A stretch of 37,383 nt of DNA from an uncultured Flavobacteriales bacterium (GTDB lineage Bacteria > Bacteroidota > Bacteroidia > Flavobacteriales_D > Sanyastnellaceae): positions 1 through 37,383 of the forward strand of contig CAJQPF010000130.1 of the NCBI GenBank assembly GCA_905480095.1. The letters run 5' to 3'. The position numbers and the translations under genes were made by a program. Shown piece by piece: positions 1 through 37,383 of the stretch; within the stretch, counting starts at the first letter, position 1; each line of letters starts with the position of its first letter. The notes under the pieces are model-generated. The model had not been told where the DNA came from. It searched no databases and saw nothing but the letters and a program-made list of their open reading frames with translations.

Positions 1-966
1 AGATGGCAAAATGCCTCACGGATTCTCATTTTAGGTTGCGGAACAAGTTGGCATGCCGGTTTGGTTGCAGAATATTTACTGGAGGAGTTCACCCGAATTC
101 CAGTAGAGGTAGAGTATGCTTCTGAATTCCGCTATAGAAACCCCATTATTCATCCGGACGATGTGGTCATCGCTATTTCCCAAAGCGGAGAGACGGCTGA
201 CACGTTAGCTGCCATTAAAACGGCAAAGGAAGCAGGGGCTCATGTTTTCGGTGTTTGCAATGTTGTGGGCTCAAGTATCGCGCGAGAAGCTGAAAGTGGC
301 GCGTATACGCACGCTGGACCAGAAATTGGGGTCGCTTCTACGAAGGCGTTTACTTCACAGATCGCCGTTCTTTCAATGATTGCACTGCATGTTGGATTTA
401 AGAAAGGTTGCCTTCCTCGCGAGCGTTTTTTAAGACTGCTTACCGAACTCAACGGAATTCCCGAATTGGTTGAGGGTGTTCTGAAACAAGCGGATTACAT
501 TGATACAATCGCCTCAAAATTTGAAAACGCAGAAAACGCGCTTTATTTGGGCCGAGGATATCAATTCCCCGTAGCTCTAGAAGGCGCATTAAAGCTTAAA
601 GAAATCAGCTATATACACGCTGAAGGTTATCCTGCAGCCGAAATGAAGCACGGTCCTATCGCGTTGATTGACGATGACATGCCTGTCATATTTATCGCAA
701 CCAAGGATGATGTGTATGAAAAGGTCGTAAGCAATATTCAAGAGGTTAAGGCACGGGGCGGCAAGTTGATTGCAATAGTTACAGAGGGTGACACAGAGGC
801 GGCGAACCTGGCTGACTACGTCATCGAAATTCCAAGATGTGTGGATTCTCTTGCGCCATTGTTAAGTGTGATCCCTTTGCAACTTTTAAGCTATCGGATT
901 GCTGTTTTAAGAGGGTGTGATGTAGATCAACCTAGGAATTTAGCAAAAAGTGTTACGGTCGAATAG
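1..966 (+). CDS. glmS: Glutamine-fructose-6-phosphate aminotransferase (isomerizing), C-terminal part, 5' truncated
   Basis: GlmS makes glucosamine-6-phosphate from fructose-6-phosphate and glutamine, the first step towards UDP-GlcNAc for peptidoglycan and lipid A. The frame is open from the first base, so the gene enters from the left edge. About 321 residues are present of the roughly 610 usual, which means the N-terminal glutaminase domain is missing. What remains is the pair of SIS sugar-isomerase domains. The first starts with ILGCGTSWHAG and includes SQSGETADT. The second includes EGALKLKEISYIHAEGYPAAEMKHGP. The C-terminus DQPRNLAKSVTVE is the family's conserved ending. A TTG at position 61 is not the start, because family-conserved residues precede it in frame. 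The assignment is very secure. Confidence 0.97.
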   Translation, partial: RWQNASRILILGCGTSWHAGLVAEYLLEEFTRIPVEVEYASEFRYRNPIIHPDDVVIAISQSGETADTLAAIKTAKEAGAHVFGVCNVVGSSIAREAESGAYTHAGPEIGVASTKAFTSQIAVLSMIALHVGFKKGCLPRERFLRLLTELNGIPELVEGVLKQADYIDTIASKFENAENALYLGRGYQFPVALEGALKLKEISYIHAEGYPAAEMKHGPIALIDDDMPVIFIATKDDVYEKVVSNIQEVKARGGKLIAIVTEGDTEAANLADYVIEIPRCVDSLAPLLSVIPLQLLSYRIAVLRGCDVDQPRNLAKSVTVE

Positions 967-1116
967 CCACACATATAACTGATAATCAGTAGATAAGACT
1001 CGTTTGTAACGTTATTAACATGTAAAACGTGAGTGTTAATATCTAGATATTTGCTTAATTCTGCTCAGTATTCCCGTTATTGCACTTTGAAAACTGAAAT
1101 TTAATATATTTAGGGT

Positions 1117-1950
1117 ATGAAAAAACTAATGTTCACTCTGGCGATTTGCTCGCTAGTATTCACAAGCGCACAGGCGCAAAAGCAGTTGGGCGGAGAGCAC
1201 AACGTTGAGGTAAACCTTACTCCTTTTGGCAATAGCCCTGTTGACGGCACCACCATCAAGTATCGTAACTTCCTTGATGATGACAAAGCATTCCGTGTGT
1301 CACTCACTGTTGGTTCTACTTCTGGAACATACGCTTACTACCAAGAAGGTGAGCAACTTGGAGATCCTGTTAGTCCTCAGTTAAACATGGAGACCTCCAA
1401 CACTCTTATAGGAATTGCTCCTGGTTACGAGATTCACTTCTCTGGAACTGACAACCTCAGTCCTTATTTCGGAATCGAGGCTTACTACATGATGGGCAGT
1501 CGCACTGATATGATTGAGTCATGGGGGCCAAATGATCTTGACAACGTAGGGCAACCTGATGTATATGTCACTTGGGATTTAACAAACAAGCAGGCTTACA
1601 GCTCTATGGGGCTAAACTTACTCTTCGGTGCTGATTACTACTTCTCAGATGCGATTTATGTCGGATTTGAGGCTGGTCTAGGTTTCGGGACCACTTCTTT
1701 CGGTAACCACACCATTGAAACAAGTGACCTCACGGCATTCAACATTCAATTCAATGGGGCTTTTGACCCTACAACTGCAGGAGCAGCAATTGCTGACAGC
1801 TTCGTAGGTGAGTTGCCTTTTAATGTTCTTGAGGGAGAGATTTTCTATGATTACTACGAGCAAGGGTACACCTACCCTAACCAGGTTTCTAACACATCTC
1901 TCGGAAACGTTTTTAACGGCGCGATTCGTGTAGGATTCCTTTTTGACTAA
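1117..1950 (+). CDS. Outer-membrane beta-barrel protein (porin-family-like)
   Basis: This 277-residue protein starts with a clear Sec signal peptide (MKKLMFTLAICSLVFTSAQAQ, cleavage after AQA). The mature part alternates polar and aromatic residues, with repeated segments such as NLLFGADYYFSDAIYVGFEAGLG, and ends in a strand with a terminal aromatic (IRVGFLFD). This is the pattern of small Bacteroidota outer-membrane barrels. I infer an outer-membrane location. The substrate or function cannot be read from the sequence. It stands alone between glmS and a cyclase gene, and a strong terminator follows its stop. Codon choice is cleaner than in its neighbours (many ACT, GGT and TAC codons), which may point to high expression. 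Confidence 0.8.
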   Translation: MKKLMFTLAICSLVFTSAQAQKQLGGEHNVEVNLTPFGNSPVDGTTIKYRNFLDDDKAFRVSLTVGSTSGTYAYYQEGEQLGDPVSPQLNMETSNTLIGIAPGYEIHFSGTDNLSPYFGIEAYYMMGSRTDMIESWGPNDLDNVGQPDVYVTWDLTNKQAYSSMGLNLLFGADYYFSDAIYVGFEAGLGFGTTSFGNHTIETSDLTAFNIQFNGAFDPTTAGAAIADSFVGELPFNVLEGEIFYDYYEQGYTYPNQVSNTSLGNVFNGAIRVGFLFD

Positions 1951-1980
1951 TACGCAACGGAATTAATAATATTACTGAAA

Positions 1981-2007
1981 GGCGTCCCATGAGGGGCGCC
2001 TTTTTTG
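1981..2007 (+). terminator. Rho-independent terminator of the outer-membrane protein gene
   Basis: An eight-base stem, GGCGTCCC and GGGGCGCC with an ATGA loop and one G-T pair, is followed by a run of six T. It lies 30 bases after the barrel-protein stop codon. The T run overlaps a possible TTG start for the next gene, which argues for a later start there. Confidence 0.85.
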
Positions 2008-2019
2008 TTTCTTTACTTC

Positions 2020-2799
2020 ATGGATTTTTCTAAAATGAATGTTTCCTTACATTGGAACGGGTCCTCAAAAACAGTGGATTTTTCGACACCTATTGACCTT
2101 AGTCTCCCGCTTCGAGACCCTCGCAAAGGAGAAGGTCCTGCGGCGTGGTATGTGGGGCGGCCACATTTTGAGCCTGTGAGAGAAGATGGGTTTGTGGGCA
2201 GTGTGGCGCTAGGTGGAGCTGTGAATTTTACAAACGTAAACTTCAATCCCCACGGTCATGGCACACATACAGAGTGCCTTGGTCATATCACAAAAGCAGC
2301 GGAATCTGTCAATGACATTTCATTACCCTTGTTGATGCCTTGCCTGCTCGTTTCAATTTCCCCCGAACAGAAGGGTGACGACTTCGTGATTACAGGGCCT
2401 CAAATTCCTGGTGGAATTGGCGCTAAAGAGCCATTGCCGCCATCTTTGATTATTCGTACAATACCTAACGGCACCGAAAAGAAATCAAAAGACTGGGCAA
2501 ATTCGAATCCCCCTTACTTGGATGTGGATTTTACACTTGGATTGGTTGACAGGGGTGTAAAGCATCTTTTATTAGATCTGCCGTCCGTTGACAAAGAGGT
2601 TGATGGAGGCGCCTTAAAAAGCCACCGTGCCTTTTTTGGAGTCGGTAGGACGCCGCGCAGGTCTGCAACAATCACTGAGTTTGTTTTCGCGCCAAACAGC
2701 GTTCCAGATGGCTTATATGCTTTAAACCTACAGGTGGCGCCTTTTGACCTTGATGCTTCGCCAAGTCGGCCTGTTATTTACGGGCTTTTAGAAGCTTAA
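2020..2799 (+). CDS. Cyclase family protein (kynurenine-formamidase-like metal hydrolase)
   Basis: This 259-residue cytoplasmic protein belongs to the cyclase/KynB superfamily. The metal-binding signature HGHGTHTECLGH corresponds to the family pattern HxGTHxDxPxH, with Glu in place of the first Asp. Members hydrolyse N-formylkynurenine or related amides, or act as isatin hydrolases. There are no other tryptophan-catabolism genes here, so the substrate is open. I chose ATG at 2020. A TTG at 2005 falls in the preceding terminator's T run, and ATG at 2035 is also possible. The 3' end overlaps the convergent histidine kinase gene by 26 bases. Confidence 0.8.
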   Translation: MDFSKMNVSLHWNGSSKTVDFSTPIDLSLPLRDPRKGEGPAAWYVGRPHFEPVREDGFVGSVALGGAVNFTNVNFNPHGHGTHTECLGHITKAAESVNDISLPLLMPCLLVSISPEQKGDDFVITGPQIPGGIGAKEPLPPSLIIRTIPNGTEKKSKDWANSNPPYLDVDFTLGLVDRGVKHLLLDLPSVDKEVDGGALKSHRAFFGVGRTPRRSATITEFVFAPNSVPDGLYALNLQVAPFDLDASPSRPVIYGLLEA

Positions 2800-4213
2800 T
2801 TATAAAGGTGGCGCCGTGGCCCTCTTTGGAGTCAACTGACACTTCGCCTTTTGATTGCTCAACGATGCTTTTAACCATCGCAAGGCCTAAGCCTAGGCCA
2901 TGTGTTTTTGTTGTGAAACGTGGCTCAAAAATCCTCTCTAGCTTCTCAGGTGGGATCCCAATGCCTGTATCAATCACTTTCACAATCGCAAAATCCTCAT
3001 CCTCTGTAATCTCAACTTTAATGGGATCGTTTGATTTCGAATCGTACATCGAATCAAGAGCATTTGCAATAAGGTTATTGAAGGCGCGCATCAGACGGCT
3101 GGCATCACCCTCGACCAGAACCTTGTGTGACTGACTCACCACAAGAACGCATTCTTCGCCATAGAGGTGGGCCGCGTTGTTCACGACATTGTTTAGGTCA
3201 ACCGAGATTATTTCAGCCTCACGAACGACTGCAAGGAGTGCAAAATCTTCTGCAATCGCTGCAAGAACATCTATTTGAGATATTGCTGTCGCAGAAAACC
3301 TTTTCAATCTGTCCGGAAAGTCATCCGCCTTGTCGTTCCATGCGCGTTCAAGTTGCTGAATACCCAGCTTGAGTGGTGTCAGTGGATTTTTTATCTCATG
3401 GGCAACCTGTTGCGCCATTTCTCTCCAAGCACCTTCTCTTTCATCTTTTGCTCTTCTAATCAGGCTTTCTCTAAGCTTAGAAAGGAGTTTGTTATACTGA
3501 TCCACGAGTTCCCCCACCTCGTCATTCCATTTGTGATCTAAAGACGTTGTGTTGCCTAGGGGGTCTACTTGTGCCATCTCTACTCTTAACCGATGAAGCG
3601 GCCTGAGGATCGATTGGACAATGAGATAAGCGATAAGCATCGCGCCTAGAAACAGAAACAAATAAACTGGCACCAAACGGTTTAGAAAGGGTTTGATTCC
3701 CCCTTGGGTTAATGGTCTTGGGTTATATCTCGCGGTCGCGATTAACAGCGGGTCACCATCATCGGTGGTCACCATCCAATGAACACGCGTTATTTCGTTT
3801 GTGCCAAGTGTTTCCGTCACAACAACACGGTCGCCTTTCAGTTTAAGATTATTAAGGAGGTTATGTTCTAACGCTAAATCAGGCTGAAGGTCCTCATTTT
3901 CAAACGAAGCTGAGGTGGTTACCAAAACCCCGTCAGGTCTATATAAGCTGAAAGTGAGCCTGTGAACGTCCGCCAGCTCACAGATGTGATCTGTAAAAAC
4001 GACGGAAATGCTGTCCAACGGAAGGCTTCCTCCTTGCCTTGTGAGCACATAGTCTAGGCTTCTGCTTAAAGCAGCCTCTTTTCTTAAAAGTCTCTGGCTG
4101 TTGTAAGCCAATTCTTGTGTTTGGGAAAAATCGAACGCAACAACTGCTGTAGCCACTAAGGCAACCATCACAACCGCCAACATTCCGATGAAAATTCTAA
4201 ACCTTAAGCCCAT
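2774..4213 (-). CDS. NtrY-like membrane sensor histidine kinase
   Basis: This is a 479-residue two-component kinase. Membrane segments lie at about residues 7-27 and 177-200 and bracket a periplasmic sensor of about 150 residues. A HAMP linker follows (about 200-252), then a HisKA domain with the phospho-acceptor motif VAHEIKNPLTPLK (His272). The HATPase domain shows the N box (NNLIANALDS), DTGIGIPPE and GLGLGLAMVKSIVE. The architecture resembles NtrY-type kinases. No response regulator is adjacent, so it is an orphan within the window. It starts 60 bases after atpG and may be read through from the ATP synthase operon. I saw no clear promoter of its own. Confidence 0.9.
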   Translation of the reverse strand: MGLRFRIFIGMLAVVMVALVATAVVAFDFSQTQELAYNSQRLLRKEAALSRSLDYVLTRQGGSLPLDSISVVFTDHICELADVHRLTFSLYRPDGVLVTTSASFENEDLQPDLALEHNLLNNLKLKGDRVVVTETLGTNEITRVHWMVTTDDGDPLLIATARYNPRPLTQGGIKPFLNRLVPVYLFLFLGAMLIAYLIVQSILRPLHRLRVEMAQVDPLGNTTSLDHKWNDEVGELVDQYNKLLSKLRESLIRRAKDEREGAWREMAQQVAHEIKNPLTPLKLGIQQLERAWNDKADDFPDRLKRFSATAISQIDVLAAIAEDFALLAVVREAEIISVDLNNVVNNAAHLYGEECVLVVSQSHKVLVEGDASRLMRAFNNLIANALDSMYDSKSNDPIKVEITEDEDFAIVKVIDTGIGIPPEKLERIFEPRFTTKTHGLGLGLAMVKSIVEQSKGEVSVDSKEGHGATFIIKLLKARK

Positions 4214-4273
4214 TGTGGTAATCTAATAACTAAAACCGGGCCAAAGAATAAAAATGAGGATAATTAGTCTTTA

Positions 4274-5161
4274 TTACCCACCCAACGCCTCTGATCCTGC
4301 GACAATTTCAAGTATCTCTGTTGTAATAGAGGTTTGACGCGCTTTGTTGTACGTGATTTTGAGATCCTGAAGAAGGTCTCCCGCGTTTTCTGTCGCTGAA
4401 TGCATGGCCGTCATCCTTGCGCCGTGCTCTGCTGCGCTGCTATCTAAAAGCGCTTTGTACAACTGGGTTTTAAGTGCACTAGGCAATATGTTTTCAACTA
4501 TTTCCTGAAGGTTTGGCTCGAAAATATAATCAATTTCTACCGTTTTGTTCTCTTCTGGTGTGGTGAGTGGCAACAGGGGTAAATATGCTTCTTGGGTGGG
4601 GATTTGTACTGCAGCGTTTTTGAACTGGCTGTATGTAATCTCTACGGCGTCCCACTTTTTGGATACGAACCCATCCATGACTGTTTGGGCAATCTCTGAA
4701 GCTTTGTCGAAATTTAGATTGTCGAAAATCGACAATGAGTTGTCACCAAAACCTTCCGCAAAGTCATTTCCGGATCTTACGAAAGCCTCGTGCGCCTTCT
4801 TTCCCAATGGCAACACAACAACATCTGCTCCCTCTGAACGGTATTTAGAGATTGCGGCTTGGGCCAATTTCATACTGTTATTGTTAAATCCTCCGCAAAG
4901 CCCTCTGTTAGAAGTAATCGCAATTACCAAAGCGGTCTTCACCTCTCTTTTGTTTGAGAATACGCCTTCTGAAGAATCTAAAGATGCGCTAACGTTTGCC
5001 AGTATCGCTTGGATTTTTTCTGCGTAAGGTCTCATCTGTGTGATCGCGTTCTGAGCTCGGCGGAGTTTTGCCGCAGACACCATCTTCATCGCAGATGTGA
5101 TTTGCATCGTGTTCTGAACTGAACCGATGCGTTCTCTTACTTCTTTTAATCCTCCAGCCAT
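4274..5161 (-). CDS. atpG: ATP synthase F1 subunit gamma
   Basis: The gamma subunit is the central rotor shaft of F1 and couples proton flow through F0 to catalysis in the alpha3beta3 head. The protein has 295 residues, the usual length. The N-terminus LKEVRERIGSVQNTMQITSAMKMVSAAKLRRAQ and the C-terminus with ATENAGDLLQDLKITYNKARQ, ITTEILEIVAGSEAL are the two conserved coiled-coil helices of the family. It lies 11 bases after atpA in the operon. No beta or epsilon gene follows. Confidence 0.97.
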   Translation of the reverse strand: MAGGLKEVRERIGSVQNTMQITSAMKMVSAAKLRRAQNAITQMRPYAEKIQAILANVSASLDSSEGVFSNKREVKTALVIAITSNRGLCGGFNNNSMKLAQAAISKYRSEGADVVVLPLGKKAHEAFVRSGNDFAEGFGDNSLSIFDNLNFDKASEIAQTVMDGFVSKKWDAVEITYSQFKNAAVQIPTQEAYLPLLPLTTPEENKTVEIDYIFEPNLQEIVENILPSALKTQLYKALLDSSAAEHGARMTAMHSATENAGDLLQDLKITYNKARQTSITTEILEIVAGSEALGG

Positions 5162-5172
5162 AGTCGTCTAGA

Positions 5173-6750
5173 TTATGCGTATTGAGCGGTCATTTCAGCA
5201 GCAGCAGACTCTAAAACACTCGTTTCAGCATCTGTGTATTTTCCGTTTTTTAAGGCGCTCATCGTATCTGGATGCTTCGCTCTTAAATAGTCTAAGTAAT
5301 CTTGCTCAAACTGCTTTACCTTATTAATCGGAACATTCATTAGAAGTCCTTTGGTACCACAGTAAACCATGGCCACCTGCTCCTCTACGGGTAGTGGAGA
5401 GTTAAGGTCTTGTTTCAGAATTTCAACGTTTCTTGCGCCCTTGTCAAGAATCGCTTTTGTTGCATCATCGAGGTCTGAACCAAACTTAGCAAACGCTTCT
5501 AGCTCACGATATTGAGCTTGGTCTAGCTTAAGTGTACCACTGACCTTCTTCATTGATTTTATCTGAGCATTACCACCTACGCGGCTTACTGAGATTCCAA
5601 CATTAATTGCTGGTCGAATTCCCGAAAGGAAGAGGTTTGACTCAAGGAATATTTGCCCGTCGGTAATAGAAATTACGTTCGTTGGGATATATGCACTTAC
5701 GTCACCAGCTTGCGTTTCGATAATAGGCAAAGCTGTTAATGAACCGCCTCCTTTTACAATTGATTTTAAAGATTCTGGTAGGTCGTTCATTTCCTTGGCG
5801 ATACTGTCTACAGCAATCACTTTAGCCGCTCTTTCAAGCAGGCGTGAGTGCAGGTAGAAAACATCCCCAGGATATGCCTCACGACCCGGAGGTCTACGAA
5901 GCAGAAGGCTCACCTCACGATAAGCTACCGCTTGCTTAGAAAGATCATCATACACAACGAGAGCCGCACGACCTGTATCACGGAAGAACTCACCCACGGC
6001 CGCTCCTGTAAAGGGCGCGTAGAACTGTAGTGGCGATGGATCAGATGCCGTAGCTGCAACAATTACGGTGTAAGCAAGTGCTCCAGCCTCCTCTAGCATA
6101 CTTACGATTCCTGCAATCGTTGATCCTTTTTGACCGATCGCGACATAAATACAGAATACTGGATTGCCAGCATCATAAAACTCCTTTTGATTGATAATCG
6201 TGTCAAGCGCAACTGATGATTTACCTGTTTGACGGTCGCCAATGATAAGCTCACGTTGTCCTCGTCCGATAGGAATCATTGAGTCAATCGCCTTAATGCC
6301 TGTTTGAAGGGGTTCGGCAACCGGTTCCCGGAATATGACACCTGGCGCCTTGCGCTCAATTGGCATTTCGTAAAGATCCCCAGTGATGGGGCCTTTTCCG
6401 TCAATTGGCTCTCCAAGCGTATTAACAACACGCCCTAGAAGGCCTTCGCCTGCTTTTATAGATGCAATTCTTCCTGTTCTTTTTACTGAACTTCCTTCCT
6501 TAAGGTCTTTTGATGGCTCAAGCAAAACGGCACCCACGTTATCTTCCTCGAGATTGAGGACGATACCACGTACGCCATTGTCGAACTCTACAAGCTCACC
6601 TGATTGGACATTACTAAGACCGTAGATGCGGGCAATTCCGTCACCTACTTGAAGGATTGTACCGACTTCTTCTAGTTCAGCTGCAGATTTAACTCCTGCC
6701 AATTGCTCGCGTAGAATTGATGATACTTCTGCTGGGTTGATTTCAGCCAT
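5173..6750 (-). CDS. atpA: ATP synthase F1 subunit alpha
   Basis: The alpha subunit forms the alternating, regulatory nucleotide-binding part of the F1 head in the cytoplasm. At 525 residues it is full length. The Walker A motif GDRQTGKS is at residues 171-178. Other family blocks are [61 protein letters not shown] and [35 protein letters not shown]. It is 17 bases downstream of atpH. Confidence 0.98.
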
Positions 6751-6767
6751 TTGAGATTCTTTTAGGC

Positions 6768-7325
6768 CTAAAATTCAGGCTCGTAATCGTGTTCTGATAG
6801 TTTTCGGCGCAGCGTGCTGAGCTGGCGCTTTAATGAAGCGTCGATCTGTTTGTCATCCATTCTCAGGATAAAACCTCCTAGGAGGTCAGGATCAATCGTT
6901 TCTTTTAGTTCAATGACTCCATCGTGAATCTTGGCTATTTCGGCCAAAATATTATCACGAGAAGACACTTCCAGTGGTGTTGCAGAGCGCACCTCCGCAG
7001 CCTGGATGTTATTTATTAGACGTAATTGAGAAAGCGCTTCTGCTACAATTGCAGGTAGAATCGACTCTCTGCCTTTCGTTACCAAAATATTAATAAAACC
7101 AAAGGTTAGCTCACTCAAGCTGTCTTTATAGATCGCCTTAAGTATCGCCTTCTTTTTATTCGGTTTTACAACAGGGCTTGTAAGCAAAAGCTCGAATTCC
7201 CGAGACGTAGCAATCAATGAAGAGATCGTGCGGAGTTCTGACTCAACAAGATCTAGTTCATTCCTTTCGGAAGCAAAACCAAGGAGTGCCTTGGCGTATC
7301 TGGATGCTACGCGTTTACTAGCCAT
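6768..7325 (-). CDS. atpH: ATP synthase F1 subunit delta
   Basis: The delta subunit (OSCP) sits on top of F1 and joins it to the b-subunit stator. The protein has 185 residues. It starts [18 protein letters not shown], the typical N-terminal helix, and ends with the conserved [27 protein letters not shown]. Only three bases separate it from the atpF stop codon, so the two are very likely translated together. Confidence 0.95.
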
Positions 7326-7328
7326 TTT

Positions 7329-7826
7329 TTAGTTCAATGTCGATTCATCGATGAGCTTATCAACGAGCGCTTTTTGTTTGTCTGAATCTTTGAGCTCTTC
7401 GCAAAGAAGACGCTCAGCAATATCAATAGACAATTTCGCCACCTCTGCCTTAAGTTCGGCAATGGCCGCTTTTCGCTCAATTTGGATCGCCTCGCGAGCT
7501 AACTCCACCTCTTTTGAGGCTTCTTCTTTCGCTTTCGCTTTCGCATCCGAGACGACCTTACTGGCCATTTCTCGAGATTCTTTAAGCATTGCGTCCCGGG
7601 TACTTCTCGCCTCTTGTAACAAGCGGTCGTTGTCCGAGTTTAGGCTCGCCATTTCCTCGCGTGCTTTGTCAGCAGAGCGAAGCGCTTCTTGTATGCTTTC
7701 TTCACGATCTTGTAAAGCCTTTAGGATTGGTCCCCAAGCGAGCTTTCTTAAAATAAAGAGCGCCAACAAAAAAGACAAGGTTGCCCAAAATACCGTACCG
7801 AAAGCGGGTGTTAACAGCGTTCCCAT
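7329..7826 (-). CDS. atpF: ATP synthase F0 subunit b
   Basis: Subunit b is the membrane-anchored peripheral stalk. The protein has 165 residues. One hydrophobic N-terminal segment (about residues 5-28, FGTVFWATLSFLLALFILRK) is followed by a long Lys/Glu/Ala-rich helix predicted to be coiled coil. The conserved LAWGPILKALQDREESIQEAL follows the membrane segment. The gene sits between atpE and atpH with four- and three-base gaps. Confidence 0.95.
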   Translation of the reverse strand: MGTLLTPAFGTVFWATLSFLLALFILRKLAWGPILKALQDREESIQEALRSADKAREEMASLNSDNDRLLQEARSTRDAMLKESREMASKVVSDAKAKAKEEASKEVELAREAIQIERKAAIAELKAEVAKLSIDIAERLLCEELKDSDKQKALVDKLIDESTLN

Positions 7827-7830
7827 TGGA

Positions 7831-8076
7831 CTAGCCTAGGACTACAAGTAGACAAATAATGATTCCGAAAAGAGCAACACCCTCAACGAGAGCTGCCGCA
7901 AGAATCATGTTGGCACGAAGATCGTCCGAAGATTCTGGCTGACGCGCCATCGACTCCAACGCCGCTTTACCAATTAGTCCAACGCCGATTCCGGCGCCAA
8001 TAGCAGCAACTCCTGCTCCAAGAGCCGCGAGTCCGTGGCCAGTAGTGATTTCAAAAAGAATGGTCATCAATTCCAT
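7831..8076 (-). CDS. atpE: ATP synthase F0 subunit c
   Basis: Subunit c forms the rotating membrane ring. The protein has 81 residues in two hydrophobic hairpin helices joined by the polar loop ARQPE (residues 44-48). The ion-binding carboxylate is Glu65 in ALVEGVALFG. The residue after Glu65 is Gly, and the first helix is glycine-rich (GAGVAAIGAGIGVG) with no Gln or Glu at the sodium-site position. I therefore infer proton rather than sodium coupling. Confidence 0.97.
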   Translation of the reverse strand: MELMTILFEITTGHGLAALGAGVAAIGAGIGVGLIGKAALESMARQPESSDDLRANMILAAALVEGVALFGIIICLLVVLG

Positions 8077-8106
8077 GATGGGTTGTTTTTTAGGTAGTTA
8101 TTATAA

Positions 8107-9270
8107 TCAATGATGTGCTTCTTGTGTTGCATCTGCAAAATAAATGGCCGCAAGAAGTGTGAAAACGTATGCTTGAAGGAAGGCTACAAGTAGCTCCAGG
8201 AAATACATGAAAATCATAAACAAGGTGGAGAACACACCCATGCCGTAGCCAGCGATCTCTCCATAGTTTTGGTTAAAAATAAAAACCAAACTAACAAATG
8301 ACAAAATAATAATATGTCCCGCAGTCATGTTCGCGGTCAAACGAATCATAAGAACTGTGGGTTTTAGAAACATTCCAAACACCTCAATTGGAACGACAAG
8401 TAGCTTTACAAGGTTTGGCACACCGGGAGGCCAAAACAGGTGGCCCCAGTAGTTTTTGTTTCCATTTACTGTCGATATAAAGAAGACGGCAAACGCCAAA
8501 ACAACGGTAACGCCTATTGTTCCTGTAATGTTAAATCCACCTATAAAAGGAATGAGACCTAGCAGGTTGCTTGCGACGATGAAGAAGAATGTTGTAAGTA
8601 AGAATGGGAGGAATTTACCCGCTTTGTGCTTTCCGATAATGGGCACTGCGATGTCATTTCTAACAAACAATACAAGTGGCTCTAGAACATTTGTAAGCCC
8701 CTTGGGCGCTTTGCCTGGGTGTTTTGAGTAGCTTCTCGCCATAGACCTCAGCATGATCACCAAGAGGGTCATAATGAACATCATCCCGAATACGGACTTT
8801 GTAATAGAGATGTCATAAAAAGACTCCCCGCCCTCTGATGTTATTCCTGTATCAGGATGCTTGATATAGACTGTGCCTGTATTGGGGCCTGTCGCAGTTA
8901 CCGTCGCGTGTGAGCCGTGAAATTCTGAGCTCATAAATAGATCTAGCCCTTTACCCTCTACGTAAAAAATCATGGGAAGGGGTAGGCTGAAGCCGTTGTG
9001 GTGGTCACCAAAAAAGTGGATCTCATTCGCATCTGCGATGTGAGGAATAATAAAGTCTTTGGCAACGAAGTCACCGTGTTCACCATCATCTAGCGAGTTG
9101 TGACCCTCGTCATGGGCGTCATGGGTGCTGTGGGCGTCATGGGTGCCGTGGGCGTCATGGGTGTGGTCATCAACCTCGCCGTGTCCCTCGGTTTGAGCGA
9201 CAACGAAACTTACCCCTCCTAATATTATAAGAGCGGTAATTGCAAATCGTTTGGCGAACTCAGTTATCAT
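8107..9270 (-). CDS. atpB: ATP synthase F0 subunit a with exported histidine-rich N-terminus
   Basis: Subunit a forms the proton half-channels next to the c ring. The C-terminal 200 residues carry the family core, including the essential arginine in LMIRLTANMTAGHIIIL and the final LLVAFLQAYVFTLLAAIYFADA. The N-terminus is extended, as often in Bacteroidota. A signal-peptide-like segment (MITEFAKRFAITALIILGG, SFVVAQ) precedes a stretch built from HDAHGT/HDAHST repeats and then an extra periplasmic region. A longer frame starts at 9351 and overlaps the upstream stop as ATGA. I prefer ATG at 9270 (387 residues) because it begins exactly at the signal peptide and a TAnnTTTG promoter element lies between the two candidates. 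Confidence 0.93.
   Translation of the reverse strand: MITEFAKRFAITALIILGGVSFVVAQTEGHGEVDDHTHDAHGTHDAHSTHDAHDEGHNSLDDGEHGDFVAKDFIIPHIADANEIHFFGDHHNGFSLPLPMIFYVEGKGLDLFMSSEFHGSHATVTATGPNTGTVYIKHPDTGITSEGGESFYDISITKSVFGMMFIMTLLVIMLRSMARSYSKHPGKAPKGLTNVLEPLVLFVRNDIAVPIIGKHKAGKFLPFLLTTFFFIVASNLLGLIPFIGGFNITGTIGVTVVLAFAVFFISTVNGNKNYWGHLFWPPGVPNLVKLLVVPIEVFGMFLKPTVLMIRLTANMTAGHIIILSFVSLVFIFNQNYGEIAGYGMGVFSTLFMIFMYFLELLVAFLQAYVFTLLAAIYFADATQEAHH
9112..9165 (-). repeat. Three 18-bp tandem repeats coding the His-rich segment of AtpB
   Basis: Three adjacent copies (9112-9129, 9130-9147, 9148-9165) of the unit GTGGGCGTCATGGGTGCC, read on the plus strand, differ by one or two bases at their ends. On the coding strand each unit encodes His-Asp-Ala-His plus Gly/Ser-Thr. 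Near-identity at DNA level implies recent expansion or slippage. Confidence 0.9.
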
Positions 9271-9296
9271 GCTGTGAATCTGTTCAAAAAACGAGG

Positions 9297-9304
9297 CAAA
9301 AGTA
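9297..9304 (-). promoter_or_regulatory. Candidate -7 promoter element (TACTTTTG) for atpB
   Basis: The minus strand reads TACTTTTG, a full match to the Bacteroidota -7 consensus TAnnTTTG. It ends 26 bases before the ATG at 9270. Transcription would begin near 9290, giving a leader of about 20 bases. No convincing -33 TTTG lies 19-21 bases upstream. It would give the ATP synthase genes a promoter separate from the sprE block. Confidence 0.5.
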
Positions 9305-9347
9305 CGAATATTAAGTGTGTAAAAAATGGAAGAATATAACTTTTCTT

Positions 9348-9716
9348 TCATCCGCCTTTAATTAACTGTTGAACGTCTATCACAAACAGTACCGAAAAGG
9401 CAACAAATACCCCAAACACCCCAAACACAAACAACTCTCGGTGAGGTAATTTAGACACAAGATAGGTTGTGATAATCACAATGGTGAGAAGCATTTTAGC
9501 GGTTGTTGTTCCAATGACCGCTGTAGAAAATTTTATTGCAGATCCTTTTTGTGATTTAGCGACCCAGCTTCTTAGTAAAATTGTAAGCAAAGCATAGAAG
9601 GTGATTGCTGAAAACCAAATGGGTTGGCTCGCCATGTCTGAGAAAAAAGGAAGAAGGCCCCCAATCGTCACACACAAAAGAGAAACAAGCAGCGTTTTAG
9701 CAATAAATCTGTTCAT
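9348..9716 (-). CDS. AtpI-like four-helix membrane protein
   Basis: This 122-residue integral membrane protein has about four hydrophobic segments (KTLLVSLLCVTIGGLLPFF, IWFSAITFYALLTILL, TTTAKMLLTIVIITTYLV, ELFVFGVFGVFVAFSVLFVI). Size, hydropathy and position between atpZ and atpB fit the ATP synthase I-type protein that assists assembly of the c ring, but no motif proves this. An in-frame ATG at 9755 would overlap atpZ by 34 bases. I chose ATG at 9716, five bases after the atpZ stop. Confidence 0.6.
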   Translation of the reverse strand: MNRFIAKTLLVSLLCVTIGGLLPFFSDMASQPIWFSAITFYALLTILLRSWVAKSQKGSAIKFSTAVIGTTTAKMLLTIVIITTYLVSKLPHRELFVFGVFGVFVAFSVLFVIDVQQLIKGG

Positions 9717-9721
9717 GTTTT

Positions 9722-9964
9722 TTATTTGGTCTGAATGTTTCTGAGGACCGACCACATCCCTAAGGCCAAACCCAGTATGGCACCAGCAGCAGTCCCTAAT
9801 GGCTTGTCAAGTTGGAAGCGGTCGTCTATTTGCCTACCCCCAAGAGCGCCTAGGCCTATGGCTGATGCAAGTGTGGTTCCTATGCCCGCAAAGCGCAATA
9901 CGGTTTTGGTGGTTTTTAACCTCGGGGCTGACTCGCGTTGTGGGGGATTATGATCCGGCTCCAA
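9722..9964 (-). CDS. atpZ: AtpZ/AtpI family small membrane protein
   Basis: This 80-residue protein has two hydrophobic segments (about 26-45 and 57-75) around the loop GGRQIDDRFQLDKPLGTAAGAILG. This is the AtpZ/AtpI pattern of a Gly-rich first helix, a D-D-R/W-F loop and a G-rich second helix. AtpZ proteins work with AtpI in ATP synthase assembly and possibly cation transport. Its start overlaps the bactofilin gene end by 17 bases. Confidence 0.8.
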   Translation of the reverse strand: MEPDHNPPQRESAPRLKTTKTVLRFAGIGTTLASAIGLGALGGRQIDDRFQLDKPLGTAAGAILGLALGMWSVLRNIQTK

Positions 9965-10445
9965 CCGTTTGCTTTTTGTTTGAGAGAGCCTCTACTTCTG
10001 AGGGTATCCTTGAAGATTTTAACGAGGCCATTGCGTCTGCTTTAGACGCTGCTTTTTCTTCTGTCATCTTCTTGTTTTTAGGAGCCCCCATGCGGAAGGT
10101 ACCAAGTGCTTTTGCGCCCGCCTCAACTGAAAGTTGACCATAATTCAAATCGCCCTGAACAGTCGCTGACGACTTCATTGCGAGAAGTTCTAAAACCGTC
10201 ACATCTCCCTCAAGTACACCTTCGACATCACAACACAAACAGTTGACAACGCCTTTTACGACACCCTTAGGCCCTACAACTAGGCGGCCTTTGGTGGTTA
10301 GTTCGCCGGTAAATTTACCGTCAATTCTAAGGTTGCTGTCACTTTGTATTGTTCCCTCTATCACTGTGCCCTCCACAATACGGTTAATTCCGCTATCTGA
10401 GTGTGTTGCCTGTGCTCCTGTGGAACGTTTCATTGAGCCTATCAT
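9948..10445 (-). CDS. Bactofilin (polymer-forming cytoskeletal protein)
   Basis: Bactofilins assemble into nucleotide-independent filaments that locate cell-wall or motility machinery. The 165-residue protein has the right-handed beta-helix core at about residues 20-125 (IVEGTVIEGTIQSDSNLRIDG, GELTTKGRLVVGPKG, VEGVLEGDVTVLELLAMKSSATVQGDL) with the recurring G-x-hydrophobic pattern of the family. Flexible tails flank it. The start codon overlaps the stop of the sprE gene as ATGA, so translation is probably coupled to that T9SS gene. An internal Met at 10433 is an alternative start. Confidence 0.92.
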   Translation of the reverse strand: MIGSMKRSTGAQATHSDSGINRIVEGTVIEGTIQSDSNLRIDGKFTGELTTKGRLVVGPKGVVKGVVNCLCCDVEGVLEGDVTVLELLAMKSSATVQGDLNYGQLSVEAGAKALGTFRMGAPKNKKMTEEKAASKADAMASLKSSRIPSEVEALSNKKQTVGAGS

Positions 10446-13120
10446 GGTTCTTGTTTGGATTTTGTCGAAAGGTAGTGAGTGTTGAAGAAATCTACATACT
10501 CATCTAGGTCCTTGTTTTTAAAAAGTTCAATATAATTTACACTGCTTATCACAAACATGTCCAAACCGCTTGAATTTAAATCAATCAGCATCTCGCGATT
10601 TCCTGTGAAAACAGTGTAGTAATCCATGCCTTTTGATAGGTTTGAAAACGCCTTAACCAAAACTATTTGGTGGGTTCTGCTTAATAGATTGCTCGTAATT
10701 CTAAGATTTCTTGATTCAAAGAACGCGTTGTTAAAGTCTGATGCTTGGGCCTTTACCTCTGCCCCACTCCCTTTGTCTACGGGTATTAATATTGCAAAAT
10801 AGTGCTCTTTATTTGGGTCAAACACAAAGGAGTTAGCCACCTCCTCCTCTTCTTCTTTTGGTGCTTCACCTACAGAACCCAAATCCACCCCCAATTGCCT
10901 AAGTATTGAGGACGCATAAGCAGCCTCCTCTGATTCTGGACACTCCTGAAGGATTCCTTTAAGCGCATCAAAGTAGGGGGTTCTATCTCCCGTATAGCTC
11001 GTTAGCCCACCCACACATTGGGCGCGTAGGAGGTTGTATTTGCAAAGAAGTGGGTTTTCTGGCCTTTCATTAATGAGCACATCAATATCGAGAAGGGTTG
11101 ATTGATAATCTCTTGCATAATAACGTGTGAGGTATTCTTCATAAGCCAATCGCTCAAATTCATACGCTTCCTCTTCTGCGTCTAAAAAATCTGGGTTTTC
11201 GATCAGTTTGGCCCATTCGCTTCCGGGGTAGTTTTTAGTGATCTGATTTGCCCAGTACTCCGAGTTGCAAGACTCACAAAAGGGGTTTGTAAAGTTTTCG
11301 TTAATCTCTCGTTGTAAATATGTTCTGAAAAGCTGATAGGTCGCCGTGGGGTGGAAGGCGCTGCTGTCAAGTCGGTCTAGCAGGTCCTCCCAGGTCTGAA
11401 TTGCATTTTCTGGGTCTGATAGTTTCTCTCTATAATCTAAGCCAGCCATGTAGTATGCTTCTGCCAAAAGGGCCAAGGAGTTTGCTCTTTCTTCTGGCTC
11501 ACAAGGAAGGTTTGATAGCATCTCGTCAACCGTGGGAAGTGAAGCGGGATCAAACGGGTCTTTTGCCTCTTCACTTTCTGAATCCTCAAGCTCTTCTTGA
11601 TTAGAGAATAAGGCATCTATTTTATTCTCTCTTCTCCAGTGGTCCTCTAAAACCCTGTCGCCCCAGTAGTCATAGAAGTTTTGTTGTCCACTCACTCTTA
11701 ATGACCCGTTGTATGGCCAAAACATTCCCACACCCTGTGACCCCGCAGCCGAAATCGCCGCGCTGTTTGCAGCATCCCTCTCTTCTTTTTGTCTTTCTAA
11801 GTCATCAACCATGTCCTCCCAAACATTTTCAATTACTCTTCGCCTCTCATCGTCACTTAAGTCACAGAGCTCTTGAAGGCTATCCTGCTCTTCGATGATT
11901 CTAAGATTCATCACCAGGTCAGTAAGGTTGGAAGCCAGGTTTGTAACGTCTTCCTTCCGGGTGTTGTCTTCGGGCATGTGCACGAGGGCGCTGTCGTAAT
12001 ATGCTTGAGCCGTTTCATAATGAAGATCCTCCATGTGGAGGTCAGCAAGTCTTAAATAGCTCTTTCCAAGCTGGCGAGAGTTGCCTTCACTCACATAAAC
12101 TGAGGTCTCGAGGTGACTTATTCCTTCTTCTCTTTTTCTGTCCTCCAAAGCCACCTCTGCAAGCGCGTAAAACACCTGGTCGAAATATTCTGTGTTTTTA
12201 CTGTCATCGAGCATGTCTTCAAGCAACTCAATAATGGGGGCGCTATTGCCTCCCCTTCGCTCATAAGTCATCGCCTGTTGAATCTTGGATTGGAACTCCA
12301 GTTCATAGGGGGTTCTTATCTCCACGACCATTTTAAACGTTTCAATAGCCGCCTCGCTGTCGCCCATTTCTCTTAAGCATTGGGCAAGGATGAATAATGG
12401 ACGCGCTCGATCCTTCTTCTTTTTTATCTCTTTAATTGCGTCTTTAATTTGGTTGACAGCCTCCTCATAGTTTTCTTTTTGAATGTAGTATTGAGCATAC
12501 GCCAAGCCCGTGTGTATCCTCGCCTCTTGAGATGCGTCTGTATATTGCGAGGCCTTCGCAAGCATGTTGTTGGCTTTTATCAGGTTGTTTGTTCGTAGGT
12601 ATATCCTTCCCAACCAACTGTAAGACCAAGCTTGTGCGTCCGGAGTGTCAAGTGTTCTTGCAAGAAAAAGAAAAATTTCTTCTGCTTTTACAAAGTCTTC
12701 CTTCATATAATATGAACGGCCGATAACAGTATAATTGTCATCAATCCACTTGTTCATTTCAGGCCATTTCATTGGCTTTTTGTCCCTTTTTGAAGGGTTC
12801 ATTGTGTGTCGATCAACCACCTTTGAACATTTTTCAATGGCCCTCTCCATTAATGGATAAACCTGCTGAGAGGAATTCTCATCTGTGTCTAAAAATATTG
12901 GCAACACAACGTCCCAGTTGGGTTCGTGTAGGTCTATGATTTTCTTTTCTGCCTCTGCCATCGCTTCGTTGGCATAATAAAAACCATTATATCTCGCGGT
13001 GGTATTGTGGTAAACCCGATATGCTCGCCCGTCTCGTTTTGTCGTACATCCCTGTAGGACAATTGTTGTGGCAAAAAGTATAGCTAAGAGACTTAAATAT
13101 TTAGACATAAAGTGATTCAT
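10442..13120 (-). CDS. sprE: Type IX secretion / gliding motility TPR lipoprotein SprE/PorW
   Basis: This is a large periplasm-facing lipoprotein needed for type IX secretion and gliding in Bacteroidota. The N-terminus is a lipoprotein signal peptide ending in a VLQGC lipobox (lipidated Cys at residue 25 counting from ATG 13120). It is followed at once by the family's RVYHNTTARYNGFYYANEAM block. From about residue 130 to 450 there are several tetratricopeptide repeats (YSWLGRIYLRTNNLIKANNML, AGLAYAQYY-type units). The C-terminal 150 residues form a separate domain. The length, about 892, matches SprE/PorW. A TTG precedes the ATG at 13120, and ATG at 13108 is also possible. Downstream overlaps link it to the bactofilin and ATP synthase genes. 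Confidence 0.9.
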   Translation of the reverse strand: MNHFMSKYLSLLAILFATTIVLQGCTTKRDGRAYRVYHNTTARYNGFYYANEAMAEAEKKIIDLHEPNWDVVLPIFLDTDENSSQQVYPLMERAIEKCSKVVDRHTMNPSKRDKKPMKWPEMNKWIDDNYTVIGRSYYMKEDFVKAEEIFLFLARTLDTPDAQAWSYSWLGRIYLRTNNLIKANNMLAKASQYTDASQEARIHTGLAYAQYYIQKENYEEAVNQIKDAIKEIKKKKDRARPLFILAQCLREMGDSEAAIETFKMVVEIRTPYELEFQSKIQQAMTYERRGGNSAPIIELLEDMLDDSKNTEYFDQVFYALAEVALEDRKREEGISHLETSVYVSEGNSRQLGKSYLRLADLHMEDLHYETAQAYYDSALVHMPEDNTRKEDVTNLASNLTDLVMNLRIIEEQDSLQELCDLSDDERRRVIENVWEDMVDDLERQKEERDAANSAAISAAGSQGVGMFWPYNGSLRVSGQQNFYDYWGDRVLEDHWRRENKIDALFSNQEELEDSESEEAKDPFDPASLPTVDEMLSNLPCEPEERANSLALLAEAYYMAGLDYREKLSDPENAIQTWEDLLDRLDSSAFHPTATYQLFRTYLQREINENFTNPFCESCNSEYWANQITKNYPGSEWAKLIENPDFLDAEEEAYEFERLAYEEYLTRYYARDYQSTLLDIDVLINERPENPLLCKYNLLRAQCVGGLTSYTGDRTPYFDALKGILQECPESEEAAYASSILRQLGVDLGSVGEAPKEEEEEVANSFVFDPNKEHYFAILIPVDKGSGAEVKAQASDFNNAFFESRNLRITSNLLSRTHQIVLVKAFSNLSKGMDYYTVFTGNREMLIDLNSSGLDMFVISSVNYIELFKNKDLDEYVDFFNTHYLSTKSKQEP

Positions 13121-13157
13121 CAAGAGTCAACGTACGAAGTTGCTAAATTATTCGATT

Positions 13158-13189
13158 TTTGGCTTATTTCGTGAAGAACTTTACACTTG
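13158..13189 (+). promoter_or_regulatory. Candidate promoter (TTTG-N20-TACACTTG) for the M23 peptidase gene
   Basis: TTTG at 13158-13161 and TACACTTG at 13182-13189 are separated by 20 bases, the spacing of Bacteroidota -33/-7 promoters. The -7 element has one mismatch to TAnnTTTG. Transcription would begin near 13196, almost on the TTG at 13197, which favours a later start codon. Confidence 0.45.
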
Positions 13190-13196
13190 TCTATAG

Positions 13197-14093
13197 TTGG
13201 CCGATATTCGCGACGTGGCTAACAAGAAAAAAGTGAATAAAAATAAGCGGTTTTGGCGCCAGAGATTTAGGGTTGTCATTCAGGAAGAGTCAACGTTTCA
13301 TGAGCGTGGGGCATATTTTTTGTCTGGCCGAAGACTAACCGTTATTGCGCTTGGGTTTGTTTTGTCTGTGGTGGTGGTTTCATATTTAGCCATCGCGCAT
13401 ACGCCATTAACTGAACATCTTGTGCCTGGTTTTGTTGCAAATCAATACCGTGAGGATGCTGCTGCTGCGAGGCTGGATGCTGATAGCGCACTTAAGATGC
13501 TTTCTGTTCAAGAACAACATTTGAATTCCTTAAAATCGATCTTAAGGGGTGATATTCTTGTGGATAGTGTGTCTGTCGGATTAATGAGGGGCTCCGTCAA
13601 TCCTTCTGGGGATGATGTTTTGCCTACGGCGAGTAATGAAGATTTGGAGCTGAGAGAGCGTGTTGAGGGTGAAGACCGGTTTGCGCTAAGAAGGAGTGGG
13701 CCTGATGTTGCGATGGCCATCGGATTTGATTTCCAACCTGTTGGAGGGGGTGTTTCTGATGGTTTCGATCTTAGTTATGGTCACTTTGGTGTTGACCTGG
13801 AGGCTGCTGAGGGGGTTCTTGTTCACGCTGTTGATGATGGAACGGTGTTGGTCTCTGATTACACTGTTGCGCACGGATATGTGATTGCAATACAGCATCG
13901 AAATAACCGCATATCTATATATAAACACAACGCTTCTTTGTTAAAAGAGGTGGGGGAATTGGTTCAAATGGGGGACGTTATTGCCTCGGTTGGAAATAGC
14001 GGAACCCAGACCACGGGCCCTCACCTGCACTTCGAGTGGTGGGTTAACGGACAACCTATAGACCCAAGCCCATGGCTTAGAGCAGGGGGTTAA
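13197..14093 (+). CDS. M23 family metallopeptidase with single membrane anchor
   Basis: This is a lysostaphin/LytM-type peptidoglycan endopeptidase of up to 298 residues. A basic cytoplasmic N-terminus precedes one membrane segment (about 46-68) and a short coiled region (about 83-115). The M23 domain runs from about residue 190 to the end. The zinc ligands are visible as HxxxD (His196, Asp200) and HLH (276-278), with GNSGTQTTGPHLHFEWWVNGQPIDP typical. I infer a role in cell-wall remodelling. No ATG start exists: a TAG lies directly before the TTG at 13197. GTG at 13215 or 13233 are alternatives, favoured by the putative promoter. It diverges from sprE. Confidence 0.9.
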   Translation: MADIRDVANKKKVNKNKRFWRQRFRVVIQEESTFHERGAYFLSGRRLTVIALGFVLSVVVVSYLAIAHTPLTEHLVPGFVANQYREDAAAARLDADSALKMLSVQEQHLNSLKSILRGDILVDSVSVGLMRGSVNPSGDDVLPTASNEDLELRERVEGEDRFALRRSGPDVAMAIGFDFQPVGGGVSDGFDLSYGHFGVDLEAAEGVLVHAVDDGTVLVSDYTVAHGYVIAIQHRNNRISIYKHNASLLKEVGELVQMGDVIASVGNSGTQTTGPHLHFEWWVNGQPIDPSPWLRAGG

Positions 14094-14096
14094 GGT

Positions 14097-15020
14097 TTAA
14101 CCTCTTATGGAGCGAAACTTAACCATGGCGCGTAATTTATTCATGCGGTCATGCCATTCTGATTCCTGAAGAGATTCTAACCTCTTAGTGCCAAACGCTT
14201 CACACGTAAACGAGGCAAGGACAGAGCCCACAACCACAGCTTGTTTTTTTGCCTCCCATGAGGTATCACCAAGCCGAGCCAAATAGCCGATAAATCCACC
14301 CGCAAAAGTGTCTCCGGCTCCAGTGGGGTCAACGACTTTCTTAAGCGGCATTGCTGGACTGTAAAACACCTGGCCCTCCTCAAACATAATGGCCCCGTGT
14401 TCGCCTTTTTTTATTACGACTGTTTTTGGCCCCATTTTATGAACCGCCTCGGCTGCCAAGGGTAGGGTTTTAAAACCCGTAAGCTGTCTCGCCTCATCAT
14501 CGTTAATCATAAGCACATCAACCTTTGATATCACTTTTTTTAACCCATCCATCGCGATGTCCATCCAAAAATTCATCGTGTCTAAGACAATCAAGCTTGG
14601 TGTTGATTTAAGCTGCTCTATAACCGAAAGCTGAACGGTTGGGTCAAGGTTTCCAAGCATGACAAATTTCGAGTCAAGTGCGCCAGATGGTACTTTAGGC
14701 GACCACCCCTCGAGAACATTTAGTTCCGTTGTAACCGTGTCCCTTCCGATGAGGTCCTCGTGATAACTGCCTTCCCAAAAAAAACTTTTACCCCCCTTAA
14801 TTGTGACAAGACCCTCCGATCCAACGCCCCTTGACTCTAGCGTAGAAAGGAATTCTTTTGGAAAGTCCTCCCCTATTACGGAAATAAGCTCTTGCTCTCT
14901 CACAAAGTGAGACGCCGCTAAAGCGATATAACTGGCGGCGCCACCAACGACACGATCAGCCTTGCCTGATGGGGTTTCAATCGAATCAAACGCAACCGTT
15001 CCTACAGTAACTAAAGACAT
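14097..15020 (-). CDS. PfkB-family sugar/nucleoside kinase
   Basis: This 307-residue cytoplasmic kinase is of the ribokinase/PfkB fold. The N-terminal VVGGAASYIALAASHF matches the substrate-side GG motif. The C-terminal signature DPTGAGDTFAGGFIGYLARLG carries the anion hole and catalytic base (Asp237). The substrate cannot be determined: ribokinase, adenosine kinase and fructokinase share the same motifs. The stop codon lies three bases from the M23 gene's stop on the other strand, and no terminator is visible between them. Confidence 0.9.
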   Translation of the reverse strand: MSLVTVGTVAFDSIETPSGKADRVVGGAASYIALAASHFVREQELISVIGEDFPKEFLSTLESRGVGSEGLVTIKGGKSFFWEGSYHEDLIGRDTVTTELNVLEGWSPKVPSGALDSKFVMLGNLDPTVQLSVIEQLKSTPSLIVLDTMNFWMDIAMDGLKKVISKVDVLMINDDEARQLTGFKTLPLAAEAVHKMGPKTVVIKKGEHGAIMFEEGQVFYSPAMPLKKVVDPTGAGDTFAGGFIGYLARLGDTSWEAKKQAVVVGSVLASFTCEAFGTKRLESLQESEWHDRMNKLRAMVKFRSIRG

Positions 15021-15068
15021 TAGAGTGTGGTTTTAGAAAAAAAATCAATAAAAAATCAATAAGAGCAG

Positions 15069-15076
15069 CAAAAGTA
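15069..15076 (-). promoter_or_regulatory. Candidate -7 element (TACTTTTG) for the PfkB kinase gene
   Basis: The minus strand reads TACTTTTG, a full TAnnTTTG match, about 48 bases before the ATG at 15020. Its last base (15076) overlaps the first base of the -33 tetrad of the divergent tRNA-Asn promoter. No -33 match was seen. Confidence 0.45.
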
Positions 15077-15107
15077 TTGCGGAATGTGCTTCGTTGATGT
15101 ATTTTTG
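15076..15107 (+). promoter_or_regulatory. Candidate promoter (ATTG-N20-TATTTTTG) of tRNA-Asn
   Basis: ATTG at 15076-15079 and TATTTTTG at 15100-15107 are 20 bases apart. The -7 box fully matches TAnnTTTG and the -33 box matches TTG. A start near 15114 would lie just upstream of the mature tRNA. Confidence 0.65.
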
Positions 15108-15122
15108 CGCACCAATCTAAAT

Positions 15123-15199
15123 TCCTCCTTAGCTCAGCTGGTTAGAGCATCTGACTGTTAATCAGAGGGTCCTTGGTTCGAGTCCAAGAGGAGGAGCCA
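15123..15199 (+). tRNA. tRNA-Asn (anticodon GTT), CCA encoded
   Basis: The cloverleaf folds fully. The acceptor stem is TCCTCCT with AGGAGGA (15189-15195). The D arm is GCTC/GAGC, the anticodon arm TCTGA-CTGTTAA-TCAGA gives anticodon GTT, and the T arm is CTTGG-TTCGAGT-CCAAG. The discriminator base is G at 15196, followed by an encoded CCA (15197-15199). Confidence 0.97.
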
Positions 15200-15203
15200 T
15201 ATT

Positions 15204-15239
15204 AGACAAGAGGTCATTTTTGACCTCTTGTCTTTTTTT
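15204..15239 (+). terminator. Rho-independent terminator of tRNA-Asn
   Basis: A perfect 13-base stem (15204-15216 with 15221-15233, loop TTTT) is followed by a T run. It starts five bases after the tRNA CCA. Confidence 0.9.
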
Positions 15240-15450
15240 ACCACTTTTCAAAACCTTACTGGCCAACATAATAGATTCGATCTCTGGAGTGAAAATGTTG
15301 TTGCAACTCTCGAAATCAAAATTTTCGAATTTTTCGGTAAAGATGCAACCAAGAATCTTTTGTTTGGTCTTCCCGTACGAATTATCCTAATAATGAATTT
15401 TTATAATTTTTTCCATACTTTAGTTGAATAAATAATAAATTATTTTAATT

Positions 15451-15618
15451 ATGGCAGTATTAAGTTGTCCTGAATGTAAAAAAATGACCCAAAAAGGAGG
15501 TTATCAAACTTGGCAAATTGTTGTAGCTATATGCTTTTTCCCCTTGGGATTATTGGCGTTATTAGCTGACAAAAAACCAACAGTATGTAATTCATGTGGG
15601 CATACGTGGCAAGGATAG
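15451..15618 (+). CDS. 55-residue double-CxxC zinc-ribbon protein with a membrane segment (BRI3-like layout)
   Basis: This short frame begins with ATG at 15451. The protein starts MAVLSCPECKKM, has a hydrophobic stretch IVVAICFFPLGLLALLA (about residues 24-39), and ends PTVCNSCGHTWQG. Two CxxC pairs on either side of one membrane-size segment suggest a split zinc ribbon around a hairpin or single helix. The order CPxC, FFPLG(L/I)L, CxxCG is like that of the BRI3 (brain protein I3) and related families. That resemblance is from memory and is an inference. The next gene begins three bases after the stop. DNA here is far richer in A and T than the flanks. Function unknown. Confidence 0.7.
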   Translation: MAVLSCPECKKMTQKGGYQTWQIVVAICFFPLGLLALLADKKPTVCNSCGHTWQG

Positions 15619-15621
15619 GCT

Positions 15622-15950
15622 ATGTTCTCAGGTTTTACATCAAAAGAGACATCAACTAAGAGCTTGGATGAACTAAATGAGTTTTTTTTTTTCTGGGAGT
15701 TTTAGAATCAGAAAACAATTACCAAAAAAAATTTAGAAAACCCCATACCTTTTACAACCAAACAACAACTGTTGGTCTTCATACAAATTCAGAGAGCAAA
15801 ACCAGGATTAATTTTTATTACTCTTTTAGTCCTAATTTTCTTTCATGGATATTAGGTATATGTTTTTTTCCATTTGGACTTTTAATTTTTATCATCCCAA
15901 ATAAGGATAAAGACGAATTTGAACTAATGATTAATACTCATGAGTTTTAA
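15622..15950 (+). pseudogene. Small membrane-protein gene interrupted by a frame change at an 11-T run
   Basis: Reading from ATG at 15622 gives MFSGFTSKETSTKSLDELNE and then Phe codons, with a stop at 15703. A second frame opens after the T run (15682-15692) and reads LGVLESENNYQ through WILGICFFPFGLLIFIIPNK to a stop at 15948. It has no start of its own, being closed by TGA at 15678. Adding one T joins both parts into a 109-residue protein. This may be a sequencing error, a true mutation, or slippage during transcription. The hydrophobic ICFFPFGLL segment closely matches ICFFPLGLL in the upstream 55-residue protein. The end overlaps the DUF2752 gene by 11 bases. Function unknown. Confidence 0.6.
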
Positions 15951-16284
15951 AAGATTAAATTCCTTCTTGTTGATCTCGTTAATAGTGATATTCATTGAAC
16001 TAAAAGGTTCTCACATATATCACTTTTGTCTTTTTGAACAACTTTTAAACATTCATTGTCCTTTTTGTGGTATGACTAAATCATTTGAAGAAATATTAAA
16101 TCAAAATTTCTTGGATGCTTTTAAGATTAACTTTCTTTCGTACGGACTCATATTTTTCTTTTTATTGAAATTTATTTTTGAAATTTTCAAACTTGATACT
16201 CATATTCTGAAATTAAATAAAATGTTTACGTTTTTATGCTTTGTTCAGTTTATTAAATCAAATCTTATTTTAGAAACTATTTAA
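15940..16284 (+). CDS. DUF2752 family membrane protein
   Basis: This 114-residue protein has three hydrophobic stretches (about 9-22, 68-82 and 94-104). Between the first two lies HCPFCGMTKSFEEILNQNFLDAFKINFLSYG, which matches the DUF2752 pattern CPxCGMT(R/K) followed by a short amphipathic segment and a conserved Asn. The family's function is unknown. Genes of this type are often found near small TM2 or CD225-like membrane proteins, as here. The ATG overlaps the end of the preceding gene, so coupled translation is likely. The AT-rich codons match its two small neighbours, not the rest of the window. Confidence 0.8.
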   Translation: MSFKRLNSFLLISLIVIFIELKGSHIYHFCLFEQLLNIHCPFCGMTKSFEEILNQNFLDAFKINFLSYGLIFFFLLKFIFEIFKLDTHILKLNKMFTFLCFVQFIKSNLILETI

Positions 16285-16433
16285 AGATTATAGATCCACT
16301 TCCTTCACAATTAGAGGAAGTTTACACTCGTTACTTAAGTGTTTTTGAGGTGGGAGAAATGTATATCGTTCAAGGTGAGTGGATCGTCAAAAGAAGATAT
16401 TGTGTTGCAACTTTGAATAATAGGGGGAGCTTT
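16285..16433 (+). other. AT-rich spacer with an open but startless frame
   Basis: Between the DUF2752 stop and the shared terminator, one plus-strand frame stays open from about 16259 to a TAA at 16445-16447. It reads DPLPSQLEEVYTRYLSVF and then VGEMYIVQGEWIVKRRY. The only ATG is internal, near 16359. It could be a decayed gene tail or chance. I do not call a gene. Confidence 0.3.
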
Positions 16434-16463
16434 AAAAACCCCGCATAACCGCGGGGTTTTTTT
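16434..16463. terminator. Bidirectional terminator between the AT-rich island and the LytTR regulator gene
   Basis: A perfect 11-base stem (16434-16444 with 16451-16461, loop ATAACC) has a GC core (CCCCGC/GCGGGG) and A/T runs on both sides. It can therefore stop transcripts from either strand. It lies six bases past the stop codon of the response regulator gene. Confidence 0.85.
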
Positions 16464-16469
16464 ATTGTG

Positions 16470-17219
16470 TTAAAGGAGGTTTATTCTGCCGGCTAACGCG
16501 TCTTTATAGGACCCTCCCACAGGGATTTCTTTCTCCATATCCTCCATTGTAATGTTGGAGTATTTGATGCTTTCAATCGCGTTAATATTTACGATGTAGC
16601 TTCTGTGCACCCTGACAAAACGCCTGTCACTCAGCTTTCTTTCGATCTCCTTCATTGTGCTGTGGATCGTGTAGCTTTCTTTTCTCGTGTGTATGACAAC
16701 GTAGTCTTTTAGGGCCTCCACAAACAAAAGGTCATCGTGTTTGACCTGCATCAGGCGGCTTCTGTTTTTCACAAAAATAATATCCGCGCCTGATTTGTGT
16801 TCTGTAAGGCTCCGAAGAAACTCCGCTTCGTTTTTTAACTCAAGCTCTTTGCTGTGCTTGTGAAGCGCCATCTCAACCGCAGACTGGATATCTGCATCCT
16901 TAAATGGTTTAAGAATGTATCCGTGGGGTTCTGCCATTTTTGCTTGAGCGAGTGTGTTTTCATCCGCATATGCAGTAAGGAAAATAACAGGGACGTCTAA
17001 ATTGCGTTTAATCTCTTCGGCGGCGGCAATGCCATTCATGTCTCCCTTGATCATAATATCCATAAGGCACAAGTCGGGCTTGTGCTCTAGCGCTGCCGCT
17101 ATAGCTTTCTCGCCAGTATCTACAGAAGCCACAATTTCATAGCCAAGCTGCCCCAGGCACCTTTCAATATCTTTTCTTACAATGCTCTCGTCCTCGGTTA
17201 CTAATATTTTCTTTGCCAT
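16470..17219 (-). CDS. LytTR-family response regulator
   Basis: This 249-residue protein has two domains. The receiver (about 1-125) shows the acidic pocket (Glu9, Asp10, Glu11), phospho-acceptor Asp54 in CLMDIMIKG, the switch Thr in IFLTAYAD, and the Lys of YILKPFK. A linker leads to a C-terminal LytTR DNA-binding domain (about 150-249) with FVEALKDYVVIHT and RFVRVHRSYIVNINAIESI. It starts 12 bases downstream of the six-PAS kinase gene, which is almost certainly its partner. Confidence 0.95.
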   Translation of the reverse strand: MAKKILVTEDESIVRKDIERCLGQLGYEIVASVDTGEKAIAAALEHKPDLCLMDIMIKGDMNGIAAAEEIKRNLDVPVIFLTAYADENTLAQAKMAEPHGYILKPFKDADIQSAVEMALHKHSKELELKNEAEFLRSLTEHKSGADIIFVKNRSRLMQVKHDDLLFVEALKDYVVIHTRKESYTIHSTMKEIERKLSDRRFVRVHRSYIVNINAIESIKYSNITMEDMEKEIPVGGSYKDALAGRINLL

Positions 17220-17231
17220 CTTAGGTTGTGT

Positions 17232-20165
17232 TTAAGTCAGGTTGTGCGCCTCAAAGCTAATTAAAAAAGAACTCCCTTTGCGACCATCCTTTGTGCTTTC
17301 TACCACAAGTTTTGCTTCTAGTTGTTCGGAAAGTGCTTGAATAAGGTACAGTCCCAGGGATTCATTTTTATTAAGACTGAAGTCGTCTGGCAGCCCAACG
17401 CCATCATCTCTCACTTCGATCTCGATTCTGCCATCTAGTTTTGCCACCCTTAAAAAAACAACCCCCCTCTTTCGTCCTTTAAATGCGTATTTCAATGCGT
17501 TTGACACCAGTTCGTTTACAATTAACCCGCTTGGGATCGCTTGATCTAGGGTAAGGTAAACATCTTCAAACGCGGACTGAAGAGTCACCTCACAGTCTGG
17601 TGTAGAGTAGCTGTGAATAAGGTTTGTGCTTAAACGTTGAAGGTAGTCTGCAAAACTTATTGATGAGAAATCTGTGTGCCTGTAGAGGGATTCGTGGATG
17701 TAGCTCATGGTCGCAATCCTGCTTTGGCTTTCATCAAGTACCTGAACAAGCGTTGGGTCTTTCACGAATGACTTTTGAAGGCTCATAAGGCTACTTATCA
17801 CCTGAAGGTTGTTTTTCACTCTGTGATGAACCTCTTTAAGTAAGATTTCCTTTTCTTTTAGTGCCAAACGGATTGCCCTATCGATTTCCTTTCGCTCTGT
17901 AATGTCATATGCAATGCAACTTATCTCATTTTGAGCATCATCTGAAGAAATGGGGTTCAGAAAAATGTGAAACCACTTTGCCTCACCAGAGGCTATTTTA
18001 AGGGGAAGCTCAAAGTCTTTTGCGTTGCCCTTTAAGGCTTTCTTAAATAAGCGAATCTGCCCTTGATAAGACTCGTCAGTAATGAATTTTGAGATATTCG
18101 ACACAAAAGACATTCCAAGCTCCACATTCTTGGTGAGCTTATCCTCCATCAATCTTCTGAAATTGTTGTTAAATGAGGTGATTTGGTCATCTCTATTTAG
18201 GGTAAACATGATCAAGTTTTGAGTTGAGTCAAAGATTGAGTCGAGTTTTGCAGATTGAGATTTTGCCTCTTTTTCGTGGCGTCTCATTTCGGATATATCT
18301 AAATATATCCCTCGCATCCCAATGGCCTTTCCGTTGTCATCATATTGGGCGGACGATGCCCCCAGGACGATTAATTCTTCCCCATTTGAATCTATAAACA
18401 CACGCTCCTCTTGTTTTCCGTTTAAAACATTAATCCAGTCTTTGTTTTTTGTGGGGAAGTTTTTAATGATTCCCTTAATTGTCGTTTTTGAAAGACTTGT
18501 TTTTGTGAAACCCAGTTTTTTATAGAACGAGGGGTTCGCGTATGTGAAGTGTCCCGAGGAGTCCACCACAAAAATAATGTCTGTGGCGTTTTCTAAAATA
18601 TCCCTGTACCTTTCTTCGCTTGATTTAAGCTCCTCTTCTGCCAACTTCATGTCTGTTATATCCCTACCCACAGCCATCGCCCCCAAGGGCCGCCCAGCGC
18701 CGTCCCTCATTGTGGCTACAGAGATAAACATACTGAATGTTTCTCCCGAAAATCTCCTCCCTTCTATTTCTCCTGAAAAATAACTTCTTTGTTGGAGTTC
18801 ATCAAAAACGCCGTTGGCTGTTTTTTCATCTATGAGAAACTCTTTAAAATTAGGTGTGCTTTCTTGGTTTGGTTCTATTCCAAACTCCACCGAGAAGGCG
18901 TGATTGTATTGTTGGAGGTTACCATCCATGTCGAACGCAACAATCATATCTATGGATGACTCAATAATTGATCTGTTAAACTCCTCTGCGTCCCTAAGTC
19001 GCGCTTGTGTTTTTTTATGCTTTGTTATTTCCTCTTTAAGCATCAGGTTTGACTCTTCTGCCAGGGTCGCCCTCATCTGCTCCCTCATGAGCTGAATTCT
19101 CGTGCTAAGGTCTGTAACTGTGACCTGGATTGCAGGAGATCTGTCGTGAAAAGAAAGGGTCATTCTTATTCCTACTTCTTTTTCGGTGCCGTCCCTAAGA
19201 ATCATCATTACCTCTCGGTACGGCGGCCTGTCACCGTTTCTTACTTTTTCTACATCTTCCTTAACAACAACCTTATCCTCGTCTTTAAATAAATCAATGA
19301 ACACTTCGTCATAAATGTAGTCTTCAACCCTTTCGTTGAGTAGCTCCAACCCGCCCGTGTTTGTATATTTTATTCGGCCATCAACGATTAAAAACAAACC
19401 GATAGGGCTCGACTCCACCAACATTCTAAATCGCTCTTTTGTTTGAAGCAGGTCAAACTCTGTGCGTTTGCGGTCTGTAATATCATAGAGCATTAAAATT
19501 TGCTCGCTCCCCTCCTCTTTTCCGTCACTTCTAGTGGCTTCGAGATAAATCGACCTCCCTTGTTTTGTGACACCCCTTAACTCACACCGCATTCCCCAGT
19601 TCCTCCTTGCAGACAGTCTCTGCCAATCTCTTTCGTCTATAAAATCTAGGATAGAAACCCCCACCGGCACGCTTTCGTGACCAAACATGATCGCAAATTG
19701 TTCGTTTGAATCTTGAATTATTCCATCGCTGAGAAAAACGATTCCCTCCATTGCAAACTGAGACAACACCCTAAATCTTGCCTCGCTTTCTCTTATTTCA
19801 TTGTCGTAAAACAGTCTTTCAGAAATATCTCTTACTTGGAGAGATTCTATGTTTTTTTCTATTTGAGCTATTTTAATCTCACAATGAAACTCACTGCCAT
19901 CTATTCTTCTTGCAAGAACACAAATCTTAATTACCCTGCCTGATTTTCGCGATTTTTTAAGCTTACTAATCAGCAAGCTGTGTTCGTCTGGTAAATAATT
20001 AAATATTCCTGAGTCTTTTGACAATGGATCAAACCCCACCCACTCATCCTCTTCGCAATGAAATATTCTTCTTGCGTGCCTGTTGCTTTTTATTACTTTT
20101 CCTTTTTCAAGAATAAAGCGTGCCTCAGCTGATTTTTCAAAAAGAATATTATCTAAATTATCCAC
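17232..20165 (-). CDS. Cytoplasmic sensor histidine kinase with six PAS domains and HisKA_2 core
   Basis: This 977-residue kinase has no membrane segment. Six PAS-like units follow one another, at about residues 10-115, 128-240, 245-365, 395-520, 525-640 and 650-770 (for example FAMEGIVFLSDG, SSPIGLFLIVDG, SSIDMIVAFDMDG, NATDIIFVVDSSG). The kinase core is the HisKA_2 type: EKEILLKEVHHRVKNNLQ holds the phospho-acceptor His. The ATPase domain shows IVNELVSNALKYAF, VRDDGVGLP and SLGLYLI. It is followed 12 bases later by a LytTR regulator and preceded, four bases upstream, by a MORN-repeat gene. Ligands of the PAS units are unknown. Confidence 0.93.
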   Translation of the reverse strand: MDNLDNILFEKSAEARFILEKGKVIKSNRHARRIFHCEEDEWVGFDPLSKDSGIFNYLPDEHSLLISKLKKSRKSGRVIKICVLARRIDGSEFHCEIKIAQIEKNIESLQVRDISERLFYDNEIRESEARFRVLSQFAMEGIVFLSDGIIQDSNEQFAIMFGHESVPVGVSILDFIDERDWQRLSARRNWGMRCELRGVTKQGRSIYLEATRSDGKEEGSEQILMLYDITDRKRTEFDLLQTKERFRMLVESSPIGLFLIVDGRIKYTNTGGLELLNERVEDYIYDEVFIDLFKDEDKVVVKEDVEKVRNGDRPPYREVMMILRDGTEKEVGIRMTLSFHDRSPAIQVTVTDLSTRIQLMREQMRATLAEESNLMLKEEITKHKKTQARLRDAEEFNRSIIESSIDMIVAFDMDGNLQQYNHAFSVEFGIEPNQESTPNFKEFLIDEKTANGVFDELQQRSYFSGEIEGRRFSGETFSMFISVATMRDGAGRPLGAMAVGRDITDMKLAEEELKSSEERYRDILENATDIIFVVDSSGHFTYANPSFYKKLGFTKTSLSKTTIKGIIKNFPTKNKDWINVLNGKQEERVFIDSNGEELIVLGASSAQYDDNGKAIGMRGIYLDISEMRRHEKEAKSQSAKLDSIFDSTQNLIMFTLNRDDQITSFNNNFRRLMEDKLTKNVELGMSFVSNISKFITDESYQGQIRLFKKALKGNAKDFELPLKIASGEAKWFHIFLNPISSDDAQNEISCIAYDITERKEIDRAIRLALKEKEILLKEVHHRVKNNLQVISSLMSLQKSFVKDPTLVQVLDESQSRIATMSYIHESLYRHTDFSSISFADYLQRLSTNLIHSYSTPDCEVTLQSAFEDVYLTLDQAIPSGLIVNELVSNALKYAFKGRKRGVVFLRVAKLDGRIEIEVRDDGVGLPDDFSLNKNESLGLYLIQALSEQLEAKLVVESTKDGRKGSSFLISFEAHNLT

Positions 20166-20169
20166 GGGC

Positions 20170-21735
20170 TCAAGGTCGTGATGAATCTCTATTTCTCACC
20201 ACCCTTCTGCCATCTACTTTCCACAACTTGTCGTGTCTAAACAAGTATATATAATCTATTTCACCGTTTTGTAAGTAATACCTCCATTTTCCATGTTTTG
20301 CGCCACCTTCATATTTTCCTGAAATTTTGATTGTGCCATCTGCATACCAATGTTTGTGAGTACCCTCTGGTTGGCCAAATGAATAGGCTCCCTCAAACAT
20401 TTTATCTCCTCCTGAGTACCGATGAATCCATTTTCCGTCCAACTCTCCATTGAGATAGTTTCCTTCTTCAATGTGGTCGTTCACGTGATACATCCAAAAA
20501 CCAACTCTCATCCCATTTTTATATAACCCTTTTAAAATCAATAATTTATTTAAACCAAACTCTTCAAATTCTCCATCCTCTAGCCCCCTGCTGTATTCTT
20601 CGGATCTAATGACAAACCCACTTTCGTCCATCCATTTCCACTTTCCATCGAGCCTTCCTTTATCATATGATCCTGTTTGTTCTACCCACCCATTTGAATG
20701 ATAAAAAACCCATTTTCCTACTCTGGTTCCATTCTCAAATTTACCTTCAGCTCTGATGGATTCATCATCATAATACAGTTTCCAATCGCCTTGTTCGTTG
20801 CCTGAAATATCTATTATTCCCTTACCAATTTTTATTCCCTCTTTAAAAAGAGCTGATGAAACAACCTCTCCATCTTCATTAAAAGTTCTGCTTACACCAT
20901 TTTTAAGTCCATTTTTATAAGCTGTTTCTTCTTCTTTATTTCCCTTATCATCAAATGTTCGGCGTACTTCTGTATTGCTTAAATCTTTGTCGTTATCTAT
21001 CTTAATTCCAAATTCATAACGTATCACATCTTGAATATCTCCCCTTTGATTATAAAAACGAAATACACCGTGCCTTAGATTATTTTTAAAAGGGCCTTCT
21101 TCTTTTATGTTTTCATTTTTATGAAACTCTTTCCAAAGCCCATATTTTTCTCCTTGATTGTTATATCTATTAAACTTTTCAATTGAAGTAACCAATCCAT
21201 TTTTATAGGATGTAAAGCTTATTTTTCTTCCGTTTTGTGAATATTCAATAGATTTTCCGTGTTTTTTATTTTCTTTCAGTTTGATTTTATATTGAATCTG
21301 TCCTTCTGGAAAATAATAATATTCAAATCCTTCTTTTGATCCTGACAACCAGTTTGTAATTATTGAAATATTCCCGTTTTCATAATATTTAATTTCTCTA
21401 CCTTCCTTTTTATCATTGCGATAAGAAATTTCTTTTTCAAGTGATGAATCTTCTCTATAAAATTTCCAGACACCTTCTAATTTATTTTTATTTCTTAACC
21501 CCAAACTTTTTACAGTACCGCTTTTAAAATAAGATTTCCAAATGCCTTCTGGAATTCCATCTACAAAACACCCTTCACTTGAAAGGTTACCATTTGAAAA
21601 AAAATATTCTGTCCACTCACATTTTTCTAAATCTTTTTGAGCATTTATTTCAGAAAAAGAGAATGAGAGATTTAAACACACTAATAGTATATATATATTC
21701 TTTAAATAATTAGTAGTTATAGTAGTCTTGTTCAT
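20170..21735 (-). CDS. Secreted MORN/YwqK-type repeat protein
   Basis: This 521-residue protein (from ATG 21735) starts with a signal peptide, MNKTTITTNYLKNIYILLVC and onward to EINAQ. The rest is an almost unbroken row of about 20-residue repeats of the form G-x-W-K-x-Y-x-x-x-G-x-(hydrophobic), such as EGIWKSYFKSGTVKSLG, QGDWKLYYDDESIRAEG and HGKWRYYLQNGEIDYIY. These are MORN-like repeats, found in proteins often annotated as YwqK-family antitoxins, although nothing here shows toxin binding. A frame opening at 21858 adds 41 residues before the signal peptide and is unlikely. The gene is AT-rich and leads the kinase-regulator operon with a four-base gap. Its role may be sensory or envelope-related. 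Confidence 0.8.
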   Translation of the reverse strand: MNKTTITTNYLKNIYILLVCLNLSFSFSEINAQKDLEKCEWTEYFFSNGNLSSEGCFVDGIPEGIWKSYFKSGTVKSLGLRNKNKLEGVWKFYREDSSLEKEISYRNDKKEGREIKYYENGNISIITNWLSGSKEGFEYYYFPEGQIQYKIKLKENKKHGKSIEYSQNGRKISFTSYKNGLVTSIEKFNRYNNQGEKYGLWKEFHKNENIKEEGPFKNNLRHGVFRFYNQRGDIQDVIRYEFGIKIDNDKDLSNTEVRRTFDDKGNKEEETAYKNGLKNGVSRTFNEDGEVVSSALFKEGIKIGKGIIDISGNEQGDWKLYYDDESIRAEGKFENGTRVGKWVFYHSNGWVEQTGSYDKGRLDGKWKWMDESGFVIRSEEYSRGLEDGEFEEFGLNKLLILKGLYKNGMRVGFWMYHVNDHIEEGNYLNGELDGKWIHRYSGGDKMFEGAYSFGQPEGTHKHWYADGTIKISGKYEGGAKHGKWRYYLQNGEIDYIYLFRHDKLWKVDGRRVVRNRDSSRP

Positions 21736-22112
21736 AACAGGTATAACTATAGCCAAAATAATTTTGTTTTCAGTATTTATAGAATTAATCAACTCCAAGT
21801 GAACATGTTTTAAACATGCTTGATATTTATTCATCAGGTATTTAAGGTGTTTTTTCAACGGGACGTCAATAAAGATATAAATAATAAAAAAGACTTTTTT
21901 TAGGTTTTTAAAAAGTTAACAAAGACCCAAATTATGATTAAAAGATTTTGTAAACACAGGACTTAAAAATTAGGTTTTTGACGACCGCTTATTGCTTAGC
22001 ACGTATGGTCCATATAACCTAATTGTTTTTATTATTTGATTTCAACAATTTTTAATGAGGTAATGAACAACGCTTGTTAATTATCTTGCAACCTCTTTAA
22101 ACCCCATTTTTC
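21736..22112. other. Divergent intergenic region with inverted repeats, no gene seen
   Basis: This AT-rich stretch separates the MORN-repeat gene (minus) from the RpiB-M28 gene (plus). It holds an inverted repeat CATGTTT-T-AAACATG at 21804-21818. It also holds a nine-base inverted pair AATTAGGTT (21968-21976) and AACCTAATT (22016-22024), which encloses the palindrome TATGG-T-CCATA (22004-22014). I found no clean TAnnTTTG promoter and no coding frame. Confidence 0.5.
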
Positions 22113-24095
22113 ATGAATATTAGCATAGGTTGCGATCACGCTGGACCCGTTTACAAAACAACAATTAGTAACCACCTCAAAGAAAGAGGTTTTTCAGTGA
22201 AAAATTGCGGAACAGACGGAGAAGAGAGTGTAGATTATCCAGATTTTGCCCACGCAGTTGCAAACGATATAAATAATAAAACCTCAGAGCTGGGTGTTTT
22301 GATATGCGGATCAGCCAATGGCGTTGCGATGACCGCGAACAAACACGGCGAAATCAGGGCGGCAATAGCTTGGACGCCAGAAATAGCAAAACTTGCCAGA
22401 ACGCATAACAACGCGAACGTTATTTGTATTCCGGCAAGATTTGTTAGTGAATCAGAAGCAATTCAAATTGTAGAAGCCTTTATGGCCGCCAAATTCGAGG
22501 GAGGCCGTCACGCAAGGCGAGTGGGAAAAATAGCGTGTTGTGTTTTTGCAATCCTATTGGGAATAGGGTCAGCTTTTGCGCAAGACACAGAGGCGATAGA
22601 ACCTCTTTCCCCTGCCACCTACTCAGAGATGTTAGACACAAACAACCTGAGAGGACACTTAAGTATTATTGCGTCTGATGGTTTTGAAGGTAGAGAAACG
22701 GGTACGCGGGGCGCAGATCTTACCGCAGCATATTTGGAAAGCTATTATTTAAGCCTTGGGTTTAGCCCCTATGACGGCAAGTCGTTCACCCAAAAAGTGC
22801 CAATGATCAACACCCAAATTAATGGGGGCACAGTCGTTGTGAGTGATAACCAATATAACATTGTCAGCGACTTCCTTGTTTACCCAGGAATAGAAGAGTT
22901 GACAATAGATTCCTCAGCGATGGTTTTTGCGGGATATGGAATTATAAACGAAGAGATTAACGAATATTCAGGACTAGATGTAAAAGGAAAGGTGGTTGTT
23001 ATTCTATCTGGGGACCCCAGAGACGAAGCGTCTGTGTGGGCGAATAACACAACACTAAAAAGAGAAATTGCAGACTCACTGGGGGCAAGCGCTTTCGTGG
23101 TGCTTATGAAAGACCCAGACTACGCCACATTTAAAGGGAGAATGAAGTTTTATATGATGCGCAAATCAACGGTTTTAAACAGGGATAAAGATGGAGAGGG
23201 CTCAACCATCCCAACCTTTTTATTGTCAGACAAGCGAGGTGACGACTGGGTTTCATCAATAAAGGGTATAAAGTCCGTTTCAAAAGCAAGGTTAAAAGCT
23301 GAAAAAAAAGGCATGTGCCCCACGGGAGCAATTGACCACTTGTGGAGCCACAAGATTGACATGGGTTCGCATAAGTTTAATGGGCTAAACGTGCTCGCAT
23401 ACCTCCCAGGGTCAGACCCCGCCCTTCAAGAGGAGCTCGTTGTAATCACCTCCCATTATGACCACATTGGCATCGTTGATGGAGAAATTAACAACGGGGC
23501 AGATGATGACGGGTCAGGAACGGTTACGGTGATGGAAGTTGCCAGGTTATATATGGAGGCACACAAAGACGGAAACGGACCAAGAAGAAGTGTTCTGTTT
23601 ATGAATGTTGTGGGGGAGGAAAAAGGTTTGTTGGGCTCAGAATGGTACGCTGACCACCCAGTCTTTCCTCTACAAAACACGGTTGCCAACCTGAATGTTG
23701 ATATGGTGGGCAGAGTTGATGAGGCCCACGCAGATGATGAAAAATACGTTTATTTAATAGGTGCCGACAAACTCAGTTCAGAGCTCCATGAAATATCTGA
23801 ACAAGCCAACAAAAACTACACAAACATAAAGTTAGACTACACCTTCAATGCGCCTGACGATCCGAACAGGTTTTACTACCGTTCAGACCACTACAATTTT
23901 GCAAAACACAACATCCCTGTAATTTTTTATTTCAGCGGCGTTCATGAAGACTACCATGCGCCGGGAGATGATGTAGAGAAAATAATGTTTACAAAAACAG
24001 GAGAGATTGGAAAGCTGGTGTTTAACACCTCATGGGCCCTTTTAAATAGAGATAAAAGAATCGTTGTAGACAAGGTTAACGACTTTCCCGAATAA
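22113..24095 (+). CDS. RpiB (ribose-5-phosphate isomerase B) fused in frame to an exported M28 zinc peptidase
   Basis: One uninterrupted 660-residue frame encodes two complete proteins. Residues 1-142 are RpiB, which interconverts ribose-5-phosphate and ribulose-5-phosphate: GCDHAGP (Asp8, His9), ICGSANG (Cys65), RTHNNANV (His98) and the usual terminus FEGGRHARRVGKIAC. The next residues, CVFAILLGIGSAFAQ, form a signal-peptide core with an AFA/Q cleavage site (after Ala156). An M28 aminopeptidase with a PA-like insert follows. Its zinc ligands appear as HYDH (about 448-451), NGADDDGSG, EEKGLLGSEW, NVDMVGR and HEDYHAPGD. A separate peptidase could start at ATG 22482 or GTG 22521. The 3' end overlaps the TlpA-like gene by 20 bases. 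Confidence 0.88.
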   Translation: MNISIGCDHAGPVYKTTISNHLKERGFSVKNCGTDGEESVDYPDFAHAVANDINNKTSELGVLICGSANGVAMTANKHGEIRAAIAWTPEIAKLARTHNNANVICIPARFVSESEAIQIVEAFMAAKFEGGRHARRVGKIACCVFAILLGIGSAFAQDTEAIEPLSPATYSEMLDTNNLRGHLSIIASDGFEGRETGTRGADLTAAYLESYYLSLGFSPYDGKSFTQKVPMINTQINGGTVVVSDNQYNIVSDFLVYPGIEELTIDSSAMVFAGYGIINEEINEYSGLDVKGKVVVILSGDPRDEASVWANNTTLKREIADSLGASAFVVLMKDPDYATFKGRMKFYMMRKSTVLNRDKDGEGSTIPTFLLSDKRGDDWVSSIKGIKSVSKARLKAEKKGMCPTGAIDHLWSHKIDMGSHKFNGLNVLAYLPGSDPALQEELVVITSHYDHIGIVDGEINNGADDDGSGTVTVMEVARLYMEAHKDGNGPRRSVLFMNVVGEEKGLLGSEWYADHPVFPLQNTVANLNVDMVGRVDEAHADDEKYVYLIGADKLSSELHEISEQANKNYTNIKLDYTFNAPDDPNRFYYRSDHYNFAKHNIPVIFYFSGVHEDYHAPGDDVEKIMFTKTGEIGKLVFNTSWALLNRDKRIVVDKVNDFPE

Positions 24096-25266
24096 GAGAC
24101 TCGATGGTGTTTCTGAAAAAGACAACCTCTTCTTCATATGAATCCCCTGTTGCTGGCCCACTGAAGCCAGAGTGAATCACAAGGTCCCCTTCGACAGGTA
24201 TAAACGCGGTGGTAGGAAATGACTTAACCCCCCCCATAAAAGAGAGGGTTGAGTCAGCGATTCTTTTATTTGCAACACCACCCAGCAACACCTCCCATGG
24301 GAGTTTCAGATCCTCTTTAAAGTCGGCGATTCGCCCAAGAGCCACCTCACCCCCAGACCGCTCAAACGCCATCGATACCACAACCATCTCAGGGTAGTCT
24401 TCACAAAGCTCCTTCAACAACCGGGCCTCATCCATGCAGTTTGGACACCAGGTCCCCATAACGTCTACCACAAGGACTTTGTATCCAGACCTCCCCAGCC
24501 GCTCTCGGGTCCAAACCTCTCTTTCTCCCCCAGAATTCACCCCCTCGATAAAAACGTTTGATTGTGGGTTCCATTGCTGGTTAACACTCCAGTCCACACG
24601 GTTGGTCGTGGACCTCACCCCACTCCAGTTTGTGGCGTAGTGCGTTCCGCTTTTAAAAACGCCATTCGCAATGGAATCTTGCTTGATGGTTCCTTCAAAG
24701 GAAAACAAATGAACCCCGTCGAAGTTTCCAATTTTAAAGCGAGACGTTTCGGGATTTATCTTCCCTGCCTGGTAGCGATAATCTCCGGTTGAGGTTAAAA
24801 ACGTGGCGGCAATAGAATCGCCTTTCTGCACCATTTTCAACTTCCCCAAATCAGTATCCCAAACAGAGTTTTCCTCGTTTCCACCTCGCGCAATTTTGTT
24901 TTTAATGGGCGCGATTTCTAGCGGCACACGGTACTCCTTGATTCGAAGCGAATCAACCCAGTCACCCCTCCAAATCCTTTCACCCTCCCCTCCTATCCAT
25001 TCACCCACGAGTGCCCCTCCAAAAACAGGGACAGAATACCCACCCCCAGAAACAGAGCGCATCAAAACCCGCTCTTCTCCATTCATAAAAACCAAGTCAT
25101 CTTGCCTTATGGACACCAAGACATCTACTGTTGTAGAATCGTCCAAAGAAAACATCGCCAAATAGGTCGGGCTTTCATCCTGCTTCTGAGCCCCTTCCGC
25201 ACACCCGAGCATTAGCAAAACAGCAGTAAAAACAACCGCAATCAGTATGTTTATATTGGCTGTCAA
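24076..25266 (-). CDS. TlpA-like thioredoxin-fold lipoprotein
   Basis: This 396-residue protein starts with a hydrophobic segment and a lipobox, LLMLGC (Cys22), so it is probably lipid-anchored in the periplasm. The N-terminal 230 residues are beta-rich and I do not recognise them beyond a resemblance to the extra domains of Bacteroidota TlpA proteins. The C-terminal thioredoxin domain has the redox motif WCPNC (about 273-277) and the cis-Pro loop KSFPTTAFI. It is likely a thiol reductase for periplasmic proteins. No ATG is available: TTG at 25266 is the only start close to the signal peptide. It lies 21 bases after the ALDH stop, in the same frame, so the two are probably co-transcribed. Confidence 0.85.
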   Translation of the reverse strand: MTANINILIAVVFTAVLLMLGCAEGAQKQDESPTYLAMFSLDDSTTVDVLVSIRQDDLVFMNGEERVLMRSVSGGGYSVPVFGGALVGEWIGGEGERIWRGDWVDSLRIKEYRVPLEIAPIKNKIARGGNEENSVWDTDLGKLKMVQKGDSIAATFLTSTGDYRYQAGKINPETSRFKIGNFDGVHLFSFEGTIKQDSIANGVFKSGTHYATNWSGVRSTTNRVDWSVNQQWNPQSNVFIEGVNSGGEREVWTRERLGRSGYKVLVVDVMGTWCPNCMDEARLLKELCEDYPEMVVVSMAFERSGGEVALGRIADFKEDLKLPWEVLLGGVANKRIADSTLSFMGGVKSFPTTAFIPVEGDLVIHSGFSGPATGDSYEEEVVFFRNTIESLIRESR

Positions 25267-25287
25267 ACGAATGAAATAAAACCCTGC

Positions 25288-26817
25288 TTAAAGTTCAAAT
25301 TTAATCCCTTGTGCCAACGGCAGATCTTTCCCATAATTAATGGTGTTCGTTTGACGCCTCATATATGCTTTCCAAGCGTCAGAACCACTTTCGCGGCCAC
25401 CACCCGTTTCCTTTTCTCCACCAAAGGCTCCGCCGATCTCAGCTCCCGAAGTGCCGATATTTACGTTTGCGATTCCGCAATCAGAACCAGCCGCAGAAAG
25501 GAACAACTCAGCTTCACGGAGGTTATTCGTCATGATTGCAGAAGAAAGCCCCTGCACCACTCCGTTTTGAATCGCGATTGCATCCTCTATCGTTTCATAC
25601 TTCATGATGTATAATATTGGCGCGAACGTTTCGTTTTGAACGATTTGCATGTCATTTGTCACTTCTGCAATTGCAGGCCTAACATAACACCCGCTCTCAT
25701 ACCCCGCACCCTCTAAAACACCACCAGGCACCAACACCTTTCCTCCTTGCGCCTCAACATCTCTAAGTGCCGCCAAATAACCATCCACAGCCCCTTGGTC
25801 TATAAGTGGCCCTACGTGGTTGTTTTCATCAAGGGGGTCACCGATTCGGACTTGTTTGTACGCTTGAGTCAACTGATCTTTAACCTTATCATAAACACTG
25901 CTGTGAATAATAATCCGTCGCGTACTTGTGCAGCGCTGGCCGCAGGTTCCAACAGCACCAAAGACTGCCGCGGGGACAACCACCTTAAGGTCTGCGTCCG
26001 GCGTAATAATAAGCGCATTGTTCCCCCCTAACTCCAGAAGAGAGCGCCCCAAACGAGCGGCAACAGCTTGCGCCACCAGCTTTCCCATTCTCGTTGATCC
26101 AGTTGCGCTGACGAGCGGGACGCGCTTGTCATTGCTTAGCATCTCCCCCACTTTGTAATCTCCATTAACCACACACGACACCCCATCAGGCACGTTGTTT
26201 GCCCTTGCCACTTCTACCCAAATGTTTTGACAAGCAATAGAACAAAGCGGTGATTTTTCAGAAGGCTTCCACACGCACACATCACCTGAAACCCAAGCAA
26301 GGGCAGTGTTCCAGCACCAAACGGCTACTGGAAAATTAAAGGCAGAAATAATACCCACAACTCCCAAAGGGTGATATTGCTCATACATTCTGTGATTACG
26401 GCGCTCTGAATGCATTGTGAGTCCGTACAACATTCGACTTTGTCCAAGCGCGAAATCGCAGATATCGATCATCTCCTGAACCTCACCTAAACCCTCCTGA
26501 TAGCTTTTACCCATCTCATAAGAAACCAAGGCGCCCAAAGACGCTTTCTTTTCCCTCAGAGCATCGCCGAACTGACGAACGATTTCTCCCCTTTCAGGCG
26601 CGCTCCACTTTCCCCACTCTATAAAAGCTTTTGCAGAAGCCTCCATAACCTCTTCATAATCTGACGCGGTAGCAGTACTTAAAGCGGCGATTTTTTTGCC
26701 ATCTGTGGGAGAAAGAGAATCCATAGACGGACCCGAACCGAGGGTGCGGCCACCGATCATTACCCCCGCATTTGTGTCTTTGACACCTAAATCTGAAAGA
26801 ATCTGTTTAATATCCAT
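25288..26817 (-). CDS. amaB: Aldehyde dehydrogenase, ALDH7/antiquitin type (L-aminoadipate-semialdehyde dehydrogenase)
   Basis: This 509-residue NAD(P)-dependent enzyme has the ALDH catalytic residues: Asn161 in SAFNFPVAVW, the general base Glu262 in LLELGGNNALI and the nucleophile Cys296 in GTCGQRCTSTRR. The ELGGNNA form (in place of ELGGKSP) and the SGSDAWKAYMRRQTNTINYG ending are typical of the ALDH7 (antiquitin) branch. That branch oxidises alpha-aminoadipate semialdehyde in lysine catabolism. No other lysine genes lie nearby, so the physiological substrate is an inference, as is the symbol. Confidence 0.88.
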   Translation of the reverse strand: MDIKQILSDLGVKDTNAGVMIGGRTLGSGPSMDSLSPTDGKKIAALSTATASDYEEVMEASAKAFIEWGKWSAPERGEIVRQFGDALREKKASLGALVSYEMGKSYQEGLGEVQEMIDICDFALGQSRMLYGLTMHSERRNHRMYEQYHPLGVVGIISAFNFPVAVWCWNTALAWVSGDVCVWKPSEKSPLCSIACQNIWVEVARANNVPDGVSCVVNGDYKVGEMLSNDKRVPLVSATGSTRMGKLVAQAVAARLGRSLLELGGNNALIITPDADLKVVVPAAVFGAVGTCGQRCTSTRRIIIHSSVYDKVKDQLTQAYKQVRIGDPLDENNHVGPLIDQGAVDGYLAALRDVEAQGGKVLVPGGVLEGAGYESGCYVRPAIAEVTNDMQIVQNETFAPILYIMKYETIEDAIAIQNGVVQGLSSAIMTNNLREAELFLSAAGSDCGIANVNIGTSGAEIGGAFGGEKETGGGRESGSDAWKAYMRRQTNTINYGKDLPLAQGIKFEL

Positions 26818-26827
26818 CTAAATATGA

Positions 26828-26835
26828 TAGTTTTG
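26828..26835 (+). promoter_or_regulatory. Candidate -7 element (TAGTTTTG) for the YkgJ-type gene
   Basis: A full TAnnTTTG match lies 36 bases before the GTG start at 26872. No good -33 box was seen. It sits beside the oppositely oriented ALDH element in the 54-base divergent gap. Confidence 0.4.
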
Positions 26836-26849
26836 CTTTAATTAAGGTG

Positions 26850-26857
26850 CAAACATA
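26850..26857 (-). promoter_or_regulatory. Candidate -7 element (TATGTTTG) for the ALDH gene
   Basis: The minus strand reads TATGTTTG, a full TAnnTTTG match, ending 32 bases before the ALDH ATG at 26817. No -33 match was found. Confidence 0.4.
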
Positions 26858-26871
26858 CGATTAGAATCCCA

Positions 26872-27381
26872 GTGAATTTAGAAAGACATAAAGAGCAATA
26901 TCGTTTAAAGCGAAAAGAAAACAGTGCTTTTTTAAAGCGATTAAAAAAAACGAACCCCCAAAAACTCGACGCGATTATTCACCCTGTCCACGAAGAGGTT
27001 TTTGCATGTACCGACTGTTTAAAATGCGCCAACTGTTGTAAAACAACAAGCCCAACATTTACAACACGGGACATCTCTCGGATTTCAAAACGCCTCGGCA
27101 TGTCCCCTAAACAAATGGAAGACAAGTATTTACGTAGGGATGTCGATGAAGACTTTGTTCTTAAATCCTCCCCATGTGCTTTTCTTGGAGATGACAACTA
27201 CTGCAATATTTACGATGTAAGACCGAAAGCCTGCCAACAGTTTCCCCACACAGACCGACGCAGGCAACATCAACTTCTTCACCTCACAGAAAAAAACCTA
27301 GAGGTATGCCCTGCTGTATTCGAGATAGTAGACAAGTTAAAACAGCGGCTCACGCTCCACAAAATCAATAAATACGAGTAG
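26872..27381 (+). CDS. YkgJ-family cysteine cluster protein
   Basis: This 169-residue cytoplasmic protein has eight cysteines in the YkgJ/UPF0153 arrangement: CTDCLKCANCC (about 46-56), then SSPCAFLGDDNYCNIYDVRPKACQQFPH, and a final Cys. The cluster probably binds zinc or an Fe-S centre, and the function of the family is not settled. GTG at 26872 is the only start available, because an in-frame TAA lies 33 bases upstream with no ATG between. It converges on mnmG with 11 bases between the stops. Confidence 0.88.
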   Translation: MNLERHKEQYRLKRKENSAFLKRLKKTNPQKLDAIIHPVHEEVFACTDCLKCANCCKTTSPTFTTRDISRISKRLGMSPKQMEDKYLRRDVDEDFVLKSSPCAFLGDDNYCNIYDVRPKACQQFPHTDRRRQHQLLHLTEKNLEVCPAVFEIVDKLKQRLTLHKINKYE

Positions 27382-27392
27382 CCCGTGTCTCT

Positions 27393-29261
27393 TTATCGTC
27401 CCAGATAAATGAGCAAAACACTTACGTCAGAAGCGCTAACACCAGAAATGTTTGCCGCCTCTCCGAGTGTGTTGGGTCTTTTTTCAGAAAGCTTTTGTTT
27501 TGCTTCTGCGCTCAACGAGCCCAGTTTTGAATACTCCATGTCTGCCGGAATGTTTAACCCCCCGAGCTTAGACATGCGATCTGCCATGATCTGCTCCTTT
27601 TCAATATAACCCTCGTATTTAACCTGGATTTCAACCTGCTCAACAACATCTCTAACATTCTCGTTGAGATGTTTCAGCTCAGGTACCCCCGCAATTAATG
27701 CGTCCAGGCCTACATGAGGACGGGTTAAAACCTGCTTGGCTTTTACCTTTTGTTTTAAAGGGGTACTTCCCACGGCTTCTAAATATGGGTTCGCCCCCTC
27801 TGGACTGACAGACGTCTTCTCAAGCGCGCGTCTTAACACCTTAACAGAGGCTTGCTTTTTCTCCAGGTTTCTCATGCGTTCATCCGAGGCCAAACCGATC
27901 TCATGACCCAAAGGAGTCATTCTCTCATCCGCATTATCTTGTCGCAATAAGATTCTATACTCAGCCCTTGAGGTGAACATCCTATAGGGTTCATCTGTAC
28001 CCTTTGTGACCAAATCATCGATCAAGACACCGATATAAGCATCAGACCTACTTATCGAAATTGGCCCATTGTTCCACGTGGAACGTGCGGCATTGATACC
28101 TGCGACCAAACCTTGACATGCAGCTTCTTCATATCCTGTGGTTCCATTAATTTGACCAGCAAAATAGAGCGCACTCACCGTGGTGGTTTCTAAACTATGC
28201 TTCAACTGAGTGGGGGGGAAGTAGTCATATTCAACAGCGTAACCAGGACGGAACATTTTTGCGTTCTCGAAACCAGGAATAAGCCTCATCGCTTTGCCCT
28301 GAATCTCTTCAGGAAGGCTTGTAGAAAATCCATTTAAGTAAATTTCAATCGTTTTTTTCCCTTCAGGCTCGACAAACAACTGGTGTCTGTTTTTGTCAGC
28401 AAACCGATCAATTTTATCTTCTATGCTTGGGCAGTAGCGAGGCCCCAAACCCCTTATTCTACCATTAAACATCGGGGACCGTTCAAACCCAGATCTCAAT
28501 ACATCATGCACATCATCGTTTGTATATGCTATGTGGCACGGCAACTGCTCGCTTAAATCCTTCCGATGTTTTAAAAATGAAAAATGTGTAGGGTCATCAT
28601 CACCAGGCTGTAATTCCATTTTAGAAAAATCCAAACTTCTACCATCAATTCTTGGCGGCGTTCCGGTTTTCATTCGTCCGCTTTCAAAACCCAACTCAAT
28701 CAGTTGTTCGGTAATTCCAGTAGAAGCCCTTTCTCCTGCGCGACCCCCTCCAAACTGCTTTTCTCCGATGTGCATTAGCCCGTTTAAAAAGGTGCCGTTT
28801 GTAAGAACAACGGCCTTCCCTCGTATTTCAGAACCCAAAGCAGTTCTCACACCAACACACCGCCCGCCCTCAATAATTACACCCACAACAGAGTCTTGCC
28901 AGAAATCCAAACCCTCAGTACGCTCTAACATGTCTCGCCATGTTTGTGCAAAAACATATTTGTCATTTTGTGTTCTTGGGCTCCACATTGCCGGCCCTTT
29001 AGACCGGTTTAACATTCTAAACTGAATGGCGCTGTGGTCGCTTACGAGCCCGCTATACCCACCCATCGCGTCTACTTCTCTCACGATCTGACCCTTTGCA
29101 ACACCTCCCATCGCTGGGTTGCAAGACATTTGACCAATCACACCCATATTCATCGTAACGAGCAATGTTTTTGCGCCGGTATTTGCCGCCGCCGCCGCCG
29201 CCTCATTGCCAGCGTGGCCAGCCCCAACTACAATTACATCGTAAGAAGTATGAAATTTCAC
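27393..29261 (-). CDS. mnmG: tRNA uridine-5-carboxymethylaminomethyl modification enzyme MnmG (GidA)
   Basis: MnmG is the FAD enzyme that, with MnmE, places the carboxymethylaminomethyl group on wobble U34 of several tRNAs. The 622-residue length is usual. The FAD-binding loop [18 protein letters not shown] is at the N-terminus. It is followed by the family blocks [43 protein letters not shown] and [24 protein letters not shown]. The helical C-terminal domain is complete. The gene begins seven bases after the ybeY stop. A parS-like palindrome lies in its coding region at 28070-28085. Confidence 0.98.
28070..28085. other. parS-like ParB-binding palindrome (15 of 16 bases) inside mnmG
   Basis: The sequence TGTTCCACGTGGAACG matches the parS form TGTTCCACGTGGAACA at 15 of 16 bases, with a complete 14-base palindromic core. 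It encodes Arg-Ser-Thr-Trp-Asn-Asn within MnmG. A perfect copy lies 1,209 bases away. Confidence 0.7.
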
Positions 29262-29268
29262 TGGTGTC

Positions 29269-29697
29269 TTATTTTGAATGTTCCACGTGGAACAAATCTA
29301 AGGCTGCATCTTCTTGAGCGCGCATTTCTGCGGCTTCTCTTTCGGACTTATCCTTGAAGCCCAACAAATGTAGTACCCCATGTGCCATTACCCGACGTAG
29401 CTCTTCTTGTACAGCAACATTTTCTTTACTTGCGTTTTCCTTGACCCGCTCATAAGAAATCATAAGGTCACCATTAATTTGACCTCCCTCAGTATAGTCA
29501 AAGGTGATAATATCTGTGTAATAATCGTGGTTAAGATATTTTTGATTTGTTTCTAAAAGAAGCTTGTCGGAACACATCACAATTGAAATTTCTCCCACAG
29601 ATTTTTTATGGGACTCAATGATCTGCTTTAGCCAGGACTTTACCGCCAAACGACGCTTTACGCGACATGGAATGTCGGATTCGTTAAAGTGAATCAT
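29269..29697 (-). CDS. ybeY: Endoribonuclease YbeY (16S rRNA maturation factor)
   Basis: YbeY is a metal-dependent RNase involved in 16S rRNA 3' end maturation and ribosome quality control. The 142-residue protein carries the block [18 protein letters not shown], then GDLMIS, and the metal motif [14 protein letters not shown] (His106, His110). The third ligand position of the E. coli motif (HGxLHLxGYDH) is Asp116 here, a change I believe is usual in Bacteroidota. The C-terminus FHVEH (136-140) is encoded by the parS palindrome. It lies between an RsbW-like gene and mnmG. Confidence 0.93.
29279..29294. other. Perfect parS-like ParB-binding palindrome at the 3' end of ybeY
   Basis: TGTTCCACGTGGAACA is a perfect 16-base palindrome, identical to the parS form described in several phyla. 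It occupies the last codons of ybeY, 18 bases before the mnmG start codon on the minus strand. Confidence 0.8.
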
Positions 29698-29722
29698 GGC
29701 TCAACAATAGTAGGGTAGGGGG

Positions 29723-30136
29723 TTATCCAAAAACGCCCGTGAATTTTAACTCAACGATTCGCCCATCATCTTCGAACCCACATTCGTCTGCCAAGTTTCT
29801 CATGAGAAAGACACCCCTTCCGTTTGGTCGCTCGATGTTTTCAGGCGCTGTCGGGTCAGGTAAATTCTCATAATCAAAACCAGGCCCCTCATCTACAACC
29901 CGAAAAAACAAGTCTTTATCCTGCACGTTATATTCAACCAAAACACTCTTGTTTATATCAAGCTTGTTGCCGTGAACAATTGCGTTATTTACAGCCTCAG
30001 TCATTGCAATAAGCACATCGCCATAATGCTCATTAAGCATGCGGTGCTTGTCACAGAGTTCGTCAATTAGTCGTTCAACGATGGCGATGTTTTCTGGCTT
30101 CGAAGGGAAGCGTAATTCTTGCATGGTGGCGGTCAT
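29723..30136 (-). CDS. RsbW-like anti-sigma-factor ATP-binding protein (GHKL fold)
   Basis: This 137-residue cytoplasmic protein has only the HATPase_c_2 domain of the RsbW/SpoIIAB family. The N box is MTEAVNNAIVHGNKLD, the G1 box VVDEGPGFD and the G2 box NGRGVFLMRNL. Members bind or phosphorylate anti-sigma-factor antagonists. No STAS-domain partner or sigma factor is in the window, so the target is unknown. An internal Met four residues in is an alternative start. It sits 12 bases after DUF4175. Confidence 0.9.
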   Translation of the reverse strand: MTATMQELRFPSKPENIAIVERLIDELCDKHRMLNEHYGDVLIAMTEAVNNAIVHGNKLDINKSVLVEYNVQDKDLFFRVVDEGPGFDYENLPDPTAPENIERPNGRGVFLMRNLADECGFEDDGRIVELKFTGVFG

Positions 30137-30148
30137 GATGATATAGAC

Positions 30149-33100
30149 TTATTGCTTATCGTCTAAAGTATTAAAATATTCGTTGACTCTGTCACGGTAA
30201 TAAGGAACTAAATCAGCAGGAACTGTTCGTAACAATTCAAGCTCATTCGCTCTATTCCTCAGGTAATCAATCATTTGAGGAGTCTCCGGGTGTAAACCCT
30301 GGTCTCCACTTCGCGATTTACGCTCATCTTTTTCTCCCCGCAACCTTTCAGCCTCCTCCGCTTCAAGGAGTCGAGACAAGATGTCGCGCTGTCTTTCCAG
30401 GGTAGCGATATCAACATTTCTGTTTATCAGATCCCGTTCTAGCTCCTCCATTTCATCGGCAATCTTTTTCATCTCCCCCCCGTCTCCAGAACCATCTTCG
30501 TTGAGTTCTTGAGCTTTCTTTTTGGCCATTTCCCTAAGCGCACCCTGTTGGGCGGCCATCTCAGCCAATTCACGACTCATTCCGCCACCTCTTTTGCTGG
30601 ACTCACCTTTATTTGCGTCTTCACCCATCTTCTTCTTCATGCCCTCAAGCTTTTTACCAAGCGCCTCCTGCATCTTTTTCATATCTCCTGCTTTAGGGGA
30701 AGGTTTAGACCCAGATCCACCGGGCTTGTTACAGTTTCCTGAGCCAGGGTTTTTACACTCTTGCTTATTCTGCATCTGCTGCAACGCCTCATCAAGAAGC
30801 AACGCCAAATTGTTAAAGGAGGTCATCACATACTGTTGATTCATGGTGATTTCAGAGGTTACCCTGTCACCAAAACCACCCAAAGCTTTCTCCATATGAT
30901 GGTTTACAAGCCCAATTTCTCGATTGACACCACCAGCAAGCTGACTTACCCTTAATGAAAGGGCGAAAAGTGAATCAGCCACCATCTTTGCTTCGTCTTT
31001 AAGCGACCTCTGAGTCTGCCCGTGAACAACGTACCTGGGGTCTTGGTTTTCCGTGGTGCGGAGGTCCGCCATTAACGCCTCCTCTTCAAATGACAGGGTG
31101 ATAATGTTTTCTAGCAAAGCTCTTAGGGCGTCCATATCCTCTTCTTCGTCCTCAGCCTCGGACTCCATTTGCATGTTATCCATTCTCTGTGCCAACTGTT
31201 CCATTTTTTCTGCGGCACTTTTTTGTTTTTCAGCCGCCTTTTTTTCCTTCCCCTTACTCAACTCCTCTGAGCTCGCCTTTTGTTCTTCTTCAATCGATTT
31301 TTCCTCGCTTTCGCTGTCGAGCATTGGGTTTGGGTTCTCAAGGTCTTCATTGTCCTTCTCTAGCTTGTCAAGCTTTTTTTGAAGTTCTTCAAACGCTGTG
31401 TTTAAACTGTCTTGCGCTTGCTTGAGCGCCTCGCTTGGAAGCGCTTCTGTTTCTGTTTTTTCAGCAAGCTCTTTTTGTGCCACTGACAACTCCTTGAGCT
31501 CATCTATAGCCTCTTCCATTTTGACCTCCCACTCCATTTGTTTAAACTGTTCTAAGGCACGGTCAAGCTCCTTTTCCATGGCGTCTTGCCCGACATCCAT
31601 CTTGTCGAGTTGCTCCTGAATATCCTCGGGGTTCATGTCATCCATGAGCTCCTGCATTTTTTCATAGAGCTCTCGGAGTTCGTCCGACATCACCTCATCC
31701 ATAAGTTTTTGCAACTCATCTTGCTTTTCCATAATGCGCTCCTCTTGGGGAGAAAACTCATTTAAACGGTCGTTTTTCTTCTCATTCTCCTTTCTTACGT
31801 TCTCAATGGTTTCCTTTAACTCTTGCTGCTTTTCAAGCAAGTCTTCAAGTGCCCTTTTATCTTGCCAATCCATTTCTCGCTCCTCGCGGAGTCTTTCTTG
31901 AAAAGCGTCCATTTCTTTGCGGAGCTCATCAGCTTTTTCAATCGCATCCTCAATTGACGCTTCTATTTCTTCATTTGCTTCGTCCCGCTCTTCTAACAAC
32001 GCACCTTCGGTAGGTGCAGAGAACACCCTTGTCGTCGTTTTTGAAGACTTGGCGCCATTTATACCATCGTTGTCCCAAACCTCCATCCAATACTCCACAG
32101 CATCACCTGCAACCAAGTCCAGAGACATCATTTCCCAAGTGAAATAGAACGCATCAGATTTCCCCGAAGGTCTATCTAACATGGTATACACCACATCTTT
32201 CTCACCCACTTTTTTTACTGCAAAAGCAAGCTTAGAAAACCCATAATCGTCACTTATCTCTCCAGTGAAATACCTCAGTTTTCTCACGACGCTATCTTCT
32301 ACCTCAACCACACGAATGACGGGTCTCTGATCAGCAACCACGCGCAATGAAAACCTCATTGAGTCCACCGCACCGAGTGCGTCGTTTTCAGGAATAAACC
32401 AGTAAGGAAGTGTAGAGGATGCACCCCAAGTTGAGGAATAGATCAGACCAGTCACATTTTCAGAGACAAGCAAAGAGTCTCCAACGCGAACCCGCAAACG
32501 GTCCGCCTCTTTCACCCGACACTCCCACCTTATGCTCGTCCCTTCTGGAACAAGAAGGTCACCATGGTTGTTCTGTGTGATGACGTCAAGCCCAGTGTAG
32601 GAGGGGGGTGAGGCCACAACAGAAAATTCGGAGACTGTGGGGACTGGTAGCGCAAGAAGGGTGTAATCTGGAGAGCTCCACCCATTTGCAGAACAATGAA
32701 ATGTCACATCAGACCTTAAAGCATTGAACGCATAGCGAAACACATCACTTTGAATACGCTCCATTCTGTATCGGTTACCATCTTCTTCTAGAAAAACGGA
32801 CGAGGGAATTGTGTTTCCAACGACCCTTATTAAAAAGTCAAACCGATCACCCACAGGGGCTTTCAGGGGTGTAGAAACAAGCTCAAACCTAAATGGAGCT
32901 GGGGGAACAAATGACGTGCGGTGCTGAATCAGTCTCTCGGCGGGCTCAGAAACAACCCCAGGCCTCCAAAGCAAAACCGCGAGGAGAATCACAACAGGCC
33001 CTATTGCATACTTCAGATATTTCGCGTTTTGTCTTAAATCAATTGCGCTTGTGAAAGAAACAGGCCCGAGCTCTGCAGTTCTTTGGTCGATGCTTGCAAG

Positions 33101-33493
33101 AAGAAGCGTAACATTCGCTCCGCCTGTATCAGGACTTCCATCTACCTGCCTCTGGAGTTGAAGCGTGTTCAGAAGCTTGTCTTTGACCTCGGGAAAGTGA
33201 TTACCCACGATTTCGCTGGCCTCTTCATGGCTTATTATTTTACCTAACCGTGCAAGGTTTAACAATGGAATGGCGATCATCCCCACCACGACACCGACAA
33301 CAGACACGGTAAATGACCAAAAAAGGACCGTACGACCAAGAATACCAAATCTCCCGAAATACTCAGCCAGTGTAAAAATCAAGAACCCTGCCGTCAACAA
33401 TGCCGTCGCGATTAACAAACCTCTAATCGCTTTGTTTCGGTAATATTTCCGGACAAATGCGTCTAGTTTTTTTATGAGAGATAGATAAGTCAT
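30149..33493 (-). CDS. DUF4175 family membrane protein with long coiled coil
   Basis: This 1114-residue protein has three membrane segments near the N-terminus (about 23-45, 52-80 and 160-178). A beta-rich region of about 300 residues follows, probably extracytoplasmic (ending near WDNDGINGAKSSKTTTRVFSAP). From about residue 500 onward it is dominated by Glu, Lys, Met and Gln with heptad-like spacing (ELQKLMDEVMSDELRELYEK, ELQKKLDKLEKDNEDLE), predicted to be a long coiled coil. A short Gly/Ser/Lys-rich break (CKNPGSGNCNKPGGSGSKPS) precedes a second coil. DUF4175 proteins of Bacteroidota have this layout and no known function. It heads the minus-strand block to mnmG. Confidence 0.85.
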   Translation of the reverse strand: MTYLSLIKKLDAFVRKYYRNKAIRGLLIATALLTAGFLIFTLAEYFGRFGILGRTVLFWSFTVSVVGVVVGMIAIPLLNLARLGKIISHEEASEIVGNHFPEVKDKLLNTLQLQRQVDGSPDTGGANVTLLLASIDQRTAELGPVSFTSAIDLRQNAKYLKYAIGPVVILLAVLLWRPGVVSEPAERLIQHRTSFVPPAPFRFELVSTPLKAPVGDRFDFLIRVVGNTIPSSVFLEEDGNRYRMERIQSDVFRYAFNALRSDVTFHCSANGWSSPDYTLLALPVPTVSEFSVVASPPSYTGLDVITQNNHGDLLVPEGTSIRWECRVKEADRLRVRVGDSLLVSENVTGLIYSSTWGASSTLPYWFIPENDALGAVDSMRFSLRVVADQRPVIRVVEVEDSVVRKLRYFTGEISDDYGFSKLAFAVKKVGEKDVVYTMLDRPSGKSDAFYFTWEMMSLDLVAGDAVEYWMEVWDNDGINGAKSSKTTTRVFSAPTEGALLEERDEANEEIEASIEDAIEKADELRKEMDAFQERLREEREMDWQDKRALEDLLEKQQELKETIENVRKENEKKNDRLNEFSPQEERIMEKQDELQKLMDEVMSDELRELYEKMQELMDDMNPEDIQEQLDKMDVGQDAMEKELDRALEQFKQMEWEVKMEEAIDELKELSVAQKELAEKTETEALPSEALKQAQDSLNTAFEELQKKLDKLEKDNEDLENPNPMLDSESEEKSIEEEQKASSEELSKGKEKKAAEKQKSAAEKMEQLAQRMDNMQMESEAEDEEEDMDALRALLENIITLSFEEEALMADLRTTENQDPRYVVHGQTQRSLKDEAKMVADSLFALSLRVSQLAGGVNREIGLVNHHMEKALGGFGDRVTSEITMNQQYVMTSFNNLALLLDEALQQMQNKQECKNPGSGNCNKPGGSGSKPSPKAGDMKKMQEALGKKLEGMKKKMGEDANKGESSKRGGGMSRELAEMAAQQGALREMAKKKAQELNEDGSGDGGEMKKIADEMEELERDLINRNVDIATLERQRDILSRLLEAEEAERLRGEKDERKSRSGDQGLHPETPQMIDYLRNRANELELLRTVPADLVPYYRDRVNEYFNTLDDKQ

Positions 33494-33506
33494 CTTAGGA
33501 CCCTTA

Positions 33507-33520
33507 AAGATACGTATCTT
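33507..33520. promoter_or_regulatory. 14-bp palindrome in the DUF4175 / T9SS-protein divergent gap
   Basis: AAGATACGTATCTT is a perfect palindrome in the 53-base gap. Each half reads TATCTT towards its gene, a partial match to TAnnTTTG. It could be an operator or face-to-face -7 elements. Confidence 0.35.
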
Positions 33521-33546
33521 GGCCCTCTGTACCTATACGAAATAAA

Positions 33547-36500
33547 ATGATTGTGCTCCGCTATTTTTTATCTGTTTTTACGCTTCTTCTTGTTGCATCA
33601 CTTTCCCCATTTTGTCAAGGCGTTGTAATCAATGAGGTAGATGCCCTAACATCTGAAAACCCTCAGTTTGTTGAGCTTTATGGATCTCCAAACTCAGGCT
33701 TGGAAGGCCACACTCTTGCGATGATTAAGTCGGTTTTTCTTGGGGGCGGCGCATACGGAGTAGAGGTTTATGACGCGATCTCTCTTGAGGGCCAGTCTTT
33801 AGATTCGGAGGGTTTTTTATCAATAGAGCTGGAGCTAAATACAACAATTGCTGCTGTCGCAATATATGAGCTAGATATAAGCATGTTGGCCGTCGGGGCG
33901 ACACCTCCGGCAGATGACATCGTTGATGCAATCGTTTATGGCAACACATCACCCACCCATCCTCAGGCGGCCATAATTATTCAAGCCATAATGCCAAGCG
34001 GTTCGGGATTGTTATTTGAAGGCGCAGAAGAAAACCCTATCGGGCACTCTCTTTCAAGACTACCAAACGGAGGCGATCCATTCGACTTAACATCTTACGC
34101 GCTTCAAGCACCCTCTATGGGGATTACAAATGTTTTGTCTTGTGATGGCGGAGTGCTAGAGCTGACGAACTTAGCGAACGACACCCTTTGTACAGACCAG
34201 GGCCCTGCCATCGCAACATTTACGCACCAGACCGATGCGCTTTCAGCTTTATTAACCCTATTTATTGTCAACCCAGCGGATGGCATTATTCTTGGCTCAG
34301 CATCAGGCTCAGCCATTAATTTTCAAAACTTGGGAGACGGAGCGCTTGATGTCATTGCCGTTTCTCATGACTCCCCAATTGATGCAGCCTCCATGGAGGT
34401 AGGGATGAATATTTCAGGAATCACAGGTCCTGACTGCCTCTCACAAAGCAGTGTTCCATATTCTATTTTCTGCATCACATGTGAATCTCCAGCATGTGAT
34501 GGCGGGACGATGCTAGATGCAAGTGGCTCAGATGAGGTGTTGGCATGTCTTACGCCAGAGGGCGCACTTGTTCCGTTTGGGTATTTTTCAGAGGCTGTTG
34601 AGGACGACTTCCTGTTTGCCATTTGTACCACAGAAGACACCATTATTACAACAGTCGTTCAGCCCTATTTTGACTTTGGTCCGCTTGGGGTTAATGATTA
34701 TCATGTTTGGGGCATAAGCACGCAAGGAGAGCTAGATCAAGCAACTGTTTTACCGGGCGCATTTATTCAAAACGCGTCTGCTTCAGAATGCGACAGCGTG
34801 GGGGCGTCTTCTCTTTTTGTAAGTATTTTAGAGTGTGGTGCAGCGGGACTTTGTGATGATTTAATCATCTCGGAGTACATCGAGGGCGACAGCCACAACA
34901 AAGCAATAGAGATTCACAACCCATCACCCATCAGTATAAACCTTTCGGCATACCACCTGGAGCTTTATAACAACGGCGCGACTGACGCAAACCAAACGCT
35001 AGATCTTCAAGGCGAGGTTCTTCCTGGGGGGGTTTACGTTATTGGAAATAGCCAATCCACACCTGCACTTCAAAACCTTTCAGACATCACAAGTCAAATC
35101 ACATGGTTTAACGGAAATGACGCCCTTGTGTTGTTTAAAAATGGCGAAGCCATAGACGTTATGGGTGTCGTAGGGCAGGATCCAGGCGACCCGTTTACCG
35201 TCACATCAGGAGGCTCTATGGCAGAGCACACGTTGGTAAGAAAACCCAACATTGGTCAGGGGGTTGTTGATTGGGAGGAGGGGATGACGCAATGGGACAG
35301 TTACCCCCAAGACACCTTTGACTTCCTCGGGACGCATTCCGCAACATGTGGCGGGCTAGGTACAATGACAATAGGCTTTGATGCTCCGGAACTATATGTG
35401 AGTGAGGGGGGGGGTATTACGGTGTCAATGTCACCACTGTACCCCCTCGAAAACGCCACTGTAGAAGTAAGCGTCGTGGGCGGAGATGCCACAACAGGGT
35501 CAGATTATCCAGATGTTTTCCCACTCAATTTTAACTTTGACATGGGGCTTTTAAATTCTCAAGTATTTACATTTTCTGCAATAGACGAGGAGGAGCCGGA
35601 ACTTCAAGAGGATGTCATCCTTTCATTAAGCGTAACGTCTGGTGGCGCACTCTTAGGGATAGACACACTTGTGATCCATATTCTTCCATCTGATTTAGAA
35701 TACCCTGTGTATGAGATTAATCAGGTGAGAGGTGTTAACCCACAAGGCGTTTTAGACAGCATATCTACAGCTTGTGAGCTTAGAGGGATCGTTCATGGAT
35801 GGAACGATTATCCCACGGGCCTCCAATTTACCCTAATCGACCCGACAAATGGCATCAACGTCTTCAGCCCAGTCAGTGATTTTGGCTATACGGTTCAGGA
35901 AGGAGACAGTGTCAGGGTCAGGGGTGTTATTGACCAATATTTGGGCTTGGCCCAAATCAGAATTGACACACTGATCTACGAGGGGTCGGGATATCCTTCA
36001 GACGCACCTCAACTCGTGTTTGAAATGGACGAGGAAACAGAGTCACGCATTGTGAAATTAAAATGTACTGAGCTTGTCGACTTATCAGACTGGACAAACA
36101 CGACCCCTGGATTCAATGTTCGCCTCGCCTTCGGTCAACAAGAAATAGTGATGAGAATTGACGCGAATACCGATTTGTTTGGCACAGCAGCGCCTGAAGG
36201 CGTCTTTGGTGTGACCGGAATAGGTGGGCAAAATGACCCCAATTCACCTTTTGTAGACGGTTACACCATTACGCCTCGTGGCCAATATGACCTAACCGAC
36301 CCCGTGAATGCAAGCTTTGAGGTGGATTCACCTTGGGACGGATCTAGCGGCCCCGTTGTTTTAAACAACACAAGCACAGGAGCAAATGATTATTTATGGA
36401 ACATGGGCGATGGAGAATCATACAATGAATTCGAACCTTTGCACAGCTACTTAGAATCAGGAGATTTTACAATATCCTTATCCGCCTTTAGTTTGGACGG

Positions 36501-36798
36501 AAACTGTAGTTCTCAGTCGTCTTTTGAGATTGTCTCTACATGGGTAGGTCTCGAAGAAATAGACGCTCAAAACCTTCAAGTGTATCCAAACCCTACATCT
36601 GGAACCTTGATGATGTCGTCAGACCAGGTCATCTTAAGTTGGGAGGTTATTGATTCGCAGGGTAGAATTGTGGCAAACAACGCCTTTGAGAGCAGGCGGC
36701 TGATAGAAATAAACACCTTTGACTTGAAGCCGGGACTCTATACCCTCAACGTAAGCACAGAAACAGGGAAAGAGGCGCTGCGCTTTATTCGGAATTAA
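33547..36798 (+). CDS. T9SS-secreted multidomain protein with lamin-tail, OB-fold and PKD domains
   Basis: This 1083-residue secreted protein has a signal peptide (residues 1-24, ending in FCQG). A first lamin-tail domain starts VVINEVDALTSENPQFVELYG, and a second starts near residue 433 (DLIISEYIEGDSHNKAIEIHNPS). A Calx-beta-like stretch (about 615-715) and an OB-fold region like those of extracellular nucleases (about 721-835) follow. A PKD domain (about 930-1000, YLWNMGDGES) and a type A T9SS sorting domain (LQVYPNPTSGTL to GLYTLNVS) complete it. No nuclease or other catalytic domain was found. The gene converges on an endonuclease-like gene, with the stop codons sharing TTAA. Confidence 0.85.
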   Translation: MIVLRYFLSVFTLLLVASLSPFCQGVVINEVDALTSENPQFVELYGSPNSGLEGHTLAMIKSVFLGGGAYGVEVYDAISLEGQSLDSEGFLSIELELNTTIAAVAIYELDISMLAVGATPPADDIVDAIVYGNTSPTHPQAAIIIQAIMPSGSGLLFEGAEENPIGHSLSRLPNGGDPFDLTSYALQAPSMGITNVLSCDGGVLELTNLANDTLCTDQGPAIATFTHQTDALSALLTLFIVNPADGIILGSASGSAINFQNLGDGALDVIAVSHDSPIDAASMEVGMNISGITGPDCLSQSSVPYSIFCITCESPACDGGTMLDASGSDEVLACLTPEGALVPFGYFSEAVEDDFLFAICTTEDTIITTVVQPYFDFGPLGVNDYHVWGISTQGELDQATVLPGAFIQNASASECDSVGASSLFVSILECGAAGLCDDLIISEYIEGDSHNKAIEIHNPSPISINLSAYHLELYNNGATDANQTLDLQGEVLPGGVYVIGNSQSTPALQNLSDITSQITWFNGNDALVLFKNGEAIDVMGVVGQDPGDPFTVTSGGSMAEHTLVRKPNIGQGVVDWEEGMTQWDSYPQDTFDFLGTHSATCGGLGTMTIGFDAPELYVSEGGGITVSMSPLYPLENATVEVSVVGGDATTGSDYPDVFPLNFNFDMGLLNSQVFTFSAIDEEEPELQEDVILSLSVTSGGALLGIDTLVIHILPSDLEYPVYEINQVRGVNPQGVLDSISTACELRGIVHGWNDYPTGLQFTLIDPTNGINVFSPVSDFGYTVQEGDSVRVRGVIDQYLGLAQIRIDTLIYEGSGYPSDAPQLVFEMDEETESRIVKLKCTELVDLSDWTNTTPGFNVRLAFGQQEIVMRIDANTDLFGTAAPEGVFGVTGIGGQNDPNSPFVDGYTITPRGQYDLTDPVNASFEVDSPWDGSSGPVVLNNTSTGANDYLWNMGDGESYNEFEPLHSYLESGDFTISLSAFSLDGNCSSQSSFEIVSTWVGLEEIDAQNLQVYPNPTSGTLMMSSDQVILSWEVIDSQGRIVANNAFESRRLIEINTFDLKPGLYTLNVSTETGKEALRFIRN

Positions 36799-37383
36799 CA
36801 GATACCTCCGAAAACAGAAAGGAGTATAAGGAGATCCTCCACAGTCACGGACCCGTCGTAATTGGCATCACCGGTACATGGTGATGACCAGATGTATAAA
36901 GCAAGGTCTTCAGCATCGCTGTTGCCGTTTTGATCGGTGTCGTAAAGAAGCGGATCCGTCATAAAAAGCGAAACCTCAATCCCATCCGTAAGGCCATCTC
37001 CATCCGTATCTTGTATAAGCGGGTCTGTGTTTGTGATCAAGAGCTCTGTTTCATCTGTTAACCCGTCTAGATCAGCATCTGAACACGCGTCCCCAAATCC
37101 ATCAAAATTGAAGTCCGCCTGGTCGGAGTTTGAAAGATTTGGACAATTGTCGGCCACATCAATAATTCCGTCAGCGTCGGAGTCAGTTTGTGAAACACCA
37201 CTCACAAGGGCAAGGTCAGCGATGACAATGAAGTGGTCAGATGCATCAAGGTCATCGTTTTCCAGAAGCCCATACTGCTCAAGTCGCGCAGCAGAAAGGT
37301 CGGATGTTTGCAGGGAGTACTGGCGCAGAACGTTTACCACGGCGTCCGAAACGATGATATAATCAAGCTTCCCAGGCATGTAG
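36795..37383 (-). CDS. Endonuclease/exonuclease/phosphatase protein with TSP3 and dockerin-like repeats, 5' truncated
   Basis: The frame runs to the right window edge. A Met at 37379 is preceded in frame by a Tyr codon and is not a convincing start, so only the C-terminal 195 residues are seen. They begin with LDYIIVSDAVV and DASDHFIVIADL, which is the end of an EEP (DNase I-like) domain with its catalytic Ser-Asp-His. Calcium-binding thrombospondin type 3 repeats follow (DSDADGIIDVADNCPN, DADLDGLTDETE, DTDGDGLTDGIE). The final GDANYDGSVTVEDLLILLSVFG resembles a dockerin/EF-hand unit. It is probably a secreted nuclease. No T9SS sorting domain is present. Confidence 0.8.
   Translation of the reverse strand, partial: YMPGKLDYIIVSDAVVNVLRQYSLQTSDLSAARLEQYGLLENDDLDASDHFIVIADLALVSGVSQTDSDADGIIDVADNCPNLSNSDQADFNFDGFGDACSDADLDGLTDETELLITNTDPLIQDTDGDGLTDGIEVSLFMTDPLLYDTDQNGNSDAEDLALYIWSSPCTGDANYDGSVTVEDLLILLSVFGGIC

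Follow-up and report, generated by a model that had tools for sequence, protein, structure and literature searches.

Staphylococcal cassette chromosome (SCC) elements insert at the 3' end of a target gene and occur in tandem and recombinase-less forms, and tyrosine-integrase islands are the usual kind of element at tRNA genes. In the enterococcal cassette chromosome (ECC), as set out in an excerpt of the published account (PMC6222049), large serine recombinases insert variable cargo, and CALIN arrays are described, again in an excerpt (PMC11389934), as carrying small, varied cargo without an adjoining integrase. The locus described here lies within a stretch of DNA (the window) that comprises one whole contig of 37,383 bases, from a genome of the metagenome-assembled type (2.1 Mb, 165 contigs, 83.5% complete). 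It resembles SCC and ECC in the apparent use of serine recombinases to insert variable cargo, but differs in that the target is a tRNA gene, the cassettes are ∼0.9–1.2 kb in length and an intact recombinase is lacking. An SCC-like cassette chromosome was considered for the element and discarded, since its target is tRNA-Asn and not rlmH. With integrons and CALIN arrays it shares small, varied cargo arranged in tandem between recurring ends with no adjoining integrase; however, the window showed no attC-like end and the fossil enzyme resembles a serine recombinase. The inverted repeats listed for positions 14900–16700 included none of attC-like form on inspection by eye, as opposed to with an attC model, and no integrase was apparent by eye among window ORFs of at least 110 aa. 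The categories involved are already known and it is their combination that is new. Islets of this sort, small, AT-rich and located behind tRNA genes, are commonly dismissed; here the target, the empty site, the ends, the fossil enzyme and the cargo are all visible. It is considered likely that the locus represents a small mobile cassette at the 3' end of tRNA-Asn, inserted by a now-lost large serine recombinase and carrying a pair of BRI3-like and DUF2752 membrane partners, with the gene between them most likely decaying. The features referred to in the text are as follows.

15123..15199, plus strand: tRNA-Asn(GTT), the integration target; the host terminator stands directly behind it in the closest cassette-free sisters
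15198..16430, no strand assigned: whole inserted cassette, ∼1.23 kb, with borders read off the empty sites L006 and L007
15204..15233, plus strand: cassette-borne intrinsic terminator of 13 pairs, now behind the tRNA (terminator search)
15213..15371, minus strand: probable fossil of a large serine recombinase C-terminus, 53 codons (tblastn, shuffles, frame-specific constraint)
15451..15618, plus strand: gene 1, a 55-aa BRI3/LITAF-type membrane domain with two CxxC pairs (CPxC, CxxC) (Pfam, alignment, dN/dS)
15622..15708, plus strand: gene 2, first part, an ATG frame running through the T11 run to a stop (ORF reading)
15682..15692, plus strand: run of 11 T, the point of the gene 2 frame change (sequence)
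15681..15950, plus strand: gene 2, second part, an 89-codon open frame with a CFFPxGLL hydrophobic segment (similarity)
15940..16284, plus strand: gene 3, a DUF2752 protein of 114 aa with C-x9-CPxCGxT and several predicted helices (Pfam, alignment, model)
16400..16430, plus strand: right-end motif TTGTGTTGCAACTTTGAATAATAGGGGGAGC, common to other tRNA-Asn cassettes (motif comparison)
16434..16461, no strand assigned: the host's original tRNA-Asn terminator, displaced, outside the cassette (equivalent hairpin in L006 and L007)

The borders of the insertion were defined by comparison with related genomes. Among the 14 genomes of the genus, counting that of the window, 10 have the response-regulator gene that flanks the locus at E ≤ 1e-30, and in four sister loci (L006, L007, L008 and L010) a full tRNA-Asn lies on the same stretch as this gene and at most ∼85 nt from it. 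Two of these, L008 and L010, are more distant empty sites in which tRNA-Asn adjoins the response-regulator gene, and the two closest, L006 and L007, are 89–93% identical to the window on both flanks and lack everything in between. At the empty-site junction of L006 and L007 the tRNA sequence ...GAGGAGC is followed immediately by TTTGAAAGCC..., whereas in the window the tRNA end ...GAGGAGGAGC is followed by positions 15198–16430 and then by TTTAAAAACCCCGC..., which corresponds to the TTTGAAAGCC...GCGGGGC hairpin seen in those sister loci. Since that hairpin stands directly behind tRNA-Asn in L006 and L007, the hairpin at 16434–16461 is the host's own tRNA terminator, displaced, and the terminator at 15204–15233 therefore came with the insert. 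A first-pass annotation made from the sequence alone had placed three small genes behind tRNA-Asn, where they were indeed found, and had regarded them as closed by a terminator; this hairpin exists, but belongs to the host and not to the unit. The cassette ends agree at 8 of 9 bases (15189–15197, AGGAGGAGC, against 16422–16430, AGGGGGAGC), and an Rfam search over 14000–18000 returned nothing besides the tRNA. In all, ∼1.23 kb of foreign DNA has been inserted precisely at the 3' end of tRNA-Asn, with the exact insertion, recurring ends and fixed target of a serine-recombinase integrative element. The G+C content of 15198–16428 is 29.3% against 44.5% for the remaining window, in keeping with the sharp compositional difference from the flanks claimed at first pass, although comparable AT-richness in 4 of 338 other window stretches of the same length makes the cassette unusual as opposed to unique. 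Third-position G+C is 0.21–0.27 in the three cassette readings versus 0.42–0.52 in three neighbouring host genes.

The distribution of the cassette ends was examined among 114 genomes of the family. The left end (15198–15450) is present in three of them, namely the window's genome (G000), G118 (83% identity) and G102 (71% identity), and the right-end pattern occurs in the same three, with none for a reversed-pattern control. A looser right-end pattern was discarded, having given 5 hits in the 114 genomes against 6 for its reversed control, with only the place in G118 being real; this pattern was badly spaced and missed the window itself. In G102 (MAG casp150-mb.122, locus L016), which belongs to another genus of the family, the host genes ahead of tRNA-Asn stand in the same order as in the window, and behind the tRNA lie two tandem units, comprising a DedA-like gene and then a BRI3-like/DUF2752 module (cargo named by eye). 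Both units are closed by a version of TTGTGCTGCA..TTGAA...GGGG, the right-end motif being degenerate in this genome. G118 combines a window-type left end with different cargo, namely a BlaI-like and a second small ORF (by eye), and its contig breaks off within the right-end motif. Another G118 contig opens in the right-end motif and continues into a second unit, which differs in its left end, carries DUF3703-like and VanZ-like genes (by eye) and is closed by CAGCCGCAACTTCTGACTACAGGGGGAGC. From their common motif the two contigs are probably adjacent, which would place tandem cassettes in G118 also. In G002, from the window's genus, a cation-efflux-like gene (by eye) is the cargo of a unit whose left end is of the second type. 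The presence of other cassettes with other cargo in the same slot renders cassette traffic directly testable. A broader proposal, put forward tentatively and with less than even confidence, is that tRNA-Asn anchors a cassette array in this family, in which short recombinase-less cassettes, each bringing a left terminator of its own and sharing one right-end motif, would be stacked at the 3' end of the tRNA, with large serine recombinases moving them in trans. They would form an integron-like capture platform based on serine recombination, with the BRI3/LITAF-type and DUF2752 pair among its cargo. Among the papers listed on serine recombinases, tRNA and cassettes in one literature collection, none names such a cassette system in its title or opening abstract lines.

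Several further observations were made at tRNA-Asn. In G004 the response-regulator gene has a 47-nt piece of the tRNA-Asn 3' end ahead of it (L095, 1327–1373), and a 3' fragment also precedes the G002 cassette at the end of L096; such fragments would mark a second element at this tRNA, one of the tyrosine-integrase type. Among 40 stretches retrieved, there are 11 (L061–L063, L068, L069, L073, L074, L077, L080, L085 and L092) in which the contig ends within tRNA-Asn or no more than ∼1 kb behind it, a clustering expected for a variable or repeated spot. In G090, from the same family, at least 12 further partial tRNA-Asn copies lie behind tRNA-Asn at intervals of ∼111 bp (L090, 643–2153), each of them, over 640–1420, with CCCGACGCCGTCGGG in place of the anticodon arm and its own terminator-like hairpin; ARAGORN and Rfam scans of L090 detected the true tRNA alone.

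The source of the insertion is suggested by genome G111, in which a 1.5-kb large serine recombinase gene lies directly behind tRNA-Asn and reads towards the tRNA. A scan of the first 330 residues of the encoded protein gave 108 bits against PF00239 and identified Resolvase, Recombinase and zinc-ribbon domains. The last ∼50 residues of the protein are matched by the minus strand of the window at the corresponding place (tblastn E 0.001), and when the fossil was compared with seven recombinases, 1 of 300 shuffles scored as high as its best match. In the fossil frame, comparison of the window with G118 gave pS 0.455 and pN 0.145, whereas in the other two frames pS was lower than pN; the contrast was weaker against G102 (0.584/0.234 in the fossil frame, 0.294/0.289 and 0.376/0.305 in the others). 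An intact recombinase gene is not present, with ∼53 codons being left. Homologues of the G111-type recombinase at E ≤ 1e-20 were found in 8 of the 114 family genomes, and none at that threshold in the window's own, 83.5% complete, genome. Among nine recombinase ORFs of 510–575 codons in the family, a set from which the partial matches L121, L123 and L124 were excluded, seven extend into the antisense strand of a tRNA or tmRNA gene, an eighth is 41 nt distant from one and the last, L119, has none nearby; the placement of these ORFs at tRNA and tmRNA genes therefore points to a recombinase family that targets tRNA 3' ends. The cassette is plausibly the deletion product of a tRNA-targeting serine-recombinase element. 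A large serine recombinase of this family would have made the insertion, and, with its gene gone apart from the C-terminal fossil, the cassette could now be moved only with a recombinase supplied in trans. It was also observed that in L114–L117, L120, L122 and L125 the recombinase frames run antisense into different tRNA genes or tmRNA, such that the host tRNA may supply the last codons of these overlapping recombinases.

The protein encoded by gene 1 is the double-CxxC protein of 55 residues recognised at first pass, for which a zinc-ribbon or BRI3-like profile search had been proposed. It scores 31.8 bits against PF10164 (BRI3; cut-off 25.9), and a LITAF-like zinc ribbon (PF10601) was rejected at 12.1 bits, under the cut-off of 23.8. 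The match is limited to profile positions 57–105 of 106 and so does not span the full-length domain; as the N-terminal half of the profile is unmatched, the label BRI3-like is used. LITAF is described in an excerpt of PMC5142333 as a zinc-binding protein in which a hydrophobic helix between two cysteine knuckles anchors in the membrane plane. Gene 1 has the same order of CxxC, hydrophobic helix and CxxC, but BRI3 and LITAF are eukaryotic membrane zinc-knuckle proteins, whereas gene 1 is bacterial, encodes only 55 aa and is paired with DUF2752. Its product would fold in LITAF-like fashion, stabilised by zinc and with the short hydrophobic segment in the membrane between the two CxxC knuckles. 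An alignment search found gene 1 in 4 of 399 genomes of the order (G000, G102, G101 and G092), and a single-protein search did not find it in any of 59 other relatives, 13 of which are of the same genus. A scan of bacterial and archaeal genomes added 13 loci from Bacteroidota and Verrucomicrobiota at 60–89% identity, two of which, L019 and L020, are the same in sequence, with L020 consequently omitted from alignments A1 and A2. All 13 aligned members, the window's included, match BRI3 at E ≤ 0.001, and 22 of 55 positions are invariant across the 13 rows, among them C6, C9, C46 and C49 on either side of the hydrophobic segment, C28 and FPxGLL. No match at E ≤ 0.01 was obtained in plasmid and phage collections. 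Viral contigs yielded no relative with a single-protein query and two with an alignment query, of which the first is convincing (52% identity) and the other weak (32%); L159, an IMG/VR contig, encodes a 53-aa BRI3-like protein at 2846–3007, with no adjoining DUF2752-like ORF by eye. A PDB sequence search returned only short matches of zinc-finger type, and a search of one literature collection gave nothing on bacterial BRI3 homologues for two of three term combinations. Through this cargo the BRI3/LITAF domain, familiar chiefly from human membrane biology, is linked to a bacterial family that is very common.

That family is DUF2752, to which gene 3, as annotated at first pass, was assigned with 44.1 bits against PF10825 (cut-off 27). 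The protein shares the C...CPxCG motif, with C30, C40, P41, C43 and G44 unchanged across all 13 members. Between the window and G102, dN/dS is 0.05 in gene 1 and 0.31 in gene 3, by which measure both genes are under purifying selection. In all 13 other loci, which are those with gene 1 on a bacterial contig of sufficient reach, a DUF2752 gene adjoins gene 1 on the same strand; these loci were retrieved by exact peptide words of the gene 1 protein and are thus close relatives and no random sample. In eight of them DUF2752 comes first, 10–34 nt ahead of gene 1, and in five the order is gene 1, middle region and DUF2752, as in the window; the search for the genes together, advised at first pass, encountered both the 55-residue frame and the gene order again in relatives. 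The phage contig, which carries a BRI3-like gene without DUF2752, counts against obligate pairing. Gene 3 differs from other DUF2752 genes in its BRI3-like partner. In a phylum sample, 197 of 395 genomes have a DUF2752 match at E ≤ 1e-6, and the surroundings of the 30 matches with the highest scores yielded no BRI3-like ORF; these 30 are the top of the 197 by score and not a random selection. Domain scanning of 30 ORFs neighbouring these matches (9 of the 39 listed being left out as seemingly spurious) assigned, at E ≤ 0.001, five TM2, five DUF4190 (with 7 matching the overlapping MpPF26), five DUF4234, two CD225 and two DUF5684 proteins to 17 of the 30 loci. Further neighbours are similar by eye, and a small membrane neighbour is missing in six loci (L129, L133, L140, L143, L144 and L152). 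In L021, TM2, DUF2752 and gene 1 are consecutive. CD225-type proteins, according to an excerpt of PMC4488726, are present in bacteria and resemble animal IFITMs.

These data suggest that DUF2752 genes may have a common partner slot filled by small membrane proteins (BRI3-like, TM2, CD225, DUF4190 or DUF4234), and the apparent exchange of partners leads to the testable idea that DUF2752 holds a small membrane partner. The favoured reading of the cargo is a putative two-protein membrane module of gene 1 and gene 3. The gene 1 product would dock, as a dedicated partner, on the polytopic DUF2752 protein in the slot otherwise taken by TM2, CD225, DUF4190 or DUF4234; the three invariant cysteines of the DUF2752 protein lie near a hydrophobic stretch. 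As a guess, the most likely job of the module could be to adjust or sense the state of the membrane. AlphaFold models of the proteins were too weak to inform this step (mean pLDDT 75 and 64; pTM 0.30 for gene 1), a PDB fold search gave no match for the DUF2752 model, and the term DUF2752 was not found in a search of one literature collection.

The middle gene had been described at first pass as a frame-shifted hydrophobic protein, with a three-base gap before it and an 11-base overlap after it. The gap (15619–15621) and overlap (15940–15950) are exact, and the frames 15622–15708 and 15681–15950 meet at the T11 run. The first part has weak, nine-residue N-terminal similarity to an intact homologue in L017 (E 0.11), and the second part matches the same homologue at E 2e-17 and gene 1 at 4.6e-5, with the CFFPxGLL segment common to genes 1 and 2. 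The gene is complete and open in L017 and L026 (the latter the same in sequence as L127), open to the contig end in L128, apparently disrupted in L019/L020 judging by reading frames, and in G102 has lost its ATG and acquired several indels while both neighbouring genes are open. Being intact in some relatives and decayed in others, gene 2 is, on balance, probably being lost; the dN/dS of its second frame against G102, 0.41, may date from before the break. Of the module of small membrane proteins envisaged at first pass, the BRI3-like/DUF2752 pair thus stands, whereas the middle gene, being probably broken, does not appear to be a third working partner.

Other explanations for the origin of the locus were weighed against insertion by a serine recombinase. 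G102, of another genus, carries this module at the corresponding tRNA, as would be the case were the genes ancestral to the group and cleanly lost by the sisters; however, gene 1 occurs in 0 of 13 other genomes of the genus, cassette G+C is 0.29 against 0.44, and pS between the window and G102 is 0.53 for gene 1 and 0.33 for gene 3 compared with a saturated 0.81 for the adjacent host gene, such that ancestry is scarcely credible. Over 1,120 nt the two cassettes are 75% identical, versus 64% for the neighbouring PfkB-type gene. Since synonymous divergence is lower in the cassettes than in the host gene, the cassettes separated later than their hosts, and by this measure the copies in different genera are younger than the split of those hosts. 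The first-pass view of a transferred unit is accordingly upheld, both by the empty sites in sisters and by pS values far under that of the host gene. A remnant of an ordinary tyrosine-integrase island is less readily dismissed, given that the tRNA fragment in G004 implies that hits at the same tRNA seem to occur and that a contig of G002 breaks off at that point of the tRNA. The right end of the window, however, has no tRNA fragment, just 9 nt with 8 matches, and the left-end fossil resembles a serine recombinase C-terminus, making this origin improbable.

The break in gene 2 and the role of the cargo also admit other readings. The two frames meet exactly at the 11-T run and jointly cover the homologous length, and the second frame is free of stops to its end, with pN lower than pS against G102; gene 2 could feasibly be unbroken, therefore, with T11 acting as a slipped-strand phase-variation switch or as a site of transcriptional slippage or programmed frameshifting. 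This seems rather unlikely, since the T run is missing at that place in G102 and, judging by translations, in the intact L017 and L026, and the G102 gene lacks its ATG and has several indels between open neighbours. An assembly or sequencing error, as might affect a homopolymer of 11 in a metagenome-assembled genome of 165 contigs, is somewhat less probable again: disrupted copies are also held by L016 and L019 (identical to L020), because of which the loss of gene 2 is taken as a real trend. With regard to function, anti-phage or toxin-antitoxin cargo would suit a mobile location, a BRI3-like protein is encoded on a viral contig, and a weak PADLOC hit links the DUF2752 protein, one of four proteins, to the candidate PDC-M14A (E 0.0035), a hit that recurs in 2 of 13 DUF2752 members (best 0.0011). 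Yet it spans just 30 residues around the CPxCG motif, merely single ones of the 30 usual DUF2752 neighbours match defence models at E ≤ 0.01, and genes 1 and 2 have no defence-model match at E ≤ 1. Such a role is thus very improbable, and the two-protein membrane module is retained as the preferred reading of the cargo.

Two minor observations concern other loci. In L018 (Bacteroidales JAIOZK010000001.1, 1546–7225) a DUF2752–BRI3 pair lies between attC-like repeats spaced ∼0.9–2.5 kb apart, downstream of a tyrosine recombinase that scores under the integron-integrase cut-offs. The single attC-like hairpins are unconvincing by energy (z -0.89 and -1.70, with 37 and 9 of 200 shuffles folding equally well), and the locus is possibly the same module as an integron cassette. 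Elsewhere in the window, at 22113–24095, a single ORF was seen by eye to fuse an RpiB-like sugar-phosphate isomerase with an apparent secreted M28-type peptidase.
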